64,000 nt of DNA from Variovorax sp. PAMC28562 (GTDB taxonomy: Bacteria > Pseudomonadota > Gammaproteobacteria > Burkholderiales > Burkholderiaceae_C). Below, in pieces: positions 1-64,000 of this stretch. Where the stretch lies: the NCBI RefSeq assembly GCF_014303735.1, contig NZ_CP060296.1, forward strand, positions 3,555,501 through 3,619,500, given 5' to 3'. The notes beneath the pieces were generated by a model. That model saw only the letters and a list, made by a program, of their open reading frames with translations. It was not told the DNA's origin and did no database searches. The position numbers were made by a program, and so were the translations under genes. The stretch's first letter is position 1, and every line of letters starts with the position of its first letter.

Positions 1-379
1 GCTGACGGTCGCGCACCCTGATCAACCGCGGCCCTCACATGGCGCAGGCCGGTGGGGTGTACTGCGCAGCGAAGTAAAGGAGGAGGCGAAGCCGGGGGAC
101 ATGAGCGGAGTAGTGCACCGCGCCGGCCTGAGCCCCGCACGAGCGCATCGTCAACCCGCCTTCTTCTTGTCCTCGCCCACACCTGCCGGTCGTCGTCATT
201 CGCTATAAGTACTGGCGCGTACCGTCTCATGGCTCGCGCAAGAGCCGCAGCAGCAAGTGCATCCCTCAGTCTTACAAAGCGCGGGCCGTCTACCCTACCT
301 GACAAGCCGCCTCCCTTGACTACCTTTCAAGACATCGATGCCTGTTGCGGCACCGGCCGTTTCAAAAAGGTAGTCCCCG
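1..379. other. Non-coding left edge, no supported gene
   Basis: I see no convincing gene here. A 119-codon open frame starting at 52 is rich in Arg, Ser and Pro, overlaps the start of the molybdoenzyme gene at 380 and resembles no family I know, so I treat it as chance. The first half is dominated by the inverted repeat at 45-130. The rest (about 150-379) holds whatever promoter serves the gene at 380; a TTGACT hexamer lies at 316-321 but no good -10 partner follows at the normal spacing. Confidence 0.6.
45..130. repeat. Long imperfect inverted repeat (REP-like candidate)
   Basis: The 8-mer CAGGCCGG at 45-52 is exactly complementary to CCGGCCTG at 123-130. Pairing continues inward with mismatches for about 20 more bases on each side, leaving a purine-rich loop around an AAAGGAGGAGG run. 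The size and GC-rich stem resemble dispersed intergenic palindromes of beta-proteobacteria. I see only this copy in the window, so the repetitive nature is inference. Confidence 0.55.
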
Positions 380-2698
380 ATGAGCGCAGTCCCCGAATTC
401 AAGCCCAATGACCATCCATCGGGCGGCTGGGGCTCCGTCAAGGCAGTCACGACCTACCTGATTCGGGAAGAAGCCCTTGTTGCCGGCACCAAAGCACTGC
501 TCGTTCAAAACAAGCCCGGCGGCTTCTCATGCGTGAGCTGCGCCTGGGCCAAGCCGTCCAAGCCGCACCTCGCCGAATTCTGCGAGAACGGCGCCAAGGC
601 GACCGCCTGGGAACTTACCGGCAAGCGCATGCCGGCAAAGTTTTTCGAAGCACACACGTTGACCGAGTTGGAAACCTGGAGCGACCACGAACTCGAAGTC
701 GGCGGCCGTCTCACGGTGCCAATGCGATGGGACTCCGCCACTGATCGCTACCTCGAAGTCAGTTGGGAAGATGCCTATGCCGACATCGGCGCCGAGCTTA
801 AAAAGTTGCGCGCCGAAGACCCGAAGTCGACTGTGTTCTACGCCTCAGGTCGCGCCTCGCTGGAGGCCAGCTACATGTACCAGTTGCTGGCCCGGCTGTA
901 CGGTAACAACAACCTGCCGGACAGCTCGAACATGTGCCACGAGAGCACATCGGTCGCGCTGCCGTTGACCATCGGCGTGCCGGTGGGCACCGTCACGCTC
1001 GACGACTTCGAGCAGACCGACGCGATGTTTTTCTTCGGCCACAACACGGGCGTCAACAGTCCGCGCATGCTGCACCAACTGCAAGACGCGCGCAAACGCG
1101 GCGTGCCGATCGTCACCTTCAATCCGCTGCGTGAACGCGGGCTGGTGAGCTTCGCCAATCCACAGTCGCCGATAGAAATGTTGACTCTGGCCGAGACGAA
1201 GATCAGCACGCAGTACCACCAGCTGAAGATCGGTGGTGACATCGCAGTGCTCACCGGCATGTGCAAGTCGCTCATCGCGATGGACGACATCGCAAGGCTC
1301 GCTGGAATCAAACGTGTGCTCGATGTCGACTTCCTGGCGGAGCACACCAGCGGCTTCGAGATGTTCGCGGAAACGGTCCGCGAAGCCTCGTGGGCCGAGA
1401 TCGAAAAAGAGTCGGGACTCACGCGCGACGACATCGAGCAGGCAACGCTGGTCTATGCCAAAGCGCACGCCGTGATCGCGGTGTACGGCATGGGCCTGAC
1501 ACAGCACCGCAAGGGCGTGCAGAACGTGCAGATGCTGTCGAACCTGCTGCTGCTGCGCGGCAACATCGGCCGGCCGGGCGCAGGCATTTGCCCGGTGCGC
1601 GGGCACTCGAACGTGCAGGGCCAGCGTACGGTCGGCATCACGGAGAAGCCGGCGCTGGCGCCGCTCGACAAGCTGGCCGCGCTGTACGCCTTCGAGCCGC
1701 CGCGCACCAAGGGGCTGAACACCGTAGAGGCCTGCGAGGGTGTGATCGACGGGTCGGTTCGCGCCTTCATCGGGCTGGGCGGCAACTTCGTGCGCGCGGT
1801 TCCGGAGACGGAGCGTGTCGAGGCGGCCTGGCGTCGCTTGCGATTGACTGTCAACGTGGCGACCAAGCTCAACCGGAGTCATTTGATCCACGGCGAGGTG
1901 TCGTACCTGCTGCCGTGCCTCGGCCGCATCGAGATCGATCGGCAGGCGAGCGGCGAGCAGACCGTTGCGCTCGAAGACTCGACAGGCTTCATCCATGCAT
2001 CCAAAGGCGTTGCGGAGCCGGCCGAGTCGACCCTTCGTTCGGAGGCCTCGATCATTGCCGGCATCGCGCAGGCGACGCTCGCGCCCAACCCGATGGTGCC
2101 TTGGCAAGACTGGGTCGCCGACTACGGGCGGGTGCGCAGCGCCATCGAGGCCACGTACCCGGAAATTTTTCGAGACTTCGAGCAGCGCTTTCGCATTCCC
2201 GGCGGCTTTCAGCGGCCGATTCCGGCACGGGAGCGCATCTGGAAGACCAGCAGCGGCAAGGCCAACTTCATGGTCGTGGAGAGCCTGGTGGCCGACCCAG
2301 ACACGCCGGAGACCGACCCGGACGTGCTGCGACTCATGACCATGCGCAGCGACGATCAGTTCAACACCACCGTCTACAGCCTGGACGATCGCTTTCGCGG
2401 TGTGTACGGCACGCGCAAGGTGCTGTTGATGAACCGCGACGACATCGACCGGCTCGGGCTGGCCGAGGGCGCCATCGTTACTGCGTCGACCGCTGTAGAC
2501 GACGGGCACACGCGCGAGGTGCCGGGACTGCGCATTACCGGCTTCGACATCCCGGCTGGTTGCGTCGCTGGGTACTACCCGGAATGCAATCCGCTGATTC
2601 CGCTCGCGCATCACGCCGAGCAAAGCAAAGTGCCCGCTGCAAAATCGATTCCGGTGCGACTCCGCCTTGCTTCGCCTGACTTCGGGTTACCGTCGTAG
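380..2698 (+). CDS. FdhF/YdeP-family molybdopterin oxidoreductase
   Basis: Predicted bis-MGD molybdenum (or tungsten) enzyme of the formate-dehydrogenase-H-like YdeP family, 772 residues, the family's normal length. The N-terminus has Cys51, Cys54 and Cys68 in the expected GGFSCVSCAW...EFCENGAKA context for an iron-sulfur cluster. The SNMCHES motif places a Cys at about residue 186 near the molybdenum site, so this is a cysteine and not a selenocysteine form. The C-terminal 130 residues look like the molydopterin dinucleotide-binding barrel. No signal peptide is visible, so it is probably cytoplasmic. The true substrate of YdeP-type enzymes is poorly known (acid resistance in E. coli). No FdhD or other subunit gene lies nearby. 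A GGTAG run sits just upstream of the ATG. Confidence 0.9.
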   Translation: MSAVPEFKPNDHPSGGWGSVKAVTTYLIREEALVAGTKALLVQNKPGGFSCVSCAWAKPSKPHLAEFCENGAKATAWELTGKRMPAKFFEAHTLTELETWSDHELEVGGRLTVPMRWDSATDRYLEVSWEDAYADIGAELKKLRAEDPKSTVFYASGRASLEASYMYQLLARLYGNNNLPDSSNMCHESTSVALPLTIGVPVGTVTLDDFEQTDAMFFFGHNTGVNSPRMLHQLQDARKRGVPIVTFNPLRERGLVSFANPQSPIEMLTLAETKISTQYHQLKIGGDIAVLTGMCKSLIAMDDIARLAGIKRVLDVDFLAEHTSGFEMFAETVREASWAEIEKESGLTRDDIEQATLVYAKAHAVIAVYGMGLTQHRKGVQNVQMLSNLLLLRGNIGRPGAGICPVRGHSNVQGQRTVGITEKPALAPLDKLAALYAFEPPRTKGLNTVEACEGVIDGSVRAFIGLGGNFVRAVPETERVEAAWRRLRLTVNVATKLNRSHLIHGEVSYLLPCLGRIEIDRQASGEQTVALEDSTGFIHASKGVAEPAESTLRSEASIIAGIAQATLAPNPMVPWQDWVADYGRVRSAIEATYPEIFRDFEQRFRIPGGFQRPIPARERIWKTSSGKANFMVVESLVADPDTPETDPDVLRLMTMRSDDQFNTTVYSLDDRFRGVYGTRKVLLMNRDDIDRLGLAEGAIVTASTAVDDGHTREVPGLRITGFDIPAGCVAGYYPECNPLIPLAHHAEQSKVPAAKSIPVRLRLASPDFGLPS

Positions 2699-2764
2699 AG
2701 CGATTGAATCCGCTGGCATGTTTCCCGCGTAAACAGACCAGATTCAAATAGCATTTCCCGCTCC

Positions 2765-3355
2765 ATGCCAACTTCGCAAGCCAGACTTTGCCGGGCGTTG
2801 CCAGCTCTCCCCAAAAGGCTGCCGACGTTGGGCGAAGCGCTTCGGCTGCTTCAGTGGCTGGTCGTTGCGATCCTGGCGGTGAGCCTTCCGCTGCAAGCCG
2901 TCTCGGCTGCGGTCACGGCGATGTTGGGGGCGCGGCACACCCACCGCGCTGAGGTTGCTGAACGAATCGTCACGAGCGATCCGAAGGATTCCCTGAGTGG
3001 CTGGCGCGACTTTCGGCGCATGCAGTACAGCAATGCGCACGGCCATTCGCATGACCGTGCTGAAGTCCAGGTTGAGGCTCATGAACATGCCCATGCACTC
3101 GGCCTTCGACATCATCACCAGCTCGACGACACGAGCGTGATCCTGGATGACGCTTTCGACTTTGCCGACCGCGGTGACGCGACCGACACGGCGCAAGCCA
3201 GTGCGTCGTTCGTGTTCATGGCGGCCAGCAACGACGTCGATTTGCCTCCGCCCCCCGAAGCATTCGGCAAGACGTGGAGAGTCGCACGGTCGGTTGCACC
3301 GGGCAGCGCCGACCCCTGGCGCATCGAGCGGCCGCCGCAGGCACTGTCGACCTGA
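2765..3355 (+). CDS. His-rich exported protein upstream of TonB receptor
   Basis: 196-residue protein I cannot assign to a named family. A hydrophobic segment at about residues 28-50 (LVVAILAVSLPLQAVSAA) looks like a signal anchor or late signal peptide, placing the rest in the periplasm. The middle is strongly histidine-rich, with clusters such as HGHSHD, HEHAHA and RHHHQ around residues 95-120, typical of zinc-, nickel- or cobalt-binding regions. The C-terminal part is acidic and then proline-rich. It precedes the TonB receptor on the same strand by about 150 bp and probably works with it, perhaps as a periplasmic metal buffer. That role is inference. Confidence 0.7.
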   Translation: MPTSQARLCRALPALPKRLPTLGEALRLLQWLVVAILAVSLPLQAVSAAVTAMLGARHTHRAEVAERIVTSDPKDSLSGWRDFRRMQYSNAHGHSHDRAEVQVEAHEHAHALGLRHHHQLDDTSVILDDAFDFADRGDATDTAQASASFVFMAASNDVDLPPPPEAFGKTWRVARSVAPGSADPWRIERPPQALST

Positions 3356-3506
3356 ACGGCTGACGACAGTCGGGCGTCCCGCCGAGCACGGCGGCGCCGT
3401 TTGAAACCTCTACCGCTCTGAAGCTCGCGACGGGTAACGCGCGACGCTGCGCATCGCCACGCGCACTCCAATGGCAACCAACCCACCCAAACAAGAGGAG
3501 ATTCGC

Positions 3507-5618
3507 ATGGCTCGAATCCAAACACTGACGCGCTCCAATTCCCGTTCCCGCGTCTTCAGCGCCACGCTCGGCACACTGTCATTGCTCGGAGGACCCGCGA
3601 TGGCGCAAGACAGCCATCTGCCAGAAATCGAAGTGCGCGGCCCGCGAGACGCCACTATCGGCGCGGCCGACAGTGCCAGCGAAGGTGCGGCCGAGCGCCA
3701 AGTATTCCAGGCGCGACCGAAACTGCGCCCCGGCGACATCGTCGAAGCCGTGCCGGGCGTTGTCGCCACCCAGCACTCGGGCGACGGCAAAGCCAACCAG
3801 TACTTCCTGCGCGGCTTCAATCTCGACCACGGCACCGACTTCGCCGTGAGCCTGGACGGCATGCCCGTCAACATGCCGACGCACGGCCACGGACAGGGCT
3901 ACGCCGACCTCAACTTCCTCATCCCAGAATTGGTGTCCGGCGTGAAGTACCGCAAAGGACCTTACTTTGCCGAGGGCGGAGACTTCTCGCTGGCGGGCAG
4001 CGCGTCGCTCGACTACTTTAGTGCGCTCGATGCGCCGTTCACCGAGATCAGCTACGGCTCCAATAACTACAAGCGCCTGCTGGCCGCCGGCTCACGCACC
4101 GTGGGTGACCAGACCTGGCTCGGCGCCGTCGAGCTCGTTGGCAACGACGGCCCATGGAACGTGTCGGAAAACCTGAAGAAGGCCAACGCGGTGCTGCGCT
4201 ATTCGCAGGGCTCGCCGACGCAAGGCTTCAGCATCACCGGCATGGCCTACAAGAGCCGCTGGACCTCGACCGACCAGGTGCCGGAGCGCCTGATCGACAG
4301 CGGCGCGTTGCCGCGTTTCGGCTCGCTCAACCCAACCGATGGCGGGGAAACCCAGCGCGTCAGCCTGTCGGGCAAGTGGTTCAACAAGACGGCCGCAGGC
4401 GAGACCAACGTCAGCGCCTATGCCATCGCCTATCGCTTCAAGCTGTTCTCAGACTTCACCTACTTTCTGAACAACCCGGTCAACGGCGACCAGTTCGAGC
4501 AGACCGACCGCCGCAACATCTTCGGCGCGCAAGCCTCGCATGTGATGCCCAACAAGATAGGCTCGCTCGACGGCGTGCTCACCTTTGGCGCCTCGTGGCG
4601 CGGTGACCGCATCGGCGAGGTCGGGCTCTACAACACCGAAGCGCGGCAGCGGCTGTCGACAGTGCGAGACGACAAGGTCTCGGAGGATCTGTTCTCAATC
4701 TACGCGCAGCAGCTGGTGTACTTCAGCGACCGTTGGCGCGGCTACGTGGGGCTGCGCGGGGACACGCTGCGTTACGACGTGCAGGGCCGCGAGCCGGTCT
4801 ACGGTCCGCTCAACAGTGGCAAGGGACACGACTCGCTGGCCAGCCCGAAGGCAGGGTTGATCTTCACGCTCACGCCGCAGCACGAGTTCTATCTGAACGC
4901 AGGTGTCGGCTTTCACAGCAACGACGTGCGTGGCGCCACCATCGGCGTCGATCCACAGACCGGCCAGGCTGCAGACCGCGTGCCCGCGCTCGTGAAGGGC
5001 AAGGGCGCCGAGGTTGGCTGGCGCTTTCAGCCCAACGAAGACCTGACGACGACCGTGGCGCTCTGGAAACTCGACCTCGACTCGGAACTGGTCTATGTCG
5101 GCGACGCAGGCTCGACCGAGCCGGGCCGGGCAAGCAGCCGTCGCGGCATCGAGGCGACGCTGAAGTGGAGGCTCAACAATGCCTTTCGCTTCGAGGTCGA
5201 CGCCGCCCTGTCACGCGCCCGCTTCAAAGGGATCGCGCCGGAAGGTGAGGGCAACTACGTCGACAACGCGGTGGAGCGCGTGCTGGCGACCGGCGTCACC
5301 TACATCGATGGGCCGTGGACCGCGTCGCTCTGGCTGCGCTACCTCGGGCCACGCGCGCTCGATACGCTCAATATGGTGCGCTCACGCTCCACCACGCTGC
5401 TGAACTTCGGGACGAGTTACGCGGTGAACAAGCACCTGACCCTCGGGCTGAACGTGTTCAACATCGCGGGCAAGAAGGGCAACGACATCGAGTATTACTA
5501 CGCGTCGTGCACATCGGGCGCAGTGGTGAGCGGGTCGTGCGGCGGAGGTGTTGCGGATCGGCATGTGCATCCGATGGACCCGCGCAGTGCGCGAGTCAGC
5601 GCCAAATGGACTTTTTAG
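3507..5618 (+). CDS. TonB-dependent outer-membrane receptor
   Basis: Outer-membrane active importer of about 703 residues: signal peptide (to the ..GGPAMAQ cleavage region), plug domain at about residues 40-160, then a 22-strand beta-barrel ending in a terminal Phe (SAKWTF). The start at 3507 is preferred over the ATG at 3471 because AAGAGGAG at 3493-3500 sits six bases upstream and the signal peptide then begins normally. The plug carries a HGHGQGY histidine motif, and the last 35 residues hold two Cys and an HVHP motif, both suggestive of metal handling. With the His-rich protein before it, uptake of zinc, nickel or cobalt is the best guess; a siderophore-type ligand is not excluded. No TonB/ExbBD genes are nearby. 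It runs convergently into ackA with only 3 bp between stops. Confidence 0.9.
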   Translation: MARIQTLTRSNSRSRVFSATLGTLSLLGGPAMAQDSHLPEIEVRGPRDATIGAADSASEGAAERQVFQARPKLRPGDIVEAVPGVVATQHSGDGKANQYFLRGFNLDHGTDFAVSLDGMPVNMPTHGHGQGYADLNFLIPELVSGVKYRKGPYFAEGGDFSLAGSASLDYFSALDAPFTEISYGSNNYKRLLAAGSRTVGDQTWLGAVELVGNDGPWNVSENLKKANAVLRYSQGSPTQGFSITGMAYKSRWTSTDQVPERLIDSGALPRFGSLNPTDGGETQRVSLSGKWFNKTAAGETNVSAYAIAYRFKLFSDFTYFLNNPVNGDQFEQTDRRNIFGAQASHVMPNKIGSLDGVLTFGASWRGDRIGEVGLYNTEARQRLSTVRDDKVSEDLFSIYAQQLVYFSDRWRGYVGLRGDTLRYDVQGREPVYGPLNSGKGHDSLASPKAGLIFTLTPQHEFYLNAGVGFHSNDVRGATIGVDPQTGQAADRVPALVKGKGAEVGWRFQPNEDLTTTVALWKLDLDSELVYVGDAGSTEPGRASSRRGIEATLKWRLNNAFRFEVDAALSRARFKGIAPEGEGNYVDNAVERVLATGVTYIDGPWTASLWLRYLGPRALDTLNMVRSRSTTLLNFGTSYAVNKHLTLGLNVFNIAGKKGNDIEYYYASCTSGAVVSGSCGGGVADRHVHPMDPRSARVSAKWTF

Positions 5619-5621
5619 CCG

Positions 5622-6821
5622 CTATCTCACTTCTAAGTGAAATAGCACCTGACATGCCTCGTCGGCGATCACCTGTTCTTCGTCGGTGTGCATGACGAGA
5701 AGCGCGATCTCGCTGTCGGGTGCGTCGATGCGAAGCTTGTGTGCGTTGTTCGCCTCGGCGTCGACGCGCACTCCCAGCCAGCCGAGGTGCGCCGCAATGG
5801 CCGCACGAACGCTCGGCTGATGTTCGCCGATGCCGGCGGTGAAGACGATGGCGTCCAGGCCGCCGAGGGTGGTGGCGATCGCCGCCATCTCGCGCGCAAC
5901 GCGCAATGCGAACAATGCCAAGGCCTCACCTGCTTCCGGTGCATCGCTGGCGACAAGCTCGCGACTGTCCGCTGAAATGCCGGAGACGCCGAGCAATCCT
6001 GAGCGGTGGTAGAGCATGTCTTCGAGCGCGTCGACGGACATGTGCTTTTCCTTCTGCAGATGCAGCAGCACGCCGGGGTCGAGCGCACCGGGGCGCGTCG
6101 CCATCGGAATGCCGTCGAGCGTCGAGAACGACATGCTGGTATCGCGGCTGATGCCGTTCTCCAGGCCGCACAGACTCGCGCCGCTGCCCAGATGGGCGAC
6201 GACGACGCGGTCGCCGATATCGCCCACGTCGCCGTCGCCGTTCAGTGCCAGTCGGCCGGCAATGAACTTGTACGAGAGCCCGTGGAAACCGTAGCGCTTG
6301 ATGCCTTGGTCGAACAGATCGCGGGGCAGGGCGAAGCGACGCACCAGGTCGCTTTGCGTGCGGTGGAACGCCGTGTCGAACGACGCGGCTTGCGGCAAGT
6401 CAGGACGCAGCTTTTGCACCGCGCGAATCAGACGCAGGCTCTGCGGTTGATGCAACGGGGCGAGAGAAGACAACGCTTCGATGGCCGTCAGCGTGTCTTC
6501 AGATATCTTCGTCGGCCCGTCGAAACGATCGCCGCCATGCACCACGCGATGCGCAACAGCAAAGAGCGTGTCGGACTGAAAATGGCTCGCGAGCCAGCCG
6601 AGCGTTTCATCGATAACGTCGTGCAGGTCGTCTGTAGCGTGCGACTTCAAGGTCACCTGAAGCGGTCGATTCGCCTCCTCGATATTCAGCGACAGCGGCT
6701 TGTGCCGGAGATCGATGGCACCCTGCCCAAACGCTCGCGCCTTGCCGTCTTCGATCGCAAAGAGCCCGAGCTTGATCGTCGATGAGCCAGGGTTGAAGGT
6801 GAGGAGTACGTCGCGTGCCAT
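5622..6821 (-). CDS. ackA: Acetate kinase
   Basis: Catalyses ATP + acetate to ADP + acetyl phosphate in the cytoplasm. The 399 residues match the family length. Visible signatures are the NPGSSTIK phosphate-binding motif (Asn10), HRVVHGG with Arg92, catalytic Asp149 in SFDTAF, YGFHG with His180, the adenosine segment TAGIGEH and the C-terminal DEE/VIADE glutamates. It is not paired with phosphotransacetylase, the usual partner, which must be elsewhere. The glgX start lies upstream on the same strand (stop at 6861, 39 bp before this ATG), so the two may be cotranscribed, linking overflow acetate metabolism with glycogen turnover. Propionate may also be accepted. Confidence 0.95.
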   Translation of the reverse strand: MARDVLLTFNPGSSTIKLGLFAIEDGKARAFGQGAIDLRHKPLSLNIEEANRPLQVTLKSHATDDLHDVIDETLGWLASHFQSDTLFAVAHRVVHGGDRFDGPTKISEDTLTAIEALSSLAPLHQPQSLRLIRAVQKLRPDLPQAASFDTAFHRTQSDLVRRFALPRDLFDQGIKRYGFHGLSYKFIAGRLALNGDGDVGDIGDRVVVAHLGSGASLCGLENGISRDTSMSFSTLDGIPMATRPGALDPGVLLHLQKEKHMSVDALEDMLYHRSGLLGVSGISADSRELVASDAPEAGEALALFALRVAREMAAIATTLGGLDAIVFTAGIGEHQPSVRAAIAAHLGWLGVRVDAEANNAHKLRIDAPDSEIALLVMHTDEEQVIADEACQVLFHLEVR

Positions 6822-6860
6822 GGGTGCATCTTGTACCGACTCCCAGTCACCGCACCATCG

Positions 6861-9050
<2,190 letters not shown>

Positions 9051-9189
9051 CACTGAATCATCGCGGATGACAACGACAAACTGACGGCTTTCCGGCTCGC
9101 AGGCTCGTAGGCGAAAGCCTCTCGAAGCGGGGCTGCGACGAAATCACTGTGATGACGAAGTCGGTAGTGCTGCAGCCGAATTTGTGCAG

Positions 9190-9747
9190 TCAATACCCGC
9201 TGCCTGTCGCCAGGTAACGCAGCTCGAACGTCCGTGCGTCGGCGATGCCTTGCGGTGCGCTGGACCAAAACGCCGTGCGGGTCAGTTGCCAGCCATGCGG
9301 GTCGAGCCCCACGAAGACGGTGTGCAGTCCAGACTCGCCTGCCACCAGGCTGGCGGCGTCCCGCTCCGCAGCGGCGAGCGCGACGAGGTCTGTGTTCGGC
9401 AGCAAGTCGATGAATTGCTGCGTGGCGAACGTCGGCGTCATTGCGCGCGCAGGGCCATGCTGGTGCGCAATTGGACTCCACGACCGCACCTTGGGCCGGC
9501 CGTACTTTGCCGCGACCGCACGGAACGAGTCAGACGTCAGGAAAGCGGTCATCCCTGCGGGGTCGTTCCAAAGATAGAACGGCGCATAGCTGTTGGGCGC
9601 GGCGCCCGAGCATGCCGCCACCAAAAAGGCTTTCAGGTGAAGGCCCGGCAGTCCGTCGAAGCGCGCACCGATCTCCGAGATGCGTTTGCGCACCGAGTCC
9701 AGATCGAAGTCGTCGGGAAAATCAAAACCGTATTGCATAGCCAGCAT
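9190..9747 (-). CDS. DUF4865 family protein
   Basis: 185-residue cytoplasmic protein of the DUF4865 type, recognised from the MxAMQYxF opening, the central APFYLWND segment and overall length. The fold is probably a duplicated ferredoxin-like (dimeric alpha/beta barrel) module, as in small monooxygenase-like proteins; the biochemical function is unknown. It is transcribed divergently from a LysR regulator at 9848, and such pairs are common, so the regulator probably controls this gene through the palindrome at 9808-9825. No operon partner follows. Confidence 0.75.
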   Translation of the reverse strand: MLAMQYGFDFPDDFDLDSVRKRISEIGARFDGLPGLHLKAFLVAACSGAAPNSYAPFYLWNDPAGMTAFLTSDSFRAVAAKYGRPKVRSWSPIAHQHGPARAMTPTFATQQFIDLLPNTDLVALAAAERDAASLVAGESGLHTVFVGLDPHGWQLTRTAFWSSAPQGIADARTFELRYLATGSGY

Positions 9748-9807
9748 GGCGTTTCCTTGGGCGATAAGAGAAGGATCTCAATTTAGGTCCACGTGAACGT
9801 TTAAACA

Positions 9808-9825
9808 AACGATTTATTTATCGTT
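9808..9825. promoter_or_regulatory. Candidate LysR operator
   Basis: AACGAT (9808-9813) and ATCGTT (9820-9825) form a perfect inverted repeat with a 6-bp AT spacer, in the AT-rich 100-bp gap between the divergent DUF4865 and LysR genes. It lies 23 bp before the LysR start codon. A second palindrome, GTTTAAAC, is just upstream (9799-9806). Position and symmetry fit an autoregulatory LysR site; binding is inferred. Confidence 0.5.
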
Positions 9826-9847
9826 AAAGGTTTAGAATTTCTCACTT

Positions 9848-10711
9848 ATGCTTTTGGATCTTTCACTCCTGCAAACGCTGGTGGCTGCTGTCGACCTCGG
9901 CGGCTTCGGCAAAGCCGCCGCTCAGCTTCATCGTTCTCCAGGTGCCATCAGCCTTCAGATCAAGGCGCTGGAGGAACGCGTCGGAGCCGAGCTCTTCCGC
10001 AAGTCCGGGCGCCAGCAGACCTTGACCGAGGCGGGCGAACTGCTCGTCGGGTTTGCCAGGCGGATGCTGCAAATCAACGGGGACGCATTGCTCGCCGTGC
10101 AGGGCGTGCATCTGGCGGGCGAGGTGAGGTTCGGCATGCCGCAGGACTTTGCGGACAGTTGGCTGCCGCAGGCTCTCGCCCAGTTTGCAAGAGCGTATCC
10201 GGCTGTGCGCATTGCCGTGACTGTGGATCGCAGCCCGGTGTTGCTGTCCGCGCTGAAGTCGGACGATCTGGATCTGGTTCTCGCCTTCGGCGACGCGGAC
10301 ACGGCAACGTCAGAAATATTGACGAGCCTGCCCGTGCAGTGGATCGCGAGCTCGAATTTTTCATTGGGTGCTGACGCGGCGGTTCCGCTTCTCGTGCTCG
10401 ATCAGCCCTGCGGGTTTCGTCAGGCGGCGACCGATGCCCTCGACCGCGCAGGACGACCGTGGCGGATTGCGCTGACCAGTGCCAGCGTGTCCGGCATATG
10501 GGCCGCCGCGAAGGCCGGGCTCGGCGTCACCGCACGCACGACTGCGCACATCCCGCCAGAGCTTGCACCGGCAAGCGCGGCGTTGAGATTGCCCCGATTG
10601 CACAAAGTACGGGTCTCGCTTCACCGAGACGGTGCGACGACCAACCCTGCGGCGGTGCAACTGTGGTCGGTCGTCAAAGAAGTGGTCAGCGGGCAATTGC
10701 CTCGAGTCTGA
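9848..10711 (+). CDS. LysR-family transcriptional regulator
   Basis: 287-residue LysR-type regulator. The N-terminal winged helix-turn-helix covers about residues 3-62 (LDLSLLQTLVAAVDLGGFGKAA... with the AISLQIKALEERVG recognition helix region), followed by a periplasmic-binding-protein-like effector domain. It diverges from the DUF4865 gene and probably regulates it and itself. The effector is unknown. The downstream SRPBCC gene begins about 100 bp later on the same strand but need not be in the operon. Confidence 0.9.
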   Translation: MLLDLSLLQTLVAAVDLGGFGKAAAQLHRSPGAISLQIKALEERVGAELFRKSGRQQTLTEAGELLVGFARRMLQINGDALLAVQGVHLAGEVRFGMPQDFADSWLPQALAQFARAYPAVRIAVTVDRSPVLLSALKSDDLDLVLAFGDADTATSEILTSLPVQWIASSNFSLGADAAVPLLVLDQPCGFRQAATDALDRAGRPWRIALTSASVSGIWAAAKAGLGVTARTTAHIPPELAPASAALRLPRLHKVRVSLHRDGATTNPAAVQLWSVVKEVVSGQLPRV

Positions 10712-10814
10712 GGTTTGAAAGGTGCGCTGCGGTGGCGGACGATGCTTCACGCCGATTGTGCGCAAGCGAACAGAATGCACTCGCTTTTCAACCTGCCTTG
10801 AGGTTGAATGCGCC

Positions 10815-11240
10815 ATGGCATCCATCTACAAGCAAATCGATATCCAGGCTCCGGCCCAGCAAGTCTGGGAGGCGGTGCGCGATTGGGAAGTGGTGCACGA
10901 GCGGCTGGTGCCCGGTTTCGTCGTCGACGTCAAACTGGAGCCGAAGGCGCGCATCGTCACTTTCGCCAACGGCGTGGTGGCGCGCGAAATCATCCTGGCG
11001 GTAGATGACGCGGCGCACCGGCTGGCGTACTCGGCGGTCGGCGGCCGTGCGGCACACCACAATGCGTCGGTGCAGGTTTTTCAGACGGCCCCAGGCAGTT
11101 GCCAGATCGTCTGGATCACCGACGTGTTGCCTGACGCGCTCACGCCAGCCATCAACACGATGGTCGAAGAGGCGTCCGCGATCATGAAGCGCACGCTGGA
11201 GCGGGCGGTTCCTGGCGGCTCCAACGCCCAGGGCCGCTAG
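10815..11240 (+). CDS. SRPBCC (START-like) family protein
   Basis: 141-residue single-domain protein of the SRPBCC/polyketide-cyclase-2 fold, which forms a helix-grip cavity for hydrophobic ligands. The opening IYKQIDIQAPAQQVWEAV..W is the classic start of this family, and a C-terminal long helix (MVEEASAIMKRTLE) closes the pocket. I use the ATG at 10815 because the homology begins there; an upstream ATG at 10722 would add 31 residues of no clear character. Ligand and role are unknown. Convergent with the antiporter gene at 11264. Confidence 0.8.
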   Translation: MASIYKQIDIQAPAQQVWEAVRDWEVVHERLVPGFVVDVKLEPKARIVTFANGVVAREIILAVDDAAHRLAYSAVGGRAAHHNASVQVFQTAPGSCQIVWITDVLPDALTPAINTMVEEASAIMKRTLERAVPGGSNAQGR

Positions 11241-11263
11241 CAGTTTCCGCAGCAGCGGCCCGT

Positions 11264-12829
11264 TCAGCCTTCGACCAACTCGAAGCTGCTCGGCGGCGAG
11301 GCGGCCAGCTCGGCCCAATCGAGTTCTTCTTCGAGCGTGTGGAACACGTCTTCTTCCATCTCGCCCGAGCGTCGCAAGTCTGCAAGCCTGGCGCGCTGTG
11401 CGGCGATGCTGCGACGCGTCAGGTCGTCGATCTTGGCGGCTTCGCGCGGGTGCTTGCCGGCGTCGATGGCTTCGCGGTCGGCCTTCAGGGTTTCGCGCAG
11501 CGCCTCGGCCGCATCGCCGCGCTCGTTATCGACGGTGGCCATGCCTGCGTCGATGAGCGCGATGCGGCCGGCGATCAATTCGTGGTCGAACGATTCGTCC
11601 CTGGCAAAGTGCAGCAGCCGGATCAGCGGTGCCAGCGTCAGGCCTTGCAGCACCAGCGTGCCGAGCACGACGGCCAGCGCGCTCAGGACGATCAGGTCGC
11701 GTTGCGGAAAGTGCTGCGGCAATGCCAGCGCAGTGGCCAGCGTGACCAGCCCGCGCATGCCGCACCACGAGGTCAACATGCCTTGCGCCAGCGTCGGCAC
11801 CTTGCGCGCGCCCTGTTTGATCGAGAAGAAGTGAAGCACGCGGTTGTAGAACATGACCCAGACGATGCGCACCACGATCACCACCAACAGCACCGCGCCA
11901 GCGAAAGCCATCGCCGGCCACAGCTCCCTTGCAGACAACCGCTCGACGATGCCCCGGGCCTGCAGCCCGACCATCAGGAAGGCCAGCACGTTGAGCACGA
12001 ACACGGTCGTGTCCCAGACTGAATACGAATGCACCCGGTCGCGCGGTGCCGTCTTCTCAGGTGCATAGCGGGCCACCGTCATCGCCAGCGCAACGACCGA
12101 CAGGACCGCCGACAGATGCAGCCGTTCAGCCAGCACCCAGGCGCCGAAGGTCGATACGAATTCCGACAGCGTGCCGCCCAGCGAACCCGCCAGCGGCGCA
12201 GACACGGCCACCTGGATCTTGCCGATGATGAAGCCCAACAACAGCCCGCCCGGCGCGGCCAGCCACAGCGCCACCGGTGTGGTCGCAGCCGCGCCGGTGG
12301 CCGCGGGCGGACCGGCCGAACCGGCGGCCACCGACGCCACCGCCGCGCTGAAGATCAGCAGCGCGACCGCATCGTTGAGCAGACTTTCCCCCTTCAATAC
12401 GCTGACTGTGGCGCGCGGCAACTGAAAGCGCGCGAGTACCGCGCTGGCCGCAGCGGCGTCGGGTGGCGCGACGATGGCGCCGAGCGCGATGGCCGCCGCC
12501 AGCGGCAGGCCGGCCACCGCGACACCAAGCCAGGCCACGGCCGCGGTGGTCAGCAGCACCAGCACCGCGGCCAGCGAGAACAACGACAACCAATAGCGCC
12601 GCAGATGCCGCGGCGGAAAGTCGAACGCCGCATCGAGCAGCGCCGGCGCAATGAACAACGCCAGCGCCAGCGAGGGATCGATGCCGATCTCCGGCGCCCA
12701 GGGCAGCGCTGCCACCACCACACCCGCCAGCGCCAGCATGGCCGGGTAGGGCACCGGCCAGCGGCGCGACACCTGGAGCAATACCAACGCGATGACCAGC
12801 AGCGTCAGCATGCTTTCGAACAAGACCAT
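11264..12829 (-). CDS. CPA1-type Na+/H+ antiporter
   Basis: 521-residue inner-membrane cation/proton antiporter. About 11-12 hydrophobic segments fill residues 1-410, followed by a charged, helical cytoplasmic tail of about 110 residues rich in Glu, Asp and Arg. The conserved membrane motif appears as IVAPPDAAAASA, with the ion-binding Asp kept but the usual TDP replaced by PPD, and GESLLNDA follows. The ATG at 12829 was chosen because translation then starts right at the first membrane helix; an open frame extends upstream but is not hydrophobic and overlaps the divergent MFS gene. Role: sodium or potassium/proton exchange and pH homeostasis. Confidence 0.9.
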   Translation of the reverse strand: MVLFESMLTLLVIALVLLQVSRRWPVPYPAMLALAGVVVAALPWAPEIGIDPSLALALFIAPALLDAAFDFPPRHLRRYWLSLFSLAAVLVLLTTAAVAWLGVAVAGLPLAAAIALGAIVAPPDAAAASAVLARFQLPRATVSVLKGESLLNDAVALLIFSAAVASVAAGSAGPPAATGAAATTPVALWLAAPGGLLLGFIIGKIQVAVSAPLAGSLGGTLSEFVSTFGAWVLAERLHLSAVLSVVALAMTVARYAPEKTAPRDRVHSYSVWDTTVFVLNVLAFLMVGLQARGIVERLSARELWPAMAFAGAVLLVVIVVRIVWVMFYNRVLHFFSIKQGARKVPTLAQGMLTSWCGMRGLVTLATALALPQHFPQRDLIVLSALAVVLGTLVLQGLTLAPLIRLLHFARDESFDHELIAGRIALIDAGMATVDNERGDAAEALRETLKADREAIDAGKHPREAAKIDDLTRRSIAAQRARLADLRRSGEMEEDVFHTLEEELDWAELAASPPSSFELVEG

Positions 12830-12867
12830 ATCGAGTGACCGGTTACCGGGATTGCGACAATCGCAAC

Positions 12868-14076
12868 ATGCCTTCCCGTTTTCTGAAAATGGCCCTGCTG
12901 CTGGGCCTGCTCTCCGCCATCGGTCCTTTCGCCATCGACATGTACCTTCCGGCCCTGCCGGCCATCGGGCAAAGCCTGGGGGCCGACATTGGCGCCGTGC
13001 AGATGAGCCTGACGGCGTTCTTCCTGTCTCTCGGTATCGGTCAGTTGTTGTATGGCCCGGTGTCGGACATGGTCGGGCGCAAGCCTCCTCTTTATGCGGG
13101 TTTGGCGTTGTTCGCGCTTGCCAGCGTCGGCTGTGCACTGGCCACCGATATCCAGACCTTGATCGTGCTGCGCTTCATCCAGGGGCTGGGCGCGGCTGCC
13201 GGCATGGCGATTCCGCGCGCCATCGTGCGCGACCTGCACACCGGCACGGATGCAGCGCGGCTCATGTCGCTGCTGATACTGGTGTTCAGCGTGTCGCCCA
13301 TCCTCGCGCCGCTGGCGGGCAGCGTCGTCATCGCACTCGGCGGCTGGCGCGGTGTGTTCTGGGTCGTCCTGGTGGCGTCGGTCGCGGGCATGGCGATGAT
13401 GTTCATGCAGCTCGACGAAACGCGACCGCCATCGGAGCGCGTCGAGAGCAGTCTTGGCAGCGCGCTCGGTGCGTACTGGCTCCTGCTGCGCGACCGGCAC
13501 TACCTCGGCCTGGTCTTCATCGGCGGCTTCGCGCTGGCCGGTTTCTTTGTCTACCTGGCCAACTCGTCGTTCGTGATGATCGACCACTACGGCCTGTCGC
13601 CTGCGGTCTACAGCGTGGCCTTCGGCGTCAACGCAGCGGCTTTCATCGCGGCCTCGCAGTTCACCGGCGCGCTGGGTGAACGCTTCGGCCTGGTGCGGGT
13701 CGTGAAGTTCGGCGTCCTCGCCTGCGGCACCGTCATGCTGGCGCTGTTCGCGTATTTCGCCTCGGGCGGTGACCGGCTGGCGGTGCTCATCGTGCTGTAC
13801 TTCATCGCCAGCGGCTTCATGGGGCTGGTGATACCGACCACCGGGGTGCTCGCGCTCGAAGCGCATGGCGCCATCGCCGGCACGGCGTCGGCCTTGCTCG
13901 GTACGCTGCAGATGCTGACGGGCGCTTTCATGATGGCGGCGGTCGGCCTCTTTACCGATGGCCGACCGTTGCCGATGGTCGCGGGCATGGCCGCAGGGGC
14001 GTTCGTCGCTGCGGTGCTGACCTGGCTCACGCTGGGCGGTTGGCGCACGGCGCCGAAAATGGAGGAGGCCCTGTGA
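12868..14076 (+). CDS. Bcr/CflA-type multidrug efflux MFS transporter
   Basis: About 402-residue, 12-helix drug:proton antiporter of the DHA1 Bcr/CflA group, recognised by the GPFAIDMYLPALPAIG opening in helix 1 and the GQLLYGPVSDMVGRKP signature between helices 2 and 3. Start at 12868 is my choice; an in-frame ATG at 12835 would add 11 polar residues. It diverges from the antiporter with only 38 bp between starts. The next MFS gene starts inside its stop codon, so the two exporters are translationally coupled. Confidence 0.9.
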   Translation: MPSRFLKMALLLGLLSAIGPFAIDMYLPALPAIGQSLGADIGAVQMSLTAFFLSLGIGQLLYGPVSDMVGRKPPLYAGLALFALASVGCALATDIQTLIVLRFIQGLGAAAGMAIPRAIVRDLHTGTDAARLMSLLILVFSVSPILAPLAGSVVIALGGWRGVFWVVLVASVAGMAMMFMQLDETRPPSERVESSLGSALGAYWLLLRDRHYLGLVFIGGFALAGFFVYLANSSFVMIDHYGLSPAVYSVAFGVNAAAFIAASQFTGALGERFGLVRVVKFGVLACGTVMLALFAYFASGGDRLAVLIVLYFIASGFMGLVIPTTGVLALEAHGAIAGTASALLGTLQMLTGAFMMAAVGLFTDGRPLPMVAGMAAGAFVAAVLTWLTLGGWRTAPKMEEAL

Positions 14077-15524
14077 GCGCCGTGGCCTCCGACACATCCG
14101 ACGCGTCCAACACGTCCAACACGTCCGGCGCATTGAACGCCGCGCCCAAGCTCGGCGACGGCCTGGCCCAGCCGGCACGCAACCGCGCCATGATGGTGAT
14201 CATCCTGGGCATCGCGGTGGCGGTGCTCGACGGCACCATCGTCAACCTGGCATTGCCCGGCATCGCGCGCGAACTGAACGCCAGTGCGTCGCACGCCATC
14301 TGGGTCGTCAACGCGTACCAGATCGCCATCCTGGTGTTGCTGCTGCCACTGGCCTCGCTCGGCGATCTGGTCGGCTATCGCCGCGTCTACCTCGTCGGCA
14401 TGGCCTTCTTTACGCTGGCATCGCTCGGTGCCACGCTGTCAAACTCGCTCGGCACATTGATCGCGGCCCGCGCGCTGCAGGGCCTGGGCGCCGCCGGGAT
14501 CATGAGCGTGAATGCGGCGCTGGTTCGGCTCATCTATCCGTCGGCCAAGCTGGGGCGCGGCATGGCGATCAACTCGCTGGTCGTTGCCACGGCCTCGGTC
14601 GCGGGACCATCGGTCGCGGCGGCCATCTTGTCGGTGGCGTCATGGCCGTGGCTCTTCGCGCTCAACGTGCCCCTTGGTATCGCGGTGTTCTTTCTGGGCA
14701 TGCAGTCGTTGCCCGCCAACCGCGTGGCACCGGCTGCGGGCTCGCGCTTTTCGCTGATCGACGTGGTCCTGAACATCGCGATGTTCTCGCTGATCTTCAT
14801 CGGCGCCGACCGGCTCGGCGTGCGCGAAGGCGGGCAGGGCGCCGACCCGATGGCGTGGGTCCTGCTCGCGGCAGGCATCGTCGTGGGTGTGTTCTACCTG
14901 CTGCGCCAGCGCACGTTGGCGGTGCCGCTGTTCCCGGTCGACCTGATGCGCATTCCGGTGTTCGCACTGTCGATGTGCTCTTCCGTCGGCGCCTTCAGCG
15001 CGCAGATGCTGTCGTACATCGCGCTGCCCTTCATGCTGCTCGAGACGCTGCACCGTTCGCACATCGAGGCCGGCTTGCTTATCACCGCGTGGCCACTCGC
15101 CATCGTGGTGGCTGCGCCCATCGCCGGGCGGCTGATCGGCCGCGTCCCGGACGGTCTGCTCGGCGGCATCGGCATGGCATTGATGGCGCTGGGCCTGGCG
15201 CTGCTGGCCGCGTTGCCGGCCGATCCTTCGAACCTGAACATCGTGTGGCGCATGGCGCTGTGCGGTGCCGGCTTCGGGCTGTTCCAGTCGCCGAACAACC
15301 ACACCATCGTGACCTCGCCGCCGCCACAACGAAGCGGTGCGGCAAGCGGCATGCTGGGTACCGCGCGCCTGACCGGGCAAACGCTCGGCGCGGTCATGCT
15401 GGCCGCCATCTTCAGTGCGTGGGGTCCGCACGAAGGGCGTGGCCAGGTCATCGCCCTGGCGGTAGCAGCCGCATGCGCCGCGCTGGCCGGCGTGTTCAGC
15501 GTGCTGCGCACTCGCGGCAAGTAG
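14073..15524 (+). CDS. 14-helix DHA2/EmrB-type MFS exporter
   Basis: 483-residue drug:proton antiporter of the EmrB/QacA group, with MIVILGIAVAVLDGTIVNLALP-like helix 1 (DGTIVN motif C region) and GDLVGYRRVY after helix 2. I use the GTG at 14073, which overlaps the previous stop (GTGA) and has GGAGGAGG immediately upstream. The first 35 residues are a low-complexity Ser/Thr/Asn/Ala tail encoded by 9-bp tandem units. The protein ends normally after helix 14. Substrates are unknown; no membrane-fusion partner (EmrA) is adjacent. Confidence 0.9.
   Translation: MSAVASDTSDASNTSNTSGALNAAPKLGDGLAQPARNRAMMVIILGIAVAVLDGTIVNLALPGIARELNASASHAIWVVNAYQIAILVLLLPLASLGDLVGYRRVYLVGMAFFTLASLGATLSNSLGTLIAARALQGLGAAGIMSVNAALVRLIYPSAKLGRGMAINSLVVATASVAGPSVAAAILSVASWPWLFALNVPLGIAVFFLGMQSLPANRVAPAAGSRFSLIDVVLNIAMFSLIFIGADRLGVREGGQGADPMAWVLLAAGIVVGVFYLLRQRTLAVPLFPVDLMRIPVFALSMCSSVGAFSAQMLSYIALPFMLLETLHRSHIEAGLLITAWPLAIVVAAPIAGRLIGRVPDGLLGGIGMALMALGLALLAALPADPSNLNIVWRMALCGAGFGLFQSPNNHTIVTSPPPQRSGAASGMLGTARLTGQTLGAVMLAAIFSAWGPHEGRGQVIALAVAAACAALAGVFSVLRTRGK
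14093..14132 (+). repeat. 9-bp tandem repeat in MFS N-terminus
   Basis: Imperfect 9-bp units (TCCGACGCG, TCCAACACG, TCCAACACG, TCCGGCGCA) encode the Ser-Asn-Thr/Ser-Asp-Ala stretch at the start of the second MFS protein. The unit is three codons long, so copy-number change would lengthen or shorten the cytoplasmic tail without a frameshift. Confidence 0.6.
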
Positions 15525-15567
15525 AGTCTGGGCCGATGACGCAGATCGGCAAGTCCGATACGACGCC

Positions 15568-15744
15568 ATGCCCGCCGGCCGTTCGCATGCGGTGGCCGCA
15601 GCCTTTGTCAGCGGCTTTCGCTGGGTCATGCTGATGTGCGCCGGACTGGCGTTGCTGAGCGCGGCAAGTGCGTGGTGGATGATCGGTGGCAAGGCGGCGC
15701 CTGTCGAAGCCGCCACTCACGATCGAAAGGTTCTCGATGTCTGA
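15568..15744 (+). pseudogene. Possible MFS C-terminal remnant / small membrane ORF (58 aa)
   Basis: A 58-codon open frame with one strong hydrophobic helix (WVMLMCAGLALLSAASAWWM) flanked by AFVSGFR and a polar tail. The pattern of a short amphipathic lead, one helix and a charged tail is exactly how DHA-type MFS exporters end. As the preceding MFS gene is already complete, this may be the leftover tail of another exporter gene, or an independent small membrane protein. It overlaps the cinA-like start by 8 bp in another frame. Coding status is uncertain. Confidence 0.35.
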
Positions 15745-16240
15745 TTCACCTGAAGCACTGTCTGTGATCGCGGCGCGTGTCGGCGCCGCGTTGCGCGCAC
15801 GCGGCGAGACCGTCGCCGTCACCGAGTCGTCGGCCGGCGGGCTCGTCTCCGCGGCGCTGCTCGCCATACCCGGCGCGTCGGCTTACTTTCTAGGCGGTGC
15901 GGTCGTCTACTCACGACGCGCCGGCAGGGGCTTGCTCGGCCTGACCGCCGAAGACATGGTCGGGCTGCGCGGCGAGACCGAGCCCTATGCGCAGCTGGTA
16001 GCAGGCAAGGCCCGCGACATCCATCGCGCGAGCTGGGGCATCGCCGAGAGCGGTGCGGCGGGGCCGGTGGGCAGTCCGTACGGCGACCCGGCAGGCCGTG
16101 TTTGCCTCGCGGTGGTCGGTGCCTTTGTGGCGTTGGAAACCGTGATGACCGGCGAGACCGACCGAGCGATGAACATGGACTTGTTCGCGCGGCATCTGCT
16201 CGCGTTGTTCGAGCGGACATTGAACCCACCGGCAACCTGA
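15737..16240 (+). CDS. CinA C-terminal domain amidohydrolase (PncC-like)
   Basis: 167-residue stand-alone CinA-C domain protein, the fold of nicotinamide-nucleotide amidase, which deamidates NMN in pyridine-nucleotide recycling. The VTESSAGGLVSAALLAIPGAS motif holds the catalytic Ser/Thr region, and GIAESGAAGP is the second conserved block. Activity as NMN amidase is not certain because many family members are divergent; here the usual TG.AGP block reads SGAAGP. Start at 15737 is supported by GAAAGG at 15725-15730. The DJ-1 gene follows within 12 bp, probably one operon. Confidence 0.8.
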   Translation: MSDSPEALSVIAARVGAALRARGETVAVTESSAGGLVSAALLAIPGASAYFLGGAVVYSRRAGRGLLGLTAEDMVGLRGETEPYAQLVAGKARDIHRASWGIAESGAAGPVGSPYGDPAGRVCLAVVGAFVALETVMTGETDRAMNMDLFARHLLALFERTLNPPAT

Positions 16241-16252
16241 ATGGAGAAAGCA

Positions 16253-16903
16253 ATGCAGGACTTCACGACGACCACCTTCGGCATCCTGGTCTTCCCCGAG
16301 GTAGAAGAACTCGACTTCGTCGGCCCGTGGGAAATGCTCACGATGTGGAGCAAGGTCGCAAACGGACCCGGCCGCTGCCTCATCGTCTCCGAATCGCCGG
16401 GGCCGTTGACATGCGCCAAGGGTCTGTCGATCAACCCGCATGTGTCGTTCGCGGACTGCCCGCCGCTCGACTATCTGCTGGTGCCGGGCGGGCAGGGCAC
16501 GCGCCGTGAAGTCGGCAATCGCGCGCTGCTGGATTTCGTCTCGTCTCAGGCCGCGAACTGCCGTGCCGTGCTGTCCGTTTGCACCGGCTCTTTCGTGTTG
16601 CACGCCACCGGCCTGCTCGCCGGCAAAAGGGCCACGACGCACTGGGCGCAGCTCGATCGCTTTCGTGAACTCGGGGACGTCGATGTGGTCGAGGAGCGCT
16701 TCGTGCGCGACGGCAAGCTGTGGTCGTCGGCGGGCGTGTCGGCCGGCATCGACCTCATGCTGGCGTTCATCGCGAGCGAGTCCGGCGACGATGCGGCGGG
16801 CAAGGTGCAACACGCGTCGGAGTACTACCCGGCGGAGACGCGCTACGGCAAGTACGAAGACCATGCGCAAGCGCCTGCGTACCTGAAGCGACCACGCCCG
16901 TAA
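16253..16903 (+). CDS. DJ-1/PfpI family protein (GATase1-like)
   Basis: 216-residue protein with the class I glutamine-amidotransferase-like fold. The nucleophile elbow is visible as SVCTGSFVLHATGLLAGKRA (Cys at about residue 109), followed by TTHW, a pattern shared with isonitrile-hydratase-like and regulator-associated PfpI domains. There is no AraC DNA-binding domain, so it acts alone in the cytoplasm. ATG at 16253 is preferred over 16241 because GGAG lies six bases upstream. Substrate unknown. Confidence 0.85.
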   Translation: MQDFTTTTFGILVFPEVEELDFVGPWEMLTMWSKVANGPGRCLIVSESPGPLTCAKGLSINPHVSFADCPPLDYLLVPGGQGTRREVGNRALLDFVSSQAANCRAVLSVCTGSFVLHATGLLAGKRATTHWAQLDRFRELGDVDVVEERFVRDGKLWSSAGVSAGIDLMLAFIASESGDDAAGKVQHASEYYPAETRYGKYEDHAQAPAYLKRPRP

Positions 16904-16939
16904 GTTCTTGCGCGGTCCGGCGAGGCTCGCCCCAACCTG

Positions 16940-17215
16940 CTACTTGCCAATCGGCGCGAAGCGCTGCCGCATGAAGTTGCGCACATGCGGCGTAAATTCC
17001 ATAAATCCCTTCACCGCGTGGAACTCCGGCGTGTCGTAGACCCAGTCGCCGGCCACTTCGTAGATGGCCGCGTACTTCGGCCCGTATTCCAGTGAGACGC
17101 AGCGGCTTGCCGACAGCCAGCCGGGGCAAGCCAGCAGCGCGGGCACATCTACTTCTTCGTACCAGCGATTGAAGGCGTTCATCACGCATGCGTTGCAGTA
17201 CATGCAGAGCCGCAT
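16940..17215 (-). CDS. Small DUF4286/EthD-like alpha-beta barrel protein
   Basis: 91-residue protein with the NRWYEEVDVPALLACPGWLSA pattern typical of small dimeric ferredoxin-like barrels (EthD/DUF4286-like), which often act as lyases, isomerases or accessory proteins in catabolic clusters. No catalytic residue can be named. The start is uncertain: the N-terminus (MRLCMYCNAC) is Cys-rich and unusual for the family. It is the last gene of the leftward arm of the LacI divergon, 83 bp after the permease stop. Confidence 0.6.
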   Translation of the reverse strand: MRLCMYCNACVMNAFNRWYEEVDVPALLACPGWLSASRCVSLEYGPKYAAIYEVAGDWVYDTPEFHAVKGFMEFTPHVRNFMRQRFAPIGK

Positions 17216-17298
17216 CGCGTGCAGCCAGAACGACGACTCGACGCCCTAGCCACAGCGCGCCTCCGTTGCGGCTCCACGTGCTGCGCCCCTGCAGCCGA

Positions 17299-18006
17299 TC
17301 AGGCAGCGGCCGGGCTGCGTAGAGCCGGAGTCCTGTCCTGGGTCGGCGCATAGCCGCGGCCGTAGTGCCGCTCCAGGCGCCGCTGCACCACGTCCCATAG
17401 CGAGGTGAGCACCAGGTAGAAAACGGCCGCTACGCAATAGAGCTCCAGCACCTCGAACTTCGCCTGCATCAGCACCTGCGCGCGGCGCATCAGTTCTTCC
17501 ATCGAGATCACGGACGCGAGCGAGGTGGCCTTCAGCAACCCGTTCACCGAATTGCCCAGCGGCGGAATGATGATGCGGATCACTTGCGGCAGCGTCACGA
17601 GCCGAAGCGTCGCAACCTTGGACAGGCTCAGGGCCTTGGCCGCCTCGATCTGCCCCTTGGCAACGGCCGAAAATCCAGCCCGGATGGTCTCCGACAAATA
17701 GGCCGCTTCGTTGAGACTCAGCGCGAGCACGGCGGAGGTCAGTACGTCGAAGCGCAAGCCCAGTTGCGGCAGGCCGGTGTAGATGATCACGATCTGCACC
17801 AGCAGCGGCGTGCCGCGGAAGATCCAGATATAGAACTTGGCCGGACCGCGCAGGAACGCGCGGTCGGACATGCTCGCCAGCGCCAGTGGCAGCGCCAGGG
17901 CCAGACCGATGATGATCGTGGTGATCGTCAGCCCGATCGTGATCGCCACGCCGCCCAACAGGTACGGGTTGATCAGGTAGGACAGGAAAGCGTCGACGTT
18001 GAACAC
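17299..18006 (-). CDS. Polar amino-acid-type ABC transporter permease
   Basis: 235-residue inner-membrane subunit of the HisM/GlnP family with about five hydrophobic helices. The EAA loop, which docks the ATPase, is visible as EAAKALSLSKVATLRLVTLPQ. The GTG start at 18006 follows the binding-protein gene by 37 bp. Only one permease gene is present, so the channel is presumably a homodimer. The partner ATPase is not on this strand; the only candidate is at 25356 in the opposite arm of the divergon. Confidence 0.9.
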   Translation of the reverse strand: MFNVDAFLSYLINPYLLGGVAITIGLTITTIIIGLALALPLALASMSDRAFLRGPAKFYIWIFRGTPLLVQIVIIYTGLPQLGLRFDVLTSAVLALSLNEAAYLSETIRAGFSAVAKGQIEAAKALSLSKVATLRLVTLPQVIRIIIPPLGNSVNGLLKATSLASVISMEELMRRAQVLMQAKFEVLELYCVAAVFYLVLTSLWDVVQRRLERHYGRGYAPTQDRTPALRSPAAA

Positions 18007-18043
18007 GGACCGGTCTTTCTGTTTGCCTCGCGCTGCGAGCCGA

Positions 18044-18886
18044 TTACTTCGGCGCCGGGCCGGACCCGCGGATCGCGAAGTTCGTCGTGTCCTTCAGGCG
18101 CGTCATCCTGAACTTGTCGAACAGCTTGTCGTAGGTGCCCTCGGCCTTTAGTTCGTTCAGCGCGGCAGCGGCTCCAAGGGCCGTTGTCTTGTCGCGGTAG
18201 GTGACGGTGATGTCGGTGCCGTTGATGCCGCTGAGCCACACCTTGGCAATGCCGCGCTCGGCAAAGGTGATGGCGGTTTCGTCGATGTTGATGCCGGCCT
18301 CTAGCTGGCCGGCGCGCAGCGCCGCCGTGGTTTCGGAGGCGGTCGCGAAGGTGCGGAAGTCGATCGTCTTCAGGCCGCGAGCGACCATGTCGGCATTGAA
18401 TTCCCGGGACTTGCGCTCCTGGTAGGTGCCAGTTTCAATACCGACCACATGACCTGCCAGATCGTCGAACTTGGTGATTTTGAACGGGCTCGTCGGCACC
18501 GTGTAGACGCTCATCGCCTGCTGGCCGTAGGGAATCATGAACATCAGCTTGGAACGCTCTTCGGTCCAGAACATGCCCGTGTTGATCATGTCGAAGCGGC
18601 CGGCCTGCAGGGCGGGAATCATCGGCGGCATGTCCATCCGCATGAAGACGGGCTCGAGGCACAGCTTGGCAGCGATGGCCTTTCCGAGCTCGACGTTGAG
18701 GCCCTGCAACTCGCCTTTTTCGTCGACGAACTGTTGCGGTGGCAGGGTCGGGTTGATGGACATCTGCAACTTGCCGGCAGACACCAGATGCTCGGCGCTG
18801 ATCTTGGGGGTACAGGGCTGCGCCATCGCCGAAGCGCAGAACACGGCGCCGATGAAGAGCGCAAGAACGGGATTCGGTATGTGCAT
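18044..18886 (-). CDS. ABC transporter substrate-binding protein, amino-acid type
   Basis: 280-residue periplasmic binding protein (SBP_bac_3 family). The start at 18886 gives a clean signal peptide ending in CASAMAQ. Conserved blocks include FVDEKGELQGLNVELGKAIA and the hinge motif around AGRFDMINTGMFWTEER. It precedes the permease and belongs with it. The family binds amino acids, but related proteins bind opines, dicarboxylates and other small acids; the surrounding CoA and DapA-type enzymes suggest an organic acid or amino acid derivative. Confidence 0.88.
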   Translation of the reverse strand: MHIPNPVLALFIGAVFCASAMAQPCTPKISAEHLVSAGKLQMSINPTLPPQQFVDEKGELQGLNVELGKAIAAKLCLEPVFMRMDMPPMIPALQAGRFDMINTGMFWTEERSKLMFMIPYGQQAMSVYTVPTSPFKITKFDDLAGHVVGIETGTYQERKSREFNADMVARGLKTIDFRTFATASETTAALRAGQLEAGINIDETAITFAERGIAKVWLSGINGTDITVTYRDKTTALGAAAALNELKAEGTYDKLFDKFRMTRLKDTTNFAIRGSGPAPK

Positions 18887-18946
18887 GGTGTGCTTTCGTA
18901 AGACGAAGATTGAAGAGAAGAAAAAGGAACCTGGAGACACTCAGAG

Positions 18947-19165
18947 TCAGACCGACGGGCTGCATGCCAGCAGTGCGCTGTGCAGTGCCTCGATGACGCA
19001 TTCGTCGCGCTGGTTCAGCAAGCACAGCGACTCGGTCACGATGCCGCGGCCGGAACGCGAAGACGCACGCTTCTCGGTAAATACGAAGCTCACGCGGACC
19101 ACGTCGCCTGCAACGACAGGTTGCAAGAACCGCACCCGGTCCCATCCGAGCGAGACGATCCCTCG
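18947..19165 (-). pseudogene. Truncated MaoC-like enoyl-CoA hydratase remnant
   Basis: The frame from about 19165 to the TGA at 18947 reads like the C-terminal half of a MaoC hot-dog hydratase: GWDRVRFLQPVVAGD, then VRVSFVFTEKRASSRSGRGIV, then LLNQRDECVIEALH. The N-terminal half with the catalytic Asp/His is absent; instead the sequence joins, out of frame, the 3' end of the CoA-transferase gene. A GTG at 19135 could start a 62-residue product, but it would be catalytically dead. Best read as a deletion scar that removed the intergenic region and the 5' half of a maoC gene. Confidence 0.65.
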
Positions 19166-20745
19166 GGCACCTCGATGTGGCGCGGCGCCTGCGCTACGAA
19201 TGCGTCGCGCATGCCCATCGGGCCAACGCGGAAAATGCGCTCGTCCATGGTCTTGAGCGATTCGCTGATGCGCACCGCAAAGCCGATCTGGTCGAGCACG
19301 TCTTCCTGCAGCCGCACGCCCGGAGCGATCTCGGTCAGCACGAGGCCAGCCGGCTCCATTTCGAACACGGCGCGGTCGGTGATGAAGGTCACGTGCTGTC
19401 CGCGCTCGCGAGCCAGGCGACCCGAGAAGCTGATCTGGTCGACCTCTGGGACGAACTTTTTGAACTTGCCGTCGCGGCGGATGGAAAGCGCGTTGTCGAC
19501 CACGCCGATGTCGAAGTCGCCACCGGTCAGCGAGCCGTTGAACACCAGCCGCTTCGTGTTCTGCGTGATGTTGATGAAGCCGCCGGCGCCGTCATAGCGC
19601 TTGCCGAAGCGGGTGACGTTGACGTTGCAGTGCCTGTCGACCTGTGCGAACGACAAGAAGGCGCAACTCAGGCCGCCGCCGTCGTAGAAGTCGAACTGAT
19701 ACGACTGGTCGAGGATGACCCGCGGGTTGACCGAAGTGCCGAACTCGCGTGCATGGCCCGGCACGCCGCCGACCGCACCCGACTCGACGGTGAGCGTGAT
19801 CATCTCGTCTATGCCTTCCTCGGCCGCGACATTGGGGATCATGGCCGAGAGGCCGACGCCGAGGTTCACCACGTCACGCGGGCGCAGCTCGAAAGCCGCT
19901 CTGCGCGCCACCACGCGGCGCGCGTCCAGCGGGTCGGGCGCGATGCTCGAACTTGGAACGATGGTCTCGCCGCAGCGCGCCGGATCGAACTGGGTCGCGT
20001 AGGTTTGCATCTGATCGGGCTGCACCACGAAGTGGTCGATCAGGAAGCCGGGGATCTTCACCATGTGCGGATGCAGCGTGCCGCGCTTGACGACACGCTT
20101 GACCTGGCAGATCACGGTGCCGCCGGCGTTGTGCACGGCCTGCGCCATCGACAGGTCTTCTCGCGCGGTGGCTTCATGTTCCATGCTGACGTAGCCGTCT
20201 TCATCCGCCGAGGTGCCGCGGATCAGCGCGACCGAAGGTACGCCGGGTGCGCGATAAAACAGATAGTCCTTGCCGCCGATGGCGACGAGTTCGACCAGCT
20301 TTTCAGTCGTGCGCGCGTTCATGCGGCCGCCTTCCTGCCGCGGGTCCATGTACGTTTCCAGACCCACGTGCGTGAGCACGCCGGGCTGGCGGCCGGCCAT
20401 CGCGCGGCACAGGTGCGTCATCACGCCCTGCGGAAAGTTGTAGGCCTCCAGTTCCTGGTCGAGCACCAGCTTCATGAAGGGCAACTGCATGCCGAAGTTG
20501 CCGCCGATCACGCGCCGGACGAGTCCCTTGTGCGCGAAACGGCACATACCTTTTTCTGTCAGCGCACCGACGCCGGTGATGTGGAAGAGAGTGATGCCGT
20601 GCGGCCCGTCACCGGACAAGAAGCGGCGTTCGATGGCTTCGAACACTGCCTCGGGTACGCCTGAACCGCCGTTGCCGCCAGCCAGCACCATGTCGCCATC
20701 CTTCAGCAGCGCGGCGGCTTCGTCGGGCGAGATGCAGTCGATCAT
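19090..20745 (-). CDS. Acyl-CoA:acetate/3-ketoacid CoA-transferase (fused subunits)
   Basis: 551-residue class I CoA-transferase with alpha and beta halves in one chain (YdiF-like). The glycine loop GGNGGSGVPE near the N-terminus and the catalytic Glu in VESGAVGGVPG (about residue 320) are present. It activates a carboxylic acid by CoA transfer or removes CoA at the pathway end. Start at 20745 overlaps the acyl-CoA dehydrogenase stop (ATGA). The natural protein probably ended near FRVGPMGM; the last 35 residues run into MaoC sequence in the wrong frame, so the C-terminus is likely altered. Confidence 0.88.
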   Translation of the reverse strand: MIDCISPDEAAALLKDGDMVLAGGNGGSGVPEAVFEAIERRFLSGDGPHGITLFHITGVGALTEKGMCRFAHKGLVRRVIGGNFGMQLPFMKLVLDQELEAYNFPQGVMTHLCRAMAGRQPGVLTHVGLETYMDPRQEGGRMNARTTEKLVELVAIGGKDYLFYRAPGVPSVALIRGTSADEDGYVSMEHEATAREDLSMAQAVHNAGGTVICQVKRVVKRGTLHPHMVKIPGFLIDHFVVQPDQMQTYATQFDPARCGETIVPSSSIAPDPLDARRVVARRAAFELRPRDVVNLGVGLSAMIPNVAAEEGIDEMITLTVESGAVGGVPGHAREFGTSVNPRVILDQSYQFDFYDGGGLSCAFLSFAQVDRHCNVNVTRFGKRYDGAGGFINITQNTKRLVFNGSLTGGDFDIGVVDNALSIRRDGKFKKFVPEVDQISFSGRLARERGQHVTFITDRAVFEMEPAGLVLTEIAPGVRLQEDVLDQIGFAVRISESLKTMDERIFRVGPMGMRDAFVAQAPRHIEVPEGSSRSDGTGCGSCNLSLQATWSA

Positions 20746-21884
20746 GCGAATTCTTTCTCGACCTGCTTGGCGATGATCAGGCGCTGGATCTGGTTGGTGC
20801 CTTCGTAGATCTGGGCCAGCCGCACGTCGCGGAAGATGCGCTCGATCCGGTACTCGCGCGAGTAGCCGTTGCCGCCATGCACCTGCAAGGCGTTCGACAC
20901 ATGCTTCATGGCCATGTCGGTGGTGAAGAGCTTGGCGTGCGCCGCTTCCTTTGCGTAGGGCAGGCCGGCGTCGAACACGCGCGACGCGTAGTGGATGAGC
21001 AGTCGCGCGGCTGCGATGTCGGTCGACATGTCGGCCACCATGAACTGAATGGCCTGGAAGTTCATGATCGGCTCGCCGAACTGCTTGCGCGTGGTGGCGT
21101 AGGTCACCGCGTCTTCCATCGCGGCCTGCGCCATGCCCAGCGCCATCGACGACATCAGGAGGCGACTGAAGTTGAAGTTGCCCATGGCCGTCTTGAAGGC
21201 CTGGTTCTCGGCGCCGATGAGCGCGGTCTTGGGCACATGCACGTCCTGCAGCACGATCTGGCAATCCTCCAGGCCGTGCATGCCCAGCAGTTCCTCGTTC
21301 TTGCCGCGGCTCACGCCCGGTGACGACGCATCGACCAGAAAGCAGCTGATCGAACGGTGGCCGGCTTCCTTGCCGGTGCGCGCGAACACCATGATGCGGT
21401 CGGCCACGCCACCGAGGGTGACCCAGGCCTTGGTGCCGTTGAGAACATAGCCGTCGTCGGTCACCCGGGCGGTGGTCTGGATGCTCGCGGCATCGGAGCC
21501 GAAGTCGGGTTCGGTCATGGCGGTGGCGAACACGATCGAGCCATCGAGGATGCCGGGGATCAGCGCCTTCTGGCTCTCGTTTCCGTGATGGTGAAGAAAC
21601 AGCGCTGCTTCCACGGGGATGGCGAAAGCATTGCCGATGGCGGCCGAGCAGCGCGCGATTTCCTCCATCACGAGGCAAAGGCTGACCGTGTCCAGGGCCG
21701 AACCCCCCGACGATTCCGGCAGGCTGATGCCGAACAGGCCCAGGCCAGCCATGCCGCGATAGAGCGTGCGGTCGAAGGTGTCTTCGCGGTCGATCGCGGC
21801 GGCGCGCGGCAGAACCTCGGCCTCGGCGAAACGGCGTGCGGTATCGCGCACCGACATCTGGTCTTCGGTGTAGAAATGATTCAT
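20742..21884 (-). CDS. Acyl-CoA dehydrogenase
   Basis: 380-residue FAD flavoenzyme that inserts a C2-C3 double bond into an acyl-CoA. Signature blocks are AMTEPDFGSDAA, TKAWVTLGG and the C-terminal IYEGTNQIQRLIIAK, in which the Glu is the usual catalytic base of short/medium-chain members. Full length, no signal peptide. Start at 21884 overlaps the tautomerase stop (ATGA), and its own stop overlaps the CoA-transferase start, so three genes are translationally coupled. With the CoA-transferase and the lost MaoC hydratase it forms a short beta-oxidation-like set. Confidence 0.93.
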   Translation of the reverse strand: MNHFYTEDQMSVRDTARRFAEAEVLPRAAAIDREDTFDRTLYRGMAGLGLFGISLPESSGGSALDTVSLCLVMEEIARCSAAIGNAFAIPVEAALFLHHHGNESQKALIPGILDGSIVFATAMTEPDFGSDAASIQTTARVTDDGYVLNGTKAWVTLGGVADRIMVFARTGKEAGHRSISCFLVDASSPGVSRGKNEELLGMHGLEDCQIVLQDVHVPKTALIGAENQAFKTAMGNFNFSRLLMSSMALGMAQAAMEDAVTYATTRKQFGEPIMNFQAIQFMVADMSTDIAAARLLIHYASRVFDAGLPYAKEAAHAKLFTTDMAMKHVSNALQVHGGNGYSREYRIERIFRDVRLAQIYEGTNQIQRLIIAKQVEKEFA

Positions 21885-22276
21885 TGCGCAGCGGTGGTGT
21901 CGGACGGCTCGTCGCTCGCAAGGTGGCCGTCGTGCGCCACCTCGTCGCGCTCGCGGTCCATGAAATAGATGGCGACGTTGTGGGCCGCCGTGTCGAAGCA
22001 CGCGGCAATGGCCGGCGTCATGGATTCGGCAACGGCGCGCCGCTGGTCGGCGCTGCGGCGATACGCATGCACCTTCACGAAGACGCGGCTGTCGCTCGCG
22101 GGCAGGCCGAACTGGCCGGCGTGCGCGTAGTCGCCGTGGGCGATCGGAACGAAATAGATCGTCACCGTCGAGGGCGCGACATCGAAACCGCGGACGATGC
22201 CCTCGGTGACGGCCTCGACCACTTTGCGCTTTCCGGTGTCGGCGGCGCGTGGCGCCAGAACTTCTACATAGGGCAT
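21881..22276 (-). CDS. Tandem tautomerase-superfamily protein
   Basis: 131 residues comprising two 4-oxalocrotonate-tautomerase-like beta-alpha-beta units in one chain (about 1-60 and 62-125). The second residue is Pro (MPYVEV), the catalytic base after Met removal; the second unit begins internally and lacks its own Pro. Fused tautomerases of this size include cis-CaaD and malonate-semialdehyde-decarboxylase-like enzymes, which hydrate or decarboxylate unsaturated acids. Start at 22276 places this Pro correctly. It is 19 bp downstream of lacI and overlaps the dehydrogenase gene. Confidence 0.82.
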   Translation of the reverse strand: MPYVEVLAPRAADTGKRKVVEAVTEGIVRGFDVAPSTVTIYFVPIAHGDYAHAGQFGLPASDSRVFVKVHAYRRSADQRRAVAESMTPAIAACFDTAAHNVAIYFMDRERDEVAHDGHLASDEPSDTTAAQ

Positions 22277-22295
22277 GGGTTGCTTCAGGGATGCT

Positions 22296-23318
22296 TCAGG
22301 TCGTGCTCGAGGTGTTGGGCAGTGCGCTGCACGAAGCACGTTCGACGAGCCGCGAGCCGATGCGGTATTCGCGGCCACTGTTGGCCACGCCGCCGAGGCG
22401 GGACATAAGACGGTCGACCGCGAGGTTCGCCATGTCGGCGGCACCGCTGTCGACCACGCTGATGGCGGGGCGATGCCACTGAAACCAGGGCGAGTCTTCG
22501 TAGAACAGCAAAGACAGGTCCAGTGAAATGGCGAGGCCGCGCTCCGAAATCACGCGCAGCACGCCCACCGACGACTCGTGGTTCGCCACGAACAGTGCCG
22601 TTGGCGGCGCTGGAAGCGACAGCATCGCGTTGGCGCCCGCCACGCCGGTCTCGGGGACGTAGCGACCGCGGTGGATGAGGGTCGGATCGATGGGCAGGCC
22701 CGCTTCCTGCATGGCCCGGGTATAGCCCGCCAGCCGTTCCTTGCCCGAAGTCGTATCACCAGGCCCCACGATCAAACCGATGCGCCGATGTCCCAGACCC
22801 AGCAGGTGTTGTGTGCCGGCGTACGCGCCATCCATGTCGGCCGCCAGGATGGATTCGAGCGACGCGCCGGCCACACGCCGCACGGCGCAGATGACCGGAA
22901 TGTCGGCATGTTCCATGGCCAGCAGGGCCGCGCCATTGGCGCCGGTCGGCACGGCAATGACGCCGTCGACGTTGTGGTCCACGAGCGTCTTGAAGATCTC
23001 GCGTTCCTGCTCGGCATCGTCGTTGCTGATGCTCAGGATGACCTGGTATCCGAGCGTCTGCATGCGGGACTGCACGACCGAGGCCAGCACGCGAAAGGAA
23101 GCGTTTTCAAGGTTGTGGACTGTCAGCCCGATGAGGCGCGACTTGCGCGTCCGGAGCGCGCGGGCTGCCGTATTGGTGCGATAGCCGAGCGCTGCGGCGA
23201 CGGCGACGACGTGCCGCTGCGTCGCCTGGTTGGTCAGGTTCGAGCCGGCGAGGGCGCGCGACGCAGTAGCGATGGAAACGTCTGCGGCACGTGCCACATC
23301 GCGCAGGGTGACGCTCAT
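22296..23318 (-). CDS. LacI-family transcriptional regulator
   Basis: 340-residue LacI/GalR-type repressor. The helix-turn-helix (TLRDVARAADVSIATASRAL) and hinge helix (NTAARALRTRKS) occupy residues 3-58; a ribose-binding-like effector domain follows. It is the first gene of the leftward arm and diverges from the DapA-like genes. Two perfect matches to the LacI-family consensus TGNAANCGNTTNCA lie in the intergenic region, one just upstream of its own start, so autoregulation and control of both arms are likely. The inducer is unknown. Confidence 0.92.
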   Translation of the reverse strand: MSVTLRDVARAADVSIATASRALAGSNLTNQATQRHVVAVAAALGYRTNTAARALRTRKSRLIGLTVHNLENASFRVLASVVQSRMQTLGYQVILSISNDDAEQEREIFKTLVDHNVDGVIAVPTGANGAALLAMEHADIPVICAVRRVAGASLESILAADMDGAYAGTQHLLGLGHRRIGLIVGPGDTTSGKERLAGYTRAMQEAGLPIDPTLIHRGRYVPETGVAGANAMLSLPAPPTALFVANHESSVGVLRVISERGLAISLDLSLLFYEDSPWFQWHRPAISVVDSGAADMANLAVDRLMSRLGGVANSGREYRIGSRLVERASCSALPNTSSTT

Positions 23319-23344
23319 GGCTGAAACAAATAAACAGCTAAAAA

Positions 23345-23358
23345 TGAAAACGATTGCA
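23345..23358. promoter_or_regulatory. LacI-type operator O1 (lacI side)
   Basis: TGAAAACGATTGCA fits the LacI-family half-site consensus TGNAANCGNTTNCA at every fixed position, with the central CG. It lies 27-40 bp upstream of the lacI ATG and just downstream of the candidate lacI -10 element, where bound repressor would block transcription. Confidence 0.8.
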
Positions 23359-23365
23359 TTCTCTT

Positions 23366-23395
23366 ACTGTAAGTCTTGCGGAGAGTACAAGTCAA
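23366..23395 (-). promoter_or_regulatory. Candidate lacI-arm promoter
   Basis: On the minus strand TTGACT (23395-23390) and TACAGT (23371-23366) are separated by 18 bp, a good sigma-70 pair for this GC-rich genome. It points to the leftward operon, with operator O1 directly downstream. Inferred from sequence only. Confidence 0.5.
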
Positions 23396-23433
23396 ATTCG
23401 ACTCTAGCTATTCCCTTGAGTTTAGGCAAGTTA

Positions 23434-23463
23434 TTGCAATCGATTCCAGTCATGTTGCATACT
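23434..23463 (+). promoter_or_regulatory. Candidate dapA-arm promoter
   Basis: TTGCAA (23434-23439) and CATACT (23458-23463) are separated by 18 bp and sit 36 bp upstream of the first DapA-like gene. Operator O2 overlaps the -35 element, which would give direct repression. Inferred from sequence only. Confidence 0.45.
23435..23448. promoter_or_regulatory. LacI-type operator O2 (dapA side)
   Basis: TGCAATCGATTCCA matches TGNAANCGNTTNCA at every fixed position. Its start is exactly 90 bp from that of O1, so a dimer-of-dimers repressor could loop the region and shut both arms. It overlaps the candidate -35 of the rightward promoter. Confidence 0.8.
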
Positions 23464-23498
23464 GCCGGCACCTTACCTACAGGGTTTCATAGGGCTTC

Positions 23499-24440
23499 AT
23501 GACATTTCCGGTTTCCGGCGTGGGCGGCATCTGGCCCGCCACGCTTACCCCCTTTGCGCCCGGCGGCGCCATTGACGACGTCGCGCTTGCGGCCCATGTG
23601 CATGAAGTGGCGTCCACCGCCGGCGTGCGCGCCGTGGTGGTCAATGGCCACGCTGGCGAAACTTCGTCGCTCAACCGGCTGGAGCGCGCGCATGTGGTGG
23701 ACGTGGCCGTGCGGGCTGCCGGCCGGATACCAGTGGTCGCGGGCGTCGTGGCGGAAGACACGCGCGATGCCTGCGCGCTGGCAGTCGACGCGGCGGAGGC
23801 GGGCGCCTCGGCACTGCTGCTCTTTCCACCGATGCTGTTTGGAGGCGGTTCGGCCCTGCGTCCCGAGATGGCGCTGCGCTTCGTCAAGGACGTAGCCGGG
23901 GCCACGCGATTGCCCATCGTGCTGTTTCAGTTGTCGCGTTCTTCGGGCCTCGCTTTTTCCACCGGCTTGCTGGTGCGTTTGTGCAGCGAAGTGCCCTATA
24001 TCGTCGCCATCAAGGACGGTACCGACGTGCCCGAACTTTATGAAGACAACCTGCGCGCCATCCGCCGCCTCGACCGTCCGGTCACGATGCTGACGACCAA
24101 CAACAGCTGGCTTTTCGCCTCGCTCACCTATGGCGCCGACGGCATCCTGTCGGGCATCGGCAGCGTTGCCGCGCCGTTGCTGGTCGAAATGCACGAGGCC
24201 GTCGCGGCCGGCCGGCTCGACGCCGCCCGAGCCGCGAACGATCGGTTGGTGCCGCTGTGCCGCGCCTTCTATCGCGCACCGTACCTTGACAGCCACAACC
24301 GCATGAAGACCGCGCTGCACATGCTCGGACGGCTGCCGCATCCCGATCCGCGCCTGCCACTGCTGCCGCTCGCCGACGATGACAAGACTCGCATCCGCGC
24401 CGCGCTGGTCGCGTCCGGACTGCTCGACGACAAATGTTGA
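23499..24440 (+). CDS. DapA-like lyase, first paralogue (lacks catalytic Tyr)
   Basis: 313-residue (beta/alpha)8 barrel of the dihydrodipicolinate synthase / N-acetylneuraminate lyase family. The Schiff-base Lys is visible in YIVAIKDGTD and the substrate loop in NGHAGETSS. The usual Tyr of the YNxP motif is replaced: the segment reads LFQLSRSSG, so the proton-relay residue is missing. It probably catalyses an aldol or decarboxylation step on an unknown 2-oxo acid, not lysine biosynthesis. First gene of the rightward arm; the second paralogue starts 13 bp later. Confidence 0.85.
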   Translation: MTFPVSGVGGIWPATLTPFAPGGAIDDVALAAHVHEVASTAGVRAVVVNGHAGETSSLNRLERAHVVDVAVRAAGRIPVVAGVVAEDTRDACALAVDAAEAGASALLLFPPMLFGGGSALRPEMALRFVKDVAGATRLPIVLFQLSRSSGLAFSTGLLVRLCSEVPYIVAIKDGTDVPELYEDNLRAIRRLDRPVTMLTTNNSWLFASLTYGADGILSGIGSVAAPLLVEMHEAVAAGRLDAARAANDRLVPLCRAFYRAPYLDSHNRMKTALHMLGRLPHPDPRLPLLPLADDDKTRIRAALVASGLLDDKC

Positions 24441-24453
24441 GAACGACCGAAAA

Positions 24454-25359
24454 ATGAAACATTTTCGCGGTACTTACACCATCATGGTGACGCCCTTCGA
24501 TGCGGCGGGTGAGGTCGACGTTTCAGCGCTGGAGCGCTATGTCGACTGGCAGATCGAATCGGGCATCCACGGGTTGATCCCGTTGGGCTCGACCGGCGAG
24601 TTCCTGTCGATGACCGACGACGAGATCGAGCTGGTCGCCAGGACCGTGATCGACCGCGCAGCCAATCGCGTGCCGGTGATCATCGGTACCACTGCCGAAG
24701 ACACCCGCGTGGCTGCGCGCAAGAGCCGCATGGCCGAGTCGCTCGGCGCGGACGGCGTGATGGTGCTGCCGCCGTTCTATTCCACGCCGACCGACGACGA
24801 GATTTACCAGCACTACAAAAGCATTTCGGACGCCATCGGCATCCCCATCATGGTCTACAACAATCCGGCCGTGACCAATGTCGACCTGAAGCCGCCGCTG
24901 GTCGCGCGGCTCTCGCAGATCGACAACTGCCGCTACATCAAGGAGTCGACGCTCGAGGTCACCCGCGTGCGCGACATCATGCGGCTGTCGGACGGCCGCA
25001 TGGCCGTGTTCGGCGGGATCATGGGCTTCGAGTCGTACGTCGAAGGCGCGGTGGGCTGGGCGGCCGTGCCGTCGAACGGCGCACCGGCCGAGATGGCCCG
25101 GCTCTACGATCTGGTGATGGCCGGCAAGCTCGCCGAGGCACGCGCACTGTCCTTCAAGTATTTTCCGATGATCGATTTCGTCGCCGGCCAGCAGTACGTG
25201 GCCGGCACCAAGGCGCTGCTCACGGCCATGGGCCTGCCGGTCGGTGGACCCCGCCCACCGCGACTGCCGATGGGCCCCGAAGGCATTGCCGCCGCCCACC
25301 GAATCGTCGACGAACTTGGCCTGCACATAGAGCTTTCAACTTCCGGAGTCCGCGCATGA
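24454..25359 (+). CDS. DapA-like lyase, second paralogue
   Basis: 301-residue member of the same family as its upstream neighbour, but with canonical residues: PLGSTGEF substrate loop, Tyr in VYNNPA and the Schiff-base Lys in YIKEST. The ATG at 24454 is used because homology begins at [14 protein letters not shown]. Such enzymes cleave or form 2-oxo acids, releasing pyruvate. Its stop overlaps the ATPase start (ATGA). Two different DapA paralogues in one operon suggest sequential steps or a hetero-oligomer. Confidence 0.88.
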
Positions 25360-26129
25360 ACACGCTTGCAGAAATCCAGCCGCAAAACGCTGCCAACGAC
25401 TTGGTCATCCGCATGGTCAACGTGCAGAAGTGGTTCGGCGAATTCCAGGTGCTGCGCGATATCAATCTCGAAGTGCGACGCGGCGAGCGCATCGTGATCT
25501 GCGGCCCGTCGGGTTCCGGCAAGTCGACCCTGTTGCGCTGCATCAACCGGCTCGAGGAACATCAGCAGGGCAACATCGTCGTCAACCGCGTCGAACTCAC
25601 CAACGACATGCGGCGCATCGACGCGGTGCGTCGCGAGGTCGGCATGGTGTTCCAGCACTTCAACCTGTTCCCGCACCTGACCATCCTCGAGAACTGCACG
25701 CTCGCGCCCATCTGGAGCAAGAAGTACGCGCCCAGGGAAGCGAAGGAAGTCGCGATGGCGTACCTCACCAAAGTGAAGATCCCCGACCAGGCGAACAAGT
25801 ACCCGTCGCAGCTTTCTGGCGGCCAGCAGCAGCGCGTGGCGATCGCCCGTGCCCTGTGCATGAGTCCGAAAGTCATGCTGTTCGACGAGCCGACCTCTGC
25901 GCTCGACCCGGAGATGGTCAAGGAGGTGCTCGACACGATGGTCTCGCTGGCCGAGGACGGCATGACGATGCTGTCCGTCACGCACGAGATGGGCTTCGCG
26001 CGCCAGGTCGCCAACCGCGTGATTTTCATGGACCAAGGCACTATCCTCGAGGAGGGCCCGCCGGCAGACTTCTTCGGCAATCCGCAGCATGAGCGCACGC
26101 GGCTTTTTCTGAGCCAGTTGCTGCACTGA
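25356..26129 (+). CDS. Amino-acid-type ABC transporter ATP-binding protein
   Basis: 257-residue ATPase of the polar amino acid uptake family (GlnQ/HisP). Walker [10 protein letters not shown], signature LSGGQQQR, Walker [14 protein letters not shown] and switch His in SVTHEMGF are all intact. A long insertion between Walker A and the Q-loop ([20 protein letters not shown]) is typical. No permease or binding protein is next to it; the matching pair lies 7 kb away at 17299-18886 on the other arm, so it probably energises that permease. Confidence 0.92.
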
Positions 26130-26177
26130 CCAACAGGCTGCGAAGGCGGAAGAAACGGAGGCGGGCTGACGTCCGTA

Positions 26178-27584
26178 TCAAACCAACCGCTTGATCGCCT
26201 TCTTCCGCCACACCGCCCGGTAGTAAGTCGTTTGCAGAATCAACATCGCCACGAACGCAGCCGGGTAGGCCACCCACACCCCGTTCAGCCCGATGCGATG
26301 GCTCACGACCCACGCCACTGGCACCTCGACACCGACGATGCACACGATGGAGATCAGCGTCGGCACCAGCACCGAGCCGCTGGCCCGCATGATCCCGGAC
26401 AGCGCCGACGCCATGCCGAAGATGACAAGGCTCCACAGCATGATGTGCAGCAGTGATTGAGCGATGTCGATCACCGGCGCGCTGGTGATGAACAAGGCCA
26501 TCAGGTGACGCGAGAACAGATAGCCCAGCAGCACCAGGCCCCCGGTCAGGCACAGGTTCATGACCAGCGCCATCCGCGCGATGGCGCCGAGCCTGTCGGC
26601 ATGACCTGCGCCAATGGCCTGGGCGCCCAGGATCGATGCGGTGATCGCGATCGAGATGGCCGGGAACTGGACGTACGCCACCACCTGATTGACCGCACCA
26701 TAGGCCGCCGTTGCGCTCGACCCGTAGCTGTTGACCATCGACAGCAGCGCGATCTCGGCCAGCGCGATCACGATGGTTTGGACACCTGTCGGCACGCCGA
26801 TCTTGAGCACGGCCTTGAGGAGCTTGGGGTCGATGCGCAGGTGCCGCATGAAGTCCGCATCGGGCGCCAACGGGCTCTTGCGGTGGCGCAGCCGCCAGCC
26901 TAGCCACAGCGTCGCGACGACGAAAGCCACCGTGGTGGCCCAGGCGCCACTCGCCACGCCGAGTTGCGGCAAGCCACCCCAGCCGCGAATGAGCGCGGGC
27001 GTGACGAGGAGGCCGGTCAACGTCGAAATGAACAGCGTCATCAACGGCGTGACGGTGTCACCGACGCCGCGCAGCATGGCCGTCGACAGCAGGAACACGA
27101 AGAGCCCCGGCATCGCGATCAACATGATGCGGGCGTAGCGCGTCGAGTCCGCAAGCACGTCGGCCGGCGTGCCGAGCACGGCCAGCATCGGCGTCGTGAA
27201 AACGCCGCCGAACAGCGCGACCAACAGGCCCATCAGCACGCCGACCGTGAGCGTCGTGCCGGCCACGGCCTTGACCTTGTCGACGTCGCCCGCGCCCCAT
27301 GCCTGGCCGATGAGCACCGACGCGCCGGCGCCCAGCCCGATGACGAAGGCGATGAAAAAGAACATCACCGGAAAGAAGCTCGACACCGCCGCCAGCGCTC
27401 CCACGCCGAGCATCTGGCCGACGTAGATATTGTTGAGCGTGCCCGACAGCGACTGCAGGATGTTGCTGAGCAACATCGGCGCGAGGAAGAAAAGAAAGGT
27501 CTTCCGCAACGGACGTGCTGAGCGCCCGGCGGGATCGGTCAGGTCGGATGTCGCGACGCGTGGCGCCTTCTGGTCTGAAAACAT
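26178..27584 (-). CDS. MATE-family multidrug/Na+ antiporter
   Basis: 468-residue inner-membrane protein with about 12 hydrophobic helices in two related halves, as in NorM/DinF transporters. The opening LFFLAPMLLSNILQSLSGTLNNIYVGQMLG is typical of helix 1. The ATG at 27584 is used; an in-frame ATG at 27608 would add eight residues. It ends convergently with the ABC ATPase gene (48 bp gap) and diverges from pqiA with 57 bp between starts, which must hold both promoters. Exported compounds unknown. Confidence 0.9.
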   Translation of the reverse strand: MFSDQKAPRVATSDLTDPAGRSARPLRKTFLFFLAPMLLSNILQSLSGTLNNIYVGQMLGVGALAAVSSFFPVMFFFIAFVIGLGAGASVLIGQAWGAGDVDKVKAVAGTTLTVGVLMGLLVALFGGVFTTPMLAVLGTPADVLADSTRYARIMLIAMPGLFVFLLSTAMLRGVGDTVTPLMTLFISTLTGLLVTPALIRGWGGLPQLGVASGAWATTVAFVVATLWLGWRLRHRKSPLAPDADFMRHLRIDPKLLKAVLKIGVPTGVQTIVIALAEIALLSMVNSYGSSATAAYGAVNQVVAYVQFPAISIAITASILGAQAIGAGHADRLGAIARMALVMNLCLTGGLVLLGYLFSRHLMALFITSAPVIDIAQSLLHIMLWSLVIFGMASALSGIMRASGSVLVPTLISIVCIVGVEVPVAWVVSHRIGLNGVWVAYPAAFVAMLILQTTYYRAVWRKKAIKRLV

Positions 27585-27641
27585 GCGGAGGATTCTGCCC
27601 GCTCGCATGAACCGTTCGCTGGCTTTGGGCAGAATCGCAGC

Positions 27642-28280
27642 ATGACTGAACTTCCCGGAGTGACGGTGTGCGATGGCTGCGACGCGGTCTATCGGCACGC
27701 GACCCTGCGACCCCGTGAGGTGGCGCGCTGCCAGCGCTGCGGCACCGAACTCGCACGCAATGCCGGCGAGCAAAAGCGCCGCATCCTTCCGCTCACGGTG
27801 GCGAGCCTGATCCTGTTTGCGATCGCCAACCTATTTCCCATCGTCGAGATCGAATTGCAGGGTCGCCGCAGCCAGACCACGTTGTTCGGTGCGGTGGTCG
27901 CGCTGACCGGGGAGGGCATGTCGCCGGTGGCGCTGCTGGTGCTGGCGACAACCTTGCTGTTCCCCCTCATGCAGCTGCTGATCCTGTTCTATCTGCTGGT
28001 GCCGCTCACGCGCGGCGCACGGCCGCCCGGTTTCGCGCTGCTGGTGCGCGTGCTCCAGTCGCTCCGCCCGTGGGGAATGATCGAAGTTTTTCTGCTGGGC
28101 GTGCTGGTCGCCATCGTGAAGCTGTCGGGCATGGCGACGGTGGTGGCAGGCCCGGCACTGTGGGCTTTCGTCGGGCTCACGGTGCTGCTGACCTCGGTGG
28201 TGTCGTTCGATCCGCGGGCGTTCTGGGAGATGGCGTTCACGAATCCGGCGTCCGAGCTTCCATCGGAGCCAGTATCTTGA
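27642..28280 (+). CDS. pqiA: PqiA-like membrane protein, first half
   Basis: 212-residue inner-membrane protein equal to one half of E. coli PqiA: an N-terminal zinc ribbon (VCDGCDAVY, then CQRCGTEL) followed by four helices. PqiA anchors the PqiB needle that moves lipids between inner and outer membranes. Here the function is divided between two genes, this and the next. The stop overlaps a TTG start of the second half. Confidence 0.88.
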   Translation: MTELPGVTVCDGCDAVYRHATLRPREVARCQRCGTELARNAGEQKRRILPLTVASLILFAIANLFPIVEIELQGRRSQTTLFGAVVALTGEGMSPVALLVLATTLLFPLMQLLILFYLLVPLTRGARPPGFALLVRVLQSLRPWGMIEVFLLGVLVAIVKLSGMATVVAGPALWAFVGLTVLLTSVVSFDPRAFWEMAFTNPASELPSEPVS

Positions 28281-29020
28281 AAGTGCCAAATTCGCTCAAC
28301 GCTTTCGGCACACGGGTGGTCGGGCTGGCCGGCAACGCGTCGACGCACACTTGCGTCGACGAAGGCAGCGGCACGCTGGCCACCGCGGCCGAGCTCGGGC
28401 TGCGCGAATGCCATCACTGCGCCACCGTGTGGCAGCAGGCTCACGACGGCGAGCCGTGTGGTCGCTGCGGTACGCGCCTGCGCACGCGCAAGCCCGACAG
28501 CATCCGCCGCACCTGGGCCTTGTTGATCGCCGCGGCCGTGATGTACGTTCCGGCAAACCTGCTTCCGGTGATGATCACGACCAGCCTGTTCGGCACGCAG
28601 CAAGACACCATCCTGAGCGGCATCATCTTTTTCTGGGTGTCGGGCTCCTACGGGCTAGCAGCGCTGATCTTTACGGCCAGCTTTCTGGTGCCGCTGTTCA
28701 AATTGGCGGCATTGTTTGTGCTGACGGTGATGGCGCAACGGCAAAGCGACTGGCGCCAGCTCGAGCGGGCCAAGCTCTATCACGTACTCGAAATCATTGG
28801 CCGATGGTCCATGCTGGACGTCTTCGTGGTGTCGCTGCTGGCAGGGCTCGTGCGCATTCAGGGCTTTGCCGAAGTCACGGCGGGCGTCGGCATCGGCGCC
28901 TTCGCCGCGGTGGTGGTGCTCACCATGCTGGCGTCCATCAGCTTCGATCCGCGGCTGATATGGGACAGCGACAGAAAATCAGATGAATCGAAAACCGGAT
29001 CGAATAAGCGAGTGCAATGA
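28277..29020 (+). CDS. pqiA: PqiA-like membrane protein, second half
   Basis: About 247-residue second PqiA module: zinc ribbon (LRECHHCATVW, then CGRCGTRL) and four helices, including VMYVPANLLPVM and the SMLDVFVVSLL block that mark the family. The start is not obvious. TTG at 28277, which overlaps the previous stop (TTGA), gives translational coupling; GTG at 28283 is an alternative. No ATG fits before the ribbon. The pqiB gene follows directly. Confidence 0.85.
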   Translation: MKVPNSLNAFGTRVVGLAGNASTHTCVDEGSGTLATAAELGLRECHHCATVWQQAHDGEPCGRCGTRLRTRKPDSIRRTWALLIAAAVMYVPANLLPVMITTSLFGTQQDTILSGIIFFWVSGSYGLAALIFTASFLVPLFKLAALFVLTVMAQRQSDWRQLERAKLYHVLEIIGRWSMLDVFVVSLLAGLVRIQGFAEVTAGVGIGAFAAVVVLTMLASISFDPRLIWDSDRKSDESKTGSNKRVQ

Positions 29021-30685
29021 ATGAGTGAAGAGCGAAACGCGGAGCCCGTGCCGGCGCCCGCGCCGAAGCAGTCAGGTATTCCCGACGTACCCGCACCACG
29101 CGTGGTGCGTCGCCGCGATTGGGTACCGTCGCTGATCTGGTTGATTCCGATCGTCGCGGCGCTGGTCGGCATCACGCTGGTGGCCCGCATCCTGTGGGAA
29201 CGCGGACCGGAAGTGGTGCTGACCTTCAAGACCGCGGACGGCCTCGAAGCCGGCAAGACAGCCGTTAAATACAAGGACGTGCAGATCGGCATGGTCGAGC
29301 GCATCCGGCTGGCGCGCGATCGCTCGCACGTTCGCGTGCTGGTGCAGCTCAACAAGGATGCCGATGGCTTCACTGCCGAAGACACTCGCTACTGGGTGGT
29401 GCGGCCGCGACTCGATACGTCCGGCATTTCCGGCCTGGGCACCTTGCTGTCGGGCGCCTACATCGGCGCCGATGCCGGCGTGTCTAAAGAAAGCAGCGGC
29501 GAGTTCGCCGGACTCGAGGCGCCCCCGATCATCACGCGCGATACCAACGGCACGCAGTACCAGCTGCGCTCGCGTGACATCGGCTCGCTCGACATCGGGT
29601 CGCCGGTCTATTTCCGGCGCGTCAAGGTCGGGCAGATCGCGTCGTTCGACCTCGATGGCGATGGCCGCGGCGTCACGCTGCGGGTCTTCATCAACACGCC
29701 ATACGACAAGTTCATCGGCGTCAACACACGCTTTTGGCACGCCAGCGGCATCGATGCTCAGCTGAGTGCCAGCGGTTTCACGCTGCGAACCCAGTCGCTC
29801 ACGACCATTCTGCTGGGCGGCATCGCTTTTCAGGCCCCGGACGATGCGCAGGGGCCTGTCGCCAAGGGTGAAACGACCTTTGCGCTGGCCGAAGACGAGC
29901 AGACCGCCATGAAGGAACCCGACGGCCCGTCGCAGAACCTGCTGATGTACTTCAACCAGTCGGTGCGTGGTTTGTCGCCGGGCGCGCCGGTCGACTTTCG
30001 CGGCATCACGATCGGCGAGGTCAAGTCGTTGGGGGTGCAATTCGATCGCAGCGAGCGTGCGTTCCTGATGCCGGTGCTGGTCACGGTGTACCCCGACCGG
30101 CTGCGGCGTGTCGATGGCGCGCGCGACATGCCCGACCAGCGGGCCGAGCGCAGGGAGCGTGTCTCCGCGCTGATCGCGCGCGGCCTGCGCGCCCAACTGC
30201 GCACCGGCAACCTGCTCACAGGGCAGGTCTATGTGGCTCTCGACTTTTTTCCGAAGGAGAAGCCGGTCAAGGTCGACATGACCAGGAACCCGATCGAGGT
30301 GCCGACGGTTGCCAACAGCCTGGACGAGATCCAGACCCAGGTGCAGGAGATCGCGACCAAGCTCAACAAGATTCCGTACGAGGAAATCTCGGGTGATCTG
30401 CGCAAGACCCTGGCCACGCTCGACACCACATTGAAGAGTGCCGAGACCACGGTGACCCGCATCAACAACGACGTGACGCCCGAAATCACCGCGGCCATGA
30501 AGGACGCGCGCAAGACGCTGAACAGCGCCGAGCGCACGCTCGCGGACGACTCGCCGCTGCAGCAGGACGTGCGGCAAACGCTGCGTGAACTGACGCGTGC
30601 CGCCGGTTCAATCCGCGTATTGACGGACTACCTCGAACGCCACCCCGAGTCGCTGTTGCGCGGCAAACCGGACGACAAGAAATGA
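29021..30685 (+). CDS. pqiB: PqiB, MCE-domain intermembrane lipid transport protein
   Basis: 554 residues: a short cytoplasmic segment, one membrane helix (LIWLIPIVAALVGITLVA, about 42-60), three MCE/MlaD domains (about 65-155, 180-245, 300-400) and a long C-terminal helical region (from about 430) that forms the hollow needle. It spans the periplasm between PqiA and the lipoprotein PqiC and carries phospholipids. The start abuts the upstream stop; the stop overlaps the pqiC start by 4 bp. Full length for the family. Confidence 0.93.
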   Translation: MSEERNAEPVPAPAPKQSGIPDVPAPRVVRRRDWVPSLIWLIPIVAALVGITLVARILWERGPEVVLTFKTADGLEAGKTAVKYKDVQIGMVERIRLARDRSHVRVLVQLNKDADGFTAEDTRYWVVRPRLDTSGISGLGTLLSGAYIGADAGVSKESSGEFAGLEAPPIITRDTNGTQYQLRSRDIGSLDIGSPVYFRRVKVGQIASFDLDGDGRGVTLRVFINTPYDKFIGVNTRFWHASGIDAQLSASGFTLRTQSLTTILLGGIAFQAPDDAQGPVAKGETTFALAEDEQTAMKEPDGPSQNLLMYFNQSVRGLSPGAPVDFRGITIGEVKSLGVQFDRSERAFLMPVLVTVYPDRLRRVDGARDMPDQRAERRERVSALIARGLRAQLRTGNLLTGQVYVALDFFPKEKPVKVDMTRNPIEVPTVANSLDEIQTQVQEIATKLNKIPYEEISGDLRKTLATLDTTLKSAETTVTRINNDVTPEITAAMKDARKTLNSAERTLADDSPLQQDVRQTLRELTRAAGSIRVLTDYLERHPESLLRGKPDDKK

Positions 30686-31332
30686 AGTTGCTTTTGAGTT
30701 CAGCGGTGTCCGCCACGCTGGCCGCATTGGTCGTGGCCGGCTGTGCAGGCCAGCCGACGATGTACTACACACTGGCCAACCCGGCGAGCACTGCGGCCAG
30801 TGCGAAAGCTGCGGATGCGAGCAACGCGTCCCCGGTCAGTAATGGCGCTGCGCCTATCTACATCGAACTCGCACCACTCTCGATGCCGGAGAGTCTCGCG
30901 CGGCCGCAGATGGTCGTGCGGCAGAACGGTGACCGCAGCGCGCAGGTCAATGTGCTCGAGCAGCATCGTTGGGCGTCGTCTTTCGAGGACGAGCTGCGCG
31001 ATGCGCTGTCGAGTGGCGTGGCCAGTCGCCTCGGTGCTTTCGATGCAAGCAAGGGTGGGCGCCAGACGTCGCAGCCGGTTTACCGCATCGCAATACAGGT
31101 TCGCCGCTTCGACGCCATCGAAGGAACACGCGTCGACGGCAGCTTTAGCTGGACCGTGAAGCGCTCCGATGAAACCTTGCCCACCGCTTGCAGCTTCGAC
31201 ACGAGCGAGCCGGTCGGTGCAGGCATCGACGCCGTGGCGCAGGGGGCTCAGCGCGTGACGGCGACGGCCGCCTCTGCGATTGCGCGCAGCGTGACCGCGG
31301 CCGGGCTCAAGCCGGGCGGCGCCTGCAGCTGA
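30682..31332 (+). CDS. pqiC: PqiC-like outer-membrane lipoprotein
   Basis: 216-residue lipoprotein of the ABC-type transport auxiliary (PqiC/LapB) family. The lipobox is VAGC with the lipidated Cys at residue 21, followed by QPTMYYTLANP, the typical start of the mature domain. An Ala/Ser-rich linker precedes the conserved APIYIELAPLSMPESLARPQMV block. It docks the PqiB needle at the outer membrane. Last gene of the pqi operon; convergent with the hydrolase at 31357. Confidence 0.85.
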   Translation: MKLLLSSAVSATLAALVVAGCAGQPTMYYTLANPASTAASAKAADASNASPVSNGAAPIYIELAPLSMPESLARPQMVVRQNGDRSAQVNVLEQHRWASSFEDELRDALSSGVASRLGAFDASKGGRQTSQPVYRIAIQVRRFDAIEGTRVDGSFSWTVKRSDETLPTACSFDTSEPVGAGIDAVAQGAQRVTATAASAIARSVTAAGLKPGGACS

Positions 31333-31356
31333 CCGGCGGCGACCGCGACGCAACGC

Positions 31357-32265
31357 TCAATCGGCGCGAATGCGGCCCTCGACCAGGCGATGCAATGCGT
31401 CGCACAACAAGCTTGCCGGCTTTTCGAACCCCTCGATCGCGGTGAAATGATCGGCATTGGCAAGCGGCAGCAGTTCGGCGTAGTTGTTCTTGTCCAGCCA
31501 CGCGCGATGCATTTGAGTGGATTGCTGTTCGAACGAGGGCTGCTCCAGAGTGCCCCAACTGAGGACGAGGGGCGTGCGGGACGGGCGCACCTGATGCAGT
31601 GGCGAGTTGCGGGCCACGAGCCCTTCGTCGAGCTGAATCGCTGGCTGTAAATAGCTGTAGCGCAAGGGGGCGATGTCGAACAAGCCGCTCACGAGAACGG
31701 CGCCGGCAAACGGGTCTGCCGGCAGTCCATAGCGCTCCTGCCACGGCGTGCAGAGCAGCATCGCACCCAAGTGCCCACCGGCGGAATGGCCACCGATCAC
31801 AATCCGCTGGGGATCTCCGCCATGCTGATCGATATGGCGGATGACCCATGTGGCCGCGGCTCGCACCTGCCGCACGATTTCGTCCAGCGTGACGGCAGGG
31901 CAGAGCGCGTAGTCGACAAGCACGGTCGTGTAGCCCAAGGCGTGCGGACCGAGCGCCATGTGGCTGAAGTCGCGTGCCGCGTTGGCGCGCCAATAGCCGC
32001 CGTGGATATAGAGGAAGACCGGAGCACCCGGTCGGCGCGCCGGCACGATGTCCAAAGTTTCCGCGAGCGTGGGGCCATAGGGAACGCCAGCGATATACGG
32101 AAGGCTGCGACGCGCTGCTTCGCTCTGTTCTGCATAGTGTCGCAATGAAGCGTCGAGATCGACGGCACGCAGGCGTGGGTTGTAGGCCTCGTTGATGGCA
32201 TCCAGGCTGGGATAGCCGTGGGGCAACGGCAGCAGTTCCCCAGATTGCGAAAGCAGGGCGGTCAT
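31357..32265 (-). CDS. Alpha/beta hydrolase (arylformamidase-like)
   Basis: 302-residue alpha/beta hydrolase of the BD-FAE/esterase type. The oxyanion motif is HGGYW, as in kynurenine formamidases, and the nucleophile elbow is GGHSAGGHLGAM (Ser at about 165). A C-terminal NADHFTAIEGF supplies the catalytic His. It could hydrolyse a formamide, carbamate or ester. It is the last gene of the leftward arm of the GntR divergon (12 bp after the aldehyde dehydrogenase stop), so it may open a lactone or ester in that pathway rather than act on formylkynurenine. Confidence 0.82.
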   Translation of the reverse strand: MTALLSQSGELLPLPHGYPSLDAINEAYNPRLRAVDLDASLRHYAEQSEAARRSLPYIAGVPYGPTLAETLDIVPARRPGAPVFLYIHGGYWRANAARDFSHMALGPHALGYTTVLVDYALCPAVTLDEIVRQVRAAATWVIRHIDQHGGDPQRIVIGGHSAGGHLGAMLLCTPWQERYGLPADPFAGAVLVSGLFDIAPLRYSYLQPAIQLDEGLVARNSPLHQVRPSRTPLVLSWGTLEQPSFEQQSTQMHRAWLDKNNYAELLPLANADHFTAIEGFEKPASLLCDALHRLVEGRIRAD

Positions 32266-32277
32266 GGACGCAAGGCC

Positions 32278-33765
32278 TTAGAACGTGGTGGCAATGTATT
32301 TCGCTTCCATGTACTCGGAGATGCCGTGGTGCTGCCCGCCCTCGCGACCCAGACCGCTTTGCTTGACGCCACCAAATGGCGCGGCAGGATCGGAAACCAA
32401 CCCACGGTTGATGGCGATCATGCCTGCCTCCAATTCCGCGGCAACTCGCATACCGCGTCCCACATCGCGTGTGTACACATAAGAAGCCAGGCCGTACTCG
32501 GTATCGTTGGCACGCGCAATGACTTCGGCCTCGGTTTCAAAGCGCGTGATGGGCGCAACGGGGCCGAAGATCTCCTCGTGTGCCATCAGCGCACCGGCTG
32601 GAACATCGGTCAATACGGTCGGCGGATAAAAGAAGCCGTTGCCATCCGGAACCGCGGCACCGCACACCACCCGGGCACCGCGCTCTATGGCGTCCTGAAC
32701 CAGCCGATCGATCTTCTGAACCGCCTTGCGCGTGATCATCGGACCGCATTCGGTGTCTGCATTTGCACCAGGGCCAACCTTCAGGGCGGCCATCCGTTCA
32801 GCCAGACCCCGTGCGAACGCGTCGTGGATGCCGGACTGCACGTAAATGCGGTTGGCCGCCGTGCAGGCTTCGCCCGCGTTGCGCATCTTGGCGATCATGG
32901 CGCCGTCGAGTGCGGCCTCCAGGTCCGCATCGTCGAAGACGATGAAAGGCGCGTTGCCGCCAAGTTCCATGGCGCAGGAGACCACGCTTTTGGCGGCCTC
33001 GGCCAAAAGGGTGCGGCCAACGCCCGTCGACCCGGTGAACGACAGCTTGCGCACCCGCGGATCGGCCAGCATCGCAGCCGTCAGCGCTCCGGGTTCCGAC
33101 GTGGTGAGAACGTTCACGACGCCCGGCGGTACGCCGGCTTCTTCGTACAGCGCAGCCAGGGCATAGGCGGTAAGAGGCGTCTCACTGGCTGGCTTCAGGA
33201 TGACCGTGCAGCCGGATGCAAGGGCCGGAGCGATTTTTCGCGTTGCCATGGCCGCAGGGAAGTTCCAGGGTGTGATCAGCAAGCAAATGCCGATCGGTAC
33301 GTAGTCCACGATGATGCGGTTGCTGCCCGAGGGGGCGATGCCGAACTCTCCCGTGATACGGACTGCCTCCTCGCTGTTCCAGCGAAAAAACTCGGCGGCA
33401 TACGCCACCTCGCCGCGTGCATCGCGCAGGGCTTTGCCGTTCTCGAGCGAAATCAGCGTGGCCAGCATCTCGGCGCGCTCCGTCATCAGCGTGTAGCAGC
33501 GGCGCAGTATTTCGGCGCGCTGGCGTGGTGGGGTCTTGCGCCATCCCGGCGCTGCGAGAGCGGCAGCCTGCACGGCGCTGGCGGCGTCCTCGACCGTGGC
33601 ATCCGGCACCGTTGCGATCACGCCTTCAGTGGAAGGATCAATGACGTCGATTTGCCCGCCGCTGCTGGCCGGGCGCCAATGACCGCCAATGTAGAGGCCT
33701 TGCGGCAGTGTGTCGAAGTCAAACGCCAGCGCGCTGTGCTGGCCAGGAGGTTGGGCTACGTTCAT
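32278..33765 (-). CDS. NAD(P)-dependent aldehyde dehydrogenase (succinate-semialdehyde type)
   Basis: 495-residue ALDH-superfamily enzyme closest in pattern to GabD-like succinate-semialdehyde dehydrogenases. Catalytic residues are visible: Asn in TPWNFP, Glu in MELGGNAP and Cys in [12 protein letters not shown] site FTGSTGVGR. The ATG at 33765 is used; the frame continues upstream but overlaps the alcohol dehydrogenase gene's end. It would oxidise an aldehyde made by the adjacent alcohol dehydrogenase. The true substrate could be lactaldehyde, succinate semialdehyde or similar. Confidence 0.92.
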
Positions 33766-33788
33766 TGGAAGAGTCCTGAAAAGAAGGA

Positions 33789-35012
33789 TCAGCGTGCGGC
33801 CGCAGCCAGATCGCCGTCGAACGCTGCCTGCACGAGCTGTCGCATGCCGGCCAGGTCGATGGCGCGAGGATTGTTCTTGATGAGGCGCTGGATGCCGACG
33901 GCCTGTTCGCATGTCCAGTCGATCTGGTCACGCGCCAGTCCGAGCGCGGCGAGCGTGGGCGTGATGCCGATGGCCCCGAAGATCCGGCTCACCTCGCGGA
34001 TGGCAGCATCGGCCCGGTCATCGATGCTGCCGGTGGCTGGCAAGCCCAACGCCTCGCCCACCTCGGCGAAATCCGCTCCCGAGACCGAACGGTTGTAGCT
34101 CATCACGTAGGGCAACATGGTCGCGACGCCCATGCCATGCGCGGTGTCGGTCAGGGCGCCCGCCGGGTACTGCACTGCATGCGCTGCAGCCGTGCCGGCG
34201 GTGCCGAATGCACAGCCGGCCGCGAGCGCGCCCATCATCACGTCAGCACGCGCGTCTTCGTTCGAACCATCGGCTACGGCTTTTTCCAGGCTGCGCCCCA
34301 GGAGTTGGATCGCGTAGAGGGCAAATTGATCGCTGAGTGCGCCTTTGCCGATGAACACATTTTGCTGAGCCAGTTCGTGGCTCGGCGGTTTGCGTGCTGC
34401 GGTAAAAGCCTCGATCGCATGCGTCATGGCGTCGGCGCCGGCGATTGCGGTGAGGGCCGACGGGCAGGTCATCGTCAATTCGGGGTCGCATATCGCGACG
34501 CTTGGTATGAGATAGGGACTCGATGCCCCGATCTTCAGCGTGCGATCCGTGTCGCTGACAACTGCGACCGGAGTGACCTCTGAGCCCGTGCCTGCCGTGG
34601 TCGGTACCGCAATGATGGGAAGCACCGGGCCGGGCACTTTGAACTCACCGTAATAGTCCGGAAGCGTGCCGCCATGAGTGAGCAGCAGCGAGACGCACTT
34701 GGCCATGTCCAGGCAGCTGCCGCCACCTATGCCGATGACCATTTGCGGCTGAAAGGACCGCACCGCATCCACGCAGAGCGCCACGCTGTCACGCGGCACA
34801 TCCGGCTGGACGCCGTCGTGCACCAGCACCTCGATCGAAGCGGACCTCAGCGCAGCGAGCATTTCCGCGAACACGGGCGTCGATGCGAGACGGCTGTCGG
34901 TGCAAACCAGTGCGCGTTGGCCAAAGCGTCTGGCGACTGCGGGCAGCGCGTGGCGCTGGCCTTTGCCAAAAAGGATTTCACGAGGGAGTCTGAGCGCAGC
35001 GAAGAGTGTCAT
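33789..35012 (-). CDS. Iron-containing alcohol dehydrogenase
   Basis: 407-residue group III (Fe-ADH) dehydrogenase. The NAD motif GIGGGSCLDMAK, the PTTAGTGSEVTP block and metal-ligand region (DAMTHAIEAF with Asp/His, and HAVQYPAGA, HGMGVATMLP) are present. Family members act on lactaldehyde/1,2-propanediol, 1,3-propanediol, 4-hydroxybutyrate or maleylacetate. The gene start overlaps the stop of the upstream dehydrogenase (ATGA), so they are coupled. Together with the aldehyde dehydrogenase it could turn a diol or hydroxy-aldehyde into an acid. Confidence 0.9.
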   Translation of the reverse strand: MTLFAALRLPREILFGKGQRHALPAVARRFGQRALVCTDSRLASTPVFAEMLAALRSASIEVLVHDGVQPDVPRDSVALCVDAVRSFQPQMVIGIGGGSCLDMAKCVSLLLTHGGTLPDYYGEFKVPGPVLPIIAVPTTAGTGSEVTPVAVVSDTDRTLKIGASSPYLIPSVAICDPELTMTCPSALTAIAGADAMTHAIEAFTAARKPPSHELAQQNVFIGKGALSDQFALYAIQLLGRSLEKAVADGSNEDARADVMMGALAAGCAFGTAGTAAAHAVQYPAGALTDTAHGMGVATMLPYVMSYNRSVSGADFAEVGEALGLPATGSIDDRADAAIREVSRIFGAIGITPTLAALGLARDQIDWTCEQAVGIQRLIKNNPRAIDLAGMRQLVQAAFDGDLAAAAR

Positions 35013-36070
35013 TGTTTTTGTCCTTCAAGGATGTATGCGGGGGTGAAAGAAGACGGCGAAGACGGTGTCTGGAGATCGAGCGCCTGGAGTTCGGCCCACA
35101 GCTGCGGCGCGATGTCGAAACCACTCTTCAGCGAATGCGTGCGCCGCTGCGTAGCGCCGTCGCCTGGCACCCGCACCGGACAGTCGGGCTCGGAAGAGGG
35201 CGAGTCTCGGACCGTGTCGAGGTAGGCGGAAAGCTGCTGTGAAACGTCTGGGGCCGAAGCCGCGTCGATGACGACGAGCACATCGCCCTTGTTGCAAAGA
35301 GCGTCGGCGTCGAGCGTGCCGCGCACGTTTGGCGCCAGGGCCGAACCGGCGAGTGCGGCAATCAAAAGTTCGATCGCTATCCCGAGGCCATAACCTTTGG
35401 CGCCACCGAACGGTGCAATGGCGCCGTGCATGGCGCGTGCAGCGTCGGTCGTCGGATGTCCTTCGCGGTCGCGCGCCCAGCCCTCGGGCAGCGGCCGGCC
35501 GCTCGCCGCGTAATGATGGATCTTGCCCATCGACACCATGCTTGTGGACGCGTCCAGCACCAGAGGGCGGCCAGCGGTGGGTACCGCGATCGCAAAGGGG
35601 TTGGTACCCAGAAATGCACGTGTGCCGCCGTGCGGATGGACCAACGCCTCACTGGATGAGAAAACGATGCCGATGCATCCTCGCGCAGCAATGTGCTCTA
35701 CGTACCAGGCCAGCATGCCCAGGTGGTTGCTATTGCGGATGGCGGCGAGGGCGATACCGGTCGAAGCAGCGCGTTGGTGGAGTTGATGCAGAGCTTGCAT
35801 CGCCACGACAGGGCCCAGCCCCTGTTCTCCTTCAACCACCAGCACTGCATCGGAACGCCAGTGACTTTGACCGGACGCAGAGGGGTTCAAGAGGCCGAGA
35901 TCCATGCGTGCAAGAAGACGCGGCAGGCGCTGCAACCCGTGTGAGGGATGACCCTTGAGTTCGGCCTCTACCAAAACGTCGGCTTGCAAGGCGGCGTAGC
36001 GCTCGGGGGTCCCGCGTTGTGCGAGCAAGCTCCTGACGAGTGCAAGCGAACCCCAATTTGAAATTTGCAC
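35009..36070 (-). CDS. Malate/L-lactate dehydrogenase family oxidoreductase
   Basis: 353-residue Ldh_2-family NAD(P) enzyme, a fold distinct from Rossmann lactate dehydrogenases. Recognised by HPSHGLQRLPR (catalytic His), GPVVAMQA, RNSNHLGMLAWYVE and FGGAKGYGLG. Members oxidise malate, lactate, ureidoglycolate or 2,3-diketo-gulonate, or reduce cyclic imines. The start is a GTG at 36070 with GGAAGG six bases upstream; no ATG fits. First gene of the leftward arm, directly next to the palindromic control region. A 2-hydroxy acid such as lactate is a plausible substrate here. Confidence 0.9.
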   Translation of the reverse strand: MQISNWGSLALVRSLLAQRGTPERYAALQADVLVEAELKGHPSHGLQRLPRLLARMDLGLLNPSASGQSHWRSDAVLVVEGEQGLGPVVAMQALHQLHQRAASTGIALAAIRNSNHLGMLAWYVEHIAARGCIGIVFSSSEALVHPHGGTRAFLGTNPFAIAVPTAGRPLVLDASTSMVSMGKIHHYAASGRPLPEGWARDREGHPTTDAARAMHGAIAPFGGAKGYGLGIAIELLIAALAGSALAPNVRGTLDADALCNKGDVLVVIDAASAPDVSQQLSAYLDTVRDSPSSEPDCPVRVPGDGATQRRTHSLKSGFDIAPQLWAELQALDLQTPSSPSSFTPAYILEGQKQ

Positions 36071-36081
36071 GAACTACCTTC

Positions 36082-36106
36082 CTATATCGGATCGTATAGG
36101 ATATAG
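36082..36106. promoter_or_regulatory. Candidate GntR operator
   Basis: CTATATC (36082-36088) and GATATAG (36100-36106) form a perfect 7-bp inverted repeat with an 11-bp spacer, inside an AT-rich stretch that stands out from its surroundings and directly precedes the leftward GTG start. Repeated ATCGTA words (36091-36096, 36108-36113) suggest further half-sites. Likely bound by the GntR protein encoded next door. Confidence 0.5.
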
Positions 36107-36123
36107 TATCGTACTTGTTAGGC

Positions 36124-36143
36124 TGTGACCACCTAAAGTCACA
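36124..36143. promoter_or_regulatory. Second palindrome in GntR divergon
   Basis: TGTGAC (36124-36129) and GTCACA (36138-36143) form a perfect 6-bp inverted repeat with an 8-bp spacer, about 50 bp before the gntR start. It resembles a CRP site but has the wrong centre spacing (10 instead of 6 between TGTGA and TCACA). Probably another regulator-binding site. Confidence 0.4.
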
Positions 36144-36194
36144 TGCGACGCACACACCCTCCAATGAAACTTTGAATCTTTGCACTACGAAGAG

Positions 36195-36863
36195 ATGACG
36201 CCAGACAGCACTACGATCCAGCGCGCCGGCAGCCTGTCGGGCGACGTATACGAAGCGATCTTCAATCAGCTCATGGCGTTGAAGATCGCCCCAGGGTCGC
36301 GCATCACTGTGGACAGCCTGGTCAAGGAATTCAACGTATCCCACACGCCCATTCGCGAGGCCCTTGGGCGTCTCGAGGGCGAAGGCCTCGTGCTCAAGCA
36401 GCACCTGGTCGGTTACCGCGCAGCCCCGCAAATCACGCGACGTCGTTTCGACGAGCTGTATGAATTGCGGCTGCAACTCGAGCCTCATGCCGCTGCCAAA
36501 GCGGCTGCCGGGATGGACGCAAGCAAGATGGCCACCCTGCGTGAAGCGGCCGGCGGGATGTCCCGGGGCGATGCCAGCGACGAGCAACTGCGCTACTCGA
36601 ACTTCGCCCGACAGGACGGGGTTTTCCACGACAGCATCATGCAGTTTGCAGGGAACGAACTCATCAGGGAGACGCTGGCCTTCCAGCACACGCACTTCCA
36701 TATCTTTCGACTGATGTTCCACCGACGTGTCACAGAAGAAGCACTCGACGAGCATCAGGCACTGATGGATGCCTTTGCGGCAGGCGACTCGGATGCCGCT
36801 GCAGCTGCCATGCGTGCGCACATCGAGCATTCCCGCGACCGGCTTCTACCGGCGTTCGACTGA
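36195..36863 (+). CDS. GntR-family (FCD) transcriptional regulator
   Basis: 222-residue regulator: winged helix at about 12-75 (VSHTPIREALGRLEGEGLV is the recognition region) and an all-helical FCD ligand domain (RFDELYELRLQLEP..., then HDSIMQFAGNELI with metal-binding His). FCD regulators sense small organic acids, often with Zn or Ni. The ATG at 36195 is used; a TTG at 36180 would add five residues, and neither has a clear ribosome site. It heads the rightward arm; the ABC ATPase starts right after its stop (TGA-ATG), so regulator and transporter are cotranscribed. Confidence 0.9.
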   Translation: MTPDSTTIQRAGSLSGDVYEAIFNQLMALKIAPGSRITVDSLVKEFNVSHTPIREALGRLEGEGLVLKQHLVGYRAAPQITRRRFDELYELRLQLEPHAAAKAAAGMDASKMATLREAAGGMSRGDASDEQLRYSNFARQDGVFHDSIMQFAGNELIRETLAFQHTHFHIFRLMFHRRVTEEALDEHQALMDAFAAGDSDAAAAAMRAHIEHSRDRLLPAFD

Positions 36864-38450
36864 ATGCCCGGCATGTTGCTGCAGACCCAGGGCCTGGAGT
36901 CATTGCGCGCCACGCCGTGCGAGGCGGGTAAACAGTTTGGGACTCAGGCGCTAATGCGCGCGGACAAGTTGAGCATGCGATTCGGTCCGGTCACGGTGCT
37001 TTCGGACGTGGCGCTGGACATCGTCGGTGGCGAGATCCACGCTGTCATTGGTGAGAACGGCGCCGGCAAATCGACGTTGATGCGTCTGCTGTCGGGGTAC
37101 CTCAGCCCCAGTGCCGGTACGCTGGTTCTCGACGGCAAGGCCACGCAATTCGCCACGCCCAATCAGGCGCAGCAAGCGGGTGTCGTGCTGGTGCACCAGG
37201 AAATTCTGTTAGCCGAGGGATTGTCCGTTACGCAGAACCTGTTTCTCGGTCGCGAGCTCGGGCGCATGGGCATGGTGGACGGCCGCACCATGCGCCGCGT
37301 GGCCTCCGAGAAGCTGGAGGAGCTCGGCTGTCACGTATCGCCCAACGCCCTGGTGCGCGACGTGCCACTGGCGGAGCGCCAACTGGTGCAGATTGCCCGT
37401 GCCTTGCTCGACGAGCACCGGCTGGTGATATTTGACGAACCCACCGCAGTGTTGACCGGAGACGAGGTCGAGCGGCTGATGAAAATCATCTTCGGGCTGA
37501 AGGCAAAGGGCGTTGCTGTGCTCTACATCAGTCATCGACTCGACGAGGTGCAGCGACTGGCCGACAAGCTGACGGTGCTGCGTGACGGCTGCGTGGTCGG
37601 TACACATCCGGGTCACATGCTCAGCCAGATGGACATGGCGCACCTGATGGTGGGACGTGAGCTGAATGCGCTGTATCCGCCCAAGACCGTCCAGCCGCGC
37701 GGCGAGGCAATGCTGGCGGTGCGCAACGCCGATGTGCCAGGATGGGTCAAGGACGTTTCCTTCACGGTCCACAAGGGAGAGATCCTCGGCTTTGCCGGAA
37801 TGATCGGCGCCGGTCGCACCGAATTGTTCGAAGGCATCGTCGGCTTGCGCGCAGCCACTGCGCTCGTCGAGCTGATGGGCAAGCCACTGCGTCTGCGCTC
37901 GCAGCGCGATGCGATCGATGCCGGGATCGGCTATCTGACCGAAGACCGCAAAGGCAAAGGACTGCTGTTGCAGGAACGACTGGCGCCCAACTTGACTTTG
38001 TCGGCCCTTCGCAGGCTGTACCCAGGACCCTGGCTGCGCAGGCGCCAGGAAGGGCAGGCATTGGAACGGAGCATTCGGGACTACGACATTCGGGTCAAGA
38101 GTGCACGCTTGCGCGCGGGCCAGTTGTCAGGCGGCAATCAGCAAAAGCTTCTGCTCGCCAAGGTCCTTCTGACAGATCCTTCAGTGGTCATCATCGATGA
38201 GCCCACCCGCGGCATCGATATTGCCAACAAGGCGCAGATCTATGCCTTCATCCAGCAGCTGGTGGCCAGGGGCAAAGCCTGCATCGTGATTTCGTCGGAG
38301 ATGCAGGAACTCATCGGCCTCTGCGACCGCATCCTGGTCATGCGGCAAGGCCGCATCAGCGGAGAAGTCACAGGCGAACAGATGACTGAAAAAAATATCG
38401 CGTTGCTGGCCACCAGCGACATCCAGGTTCCCGAGGAGACAACAATATGA
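36864..38450 (+). CDS. Ribose-type sugar ABC transporter ATPase (two domains)
   Basis: 528-residue RbsA-like ATPase with two nucleotide-binding domains. The first (about 30-265) has Walker A GENGAGKST, Walker B VIFDEPTAVL. The second (about 280-510) has the degenerate P-loop GMIGAGRTE, signature LSGGNQQK and VVIIDEPTRGID. The first 30 residues are unusual; an in-frame ATG at 36954 would give a more typical N-terminus. Partner of the permease and binding protein that follow; its stop overlaps the permease start (ATGA). Confidence 0.93.
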   Translation: MPGMLLQTQGLESLRATPCEAGKQFGTQALMRADKLSMRFGPVTVLSDVALDIVGGEIHAVIGENGAGKSTLMRLLSGYLSPSAGTLVLDGKATQFATPNQAQQAGVVLVHQEILLAEGLSVTQNLFLGRELGRMGMVDGRTMRRVASEKLEELGCHVSPNALVRDVPLAERQLVQIARALLDEHRLVIFDEPTAVLTGDEVERLMKIIFGLKAKGVAVLYISHRLDEVQRLADKLTVLRDGCVVGTHPGHMLSQMDMAHLMVGRELNALYPPKTVQPRGEAMLAVRNADVPGWVKDVSFTVHKGEILGFAGMIGAGRTELFEGIVGLRAATALVELMGKPLRLRSQRDAIDAGIGYLTEDRKGKGLLLQERLAPNLTLSALRRLYPGPWLRRRQEGQALERSIRDYDIRVKSARLRAGQLSGGNQQKLLLAKVLLTDPSVVIIDEPTRGIDIANKAQIYAFIQQLVARGKACIVISSEMQELIGLCDRILVMRQGRISGEVTGEQMTEKNIALLATSDIQVPEETTI

Positions 38451-39445
38451 GTGCCATTCCGCACACCCTCCCGATTTCACGTGAACGGGAGTTCGCAATC
38501 AGCTGGACCGATGCTGGACCATTTCTCGCACTCGCAGCATTGCTGGTCATTGGTTACCTGATCAATCCTGATTTCCTTTCTGCGACCAACCTCGGCAACG
38601 TGGTCGCACGCAGCGCCTTCATCGCCATCATCGCGGTGGGTGCGACTTTCGTGATCTCTTCGGGGGGGCTGGATCTGTCGGTCGGTTCGATGGCCGCGTT
38701 CATCACCGGCGTCATGATCATGTGCATGAACGGCCTGGCCTCGAGCTACGGCGGCTGGGCCATTCCGGCCGGAATGGCAGTCGCACTGCTGGTCGGCCTG
38801 GTCTGCGGCCTTGTGAATGGACTGATCGTCACCGTTGGCAAGATCGAGGCCTTCATCGCAACGCTGGGCACCATGGGTATCTTTCGCGCCCTGATCACCT
38901 ATCTGTCGGATGGCGGCACCATTCCGATCGATCGTTCGCTGCGCGACATCTATCGCCCCGTCTACTTCGGCACGGTCGCCGGTGTGCCAATCCCGATCCT
39001 GGTCGCTCTCGCGGTCGCGGCTGTCGGCGCGTTCATCCTCTACAAGACCAAATATGGCCGGCGCTGTGCTGCCGTGGGCGCCAACGAAGAAGTTGCTCGC
39101 TACTCCGGCATATCGGTGATCAAAACGCGCGCCATCGCCTACATGATTCAGGGTGCCTGCGTGGCGGTCGCGGCCATGTGCTATGTGCCCAGACTGGGCG
39201 CGGCAACGCCGACCACTGGTCTTTTGTGGGAACTCCAAGTGATCACCGCAGTGGTCATCGGCGGCACGGTGCTGCGCGGCGGCACGGGCCGCATCTGGGG
39301 CACCCTGGCGGGTGCCGTCGTGCTCGAGCTCATTGCCAACCTGATGGTGCTGTCGGATCTGGTCTCCGAATACTTGGTTGGCGCGGTGCAGGGCGCCATC
39401 ATCATCATTGCGATGCTGATCCAGCGGTTCTCCAAATCGAAATAG
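38447..39445 (+). CDS. Ribose-type ABC transporter permease
   Basis: 332-residue inner-membrane permease of the RbsC/BPD_transp_2 family with 8-10 helices. Conserved motifs are the ISSGGLDLSVGSMAA loop and the ATPase-docking segment near the RYSGISVIKTRAIAYM region. It forms a homodimer fed by the binding protein encoded next. Coupled to the ATPase by a 4-bp overlap. The following 75-bp gap contains a hairpin. Confidence 0.93.
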   Translation: MSAIPHTLPISREREFAISWTDAGPFLALAALLVIGYLINPDFLSATNLGNVVARSAFIAIIAVGATFVISSGGLDLSVGSMAAFITGVMIMCMNGLASSYGGWAIPAGMAVALLVGLVCGLVNGLIVTVGKIEAFIATLGTMGIFRALITYLSDGGTIPIDRSLRDIYRPVYFGTVAGVPIPILVALAVAAVGAFILYKTKYGRRCAAVGANEEVARYSGISVIKTRAIAYMIQGACVAVAAMCYVPRLGAATPTTGLLWELQVITAVVIGGTVLRGGTGRIWGTLAGAVVLELIANLMVLSDLVSEYLVGAVQGAIIIIAMLIQRFSKSK

Positions 39446-39453
39446 CCTCGTTC

Positions 39454-39483
39454 GGACCCCGCGGGGCAGCTATGCAGGGGTCC
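39454..39483 (+). other. Intra-operon hairpin between permease and binding protein
   Basis: GGACCCC (39454-39460) and GGGGTCC (39477-39483) can pair over a 16-nt loop, with a competing CCCCGCGGGG palindrome (39457-39466) inside. There is no T-run, so it is more likely an mRNA-stabilising or processing element that raises expression of the binding protein than a terminator. Confidence 0.45.
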
Positions 39484-39520
39484 ATGCAGTTTTCAAACCT
39501 ATACATAGACGGAGACAAAC

Positions 39521-40468
39521 ATGTTCAAGACAAAGTGGATCGCAGGACTGGCGCTCGGAGCGCTGCTGGCCGCCAGTGGGGCGCACGCGCAGAAAAAGAC
39601 AGTGGCAGTGTCGATCCCGGCGGCGGACCATGGGTGGACTGCCGGTGTGGTGTACCACGCGCAGGCCGCGGCCAAGGAAATCAACAAGGCCTTTCCCGGC
39701 ATCGAGGTGATCGTGAAGACCTCGCCCTCTGCATCGGCCCAGGTCAGCGCACTGGAGGATCTTTCGGCTGGACGTAATCTGGCTGCGTTGGTGATCCTGC
39801 CATTCAGCTCGGAGGAGCTGTCCGGCCCGGTGAAGTCGGTCAAGAGCAAGGGAGCCTTTGTCACCGTTGTCGATCGTGGTCTCAACGACCCTTCGATCCA
39901 GGACCTGTACGTGGCCGGCGACAACATCGCCGTAGGGCGCAACACGGCGAAGTTCCTGGTCGACAAATTGGGTGGCAAGGGCAATCTGGTGGTGTTGCGC
40001 GGCATCCCGACCGTGATCGACGAAGAACGCATCAAAGGATTCCAGGACACCATCAAGGGCACCGAGTTGAAGGTGCTGGATATTCAGTATGCCAACTGGA
40101 ACAGTGACCAGGCATTCAAGCTGATGCAGGACTACCTGGCCAAGTACCCGAAGATCGACGCTGTCTGGGCCAACGACGACGACATGCTTCTTGGTGTGCT
40201 GGAAGCCATCAAACAGTCCGGGCGCAAGGAAATCAAGTACGCCCTGGGCGGCAATGGCATGAAGGAGATTATCAAGAAGGTAATGGACGGTGACGCCGTG
40301 ACGCCTGTCGAGACGCCATATCCACCTTCGATGATCAAGACGGCGATCTATCTGACAGTGGCAAACCTGGCAGCCCAGGCGCCCGTGCGCGGTGCAGTCA
40401 AGCTGGATGCGCCGCTCATCACCAAGCAAAACGCCAAGGAATATTACTTTCCGGACTCGCCGTTCTGA
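39521..40468 (+). CDS. Periplasmic sugar-binding protein, ribose type
   Basis: 315-residue RbsB-like binding protein (Peripla_BP_4). Signal peptide ends at ASGAHAQ. The mature start KKTVAVSIPAADHGWTAGVVYHAQ and the VWANDDDMLLGVLEAIKQSGR block are typical. AGGCGGAGAC lies upstream as ribosome site. Family ligands are sugars, polyols and autoinducer-2-like compounds; dehydrogenases in the same divergon suggest a polyol or short diol. The DJ-1 gene follows 41 bp later. Confidence 0.9.
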   Translation: MFKTKWIAGLALGALLAASGAHAQKKTVAVSIPAADHGWTAGVVYHAQAAAKEINKAFPGIEVIVKTSPSASAQVSALEDLSAGRNLAALVILPFSSEELSGPVKSVKSKGAFVTVVDRGLNDPSIQDLYVAGDNIAVGRNTAKFLVDKLGGKGNLVVLRGIPTVIDEERIKGFQDTIKGTELKVLDIQYANWNSDQAFKLMQDYLAKYPKIDAVWANDDDMLLGVLEAIKQSGRKEIKYALGGNGMKEIIKKVMDGDAVTPVETPYPPSMIKTAIYLTVANLAAQAPVRGAVKLDAPLITKQNAKEYYFPDSPF

Positions 40469-40509
40469 CTCCCCACAACACAGCAATCATCAACCGAAAG
40501 AATGACACC

Positions 40510-41103
40510 ATGCCCGGAAAAAAAATCCTGATGCTCACTGGCGAATTCACTGAGGAATACGAAATCTTCGTATTTCAGCAGGCGATGGAGGCCGTGGGCC
40601 ACACCGTCCACGTGGTCTGCCCTGACAAGAAAGCCGGCGACTTGATCAAGACGTCGCTGCACGACTTCGAGGGAGATCAGACCTACACCGAGAAAATGGG
40701 TCATTACTTCACCATCAACAAGACGTTCTCGGAGGCCCAGGAACAACTCGACCAGTACCACGCCGTGTATGCGGCCGGTGGTCGCGGTCCGGAGTACATC
40801 CGCACCGACAAGCGCATTCAGGCCATGGTGCGGCACTTTCATGACCAGAAAAAGCCGATCTTCACCATCTGCCACGGCGTGCAGATTCTGATCGCGGTCG
40901 ACGGGGTCGTGCGCGGCAAGAAGGTCGCGGCTTTGGGCGCCTGTGAACCTGAGGTGACCCTGGCTGGCGGCACCTACATCGATCTGTCGCCGACGGACGC
41001 TTACGTCGATGGAACCATGGTGTCGGCGAAGGGCTGGACCGCGCTAGCGGCCTTTATTCGCGAGTGCTTGAAGGTGTTGGGCACAGAGATTCGTCACTCC
41101 TGA
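40510..41103 (+). CDS. DJ-1/PfpI family protein
   Basis: 197-residue PfpI-type protein. The nucleophile Cys is in FTICHGVQIL (about residue 122) and the upstream glutamate in LTGEFTEEYE matches the Glu that activates the Cys in glyoxalase-III/deglycase members. Cytoplasmic. As last gene of the transporter operon it may detoxify a reactive dicarbonyl (such as methylglyoxal) or isomerise an intermediate. That role is inference. Not closely similar to the other DJ-1 protein at 16253. Confidence 0.87.
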   Translation: MPGKKILMLTGEFTEEYEIFVFQQAMEAVGHTVHVVCPDKKAGDLIKTSLHDFEGDQTYTEKMGHYFTINKTFSEAQEQLDQYHAVYAAGGRGPEYIRTDKRIQAMVRHFHDQKKPIFTICHGVQILIAVDGVVRGKKVAALGACEPEVTLAGGTYIDLSPTDAYVDGTMVSAKGWTALAAFIRECLKVLGTEIRHS

Positions 41104-41111
41104 ATCAACGA

Positions 41112-41140
41112 GCAGCGCAGGGCTCGAAATAGCCCTGCTC
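41112..41140. terminator. Convergent-gene hairpin
   Basis: CAGGGCT (41118-41124) pairs with AGCCCTG (41131-41137) over a six-base loop, and flanking bases allow further GAG/CTC pairing. It sits between the converging DJ-1 gene and the membrane-protein gene at 41156, the place for a bidirectional terminator. No strong T-run follows on either strand, so efficiency is uncertain. Confidence 0.5.
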
Positions 41141-41155
41141 GCCGGTGACTGCGTT

Positions 41156-41731
41156 TCAAAGGCGCCAGAAGCGGTGCCAGAGGTGACGCGAGCGTCGGCG
41201 GGTCGCCTCCTCAAACGCATGAATGGCCCGCCAAGGCGCGCTCGCGCGCACGGCAAGCAGCACGCGGTTCTTCCACGCCTTCCAACGCGGGTACCAGCGT
41301 GCGAAAAGCGAAATGCGCATGAGCGACGTTTCGACCAGCTGAAAGATGCGCGCGACGATGGCGGTGCCGACCAGTTTGGCGCCGATCAGCACCGCGAATC
41401 CGGTCGCCGCGTGGCCTCCACTGAAGAGGTACAGCGCCAGGACCTTCACGGGCAGCAACACCAGCACCGGTAAGAAAAATGCGAGCAGCGCGCCCCACGG
41501 CGGCAGTCCGCGCACCTTGTTTTCCAGGCGCGCCCACAGGGGCAGGCGTGCCAGGCGGCCGACCAAGTTGGCAAGCGGTGTCCAACCCCATTCTTCGAAG
41601 AGCAGCACCGGCACGAGAATGGCAGTCAGCAGCCCGCGCAGGGCCGCTCGGAACGTCGACGCCGGTTTCTTGGCGGCGCTCTGCGGTGAGGGTTGCTTTG
41701 GCGTTGCGGGCGGCGGTGTCGGGCGGGTCAC
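41156..41731 (-). CDS. Conserved membrane protein of unknown function
   Basis: 191-residue protein with a Pro/Lys-rich N-terminus (about 1-30), a hydrophobic stretch (LLTAILVPVLLFEEWGW) and two clear helices at about 80-135 (LLAFFLPVLVLLPVKVLALYLF and the TGFAVLIGAKLVGTAIVARIF region), then a basic Arg/Trp-rich tail. The tail suggests contact with lipids or nucleic acid at the inner membrane. I do not recognise a named family. The start is a GTG; no in-frame ATG is available. It diverges from tex. Confidence 0.75.
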   Translation of the reverse strand: MTRPTPPPATPKQPSPQSAAKKPASTFRAALRGLLTAILVPVLLFEEWGWTPLANLVGRLARLPLWARLENKVRGLPPWGALLAFFLPVLVLLPVKVLALYLFSGGHAATGFAVLIGAKLVGTAIVARIFQLVETSLMRISLFARWYPRWKAWKNRVLLAVRASAPWRAIHAFEEATRRRSRHLWHRFWRL

Positions 41732-41857
41732 CGAATCATTGTGGGCCCGGCCCAGAAGGCGCCATGACAGGAAAAAGCGCTATGGCAAACTTCTGCGCTT
41801 CACTCGAATCGCGTCCTGGCCCCGCTGGCGGCGCACGCTCAGGGACTCCGTTCAAAA

Positions 41858-44233
41858 ATGCAAAAAATCATTCGCCAGCTCGCCGCCGAAATCAAGGTCG
41901 GTGAACACCAGATAAAGGCCGCGATCGACCTGCTCGATGGCGGAGCGACCGTGCCATTCATCGCGCGCTATCGCAAAGAAGCCACGGACGGTCTCGACGA
42001 CATCCAGCTGCGCGAACTGGAAGCGCGCTTGACTTACCTCAGGGAGCTGGAAGACCGGCGCGCCGCGGTGCTCAAAAGCATCGACGAGCAAGGCAAGCTG
42101 ACGCCTGAACTGCGCGCTGCCATAGAGTTCGCGCCGACCAAGCAAGAGCTGGAAGACCTGTACCTGCCGTTCAAGCAGAAGCGCCGCACCAAGGGGCAGA
42201 TCGCGCGCGAATTCGGCATCGAGCCGCTGGCCGACTTGCTGCTTGCCGACCCCACGCGGAACCCGACGACCGAGGCGCTGGCCTTTTTGAAGCCGGCGAC
42301 GCTGCTCGACGACGGCAAGCCAGGGCCGGATTTTTCCACCGTGCCGGCGGTGCTCGACGGTGTGCGCGACATCCTGTCGGAGCGTTGGGCAGAAGACGCG
42401 GTGCTGGTGCAGCGCCTGCGCGAGTGGCTCTGGAGCGAAGGCCTGTTCAAGTCGACGCTGATGTCGGGCAAGGACGAGCACAACGTCGATGTGTCCAAGT
42501 TTCGCGATTACTTCGCCTACGACGAGCCGATCGGCCGGGTGCCGTCGCACCGCGCGCTGGCGGTGTTCCGCGGCCGCACGCTGGAGATGCTCGATGCCAA
42601 GTTGGTGTTGCCGGTCGAGCCGGAGCCGGGCAAGCCGTCGATCGCCGAAGGGAAAATCGCGCTGCACCTGGGCTGGAGCCACAGTGCGCGGCCGGCCGAC
42701 GACTTGCTGCGCAAGTGCGTAGCCTGGACATGGCGCGTCAAGCTGTCGCTCTCCACCGAGCGCGACCTGTTCACCCGCCTGCGCGAAGACGCCGAAAAGA
42801 TCGCGATCAAAGTCTTCGCCGACAACCTGCGCGACCTGTTGCTGGCCGCGCCGGCCGGCCCGCGCGTGGTGATGGGCCTCGACCCAGGCATTCGCACGGG
42901 GGTGAAGGTCGCGGTGGTCGACGCCACCGGCAAGCTGGTCGAAACCGCGACCGTGTTTCCGCACGAACCGCGCAAGGATTGGGAAGGCTCGCTCCACACG
43001 CTCGGCAAGCTGTGTGCCAAGCACGGCGTGAATCTGATCGCGATCGGCAACGGCACCGCCAGCCGCGAAACCGACAAGCTGGCCGCCGACCTCATCAAGC
43101 TGCTTGCCAAGATGGCCGCACAGGTCGGTGCGCCAGAAGTCGCGATCGACAAGGTGGTGGTCAGCGAGGCGGGGGCTTCGGTGTATTCCGCGAGTGAACT
43201 CGCGTCGCAGGAGATGCCCGACGTCGACGTCAGCCTGCGCGGCGCCGCGAGCATCGCGCGACGGCTTCAGGATCCGTTGGCCGAGCTGGTCAAGATCGAC
43301 CCGAAGGCCATCGGCGTCGGCCAGTACCAGCACGACGTGAACCAGAGCGAACTCGCGCGCACCCTGCATGCGGTCGTCGAGGATTGCGTGAACTCTGTCG
43401 GTGTGGACCTCAACACCGCCAGCGTACCGCTGCTGTCGCGTGTGTCCGGCCTGTCGGGCAGCGTCGCCAAGGCGGTGGTGAAGTGGCGTGAGGCCAACGG
43501 CGCTTTCGCGACCCGCAAGCAGCTGCTCGAGGTGACCGGCTTCGGCCCCAAGGCTTTCGAGCAGAGTGCCGGCTTCCTGCGCGTGCGCGGCGGCAGCAAC
43601 CCGCTGGACATCACCGGCGTGCACCCGGAAACCTATCCACTGGTCGAGCAGATCATGGTGAAGACCGGCTTGGCCGTAGGCGAGCTGATGGGCCGTGCCG
43701 ACATGCTGAAGACGCTCAAGCCAGAACTCTTCGCCAATGAGAAGTTCGGCGTCATCACCGTCAAGGACATCCTGGGCGAACTTGAAAAGCCCGGCCGCGA
43801 CCCGCGCCCTGACTTCAAGGTGGCGCGGTTCAACGACGGCGTCGAAGACATCAAGGACCTGGTCGAAGGAATGATCCTCGAAGGCACGGTGAGCAACGTC
43901 GCACAGTTCGGTGCCTTCATCGACATCGGCGTGCACCAGGATGGGCTGGTGCATGTGAGCCAGCTGGCGAACAAGTTCGTGGAAGACGCGCGTGAGATCG
44001 TCAAGACCGGCGACATCGTGCGGGTCAAGGTGATGGAGGTCGACCCGGTGCGCAAGCGCATCGCGCTGTCGATGCGGCTGGATGCGGCGCCGGCGCGGCG
44101 GGATGGGCCGCGCGACAACCGGTTCGAAGGAGCGGGTCGCGGCCAGCAACAGGGCTCGCGAAAAGACAATGCGCCTCAACCGGCCAGTCAGATGGCGAGC
44201 GCATTTGCAAAGCTGCAAGGGCTGCGAAAATAA
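41858..44233 (+). CDS. tex: Tex-like transcription accessory protein
   Basis: 791-residue RNA-binding protein: N-terminal Tex domain, YqgF-like RNase H fold (about 330-455; VMGLDPGIRTGVKVAVVD), helix-hairpin-helix repeats (about 490-560; NTASVPLLSRVSGLSGSVAKAVV) and a C-terminal S1 domain (about 655-725; GTVSNVAQFGAFIDIGVHQDGLVHVSQ). Like eukaryotic Spt6 it binds nucleic acid and affects transcription and stress survival. The tail after S1 is Arg/Gly/Gln-rich. Full length and intact. Confidence 0.96.
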   Translation: MQKIIRQLAAEIKVGEHQIKAAIDLLDGGATVPFIARYRKEATDGLDDIQLRELEARLTYLRELEDRRAAVLKSIDEQGKLTPELRAAIEFAPTKQELEDLYLPFKQKRRTKGQIAREFGIEPLADLLLADPTRNPTTEALAFLKPATLLDDGKPGPDFSTVPAVLDGVRDILSERWAEDAVLVQRLREWLWSEGLFKSTLMSGKDEHNVDVSKFRDYFAYDEPIGRVPSHRALAVFRGRTLEMLDAKLVLPVEPEPGKPSIAEGKIALHLGWSHSARPADDLLRKCVAWTWRVKLSLSTERDLFTRLREDAEKIAIKVFADNLRDLLLAAPAGPRVVMGLDPGIRTGVKVAVVDATGKLVETATVFPHEPRKDWEGSLHTLGKLCAKHGVNLIAIGNGTASRETDKLAADLIKLLAKMAAQVGAPEVAIDKVVVSEAGASVYSASELASQEMPDVDVSLRGAASIARRLQDPLAELVKIDPKAIGVGQYQHDVNQSELARTLHAVVEDCVNSVGVDLNTASVPLLSRVSGLSGSVAKAVVKWREANGAFATRKQLLEVTGFGPKAFEQSAGFLRVRGGSNPLDITGVHPETYPLVEQIMVKTGLAVGELMGRADMLKTLKPELFANEKFGVITVKDILGELEKPGRDPRPDFKVARFNDGVEDIKDLVEGMILEGTVSNVAQFGAFIDIGVHQDGLVHVSQLANKFVEDAREIVKTGDIVRVKVMEVDPVRKRIALSMRLDAAPARRDGPRDNRFEGAGRGQQQGSRKDNAPQPASQMASAFAKLQGLRK

Positions 44234-44248
44234 ACGGATCCCTCGATA

Positions 44249-44336
44249 AATCTTCTCTGTTCAAACGCCTATTGTTGATTAGGCTATTGATTTCATTGAA
44301 TAATACTTACGTGAATCAATTCATTAATCTTCTCTG
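44249..44336. repeat. Direct repeat pair upstream of yjjJ-like gene
   Basis: AATCTTCTCTG occurs at 44249-44259 and again at 44326-44336, 77 bp apart, in a strikingly AT-rich gap. The second copy ends 6 bp before the start codon. Between them are TGAA/TTCA palindromes (44313-44324). The arrangement suggests binding sites for a regulator, possibly the winged-helix domain of the encoded protein itself. Confidence 0.5.
44267..44284 (+). terminator. Weak hairpin after tex
   Basis: GCCTA (44267-44271) and TAGGC (44280-44284) pair over an 8-base loop, 33 bp after the tex stop and followed by an AT-rich stretch. The stem is short, so termination would be weak. It lies in the 109-bp gap before the yjjJ-like gene. 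Confidence 0.35.
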
Positions 44337-44342
44337 ATTGCA

Positions 44343-45722
44343 ATGCCGAGTCCCTCGGTGGCGAGCCCGGAACAATTGCGTGCCGTTTTGGCGCGAGGGC
44401 CGGCCAGCGCCAATGATCTTTCGGCGGCCCTGCGGATCAGCGTGCCGACGGTGCACCGGCTGCTGAACCGGCTGGCCGACGCGGTCGTCAGTGCCGGCAA
44501 GGCCCGCCGCGCACGCTACGCCTTGGTTCGCCCGCTGCGCGGGAGCAGTGCGCCGTTACCGGTGTATGCCGTGGACGAGGCAGGGCAGGTGCATGCCGCA
44601 ACCCGACTCGTGCCGCTGCGTCCCGAGGGCAGCTGGATGGATCTGGCCGGTACGCCGTGGCCGGTGCCGGACGAAGCGCGCGATGGTTGGTGGGCTGGCC
44701 TGCCATATCCGCTGCAACAAATGCGTCCGCAAGGCTACATGGGCCGACAGTTCGCGCAGATCGAACACAGGGCGCTGGCCGTCGCGCCCAACCCGCTGGA
44801 GTGGAGCGACGACGACGTGCTCTTTGTGATGAGCCAGCGCGGCACCGACCTGAGCGGCAACCTGATCGTCGGCGAAGCGGCCTGCGAACAATGGCTCGTT
44901 GCCAAGGCGGCCGCCATCGATCCATTGCCGGAATCCGGCATCGCCGGGCACTACCTTGATTTGGCCGGGCACGCACTGGCTGCGGGCGTCGCAGGCTCCA
45001 GCGCCGCTGGCGAGTTCCCCAAGTTCACCGCACGACGCACATTGGCCGGCAGCGCCACGCCGCACGTGCTGGTCAAGTTCTCGGGCGTCGAACACTCGGC
45101 GGCGGTGCGTCGCTGGTCCGACTTGCTGGTGTGCGAACACTTGGCGTCGCTGCACGCCGCCGCCATGCCGGGCGTGGTCTGCGCGGCGAGCCGCGTGCTC
45201 GTCCACGGTGGCCGCACGTTTCTGGAAGTGGAGCGCTTCGACAGGCAAGGCGCGTTCGGTCGCAGCCCGCTGTGCGCGCTCGATGTGCTCAACGCCGAGT
45301 TGATCGGCGAAAGCACCATGGAGTGGCCGCGACTCATGGCGCGACTCGCGGCGCTCGATCTGGTCACGCCGGAAGACGAAGCGCGCGTGCAGCATCTGTG
45401 GTGGTTCGGCCGGCTCATCGGCAACACCGACATGCACACCGGGAATTTGAGCTTTCGGCCGGAACAGGGCCGGTTCGCCTTGGCGCCGCTCTACGACATG
45501 TTGCCCATGCGCTATGCGCCGCTCGCGGGTGGCGAAGTGCCCGCGCGTGAGCTGTCGCCGGTGCTGCCGCTGCCACCTCAACGCGAGGTGTGGCTCGTCG
45601 CTTGCGCGGCCGCCATCGCGTTCTGGCGCGCAGCGGCTGCCGACCGCCGCATCGGCAACGCCTTCCGTGCCATATGCGCCGGCAATGTCGATGAACTGAT
45701 GCGGTTGCGCGACCGCCTTTGA
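44343..45722 (+). CDS. yjjJ: YjjJ-type HipA-like kinase with N-terminal winged helix
   Basis: 459 residues. Residues 1-65 form a helix-turn-helix (AVLARGPASANDLSAALRIS then TVHRLLNRLADA), after which a HipA-like Ser/Thr kinase fold follows. Kinase residues are visible: Lys in PHVLVKFSG, the catalytic GNTDMHTGNLSF loop and metal-binding Asp in LYDMLPM. HipA kinases phosphorylate glutamyl-tRNA synthetase or similar and cause persistence; they normally pair with HipB. Here no hipB lies beside it, and the fused DNA-binding domain may replace it, as in E. coli YjjJ. Both the target and toxicity are unknown. Confidence 0.88.
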   Translation: MPSPSVASPEQLRAVLARGPASANDLSAALRISVPTVHRLLNRLADAVVSAGKARRARYALVRPLRGSSAPLPVYAVDEAGQVHAATRLVPLRPEGSWMDLAGTPWPVPDEARDGWWAGLPYPLQQMRPQGYMGRQFAQIEHRALAVAPNPLEWSDDDVLFVMSQRGTDLSGNLIVGEAACEQWLVAKAAAIDPLPESGIAGHYLDLAGHALAAGVAGSSAAGEFPKFTARRTLAGSATPHVLVKFSGVEHSAAVRRWSDLLVCEHLASLHAAAMPGVVCAASRVLVHGGRTFLEVERFDRQGAFGRSPLCALDVLNAELIGESTMEWPRLMARLAALDLVTPEDEARVQHLWWFGRLIGNTDMHTGNLSFRPEQGRFALAPLYDMLPMRYAPLAGGEVPARELSPVLPLPPQREVWLVACAAAIAFWRAAAADRRIGNAFRAICAGNVDELMRLRDRL

Positions 45723-45781
45723 TGGCGTTGCGTCAAGCGACGGGCAAAGGGCGCACGCGTCTTGCTTGATGATCCGATCAC

Positions 45782-46855
45782 ATGAAAGCACTGCGCATCT
45801 ACGCCGGCCCCGTGGCCCGGGCCCATATCGAACGCCATGGCCTGAAGCCGAAAGACGTTCGAACGATTCCCGGTGCGGCTGGGGGCCCCAAGGGCTTGAT
45901 CCTCGGGCCGATCGACCGCTTCCTGTTCGGCGATTGGCTGCCACGGTCAACGCAAACGGTGAACCTGGTCGGCGCGTCGATCGGCGCGTGGCGGCTTGCG
46001 ACGGCCTGCCTCGACGATCCGGTCAAGGCTTTCGGGCGCTTCGAGCACGACTACGTGCAACAGCGCTTCGACGTGCCGCCAGGACAAAAGCGCCTGACGG
46101 CACGCCAGGTCAGCCAGCGCTTTTCCGAGAACCTGAAGACCTTTTTCGGCGGGCGCATCGGTGAGGTGCTGAAGCACCCGCGCTACAAGCTGCATGTCGT
46201 CACTTCGCGCGGCCGGCACATCCTCGGGCGCGAGGGCAGGGCACGCACGCCTATCGGCTACCTCGCCGCATTTGCCACCAACAGCATCCACCGCAAGAGC
46301 CTGGGCGCATGGCTGGAGCGCTGCGTGTTTTCAACGGCGGGGGCCGCGCTGCCCTTCGGCACCAACGACTTCAAGACGCGCCGGCTCGACCTGAGCGATG
46401 CCAACTTCAAGCTGGTGATCCAGGCGTCGTGCTCGATCCCGTTCTTGCTGGAGGCGGTGCACGACATTCCGGGTGCGCCACCGGGCGCGTACTGGGACGG
46501 CGGCATCACCGACTACCACCTGCACCTCGACTACCAGCCGACCGACGAAGGCCTGGTTTTGTATCCGCACTTTCAGCGCGCGGTGGTGCCGGGCTGGCTC
46601 GACAAGAGCCTGAAGTGGCGCCACAAGCCGACCGGCTTTCTGGACCGCATGGTCGTGCTGGCGCCCGATGCCGACTGGGTGAGGAGCCTGCCCAACGGCA
46701 AGCTGCCCGACCGCAACGACTTCGTGCGCTTCGCCGATGACCCTGCCGCGCGCATCGCCGCTTGGGGACGGGCGACGCGCGAGGCGCAGCGGCTGGCCGA
46801 CGAGCTCGCCGAGCGATTGCAGCACGACGACATCGGGGAAGTGCTACCGCTTTAG
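45782..46855 (+). CDS. Patatin-like phospholipase family protein
   Basis: 357-residue patatin-fold hydrolase with a Ser-Asp dyad. The oxyanion loop is GAAGGPKG (about 30-37), the nucleophile elbow GASIGAW (Ser at about 65) and the catalytic Asp is in WDGGITDYH (about 241). No signal peptide. It probably cleaves membrane phospholipids or other acyl esters in the cytoplasm. Single gene, about 60 bp after the yjjJ-like gene; convergent with the alcohol dehydrogenase at 46885. Confidence 0.85.
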   Translation: MKALRIYAGPVARAHIERHGLKPKDVRTIPGAAGGPKGLILGPIDRFLFGDWLPRSTQTVNLVGASIGAWRLATACLDDPVKAFGRFEHDYVQQRFDVPPGQKRLTARQVSQRFSENLKTFFGGRIGEVLKHPRYKLHVVTSRGRHILGREGRARTPIGYLAAFATNSIHRKSLGAWLERCVFSTAGAALPFGTNDFKTRRLDLSDANFKLVIQASCSIPFLLEAVHDIPGAPPGAYWDGGITDYHLHLDYQPTDEGLVLYPHFQRAVVPGWLDKSLKWRHKPTGFLDRMVVLAPDADWVRSLPNGKLPDRNDFVRFADDPAARIAAWGRATREAQRLADELAERLQHDDIGEVLPL

Positions 46856-46884
46856 GTCGCGCTCATGCCGCGCGCTGATCGCGC

Positions 46885-48021
46885 TCACATCGAGGCTTCG
46901 AGCATCTCGCGGTAGTCGTCGCGCGTGGCGCGGCGAGGGTTGGTCAGATGGCAGTGATCCGCCATTGCGCCGTCGATGATCTTCTCGAACTGTTCAGGGT
47001 TCACGCCGACCTCGGCCAGCCCCTTGGGCAAGCCGAGGCGCGCGCTCATGTCGCGAATCGCATCCCCCAGATCGCTGGCCGTTTCGAGATGCATGGCTTG
47101 CGCCATACGCTCCAGACGCCGGTCTTTCTGGACCGATTCGGCCGCCGCGTTGAAGTGGATGACCGCTGGCAGGAAGAGTGCGTTGAGCGTGCCGTGGTGC
47201 AGGCGGGGATCGACGCCGCCCAGGCTGTGGCTGAGCGAGTGCACGCAACCCAGACCCTTCTGAAACGCCATTGCGCCCTGCATCGACGCGCTCATCAAAT
47301 TGAGCCGCGCTTCGCGGTCGCTGCCGTCTTTGGTGGCGCGCTCGATGTGCAGCCAGGCGCGCTCCAGGCCGTCGAGCCCGATGCCGTCGGCGGGCGGATT
47401 GAAGGCGGCCGACATGAAGGTTTCCATGCAGTGCGCAATGGCGTCCATGCCGGTCGCGGCAGTCAGGCGTGGCGGCAGGCCGAGCGTGAGCTCCGGGTCG
47501 CAAATGGCCGCCTTGGGCATCAGGAACCAGCTGTGGAAGCCGAGCTTTCGATGGTCGTCGACGATGACGATGGCGCCGCGCGCCACTTCGCTACCGGTGC
47601 CGCTGGTGGTCGGCACGGCGATCAGCGGCACCACCGCATCGGTGATCTTGGGCGAGCCGCCTTCGATGGTCGCGTAGGTCTTGAGCGGGCCTTCGTGCGT
47701 GGCCGCGATGGCAACACCTTTGGCGCAGTCGATGGCCGAGCCGCCGCCGACGGCGATGAGGCCATCGCAACGGTGTGTTCGGTACATCTCGACGGCTGCA
47801 CGCACCGCAGCTTCGGTGGGGTTGGAGGGTGTCTGGTCGAACACCGCGACATCGAGATCGCCCAGCGCATCGAGCGCCTTTTGCAGCACGCCGGCTGCAC
47901 GCACGCCCGCGTCGGTCACGATCAACGGGCGGTTGATGCCGATGCGTGCGCACTCGCTGCTCAACAGCTTGACGGCGCCGAATTCGAACTGGATCGTGGT
48001 GAGGTACTGGATGAGAGACAT
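46885..48021 (-). CDS. Iron-containing alcohol dehydrogenase (second)
   Basis: 378-residue Fe-ADH family enzyme. NAD motif AVGGGSAIDCAKG, PTTSGTGSEVA, and metal ligands in GMDAIAHCMETF, VHSLSHSLGG and LHHGTLNA are complete. The ATG at 48021 is used; the open frame extends to 48180 but that part shows no homology. Substrate not determinable: 4-hydroxybutyrate, lactaldehyde and maleylacetate enzymes share these motifs. It diverges from the esterase at 48140. Confidence 0.9.
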   Translation of the reverse strand: MSLIQYLTTIQFEFGAVKLLSSECARIGINRPLIVTDAGVRAAGVLQKALDALGDLDVAVFDQTPSNPTEAAVRAAVEMYRTHRCDGLIAVGGGSAIDCAKGVAIAATHEGPLKTYATIEGGSPKITDAVVPLIAVPTTSGTGSEVARGAIVIVDDHRKLGFHSWFLMPKAAICDPELTLGLPPRLTAATGMDAIAHCMETFMSAAFNPPADGIGLDGLERAWLHIERATKDGSDREARLNLMSASMQGAMAFQKGLGCVHSLSHSLGGVDPRLHHGTLNALFLPAVIHFNAAAESVQKDRRLERMAQAMHLETASDLGDAIRDMSARLGLPKGLAEVGVNPEQFEKIIDGAMADHCHLTNPRRATRDDYREMLEASM

Positions 48022-48139
48022 AGGACGGGTCTGCGTGCGGACGGTAGGATTCGAGCCGCCCAATCTAACAAGAGGAGACAGTCTTGCACACGCAAAAAAC
48101 CCTTGCCGCTGTCGCGTATGGCACTTCAGGAACCCGCGC

Positions 48140-49084
48140 ATGAGGCTCACGCCGAAGATGGCGGGCGTGGTCGAACGCATGGCGCGGGCCGGGCATCCCC
48201 CGCTCGATCAGGTGTCCGCGGAAGAAGCGAAGGCGGCCTATGAAAAAGGCTCTGGCGTGCTCGAAGTGCCCAAGCCTGAGCTGGCACGCATAGAGGATTT
48301 CGTGATTGCCGCACGCGATGGATTCGACTTGCCAGCGCGGCTGTATGCGCCAATTGCTGTGCTGTCGAAAAAGAGGCTGCCGGTGCTCCTCTACTTTCAT
48401 GGCGGTGGCTTCACCGTCGGCAGCATTGCGACGCACGACACGCTCTGCCGCGTGTTGAGCAGCAAGAGCGGTTGTGCGGTGGTGTCGGTCGACTACCGGC
48501 TCGCACCCGAATACAAGTTCCCCGCCGCATCGGACGATGCCTGGGACGCCTTCGAGTTCATCGCAAAGCACGGTTCCAAGCTCGGCCTCGACGCAGCCCG
48601 CATGGCGGTCGGTGGCGACAGCGCTGGTGGCACGCTGGCCGCCGTCTGCGCCATCCTGGCACGCGACGCGGGCCTGCCGCTCGCGCTGCAACTGTTGATC
48701 TATCCGGGCATGACGGCGCACCAGGACACGCCGTCGCATCGCAAGTTCGCCGACGGGCCGCTGCTGACCGAATCGCTCATCAGTTACTTCTTCGGCCAGT
48801 ACGTGCGCACGCCGGTCGATCGCGACGACTGGCGCTTCGCACCGCTCAATGCCGACGATGTCGATGGGGTGGCACCGGCGTGGATCGGCCTTGCCGAATG
48901 CGATCCACTGGTCGACGAAGGCGTGGCGTATGCCGACAAATTGCGCGCCGCCGGCGTTGCCGTCGACCTGGAAATCTATCGCGGCGTGATCCATGAGTTC
49001 ATCAAGATGGGCCGCGCCATTCCCGAGGCGTTGCAAGCGCAGGACGATGCCGCAAAAGCACTCAGGCAAGCACTCGACCCATGA
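48140..49084 (+). CDS. HSL-type alpha/beta hydrolase (esterase)
   Basis: 314-residue esterase/lipase of the hormone-sensitive-lipase group. Oxyanion motif FHGGGFTVG, nucleophile GGDSAGGTLA (Ser about 157), Asp in AECDPLVDEG and His in GVIHEFIKMG. Cytoplasmic. The ATG at 48140 gives the usual N-terminal cap helix (TPKMAGVVERM). Its stop overlaps the next start by 4 bp, so it is coupled to the thioesterase-acetyltransferase fusion; both act on acyl esters. Confidence 0.92.
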   Translation: MRLTPKMAGVVERMARAGHPPLDQVSAEEAKAAYEKGSGVLEVPKPELARIEDFVIAARDGFDLPARLYAPIAVLSKKRLPVLLYFHGGGFTVGSIATHDTLCRVLSSKSGCAVVSVDYRLAPEYKFPAASDDAWDAFEFIAKHGSKLGLDAARMAVGGDSAGGTLAAVCAILARDAGLPLALQLLIYPGMTAHQDTPSHRKFADGPLLTESLISYFFGQYVRTPVDRDDWRFAPLNADDVDGVAPAWIGLAECDPLVDEGVAYADKLRAAGVAVDLEIYRGVIHEFIKMGRAIPEALQAQDDAAKALRQALDP

Positions 49085-49989
49085 CCAAAACGCCGACCGA
49101 AATCATGACCGAAATCAAGAACCCGATGAACGAAAAGCGCGCCGACTTCCGCTTCTTTCACCGCCTCCGCGTGCGCTGGGCCGAAGTCGACATGCAGAAG
49201 ATCGTCTTCAACGCGCACTACCTGATGTACTTCGACACGGCCATCGCCGACTACTGGCGCGCGCTGGCGCTGCCTTACGAAGAGGCGATGCCGATGCTCG
49301 GCGGCGACCTCTATGTGCGCAAGGCAACGATCGAATTCGCCGCGTCGGCGCGCATGGACGACGTGCTCGATGTCGCCATGAAGTGCGCGCGCGTCGGCAC
49401 CTCGTCGATCGTGTTTCATGGCGCGCTATTCCGCGGCGATGAATTGCTGGTGACCTGCGAGCTGGTGTACGTCTTTGCGGACCCGGCGACGCAAACATCG
49501 AAGCCGGTGCCTCCGGTATTGCGCCAGCTCTTTACCGACTACGAGGCCGGTGGCGCGGTGCATGCCATGCAGACCGGCGACTGGTCGACGCTGCGCGAAG
49601 CTGCCAGCGCGTTGCGTCGCGTCGTCTTTATCGAGGAACAGAAGATCACAGAGGAAGACGAGTGGGACGACCATGACGAAAGCTCGTTGCACGCGGTGTC
49701 GCGCAACCGGCTCGGCCAGGTGATCGCGACCGGACGATTGCTCCCGGCGGCAGAGGGCGTCGGACGCATCGGTCGCATGGCGGTGCATCGCACGCTGCGC
49801 GGCGGCGGGCACGGCGCCGCGGTCATGAAGACACTAGAAGACGCTGCCCGAGCGCGGGGTGATCGTGCGCTGACGCTGTACGCGCAACGCAGTGCGGAGG
49901 TCTTCTATCGGCAGCTCGGCTATGCGGTGTCGGGTGCGCCGTTCGACGAGGCGGGCATCGCGCACATCGAGATGCGTCGCGTGCTCTGA
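49081..49989 (+). CDS. Fusion: 4HBT thioesterase + GNAT acetyltransferase
   Basis: 302 residues with two domains. Residues about 20-150 are a hot-dog 4-hydroxybenzoyl-CoA/YbgC-type thioesterase (RVRWAEVDMQKIVFNAHYLMYFD carries the catalytic Asp). Residues about 160-302 are an ElaA-like GNAT acetyltransferase (RRVVFIEEQKI..., IGRMAVHRTLRGGGHGAAVM acetyl-CoA loop). The first releases CoA from acyl-CoA, the second uses acyl-CoA to acylate a small amine or protein. The natural partner substrate is unknown. It is full in both halves with no frameshift between. Confidence 0.88.
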   Translation: MTKTPTEIMTEIKNPMNEKRADFRFFHRLRVRWAEVDMQKIVFNAHYLMYFDTAIADYWRALALPYEEAMPMLGGDLYVRKATIEFAASARMDDVLDVAMKCARVGTSSIVFHGALFRGDELLVTCELVYVFADPATQTSKPVPPVLRQLFTDYEAGGAVHAMQTGDWSTLREAASALRRVVFIEEQKITEEDEWDDHDESSLHAVSRNRLGQVIATGRLLPAAEGVGRIGRMAVHRTLRGGGHGAAVMKTLEDAARARGDRALTLYAQRSAEVFYRQLGYAVSGAPFDEAGIAHIEMRRVL

Positions 49990-50066
49990 CACTGCGGGGT
50001 AGCCTAAGCGGACCGCATCAGCGGCGGCCGATGTGATTGCGCCACCGGCTGCAACGGTAGCGCGCG

Positions 50067-51362
50067 TCAGCTTGAAAAATCCGGCGACCGCGCGATCAGC
50101 AAGGCGATTTCATCCATCAATGCCCGAGCGCCAGGAGACGGGAACGCACCGAGCCGTTGCGTGATGCCAATCTTGCGGCGTGTCGCTTCAAGCGGGAAAT
50201 CCAGCACCACCAGACTGCCGTCACGGATTTCGTAGCGCAGCTGGTGCGGGGACAGGGCGGTCAGCATGTCGCTCTCCAGGAGCAGACCGCGCAGCACCGC
50301 GAGATCGCCAGTTTCCACGGCGGGGGCAGGCGGGACCTGCCTTGCGCCGGAGAAAAACCGCTCGAGCAGTTCGCGCGAGGGTGACCCTTGCCGTGAGAGC
50401 GCCCACCGCGCCTGACGCAGCGCATCGAAGTCGATGCGTGAACTGCCTGCGAGTGGGTGACCTGCACGCGCGATGACCGAAATGCGGTCTTCGAACAGCG
50501 CCTCTTGCTGAAGATCCCTGGCCTCGCCGCGCAGCGCGCCGAGGATGAAGTCGATGTCGCCGTTGCGCAGCGACGCCACGAGGGCGTCGTACGGGCTTTC
50601 AACTGTGGCCACGTGCAAGTGCGGGTGGCGTCGCAACAGCGATGCGATGGCGAGCGGCAGGATTTGCGTGCGGCCGAGAGGCAGGGCGCCGATGTGGACG
50701 CTGCCTCGCAGCGTGCCTTCGCTGGCTGCCAGGTCGGGCCCGACGTGGCGCAGTTCGGCAAGCGCCCGTTTGAAGTGGAAAGCCACGATGTCGCCCGCCG
50801 GAGTCGGTCGCATACCGCGCGCACCGCGTTCCAGCAACGGGGTGCTGAGACCGTCTTCAAGATCTTTCAGCGCGCTGCTGATCGCTGGCTGCGTGATACC
50901 GAACTCGCGCGCAACCAGTGCCATGTTTCGCTTTTCGACCAGGGTCGCGATGACCGCCAGTCGCCGGCCATTGAGGATCGTGGCGAAGCGCGAGCGAACG
51001 TCCACCGAGGCTGCGATGCAGCCCCGTGCGAGGAGCTGGCCTCCGGCCTCCGCGAACACTTGCTCGATGCGCCGTGCACGCGCCATCACGAGTTCCCCAT
51101 AGGAGTTCAACGTCATCCCGCGGGCGCGGCGATCGAACAGCGGGCGACCGAGCGCGTGTTCCAGTTCGGTGATGGAGCGCGTCACCGCAGAAGCCACGCG
51201 GTAAAGACTTTCCGCTGCACCTGCAGCGCTGCCGGCCGTTGCGACGGCGAGGCAAACCCGAAGATGACGCAGGTTGATGTCCAGCGCATCGAAGTGCGTG
51301 TCGACCTCAGCGTCGGTGCGGGTGTCGTCGATAAGTTTGTAGCGTTGCCGCGTCGGCTTCAT
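50067..51362 (-). CDS. LysR-family regulator with two N-terminal HTH domains (gallate cluster)
   Basis: 431 residues, about 130 longer than a normal LysR protein. It carries two LysR-type winged helices: about 28-90 (LRHLRVCLAVATAGSAAGAA, then AVTRSITELEHALGRPLF) and about 130-190 (RRLAVIATLVEKRNMALVAR, then PAISSALKDLEDG), followed by one effector domain from about 215. Such tandem-HTH forms occur among regulators of aromatic catabolism. It diverges from the gallate genes and almost certainly activates them, with gallate or a ring-cleavage product as inducer (inference). Confidence 0.88.
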   Translation of the reverse strand: MKPTRQRYKLIDDTRTDAEVDTHFDALDINLRHLRVCLAVATAGSAAGAAESLYRVASAVTRSITELEHALGRPLFDRRARGMTLNSYGELVMARARRIEQVFAEAGGQLLARGCIAASVDVRSRFATILNGRRLAVIATLVEKRNMALVAREFGITQPAISSALKDLEDGLSTPLLERGARGMRPTPAGDIVAFHFKRALAELRHVGPDLAASEGTLRGSVHIGALPLGRTQILPLAIASLLRRHPHLHVATVESPYDALVASLRNGDIDFILGALRGEARDLQQEALFEDRISVIARAGHPLAGSSRIDFDALRQARWALSRQGSPSRELLERFFSGARQVPPAPAVETGDLAVLRGLLLESDMLTALSPHQLRYEIRDGSLVVLDFPLEATRRKIGITQRLGAFPSPGARALMDEIALLIARSPDFSS

Positions 51363-51376
51363 TTCGCAAATTGTCC

Positions 51377-51406
51377 CCCTGATGGCATTCGCATTGCGCG
51401 TCAGGG
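51377..51406. promoter_or_regulatory. Candidate gallate-regulator site A
   Basis: CCCTGA (51377-51382) and TCAGGG (51401-51406) are perfectly complementary with an 18-bp spacer, only 15 bp from the regulator start codon. It is one of two inverted repeats with the same 18-bp spacing in the divergent gap, which suits a regulator with duplicated DNA-binding domains. Confidence 0.45.
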
Positions 51407-51416
51407 TAAACCCTTT

Positions 51417-51444
51417 TTGATAAATAAGTCTGGTGTCAGATCAA
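51417..51444. promoter_or_regulatory. Candidate gallate-regulator site B
   Basis: TTGAT (51417-51421) and ATCAA (51440-51444) form an inverted repeat with an 18-bp spacer, 117 bp before the ligJ start. Surrounding DNA is locally AT-rich. Probable LysR-type activation site; binding is inferred. Confidence 0.4.
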
Positions 51445-51560
51445 GTCGAATGCATCGCGCTCGCGGGGGCTCGCCGACATACTCGCCGTCGTGGCAAGCC
51501 ATGCACTGCGTCGGCACCCCATCTCCCTCAACCCCACAGCATCTCGACGGATTAGCCCAC

Positions 51561-52586
51561 ATGATCATCGACTGTCACGGCCACTACACCACGGCTCCCA
51601 AAGCTCTGGAAGATTGGCGCAACCGGCAGATCGGCGCCCTCCGCGACGGCACGTCCATGCCGCGTGCTTCGGAGCTGCGCATCAGCGACGACGCACTGCG
51701 CGACTCCATCGAAAGCAACCAGTTGCGATTGATGCGCGAGCGCGGCCTCGACCTCACGCTCTTCTCGCCGCGTGCCAGTTTCATGGCGCATCACATCGGC
51801 GACTTCGAGGTGTCTTCGACGTGGGCCACGATTTGCAACGAACTCTGCTTTCGGGTGTCGCAGCTCTTTCCCGACGCGTTCGTCCCGGTGGCCATGCTGC
51901 CGCAGTCGCCAGGCGTCGACCCCTCGACCTGCATCCCCGAGCTGGACCGCTGCATGCGTGAATTCGGCAACGTCGGCATCAATCTGAATCCAGACCCTTC
52001 AGGCGGTCACTGGACTTCGCCGCCGTTGTCGGATCGGCACTGGTATCCGATCTACGAAAAGATGGTCGAGTACGACATCCCCGCGATGATTCACGTCAGC
52101 ACCAGCTGCAATGCGTGCTTTCACACCACCGGCGCGCACTACCTGAATGCCGACACCACCGCCTTCATGCAGTGCCTCACCTCGGACCTGTTCAAGGATT
52201 TTCCGACGCTTCGCTTTCTCATCCCGCATGGCGGCGGCGCCGTGCCGTACCACTGGGGCCGCTTTCGCGGCCTGGCGCAGGAGATGAAGAAGCCGTTGCT
52301 GCAAGACCATCTGCTGAAGAACATCTTCTTCGACACTTGCGTCTACCACCAGCCGGGCATCGACCTGCTGACCAAGGTGATACCGGTCGACAACATCCTG
52401 TTCGCCAGCGAGATGATCGGCGCGGTGCGGGGCATCGACCCCGAGACGGGGCACTACTTCGACGACACCAAGCGCTACATCGAAGCCTCTTCGCTGGACA
52501 CGACCGCCCGCAAGCAGATTTACGAAGGCAATGCGCGCCGCGTCTTCCCGCGGCTCGACCGCGCGCTCGCCGCGAAAGGACTTTGA
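51561..52586 (+). CDS. ligJ: 4-oxalomesaconate hydratase (LigJ type)
   Basis: 341-residue amidohydrolase-superfamily zinc enzyme that hydrates 4-oxalomesaconate to 4-carboxy-4-hydroxy-2-oxoadipate (CHA). The N-terminal IDCHGHYT gives the metal-binding His-x-His, HVSTSC and [14 protein letters not shown] the further pocket residues, as in LigJ of Sphingobium. This is the LigJ type, unrelated to Pseudomonas GalB. The ATG at 51561 is the natural start; an upstream open frame overlaps the regulator and is meaningless. The aldolase gene starts 2 bp after the stop. Confidence 0.92.
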
Positions 52587-52588
52587 TC

Positions 52589-53290
52589 ATGTCAATCACG
52601 CACACGCTCCAGCAACTCGGCGTCGTTCATCGCAACATCACGCGCGCCGACCCGGCTGCAGTCGAGAAGCTTTCGCGCTTCGGTGTGTCGACGGTGCACG
52701 AGGCGCTGGGCCGCCTCGGCCTGATGCAGCCCCGCATTCGCCCCATCTACCCGGACGCGCGCTTCTGCGGCCCGGCTGTCACCGTGCTGCTGCAACCCGG
52801 CGACAACTGGATGATGCATGTCGCGGCCGAGCAGATTCAGCCCGGCGACGTGGTTGTCGCGGCCTGCACCACGGACAGCACCGACGGCTTCTTCGGCGAC
52901 TTGCTCGCCACCTCGTTCCAGGCGCGCGGCTGCAAGGGCCTGGTAATCGACGGCGGTGTGCGCGATGTGCGCGACCTCGCCGCGATGAACTTTCCGGTGT
53001 TCAGCCGTGCAATCCACGCCAAGGGCTGCATCAAGTCGACGCTCGGATCGGTCAACGTGCCCGTGGTCTGCGCGGGCGCCATGGTGCACCCGGGCGATGT
53101 CGTCATTGCCGATGACGATGGCGTGGTCGTGGTGCCGGCCTCGCTCGCGATGCAGGTGGCCGATGCGGCTGAAAAGCGCGAGGCCAACGAAACGGACAAA
53201 CGCGCCCGCTTCGCCAGGGGCGAACTCGGCCTGGACATGTACGCCATGCGCGAGCCCCTGGCCAAGGCCGGCCTGCGCTACATCGACTGA
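52589..53290 (+). CDS. ligK: CHA aldolase / oxaloacetate decarboxylase
   Basis: 233-residue RraA-fold class II aldolase, equivalent to LigK/GalC. It cleaves CHA to pyruvate and oxaloacetate with Mg or Mn. [12 protein letters not shown] carries the Arg and Asp of the active site, and [10 protein letters not shown] is the family's opening motif. Follows the hydratase by 2 bp and precedes the dioxygenase by 13 bp, in pathway order reversed. Confidence 0.93.
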
Positions 53291-53303
53291 CAGGAGCGCT
53301 TGC

Positions 53304-54614
53304 ATGGCTCGCATCATCGGCGCCGTCGCCAGTTCGCACACTCCCACCATCGGCTTCGCCTTCGACAAGAAGAAGCAGCAAGACCCGGTGTGGGCGCCCA
53401 TCTTCGAAGCCTTTGCGCCCGTGCAGCGCTGGCTGGTGGACAGCGCGCCAGACGTCCTTTTCTTCATCTACAACGACCACGTCAGCTCGTTCTTCTTCGA
53501 TCACTATTCGGCATTCGCGCTCGGCGTTGGGGAGCGGCATGCGGTCGCGGACGAAGGTGGCGGTGAACGCGACCTGCCGGCGCTTGCAGGCCATCCGGCG
53601 TTGGCGCAACACATCGGCCGTTCGCTGGTGGCCGACGAGTTCGACATGTCGTTCTTCCAGGACCGGGCTCTCGACCACGGCGTGTTCTCGCCGATGTCGT
53701 TGCTGTGCGCGCACGAGCCCGCGTGGCCGATCCCAGTGGTGCCCTTGCAGGTCGGCGTACTGCAGTCGCCGGTGCCCTCGGCGCGGCGTTGCTGGCGGCT
53801 CGGCCAGGCGTTGCGGCGCGCCATCGAGAGCTACCCGGAAGACCTGAAGGTCGTGATCGTCGCCACCGGCGGCCTGTCGCACCAGGTGCATGGCGAGCGG
53901 GCCGGCTTCAACAACACGGCATGGGACGCGCAGTTTCTCGACCTCATCGAGAACGACCCGGTGCGGCTCACCGAGATGACCCAGGCCGAGCTCGCCGCGC
54001 TGGGTGGCATGGAGGGAGCCGAAGTGATCATGTGGCTGGTCATGCGCGGTGCACTGTCGTCCAACGTGAAAAAGGTGCACCAAACCTACTACCTGCCTTC
54101 GATGACGGGCATCGCCACCGTGATCTACGAAAACCTGGCGAGCGCACCGATCGGCGGCGGGGTCAAACGCCACCGCCGTCACATCGACGAGCAGCTTGCC
54201 GGCATCGAGGCGCTGGACGGCACGCACCCCTTCACGCTGGAGACCAGCGTTCGCGCCTACCGGCTGAACAAGTTCCTTCACGGCATGACGCAGCCCGCGC
54301 ATCGCTCGGCGTTTCTGGCCGACGAGGATGCCGCGTTCGAGGCGGCGCGCCTGACCGCGCAAGAACGGGATCTGGTGCGAGGCCGCGACTGGCGCGGCCT
54401 CATCCACTACGGCGTCATCTTTTTCATGCTGGAGAAATTGGGCGCGGTGATCGGCGTCTCCAACCTGCATATCTACGCCGGCATGCGCGGACAGTCGCTG
54501 GAAGATTTCCAGCAGACGCGCAACGCGCCCGGCGCGCTCTATTCGGTCGCCGGCAAAGACGCCGCACCACAAGCCTGGGATAGCAAGGTTCCTCAACCCA
54601 CCGACAAGCCATGA
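53304..54614 (+). CDS. galA: Gallate dioxygenase (LigB-LigA fused)
   Basis: 436-residue type II extradiol dioxygenase that cleaves gallate to 4-oxalomesaconate with O2 and Fe(II). The N-terminal LigB-like domain has iron ligands His12 (SSHTPT), His59 (YNDHVS) and a Glu near 240, and the catalytic His193 (GGLSHQ). From about residue 300 a LigA-like helical domain is fused, as in GalA/DesB; separate protocatechuate 4,5-dioxygenase subunits would be shorter. AGGAG precedes the ATG by eight bases. Its stop overlaps the next start. Confidence 0.93.
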   Translation: MARIIGAVASSHTPTIGFAFDKKKQQDPVWAPIFEAFAPVQRWLVDSAPDVLFFIYNDHVSSFFFDHYSAFALGVGERHAVADEGGGERDLPALAGHPALAQHIGRSLVADEFDMSFFQDRALDHGVFSPMSLLCAHEPAWPIPVVPLQVGVLQSPVPSARRCWRLGQALRRAIESYPEDLKVVIVATGGLSHQVHGERAGFNNTAWDAQFLDLIENDPVRLTEMTQAELAALGGMEGAEVIMWLVMRGALSSNVKKVHQTYYLPSMTGIATVIYENLASAPIGGGVKRHRRHIDEQLAGIEALDGTHPFTLETSVRAYRLNKFLHGMTQPAHRSAFLADEDAAFEAARLTAQERDLVRGRDWRGLIHYGVIFFMLEKLGAVIGVSNLHIYAGMRGQSLEDFQQTRNAPGALYSVAGKDAAPQAWDSKVPQPTDKP

Positions 54615-55618
54615 TCCAACTTTTTCGTCGTCATCTTCTTCGCCGCCCCTGGCTCGCCGTCGCCGGGTTGTTGGTGCTTGGCACTTCGCTCGGCATCGCG
54701 ACCGCCGCGTTGGCTGCGGACGCCTATCCTTCCAAGCCCATCAAGATCCTCGTCGGCTACAGCGCCGGCGGCGCGGTCGATGCCATCGCGCGTTCGGTCG
54801 GCCTGCGGATGTCCGCTGTGCTGGGCCAGCCTGTCATCGTCGAGAACAAGCCGGGCGCCGGCACCAACATCGCGGTGAAGTCGCTGATCACCAGTACGCC
54901 CGACGGGTACACCTTGCTGCTGGCGGCCAACGCGCTGGCGGTGAATCCGTCGCTTTTCGAGCCGGCCCCGTACGACCTAGACCGTGAAGTGACGCCGATC
55001 TCACTGGTCGGCCGCGTGCCGGTCGTCTTTGCGACCAGCGAGGGTTCCGCCATCAAGACCTTGCCTGAGCTCATCGCAGCGGCCAAGGCCAAGCCCGGCA
55101 GCCTGACCGTCGCCACGCCGGGCAACGGCTCTACACCGCACCTGGCAATGGAACTTTTCCAGCACACCGCGGGGCTCTCCCTCCGCCATGTGCCGTACAA
55201 GGGTGGCGCGCAGGCCATCACCGACGTGATGGGCGGCCATGTCGACGTGGTCGCCATCAACGCGCTCGAAGCGTTGCCGCTGGCCCGGGCCGGCAAGCTC
55301 AAGGTGCTGGCGGTGATGAGCGCCGAGCGTTCGGCGGTGCTGCCTGGCGTGCCCACCGTGGCCGAGTCGGGCTATCCAGGCTTCGAGGCCAGTGTCTGGT
55401 ATGGCTTCGTCGCGCCGGCAGGCCTGCCCAAGCCCATCATCGCAAAGCTGCATGACGCGGTGCAAAAGGCGATCGCATCGCCGGAAGTTCGCGATCAGCT
55501 GGCTGCTGCCGGAGGCATACCGTTACCAGGGCCCACGGAGCAGTTCGAGACCTTGCTCAAGGTCGATTCCGCGCGCTACGGCAAGCTGATCCGGGATGCG
55601 CACATCAAGCCCGATTGA
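54611..55618 (+). CDS. Bug-family tripartite tricarboxylate-type binding protein
   Basis: 335-residue periplasmic binding protein of the Bug/TctC family: signal peptide to about residue 37 (TAALAADAYPSKPI), then KILVGYSAGGAVDAIAR and GYTLLLAANALAVNP. Bug proteins bind carboxylates, including aromatic acids, and often sit beside catabolic genes without their TctAB membrane partners, as here. Coupled to the dioxygenase (ATGA), so it probably captures gallate or a related acid. Confidence 0.92.
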   Translation: MIQLFRRHLLRRPWLAVAGLLVLGTSLGIATAALAADAYPSKPIKILVGYSAGGAVDAIARSVGLRMSAVLGQPVIVENKPGAGTNIAVKSLITSTPDGYTLLLAANALAVNPSLFEPAPYDLDREVTPISLVGRVPVVFATSEGSAIKTLPELIAAAKAKPGSLTVATPGNGSTPHLAMELFQHTAGLSLRHVPYKGGAQAITDVMGGHVDVVAINALEALPLARAGKLKVLAVMSAERSAVLPGVPTVAESGYPGFEASVWYGFVAPAGLPKPIIAKLHDAVQKAIASPEVRDQLAAAGGIPLPGPTEQFETLLKVDSARYGKLIRDAHIKPD

Positions 55619-55619
55619 G

Positions 55620-56426
55620 ATGCCACCCATGCATCGACGCAAGGCCTGCATCTCTGCGCTCGCAGGCGCGCTGGCTTTGGCAACACGTGCCGCGGATGCC
55701 CAGGTCGCTGCGCGCCCATTACCCCTCAATGACGCCATGACGACCACCATTCGCGGCATCTCTTCCATGGCGTCCCGTACCTTGCTTGCCGACCTGGTCG
55801 AAGCCTTTTCGAAGCGTTCCGGCGTGCCGGTGTCTTTCGTGTCGGTGGGTGGCGTCGACGCCGCGCGGCGTATCGACGAAGGGGAGCGCTTCGACCTGGC
55901 GGTACTCGACTCGAAGGCGATCGACAAACTGATCGCCAACGGCAAGCTGGACGGCAGCGGCAAGGCCGACCTGTTCCGATCGGATGTCGGCGTCGCGGTG
56001 CGCGTCGGCGCCGGGCAGCCGAATATTGCGACGGCTGAAGCACTGCGAAGTGCGGTGCTGGGCGCGGACCGTATCGGTTATTCGACCGGCCCGAGCGGCG
56101 TCGAGCTCATGGCGCTGTTCGAGCACTGGGGCATCGCAGCGGAAGTGAAGGGGAGGCTGGTGCAGGCATCGCCCGGCGTGCCTGTCGGAACATTGCTCGT
56201 GAGCGGTGCGGCCACATTGGGGTTTCAGCAAATGAGCGAGATGATCGGTATCCAAGGAATCCAGCTGATCGGCCCGATGCCACCGGAGGCGCGCATCACG
56301 ACCGTCTTTTCGGCGGCGCCGCTCGCAGGCGGGCAGCAGCCGGCTGCCGTTGGTGATCTCATCCGCTTCCTGGCGTCCGCCGATGCGACGGACGCCAAGC
56401 GACGTCACGGCATGGCCGCGGTCTGA
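55620..56426 (+). CDS. ModA-like extracellular binding protein
   Basis: 268-residue exported solute-binding protein of the molybdate/ModA-like (PBP2) type, with a signal peptide (ALAGALALATRAADAQ) and segments such as RIDEGERFDLAVLDSKAIDKL and RIGYSTGPSGVELM. ATG at 55620 is one base after the previous stop; ATG at 55629 is possible. There is no modBC nearby. Homologues often accompany aromatic-acid operons, where a carboxylate rather than molybdate is the likely ligand; unproven. Its 3' end overlaps the convergent hydrolase gene by 22 bp. Confidence 0.75.
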   Translation: MPPMHRRKACISALAGALALATRAADAQVAARPLPLNDAMTTTIRGISSMASRTLLADLVEAFSKRSGVPVSFVSVGGVDAARRIDEGERFDLAVLDSKAIDKLIANGKLDGSGKADLFRSDVGVAVRVGAGQPNIATAEALRSAVLGADRIGYSTGPSGVELMALFEHWGIAAEVKGRLVQASPGVPVGTLLVSGAATLGFQQMSEMIGIQGIQLIGPMPPEARITTVFSAAPLAGGQQPAAVGDLIRFLASADATDAKRRHGMAAV

Positions 56427-57178
56427 TCGGGGTACGCGCGGCTCAACACGACCGGGACGACGACGCTACCACCGCGGCACTCAGGCGCCACCCGGTCGAG
56501 CGTTTCGGCGAGCCGTTGGGTCAACCGCGCCGAGTACGCCTCCCCAGGATGCACCGGGTCCGCCATGTCGGCGGGGTCGAAGTCGACATGGCTCCAATCG
56601 GCGAACTCGACGGCGGTCTCTTTTGCAACGCGCCGCGCTGTGGTGTCGTACTCGTCGCGCAGGGTCATGCCGCCGACAACATTCGAAATGCCAGTGATCA
56701 CCGCCGTGCGGCGTTGCGCCTTCACATGCAGGACCATGGCCCGCAGCGCTGCTTCATAAGGGTAGCCTTTGCCGGCATCGTTCATGCCGTATTGCAGGAC
56801 GACGATGCGGCTCGCAAGATGGATGTTCGTGAACTTCATGGCCTCGGCATATGCGCTCGCGCCGGGCATCGTGCGGTCCGTGACTCCATATCTGGGGCGC
56901 AGTCGCCGGAGCATCATGCCGGGTGGATCGGGCCAGCGGTTCAGGCCGTTGTGGGCGCCCCAAAGGATGGAGTCGCCGTAGAGGGCGACCGAACAATCTG
57001 GCAGTTGGCCGGTCGCCCCGAGCTCCCACGCTGCGAGCCGGGGAGCATTGAAGAAGCAGCCTTGCAGGCCGAGGAGTAGAAGAAAGCTGCCCGTCAGCGC
57101 GGCCCGCTGAACATAAGCCCGACGCCCCAGCGCGTGAAGTTCAAGCGCCGGGCGCCGCGAGTTTTCCCATGTGTCCAT
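56405..57178 (-). CDS. SGNH/GDSL hydrolase lipoprotein
   Basis: 257-residue SGNH-fold hydrolase. A membrane segment with lipobox LQGC (Cys41) suggests a lipoprotein with an unusually long N-terminal region. Catalytic blocks are GDSILWG (Ser70), YGMND with the Asn, and DPVHPG near 205 (Asp/His). It probably removes acyl or acetyl groups from an envelope carbohydrate or lipid. Monocistronic; the 3' end overlaps the binding-protein gene on the other strand. Confidence 0.82.
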   Translation of the reverse strand: MDTWENSRRPALELHALGRRAYVQRAALTGSFLLLLGLQGCFFNAPRLAAWELGATGQLPDCSVALYGDSILWGAHNGLNRWPDPPGMMLRRLRPRYGVTDRTMPGASAYAEAMKFTNIHLASRIVVLQYGMNDAGKGYPYEAALRAMVLHVKAQRRTAVITGISNVVGGMTLRDEYDTTARRVAKETAVEFADWSHVDFDPADMADPVHPGEAYSARLTQRLAETLDRVAPECRGGSVVVPVVLSRAYPDQTAAMP

Positions 57179-57250
57179 GCGCCCATGCTCATGTCCAAAT
57201 GAAGAGGAATATTGGCGACAGGCATCCGAAAGGTCGCCAGGCGCGACGCG

Positions 57251-58177
57251 TTAAATGTCTTCGAGCAGCGGGTACGGCAACGGCTCGACTGTGAGCGCCG
57301 GCCCGCTCGCAGTGCCGGCACGCAACCCACCGGCTTCCAGCGCGGCGACCTGCATCGAAATCAGTGCCGACCAGCCACCGCCGGGCGCTGGCGCGACTTG
57401 CGCGACGGTCCCGACGGATTGTTCTGCATCCGTCCCACCAAACACTTCGTCGCCGACCGCGACAGCGCCATCGGCCTGAACCAAGTAAGCGCGGCGCTTC
57501 AGCGTGCCGCGGAACTGGCTGCGCGCCACGATCTCTTGGCCGGGGTAGCAGCCCTTCTTGAAATTGACGCCGCCGACCGACTCGTAGTTGAGCATCTGCG
57601 GCACGAAAGCTTCGACCACCGGCTTGGTCAAGGTCACGATGCCGCTGCGGACTTCGCTCCATTGCCAGAGGCCCGTATCGAGCGAGTCGCCCGTGGGCGC
57701 GGCGTTGTCGACCGGTGCGATCCACAGCGCACGTGGCACGCCGTCGGAGGGGTAGAGCGACACCAGGCTGACCTCGGTCAACACGGCGCGTTGACCGGGC
57801 GCTGCGGACGGATCACCGCCGTTGCCGGCAATCGCAGTGCCAGCCAGACCGTAAACAACGAACTCGGCACTTGCATCCGTCAGCTTGGCTTTGGCGCGCA
57901 TCACGAACATCGACAGGCGCTTGAGCGTTGCAGCCAGGATGTCCTTGCTGCACACCAGCAGGATGGTTTCGGGCTGCGGCTTGATACCGATGAAGCTGGC
58001 GATCATCCGACCCTTTGCGGTGCACAGCGCTGCGAGGCGCGCTTCGCCCGCGCCGAGGAGCGCGAAGTCTTGCGTCAGCTGGCCGTGCAAGAAGCTGGCG
58101 GCGTCGGGGCCTTCGGCGCGGATGACGCCGAGGGTGGAGAGCGCGGGGGTTACCCCATTGAGAACGACAGAGGTCAT
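57251..58177 (-). CDS. ygfZ: YgfZ-like folate-binding protein (Fe-S maintenance)
   Basis: 308-residue CAF17/YgfZ protein related to GcvT. The hallmark KGCYPGQE with the reactive Cys lies at about residue 213. It binds tetrahydrofolate and helps repair or assemble certain [4Fe-4S] enzymes. The ATG at 58177 is used; the open frame goes to 58225 but would overlap the divergent mltG gene. The ygfZ/mltG divergent order is common in beta-proteobacteria. Confidence 0.92.
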   Translation of the reverse strand: MTSVVLNGVTPALSTLGVIRAEGPDAASFLHGQLTQDFALLGAGEARLAALCTAKGRMIASFIGIKPQPETILLVCSKDILAATLKRLSMFVMRAKAKLTDASAEFVVYGLAGTAIAGNGGDPSAAPGQRAVLTEVSLVSLYPSDGVPRALWIAPVDNAAPTGDSLDTGLWQWSEVRSGIVTLTKPVVEAFVPQMLNYESVGGVNFKKGCYPGQEIVARSQFRGTLKRRAYLVQADGAVAVGDEVFGGTDAEQSVGTVAQVAPAPGGGWSALISMQVAALEAGGLRAGTASGPALTVEPLPYPLLEDI

Positions 58178-58228
58178 GGCTGAATTATCATGGCCGACCC
58201 TGTTCCGCTCGACCTGCAGGGCCAACCC

Positions 58229-59227
58229 ATGCGACGCTTTTTTCTGACTATTTTTCTGCTGGGCGCCTCCGTTGCGCTGGGGGCCGGCGCGTGGGCTTTG
58301 TGGTGGGTCAACCAGCCACTCAAGTTACCGGCGCCTTCGGTCGATCTGTCGGTCGAACTGGGCACCACGCCGCGTGGCATCGCACAAGCCGTGGCAGACA
58401 CCGGCGTCGAGGTTCAGCCGCAATTGCTTTACTGGTGGTTCCGTTTTTCGGGGCAAGACCGGCAGATTCGCGCGGGCAGCTACGAGTTGGAACGGGGGCT
58501 CACGCCACGCACCTTGCTCGCGGTGCTGGTGCGCGGAGAAGAGGCCACGCGAAGCGTCGTGCTGGTCGAAGGCTGGAACTTCCGGCAGGTGCGCTCGGCG
58601 CTGGCCAAGTCCGAACAGCTCAAGGCCGACACGATGGGCCTCACCGACGACGCGTTGATGGCCAAACTCGGCAAGCCCGGCGTGCACCCTGAAGGCCGCT
58701 TCTTTCCCGACACCTACACCTACTCCAAGGGATCGACCGACGTCGCCCTGCTGCAACGGGCAATGCGCGCCATGGACAAAAAGCTGGAAGCCGCCTGGGC
58801 CGCCCGCGCCACCGATGTGCCGCTGAAGTCGGCCGAGGAGGCACTGATCCTGGCAAGCATTGTCGAAAAAGAGACAGGCAAAGCCAACGATCGCGCCGAA
58901 ATCGCGGCGGTATTCGCGAATCGGCTGCGCGTCGGCATGCCGTTGCAGACCGACCCGACCGTGATCTACGGGCTCGGCACGGGCTTCGCCGGCAACCTGC
59001 GTAAGCGCGATCTGCAGGCCGACACGCCCTGGAACACCTACCTTCGCACCGGCTTGCCGCCCACGCCGATCGCCATGCCGGGCAAGGCCGCCTTGCTTGC
59101 CGCGGTGCAACCGGCGCGCAGCCGGTCGCTCTATTTTGTTTCGCGCGGCGATGGCACGAGCCAGTTCAGCAGTTCGCTCGACGAGCACAACCGCGCGGTC
59201 AACAAGTACCAGAGAGGCGGTCAATGA
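58229..59227 (+). CDS. mltG: Endolytic transglycosylase MltG
   Basis: 332-residue inner-membrane YceG/MltG enzyme that cuts nascent peptidoglycan and ends glycan strands. An N-terminal membrane helix ([23 protein letters not shown]) is followed by a LysM-like region and the catalytic domain with Glu in [10 protein letters not shown] and the DPTVIYGLG block. The ATG at 58229 puts the membrane anchor at the very start; ATG at 58190 would add 13 residues. Coupled to tmk by a 4-bp overlap. Confidence 0.93.
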
Positions 59228-59901
59228 GCGGTTTGTTTTTGACGCTGGAGGGCATCGACGGCGCCGGGAAATCCAGCCACATCGATGCGCTGGCAGTTCT
59301 GTTCAAGGCACAGGGCCGCACCGTGGCGCGCACGCGAGAGCCTGGCGGCACGCCGCTCGCGGAGACGCTGCGCGGCCTGATCCTCGAGCAGCCGATGGAT
59401 GCGCTGACCGAGTCCCTGCTGGTCTTTGCGGCGCGACGCGATCATGTGCTGAAGGTGATCGAGCCTGCGCTGGCACGTGGCGATGTGGTGCTGTGCGATC
59501 GGTTCACCGATGCGACCTTCGCCTATCAGGGGGCGGGCCGCGGGTTCGATACGACGGTGCTGTCGACGCTGGAGCGTTGGGTGCAAGGCGGTCGCGGGGA
59601 TCTGGGCGGGGCGAGCAGCGCAGGCAACGCACTCTTGCAGCCCGACATCACGCTCTGGTTCGACCTGGCGCCCGCCATCGCCGCAGAGCGCCTGGCCGGT
59701 GCCCGCGTGCCCGACAAGTTCGAGTCGCAGCCGGTCGAATTCTTCCGGCGCGTGGCAGCGGGCTATGCCGAGCGCGCAGCCGATGCCGAGCGCTTCGTGC
59801 GCATCGACGCCAGCCAGGCGCGCGACCAGGTCTGGCAGCAGATCGAGGCCGCGTTGTTCGATCGCGGACTCATCGCCAGAAGTACGGGCGCATCGATATG
59901 A
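59224..59901 (+). CDS. tmk: dTMP kinase
   Basis: 225-residue thymidylate kinase that phosphorylates dTMP to dTDP. P-loop [10 protein letters not shown] at the N-terminus, the DR(F) motif in [18 protein letters not shown] and the REPGGTP loop are all present. Coupled to mltG upstream and holB downstream by ATGA overlaps. Confidence 0.96.
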
Positions 59902-60947
59902 GCATCCAAAAAACCGTCGCTACCGGTGTCGGAAACCCAGCACCCGTTCTGTCGCCCTGGTTGCGCGTGCCGCTCGCCGATCTGCTTCGACAACGCGGTC
60001 ACGCCTGGCTGCTGCAAGGCGCATCGGGACTCGGCCAGTACGAACTCGCCTTGGCGCTCGCCTCGGCCTGGCTGTGCGAGGAGCCCAAGGATGACGGCAC
60101 CGCCTGCGGCCACTGCACCAGCTGCCACGCCATCGAGGTTCGTACCCACGCCGACCTCTGCGTGCTGATGCCAGAGGTCGCGATGATGGAACTCGGCTGG
60201 CCGCTGGACGAAAAATCGCAGTCCGACATCGACGATAAAAAACGCAAGCCGAGCCGCGAGATCCGGGTCGAGGCGATGCGCGACGCGGTCGGCTTTGCCC
60301 AGCGCACCAGCGCACGCGGTCGCGGCAAGGTCGTGCTGGTGTATCCGGCCGAGCGCATGAACCACATCACGGCCAACGCGCTGCTGAAAACGCTGGAAGA
60401 GCCGGTCGGCGACATCCGCTTCGTGCTCGCCAGCGAGGCCGCGTGGCAGCTGCTGCCGACCATTCGCAGTCGCTGCCTCGGCTTCACGCTGCCGTGGCCG
60501 GAGGCGTCGGACGCCCACGCCTGGATGGTCGCGCACGGCGTGCCGGATGCCGATGTCGCTGGCCTGTTGCGTGCGGCCGGCGGCCGGCCTTCGAATGCGC
60601 TGCGGCTGGCGCAAAGCGGTCGCTCGCCGAAGGCCTGGTCGTTGTTTCCCAAAGCCATGCTGCGAGGGGATGTCAGTGCGCTTGCGGACCATGCACCCGC
60701 GCAGGCCATCGACGCGCTGCAAAAGGTGTGTCACGACCTGATGGCCACGGGCAGCGGTGCCGCGCCCCGTTTCTTCGAGACGGCCGACCTGCCGGCAGTG
60801 CCCTCGCACATCGCGTTGGCGCGCTGGTCGAAGTCGCTCGCGAATGCGGCAAAAACCGCGGATCATCCGTTCAACGCCGGCTTGATGCTCGAGGCCCTTG
60901 TGAGCGAAGCACGAAGCACCCTAAACTCCGCCGCACAACGCCCATGA
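59898..60947 (+). CDS. holB: DNA polymerase III delta-prime subunit
   Basis: 349-residue clamp-loader subunit. The AAA+ P-loop is degenerate ([11 protein letters not shown]), as expected for non-hydrolysing delta-prime. A four-Cys zinc module ([15 protein letters not shown]) follows; ALLKTLEEP is the family's sensor block, and an acidic/basic insert (about 100-125) is typical of Burkholderiales. ATG at 59898 overlaps the tmk stop. Confidence 0.95.
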
Positions 60948-61342
60948 ATACACCCTTCATTCCACCAGCCGCCGGGTTCAGCGGCACGGCAGCGACAGGC
61001 CCGGCCCGGCCCAGCGTCATCCAACTGGCGATCAAGGAAAAGGGCGCTCTGTACGCGGCCTACATTCCGCTGTTCGCCGAAGGCGGCATCTTCATCCCGA
61101 CCTCGCGCGAGTACCGGCTGGGCGACGATGTCTATGTGCTGCTCACGCTGCCGGACGATCCGCAGCGCTATCCCGTGGCCGGCAAGGTCGCCTGGATCAC
61201 ACCGGCACGCGCGGCCGGCAATCGATCACCGGGCGTCGGCATCCGCTTTCCGTCGGACGACAAGTCGCGCCAGCTCAAGGCGCGTATCGAAGAAGCGCTC
61301 GGCGGCACGATGGCCTCCGACCGCGCTACGCAAACGATCTAA
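60944..61342 (+). CDS. PilZ-domain protein (type IV pilus type)
   Basis: 132-residue PilZ-fold protein. It lacks the RxxxR and DxSxxG residues needed to bind cyclic-di-GMP; the corresponding segment reads FAEGGIFIPT. This matches the PilZ proper of Pseudomonas and Xanthomonas, which works with PilB/FimX in type IV pilus assembly without binding the nucleotide. Overlaps holB by 4 bp; the holB-pilZ pairing is conserved. Confidence 0.9.
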   Translation: MNTPFIPPAAGFSGTAATGPARPSVIQLAIKEKGALYAAYIPLFAEGGIFIPTSREYRLGDDVYVLLTLPDDPQRYPVAGKVAWITPARAAGNRSPGVGIRFPSDDKSRQLKARIEEALGGTMASDRATQTI

Positions 61343-61410
61343 GGCACCGGCCCGCACCATCAGCGTCGCGGTGATCGGCGTGGTCTTCTGCGGTTGGCGA
61401 CAATCGGGGC

Positions 61411-62229
61411 ATGTTCACCGACTCGCACTGCCACCTTACGTACCCCGAACTGACCGAGCAGATGCCGCAAATCCGCGCGGCCATGGCCGAAGCGCAGGTC
61501 GATCGGGCGCTCTGCATCTGCACCACCCTTGAAGAGTTCGCCGAAGTCCAGGCACTGGCTGCGCGCTACGACAACTTCTGGGCCAGCGTCGGCGTGCATC
61601 CGGACAATGAAGACATCGCCGAGCCGAGCGTTGCCGATCTGGTCGAGCGCGCCGCCTTGCCAAAGGTCATCGCCATCGGCGAAACCGGGCTCGACTATTA
61701 CCAGATGGAAGAGCGCAAGGGCGGCCGCAGCGTCGCCGACATGGAATGGCAGCGCGATCGCTTTCGCGTGCACATCCACGCCGCGCAGCAAACGCGCAAG
61801 CCGCTGGTGATCCACACCCGCGAAGCCTCGGCCGACACGCTGGCGATCCTGAAAGAGGAGGGCGAAGACGCCACCGGAAATGCCGCCGGCGGCGTCTTCC
61901 ATTGTTTTACCGAGACGGCCGAGGTGGCGCGCGCCGCCCTCGACCTCGGTTTCTACATTTCGTTCTCCGGCATCCTGACCTTCAAGAAGGCGCAAGACCT
62001 TCGCGACGTGGCCGCCTTCGTTCCGCTCGATCGCATGCTGATCGAAACCGACAGCCCCTACCTCGCCCCGGTGCCGTACCGCGGCAAGACCAACAACCCG
62101 TCGTATGTGCCATTCGTGGCCCGGCAGATCGCAGAGTTACGGCAGTTGCCGATCGAAGCCATCGCCAAGGCCACGAGCGACAATTTCGAAACCCTTTTCA
62201 GCGGTGCCAGACCCGTTGTTTTTAAATGA
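61411..62229 (+). CDS. tatD: TatD-family metal-dependent DNase
   Basis: 272-residue TIM-barrel hydrolase. Metal ligands are visible in DSHCHL, GETGLDYY, HTREAS, HCFTE and ETDSPYLAP. Family members act as 3'-5' exonucleases in DNA repair and RNA turnover. Starts 68 bp after pilZ; its stop overlaps the ankyrin gene start. Confidence 0.94.
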   Translation: MFTDSHCHLTYPELTEQMPQIRAAMAEAQVDRALCICTTLEEFAEVQALAARYDNFWASVGVHPDNEDIAEPSVADLVERAALPKVIAIGETGLDYYQMEERKGGRSVADMEWQRDRFRVHIHAAQQTRKPLVIHTREASADTLAILKEEGEDATGNAAGGVFHCFTETAEVARAALDLGFYISFSGILTFKKAQDLRDVAAFVPLDRMLIETDSPYLAPVPYRGKTNNPSYVPFVARQIAELRQLPIEAIAKATSDNFETLFSGARPVVFK

Positions 62230-62927
62230 AGTATCACTTTCAAAAAGCGCTGTATCTTGTTGTTTTCGCTTGTTCTTTTTCAGCGCATGCTGGCTCGTTC
62301 GATGACTTTTTCAGGGCCGTGCGTGGCGACAACGCAAGCGGCGTCTCCGACCTGATCAAACGCGGTTTCGACCCCAACACCAAGGATGAAAAAGGCCAGA
62401 CCGGCCTGTTGATCGCCATGCGCGAGCCATCGCCGCGCGTCATCGAGGTGCTGATCGCTTCGCCCAAAACCAACGTCGAGGCTCGCAACGCGCAGGACGA
62501 AAGTCCGCTGATGATGGCGGCGCTCAAAGGCCAGCAGGACATCGTCGCCAAGCTGATGGCCCGCGATGCCGACGTCAATAAACCGGGCTGGACGCCCTTG
62601 CACTATGCGGCCTCTGGCGGGAACGTCGAGATCATGAGGAAGCTGCTCGAGGCCTTCGCCTTCATCGACGCGCAGTCGCCCAACGGCACCACGCCGCTGA
62701 TGATGGCCGCGATGTACGGCTCGTCGGACAGCGTGAAACTGCTGCTCGACGAAGGTGCCGACACGGCGATGAAGAACCAGCAGGGCATGACGGCCCTGGA
62801 CTTCGCGCAGCGCGGCAGGCGGCCAGACGCGGTCGGGCTGATCACCGCGGCGATGCAGGCCAAGCCGGTTGCGAGGCCGCCGGCAACCCCTGTCGACAAG
62901 CCAGCGGCCACCGAGGGGAAGTGGTGA
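62226..62927 (+). CDS. Exported ankyrin-repeat protein
   Basis: 233 residues: signal peptide (LYLVVFACSFSAHAG), then four to five ankyrin repeats at about 30-205 (for example GWTPLHYAASGGNVEIMRKLLE and GTTPLMMAAMYGSSDSVKLLLDEGAD) and a Pro/Ala-rich tail. It is a periplasmic protein-binding scaffold with unknown partner. The gene is coupled to tatD (ATGA); a tatD-ankyrin pairing is frequent in Comamonadaceae. Confidence 0.88.
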   Translation: MKYHFQKALYLVVFACSFSAHAGSFDDFFRAVRGDNASGVSDLIKRGFDPNTKDEKGQTGLLIAMREPSPRVIEVLIASPKTNVEARNAQDESPLMMAALKGQQDIVAKLMARDADVNKPGWTPLHYAASGGNVEIMRKLLEAFAFIDAQSPNGTTPLMMAAMYGSSDSVKLLLDEGADTAMKNQQGMTALDFAQRGRRPDAVGLITAAMQAKPVARPPATPVDKPAATEGKW

Positions 62928-62941
62928 AGCAAGGATCAGCA

Positions 62942-63763
62942 ATGGAGACAGAACAAATGGACTTCCCCGCAGCGCAAGACGTCGCCGAATGGCTCACGAA
63001 GCAGCACGCCGACAGCCGCCGCTTCGAGCCCTTCGCCGCCGCCCGCGGCATCCGGACGATGCCCGATGCGTACCGCGTGCAGGACCGTTTCAACGCCCTC
63101 CGTTCAGCGAGCCGCGCCGTTTCACGCGCTGGCTACAAGATCGGGCTGACATCGACCGCAATGCAGGCGATGTGCGGCATCGACACGCCCGTAGCGGGCG
63201 TCGTGTTCGCCGACCGCGTTCATGCTTCGGGCGCCGTGCTCAAGCCGTCGGCTTACGGCCGCTTCGGCATCGAGTTCGAGATCGCGGTGCGCCTCGGTCG
63301 CGATCTGGCGCCGTCCGATCTTTCTGGTCAACCCGTCACGCTCGCGGAAGTCGTTGCGGCCATCGACGGTGTCGCGCCGGCCATCGAAATCGTGGACGAC
63401 CGGGCTTGCGACTACAAGACGCTCGACATGCTCTCGCTGGTTGCCGACAACGCCTGGAACGCCGGCATCGTCGTAGGCACCTTCCAGTCGAGCTGGCCTG
63501 ATCTGGCGTCGGTCGAAGGCAGCGTCACCACTGAAGACGGCAGCGTCCTCGACACCGGACGCGGCGCCGACGTGCTCGGCAATCCGCTGCTGTCGGTGGT
63601 GTGGCTGGCCGAGCATCTCGCTGCGAGCGGAGGCAGTCTGCGGAGCGGCGACATCGTGATGACGGGCAGCATGGTCACCACCAAGTTCCCGAACACGTCG
63701 GGGCGTTTCCGCTTCGAGGTTTCAGGGCTGGGCTGGGTCGAGGTGCAGGTCGACGCCGGCTGA
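62942..63763 (+). CDS. 2-keto-4-pentenoate hydratase-like protein (FAH family)
   Basis: 273-residue member of the fumarylacetoacetase/hydratase superfamily. GYKIGLTS is the conserved N-terminal motif, EFEIAVRLGRDL the metal-binding glutamates (Glu-x-Glu), and SGDIVMTGSM the C-terminal block. It probably hydrates or decarboxylates a 2-oxo-enoate. The ATG at 62942 has AAGG seven bases upstream; ATG at 62957 also has a GGAG. Only 36 bp separate it from the convergent DapA-like gene, which could act on related 2-oxo acids. Confidence 0.85.
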   Translation: METEQMDFPAAQDVAEWLTKQHADSRRFEPFAAARGIRTMPDAYRVQDRFNALRSASRAVSRAGYKIGLTSTAMQAMCGIDTPVAGVVFADRVHASGAVLKPSAYGRFGIEFEIAVRLGRDLAPSDLSGQPVTLAEVVAAIDGVAPAIEIVDDRACDYKTLDMLSLVADNAWNAGIVVGTFQSSWPDLASVEGSVTTEDGSVLDTGRGADVLGNPLLSVVWLAEHLAASGGSLRSGDIVMTGSMVTTKFPNTSGRFRFEVSGLGWVEVQVDAG

Positions 63764-63799
63764 CTTCGAGTGGGTCGGGACCATTCCCAAGACGCGGGC

Positions 63800-64000
63800 C
63801 TAACGCCCCCAGCGCAGCACCAATGGATCCAGTCTGCGAGCAGTCTCAAGCAGCCCCGCGCGCACTGCAGGATGCATCGTGGGGAAAGGATGACGCGGTG
63901 CCTCGCAGGCGATGACGCCGCCTTCCTGCATCAGCACCTTGGCCGTGAGGATGCCGCCTTGGCGGTTCTCGTAGTTGATGAGCGGCAGCCATTGCTGATA
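63800..64000 (-). CDS. DapA-like lyase, C-terminal part (runs off window)
   Basis: Partial: the 66 residues before the TAG stop at 63800-63802 read from the window's end. LPLINYENRQGGILTAKVL and KHPF-like ACEAPRHPFP are typical of the C-terminus of a DapA/KDG-aldolase-type family. Catalytic residues lie beyond the window. It is a third DapA-like protein here. Adjacent to the keto-pentenoate hydratase but on the opposite strand. Confidence 0.75.
   Translation of the reverse strand, partial: YQQWLPLINYENRQGGILTAKVLMQEGGVIACEAPRHPFPTMHPAVRAGLLETARRLDPLVLRWGR

Follow-up and report, generated by a model that had tools for sequence, protein, structure and literature searches.

What does a divergently transcribed cluster of Variovorax sp. 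PAMC28562, in which an ABC importer stands beside CoA-dependent enzymes, Schiff-base lyases and a fused tautomerase, take up and break down? In the window analysed (a stretch of 64,000 nucleotides; contig NZ_CP060296.1, positions 3,555,501 to 3,619,500), two arms diverge at lacI, and profile searches together with translations of the open reading frames confirmed every gene that a sequence-only reading had listed at this locus. The leftward arm, on the minus strand, comprises a LacI/GalR-family regulator of 340 residues (22296–23318; PF00356, PF13377), a tandem (fused) 4-OT-like tautomerase of 131 residues (21881–22276; PF01361), an acyl-CoA dehydrogenase of 380 residues (20742–21884; PF00441, PF02770, PF02771), a YdiF/FadX-type CoA-transferase (19090–20745; PF01144), the surviving 3' part of a gene for a MaoC-like hydratase (18947–19160), a family-3 solute-binding protein (18044–18886; PF00497), a PAAT-type ABC permease (17299–18006; PF00528, TIGR01726) and a small, N-terminally truncated protein of 91 residues (16940–17215). 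The rightward arm, on the plus strand, encodes two DHDPS-family proteins, the NGHAGE-type DapA1 (23499–24440; PF00701, 124 bits) and DapA2 (24454–25359; PF00701, 196.2 bits), followed by a PAAT-type ABC ATPase (25356–26129), which was assigned by its translation and its 90% identity to the annotated amino acid ABC ATPase of locus L080 (plasmid CP099604.1). The proposal that uptake, CoA activation and dehydrogenation are joined in one divergon is supported.

Between the arms lie two palindromes with a central CG, as in a divergent operon of the LacI/GalR type: operator 1 (TGAAAACGATTGCA, 23345–23358), an exact match to TGNAANCGNTTNCA whose placement is kept in relatives, and operator 2 (TGCAATCGATTCCA, 23435–23448), which starts 90 bp from operator 1; neither is assigned to a strand, and the window holds no other exact TGNAANCGNTTNCA site. 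Twin LacI-type operators, 87–90 bp apart, recur between the arms: among 26 loci containing lacI, exact copies number two in 15, one in 3 and none in 8, and 4 of these 8 have a site with one mismatch. A consensus scan also returned a weak candidate promoter for the leftward arm (TTGACT-18-TACAGT, 23366–23395, minus strand; 1 found against a mean of 0.4 in shuffles). The prediction of a single LacI-controlled divergon is supported, and on the basis of the operators the sequence check did not contradict the proposed co-regulation of the two arms.

Across alpha- and betaproteobacteria, 32 loci retain most of the module. These loci were picked by the tautomerase, with a match defined as over half of the query at an E value of 1e-12, so that distant paralogues enter the counts; genes of the relatives were called by a rough ORF finder, with some frames wrong, and loci L079 and L085 as well as a Rhodococcus hit (H9) lay outside the analysis. 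At identities of at least 50%, the acyl-CoA dehydrogenase was present at 29 loci, MaoC and the permease at 28 each, the binding protein, the CoA-transferase and dapA2 at 27 each and lacI at 25 (58–88% identity); at identities of at least 60%, dapA1 was present at 22 and the ATPase at 16. Counted at any identity, matches rise to 29 for dapA1 (7 of them at 36–40%), 28 for the binding protein (1 at 45%) and 21 for the ATPase (5 below 50%). The search for these genes together in other genomes, which had been suggested as a check, revealed that their order recurs in relatives; the arrangement is thus not due to chance, and by this comparison the divergon is a real conserved module.

In PAAT binding proteins, an Arg binds the carboxylate and an Asp binds the amine. 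When all 38 rows with at least 200 aligned residues were compared, the carboxylate Arg was kept in every one, and the column of the amine Asp held Ile, Ala, Leu, Pro or Val throughout. An acid is often found one residue past this column, and the loss of the amine Asp is therefore tentative. It had been suggested that the importer takes up an acid or an amino acid derivative; the amino acid half is less supported, since the carboxylate Arg is conserved and the canonical amine Asp appears to have been replaced. As for the enzymes, the acyl-CoA dehydrogenase contains YEGT, the motif of the catalytic Glu, and its closest PDB chains are likewise acyl-CoA dehydrogenases; the CoA-transferase matches YdiF (2ahu) at 435.6 bits. 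The N-terminal proline that follows Met in the tautomerase is invariant in 28 aligned sequences and present only in the first half of the fused protein, which has the tandem beta-alpha-beta fold (a clear fold match by VIA-align) and a weak nearest PDB sequence match (E 0.004). Fused 4-OT, Cg10062 and cis-CaaD tie as fold matches, with 12–20% identity to the top rows, and so the fold does not choose the reaction.

The window cluster contains no hydantoinase, DUF3830 or PuuE-type gene. Amongst the relatives, a D-hydantoinase/dihydropyrimidinase lies in or near the divergon at 13 of the 32 loci, DUF3830 at 12 (8 in a first count) and a PuuE-type gene at 2 (L060, 360.1 bits; L080, 372.3 bits; both under the curated cut-off of 424.6); at least one of the three occurs at 18 loci, and none at 14 in the stretch covered, some stretches being short. 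In Variovorax sp. 679 (L045), the genes form a row of 12 with DUF3830 at one end and the hydantoinase at the other. The hydantoinase family of the divergon passes TIGR02033 (L042: 535.9 bits, cut-off 393.25); its base rate is 38 of 100 Comamonadaceae genomes, in 45 places, and 8 of 10 loci with more distant DapA1 relatives are without a hydantoinase. PAMC28562 has a hydantoinase 0.28 Mb from the divergon. Control of this gene by the same LacI was rejected, as no operator with at most one mismatch was found in its 19.9-kb stretch. PAMC28562 has a single DUF3830 gene, in the neighbourhood of a cyanuric acid amidohydrolase (526.2 bits, cut-off 360). A structural lead for DUF3830 was dropped, as 3kop alone came up (E 0.018), and the literature searched yielded nothing on this family.

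A sister module (B) contains CaiB, a dehydrogenase, two MaoC and a DapA type. At 3 of 11 loci (L080, L097 and L098) it is joined to a hydantoinase and a ureidoglycolate lyase, the latter belonging to the curated subfamily with 231.3 bits against a cut-off of 160; 7 loci are without this pair, and the stretch of L063 ends too early. Its CaiB resembles the succinate-glutarate (204.9 bits of a cut-off of 750) and mesaconate (188 of 700) CoA-transferases. A search by CaiB did not find the sister module in PAMC28562 (best match 37%), and the ureidoglycolate lyase is represented there by one partial match only (model positions 100–161, 48 bits). The links to hydantoinase, DUF3830 and ureidoglycolate lyase are additions to the sequence-only reading, as are the MaoC deletion and the truncation of the small protein described below.

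From the gene content, conservation, operators and neighbours observed, we infer, with a confidence that falls a little short of even, that the divergon imports a carboxylate derived from a cyclic ureide or amide and degrades it in a CoA-dependent manner. Besides the conserved gene set with its dN/dS values and the twin operators, this reading draws on the hydantoinase and DUF3830 neighbours, the sister modules next to ureidoglycolate lyase and the DUF3830 gene close to the amidohydrolase. Weighing against it are the 14 loci free of such neighbours, their absence from the window cluster, the distant hydantoinase with no operator, the 7 sister-module loci without the pair, the PuuE-type scores under the cut-off, the single partial ureidoglycolate-lyase match, the loci of DapA1 relatives without hydantoinase and the N-carbamoylase-type genes found elsewhere in most records. 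LacI would bind the two operators 90 bp apart and silence both arms until an inducer arrives, upon which the PAAT-type importer would take up the carboxylate, which probably lacks a free alpha-amine. The D-hydantoinase/dihydropyrimidinase, encoded within the divergon in some relatives and elsewhere in this genome, would open a ring-type precursor. In the presumed order of the enzymes, the CoA-transferase would turn the acid into a CoA thioester, the acyl-CoA dehydrogenase would desaturate it and MaoC would hydrate the desaturated thioester; oxo and enol products may be dealt with by the tautomerase and both Schiff-base lyases. The earlier statement that this combination matches no nameable pathway still holds: we could name none, and no description of the gene set or pathway was found in the literature searched, most subscription papers being outside that search.

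A second reading, which we regard as possible and somewhat doubtful, is that the substrate is a plain carboxylic acid (branched, or a hydroxy- or oxo-dicarboxylate) that passes through a beta-oxidation-like route with retro-aldol cleavage, the hydantoinase and DUF3830 being unrelated neighbours. The window genes require no ureide chemistry, and the 14 loci free of all three neighbour types are in keeping with this; furthermore, a DctP-type TRAP importer, which fits a carboxylate, is found at 3 of the 32 loci (L064, L066 and L069) and in Thioclava (L083), and the likeness of the sister CaiB to CoA-transferases of dicarboxylates, below the cut-offs, points in the same direction. However, the hydantoinase or DUF3830 stands at the row ends in several genera, well above the rough base rate, and the sister modules joined to ureidoglycolate lyase at 3 of 11 loci also argue against this reading.

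A different matter is the state of the cluster in PAMC28562. Alignment with L038 and L047 revealed that the MaoC gene is broken by a deletion: compared with L038, 258 bp are missing (junction at 19160–19161, no strand), so that the half bearing the HPLH motif is lost, the 3' remnant stays and the C-terminal end of the CoA-transferase is altered by the same deletion. At 28 of the 32 loci, the MaoC match covers at least 80% of the length, has no stop and contains HPLH. With MaoC broken, either another hydratase must take over the hydration step in this genome or that step is missing. Judged from its homologues, the small protein derives from a gene of the sister module and is truncated: it has 83% and 86% identity to the copies of L097 and L098, which are followed by the ureidoglycolate lyase, and by eye it is without the conserved first ~20 residues. 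It gave no Pfam or NCBIfam match at E 0.001; a homologue (L054:4648-4944) matches DUF4286 with 28.6 bits (cut-off 25.8), and the L097 copy reaches 22.3 bits, under this cut-off. Together with the location of the hydantoinase and DUF3830 elsewhere, the sister module not being found and a dN/dS of 0.26 for the MaoC remnant against L038, both losses make it possible that the cluster is a decaying relic here, an explanation that we regard as somewhat doubtful. On the other side, the remaining genes are open, with dN/dS values against L038 of 0.09–0.30 in the ten stretches tested (averages that include time before the deletion), and both operators are exact. Since decay would fit either ancestral function, its likelihood does not add to theirs.

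We consider it unlikely that the pathway is a beta-oxidation of the intact ureido acid. In such a route, the hydantoinase would open the cyclic ureide and the ureido acid would stay intact, be converted to its CoA thioester and be desaturated by the acyl-CoA dehydrogenase; MaoC would then add water to the carbon that bears the nitrogen to give a carbinol-urea. An enzyme of the ureidoglycolate-lyase type in module B, or perhaps DUF3830 in the case of module A, would cleave this to urea and an oxoacyl-CoA, and the latter would reach central metabolism through the tautomerase and the lyases of the NGHAGE type. If true, this route would bypass N-carbamoylases and 3-hydroxyacyl-CoA dehydrogenases.

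DapA1 and DapA2 have the fold family and the Schiff-base lysine in common with the DHDPS/NAL superfamily, the lysine being kept in every aligned row listed. Residue roles in DapA are known for the Thr44-Tyr107-Tyr133 relay and for Arg138. DapA1 differs in having NGHAGE, with His in the Thr44 column, Phe in the Tyr133 column and no Tyr in the Tyr107 column, whilst DapA2 keeps both relay Tyr, has Ser for Thr44 and is without the DapA arginine (Arg138). A role as the DapA of lysine biosynthesis was rejected in view of these alterations, of TIGR00674 scores of 122.3 (DapA1) and 194.9 bits (DapA2), under the curated cut-off of 206.15, and of the proper DapA elsewhere in the genome (C1:2980631, 356.3 bits). 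The same three findings, along with a binding protein without the amine Asp, render it highly improbable that the cluster combines amino acid or opine uptake with lysine-type metabolism and true dihydrodipicolinate synthases, for which the PAAT transporter family and DHDPS family membership would speak.

If the proposed ureide or amide origin of the carboxylate holds, a unit without described function has been kept across alpha- and betaproteobacteria, on chromosomes and a plasmid; it would add the CoA-dependent use of cyclic ureides or amides and provide roles for DUF3830, the fused tautomerase family and the NGHAGE subfamily of DapA. Reductive pyrimidine and hydantoin degradation employs dihydropyrimidinase together with beta-ureidopropionase or N-carbamoylase, and a ring-opening D-hydantoinase/dihydropyrimidinase is encoded within or close to the module at 13 of the 32 loci, PAMC28562 having its copy elsewhere in the genome. 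In contrast to that pathway, plasmid CP099604.1, with both modules aboard, has no match to TIGR01879 or PF00795 in 289,855 bases and carries CoA-transferases, acyl-CoA dehydrogenases and hydratases instead. The 20-kb stretches of G105 and G132 contain no N-carbamoylase-type gene. Elsewhere, 9 of the 10 records searched have matches (with the position relative to the loci settled for G105 and G132 only), and a classical route may therefore still operate. Allantoin/ureidoglycolate degradation (AllA) is linked through the ureidoglycolate lyase that adjoins the sister module at 3 of 11 loci, although this pathway has, to our knowledge, neither CoA thioester chemistry nor DapA-type lyases. We also know of no counterpart of the hydantoinase, the tautomerase or the DapA-type lyases in CoA pathways of the itaconate/methylsuccinate type. 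These pathways, the subject of PMC12290011, are alike in their logic of CoA-transferase, hydratase and lyase, whereas the CoA-transferase of the divergon is of the YdiF/FadX type.

The genome carrying the divergon comprises 4.69 Mb in one contig, and every gene that the sequence-only reading had placed in this region was found where it had been put. lacI (22296–23318) is the first gene of the leftward arm and is followed by the tandem tautomerase, acyl-CoA dehydrogenase, CoA-transferase, MaoC remnant, binding protein, permease and small protein; dapA1, dapA2 and the ABC ATPase make up the rightward arm. Four-base overlaps, as expected for operons, join tautomerase to dehydrogenase, dehydrogenase to CoA-transferase and dapA2 to ATPase. 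On the flanks, a DJ-1/PfpI-like ORF (16241–16903) and a MATE-like efflux ORF (26178–27773) were recognised by eye from their translations. The lacI-dapA1 gap holds two exact copies of TGNAANCGNTTNCA, a usual LacI/GalR-type palindrome, 90 bp apart start to start; elsewhere in the window no further exact copy is present, three additional sites match with one mismatch (shuffles: 1.37 in all), and the stricter TGNAANCGATTNCA occurs at three places genome-wide, two of them in this gap. A candidate promoter for the leftward arm ends beside operator 1, one such site being hardly above chance.

When the genome collection was scanned once with aligned tautomerases (the window protein plus 27 of a set of 101 proteins), 32 loci were returned, some cut by contig ends (e.g. 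L046). Matches were found for the acyl-CoA dehydrogenase in 29 of these (66–93% identity), for MaoC in 28 (52–100%, against the L054 copy), for the permease in 28 (55–89%), for the CoA-transferase in 27 (65–92%), for dapA2 in 27 (52–92%) and for lacI in 25 (58–88%), with the binding protein reaching at least 60% in 27 (45% in one), dapA1 at least 60% in 22 (36–40% in seven) and the ATPase at least 60% in 16 (below 50% in five). The conserved gene order that had been proposed as a check was indeed observed, being the same from Variovorax to Bosea, Azorhizobium and Roseomonas; a TRAP importer replaces the ABC importer in L064, L066, L069 and the Thioclava locus L083. Upstream of lacI (300 bp; 34 loci surveyed, lacI located in 26, namely 25 of the 32 and the plasmid locus L080), two exact operators 87–90 bp apart are present in 15 of the 26, not all independent as L040 and L041 are apparently the same strain, a single copy in three and none in eight; the latter are Roseomonas and other Acetobacteraceae, four of them with a one-mismatch site. 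The divergon, its conservation and its operator pair are close to certain, and judged from sequence both arms are very likely to be under one repressor. Among 250 Comamonadaceae genomes, 27 (this one counted) encode a DapA1 relative at E 1e-30, only one other genome exceeds 60% identity, and both same-genus genomes in the sample lack such a relative: the module is patchily distributed, as accessory catabolic genes are. In L048 (2741–5729), a MAG contig, CoA-transferase and binding-protein matches spread over several frames, from sequencing error or decay, and in Azorhizobium oxalatiphilum (L053, 5451–6950) an amidase-signature protein (PF01425) adjoins dapA2.

The CoA-transferase of Variovorax ginsengisoli S09.D (L038) has its normal end, with a MaoC gene behind it; compared with this locus, 258 bp are missing from the window: the CoA-transferase gene end and the 5' half of maoC including the HPLH motif. 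MaoC is stop-free, of at least 80% length and with HPLH in 28 of the 32 relatives, and was not found within the stretches examined for L046, L058, L063 and L068. In the comparison with L038, dN/dS lies at 0.09–0.17 for lacI, dapA1, dapA2, the ATPase, the permease, the binding protein, the CoA-transferase and the dehydrogenase; the tautomerase gives 0.30 and the MaoC remnant (58 codons) 0.26, all averages that include time before the deletion.

A D-hydantoinase/dihydropyrimidinase (in L042 535.9 bits to TIGR02033, cut-off 393.25) lies in the examined stretch of 13 of the 32 loci, DUF3830 (PF12903) in 12 and a PuuE-type protein in two; 18 loci hold at least one of these and 14 none, with fewer independent cases than this count because the Xenophilus group supplies six of these loci. 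Variovorax sp. 679 (L045) has the genes in the order DUF3830, ATPase, DapA2, DapA1 and, divergently, LacI, tautomerase, dehydrogenase, CoA-transferase, MaoC, binding protein, permease, hydantoinase. Hydantoinases occur at E 1e-80 in 38 of 100 Comamonadaceae genomes (45 places), hence arithmetically in about 0.2% of random 20-kb stretches at ~4 Mb per genome, a rough yardstick since the taxonomy of this sample differs from that of the loci. The gene after the hydantoinase in L042 (16945–18561) encodes a subunit of the xanthine dehydrogenase type with 2Fe-2S and FAD domains, and L043 and L044 have similar ORFs; this is possibly a purine link in the Xenophilus group. The window genome's own hydantoinase (C1:3294259–3295671; 79% identical to that of L042) is flanked by LysR-like genes, and the operator was not found at that locus. 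Close to the DUF3830 gene of this genome are genes for a cyanuric acid amidohydrolase (526.2, cut-off 360) and for two proteins similar to RutB and biuret hydrolase, both below cut-off; this stretch (L093, C1:1409000–1424000), comprising the AtzD-type enzyme, the hydrolase-like pair, an amidohydrolase-like frame and DUF3830, possibly serves use of cyanurate or barbiturate.

A sister gene set, module B (CaiB, second acyl-CoA dehydrogenase, two MaoC-like proteins, DapA-family gene, small protein), is present in eleven loci: seven of the 32 (L052, L054, L055, L060, L062, L063, L068), plasmid CP099604.1 (L080), Thioclava plasmid p3 (L084) and two Comamonadaceae genomes (L097, L098). In L080, L097 and L098 a ureidoglycolate lyase follows the small protein (L080 231.3, cut-off 160; L097 198.6 to PF04115) and a hydantoinase adjoins a DapA gene; seven of the eleven show neither enzyme, and the L063 stretch ends too early. 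With the copies in L097 and L098 the window's small protein shares 83% and 86% identity, which identifies it as a module B leftover or mobile piece. TIGR01879/PF00795-type genes occur somewhere in nine of ten records, with position relative to the locus established for genomes G105 and G132, where they fall outside the 20-kb stretch; plasmid CP099604.1 gave no match to either family. Its ~40 kb with modules A (the divergon) and B (148809–190665, L080/L081; Arabidopsis leaf isolate) also hold several PAAT importers, two hydantoinases, a PuuE-type protein, an Asp/Glu racemase and two annotated ureidoglycolate lyase genes, the second at 122 bits (cut-off 160).

The reading we favour, which we rate at slightly less than even, is that LacI would repress an importer and genes of CoA-dependent degradation, the importer taking up a carboxylate connected with cyclic ureides or amides that would then be degraded; we infer the substrate, the sequence of reactions and what the tautomerase and lyases do. 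A bolder and unlikely form has a ureido acid undergo beta-oxidation with urea released through a ureidoglycolate-lyase-type step, which fits best the three module B loci with that lyase, and module A only by analogy.
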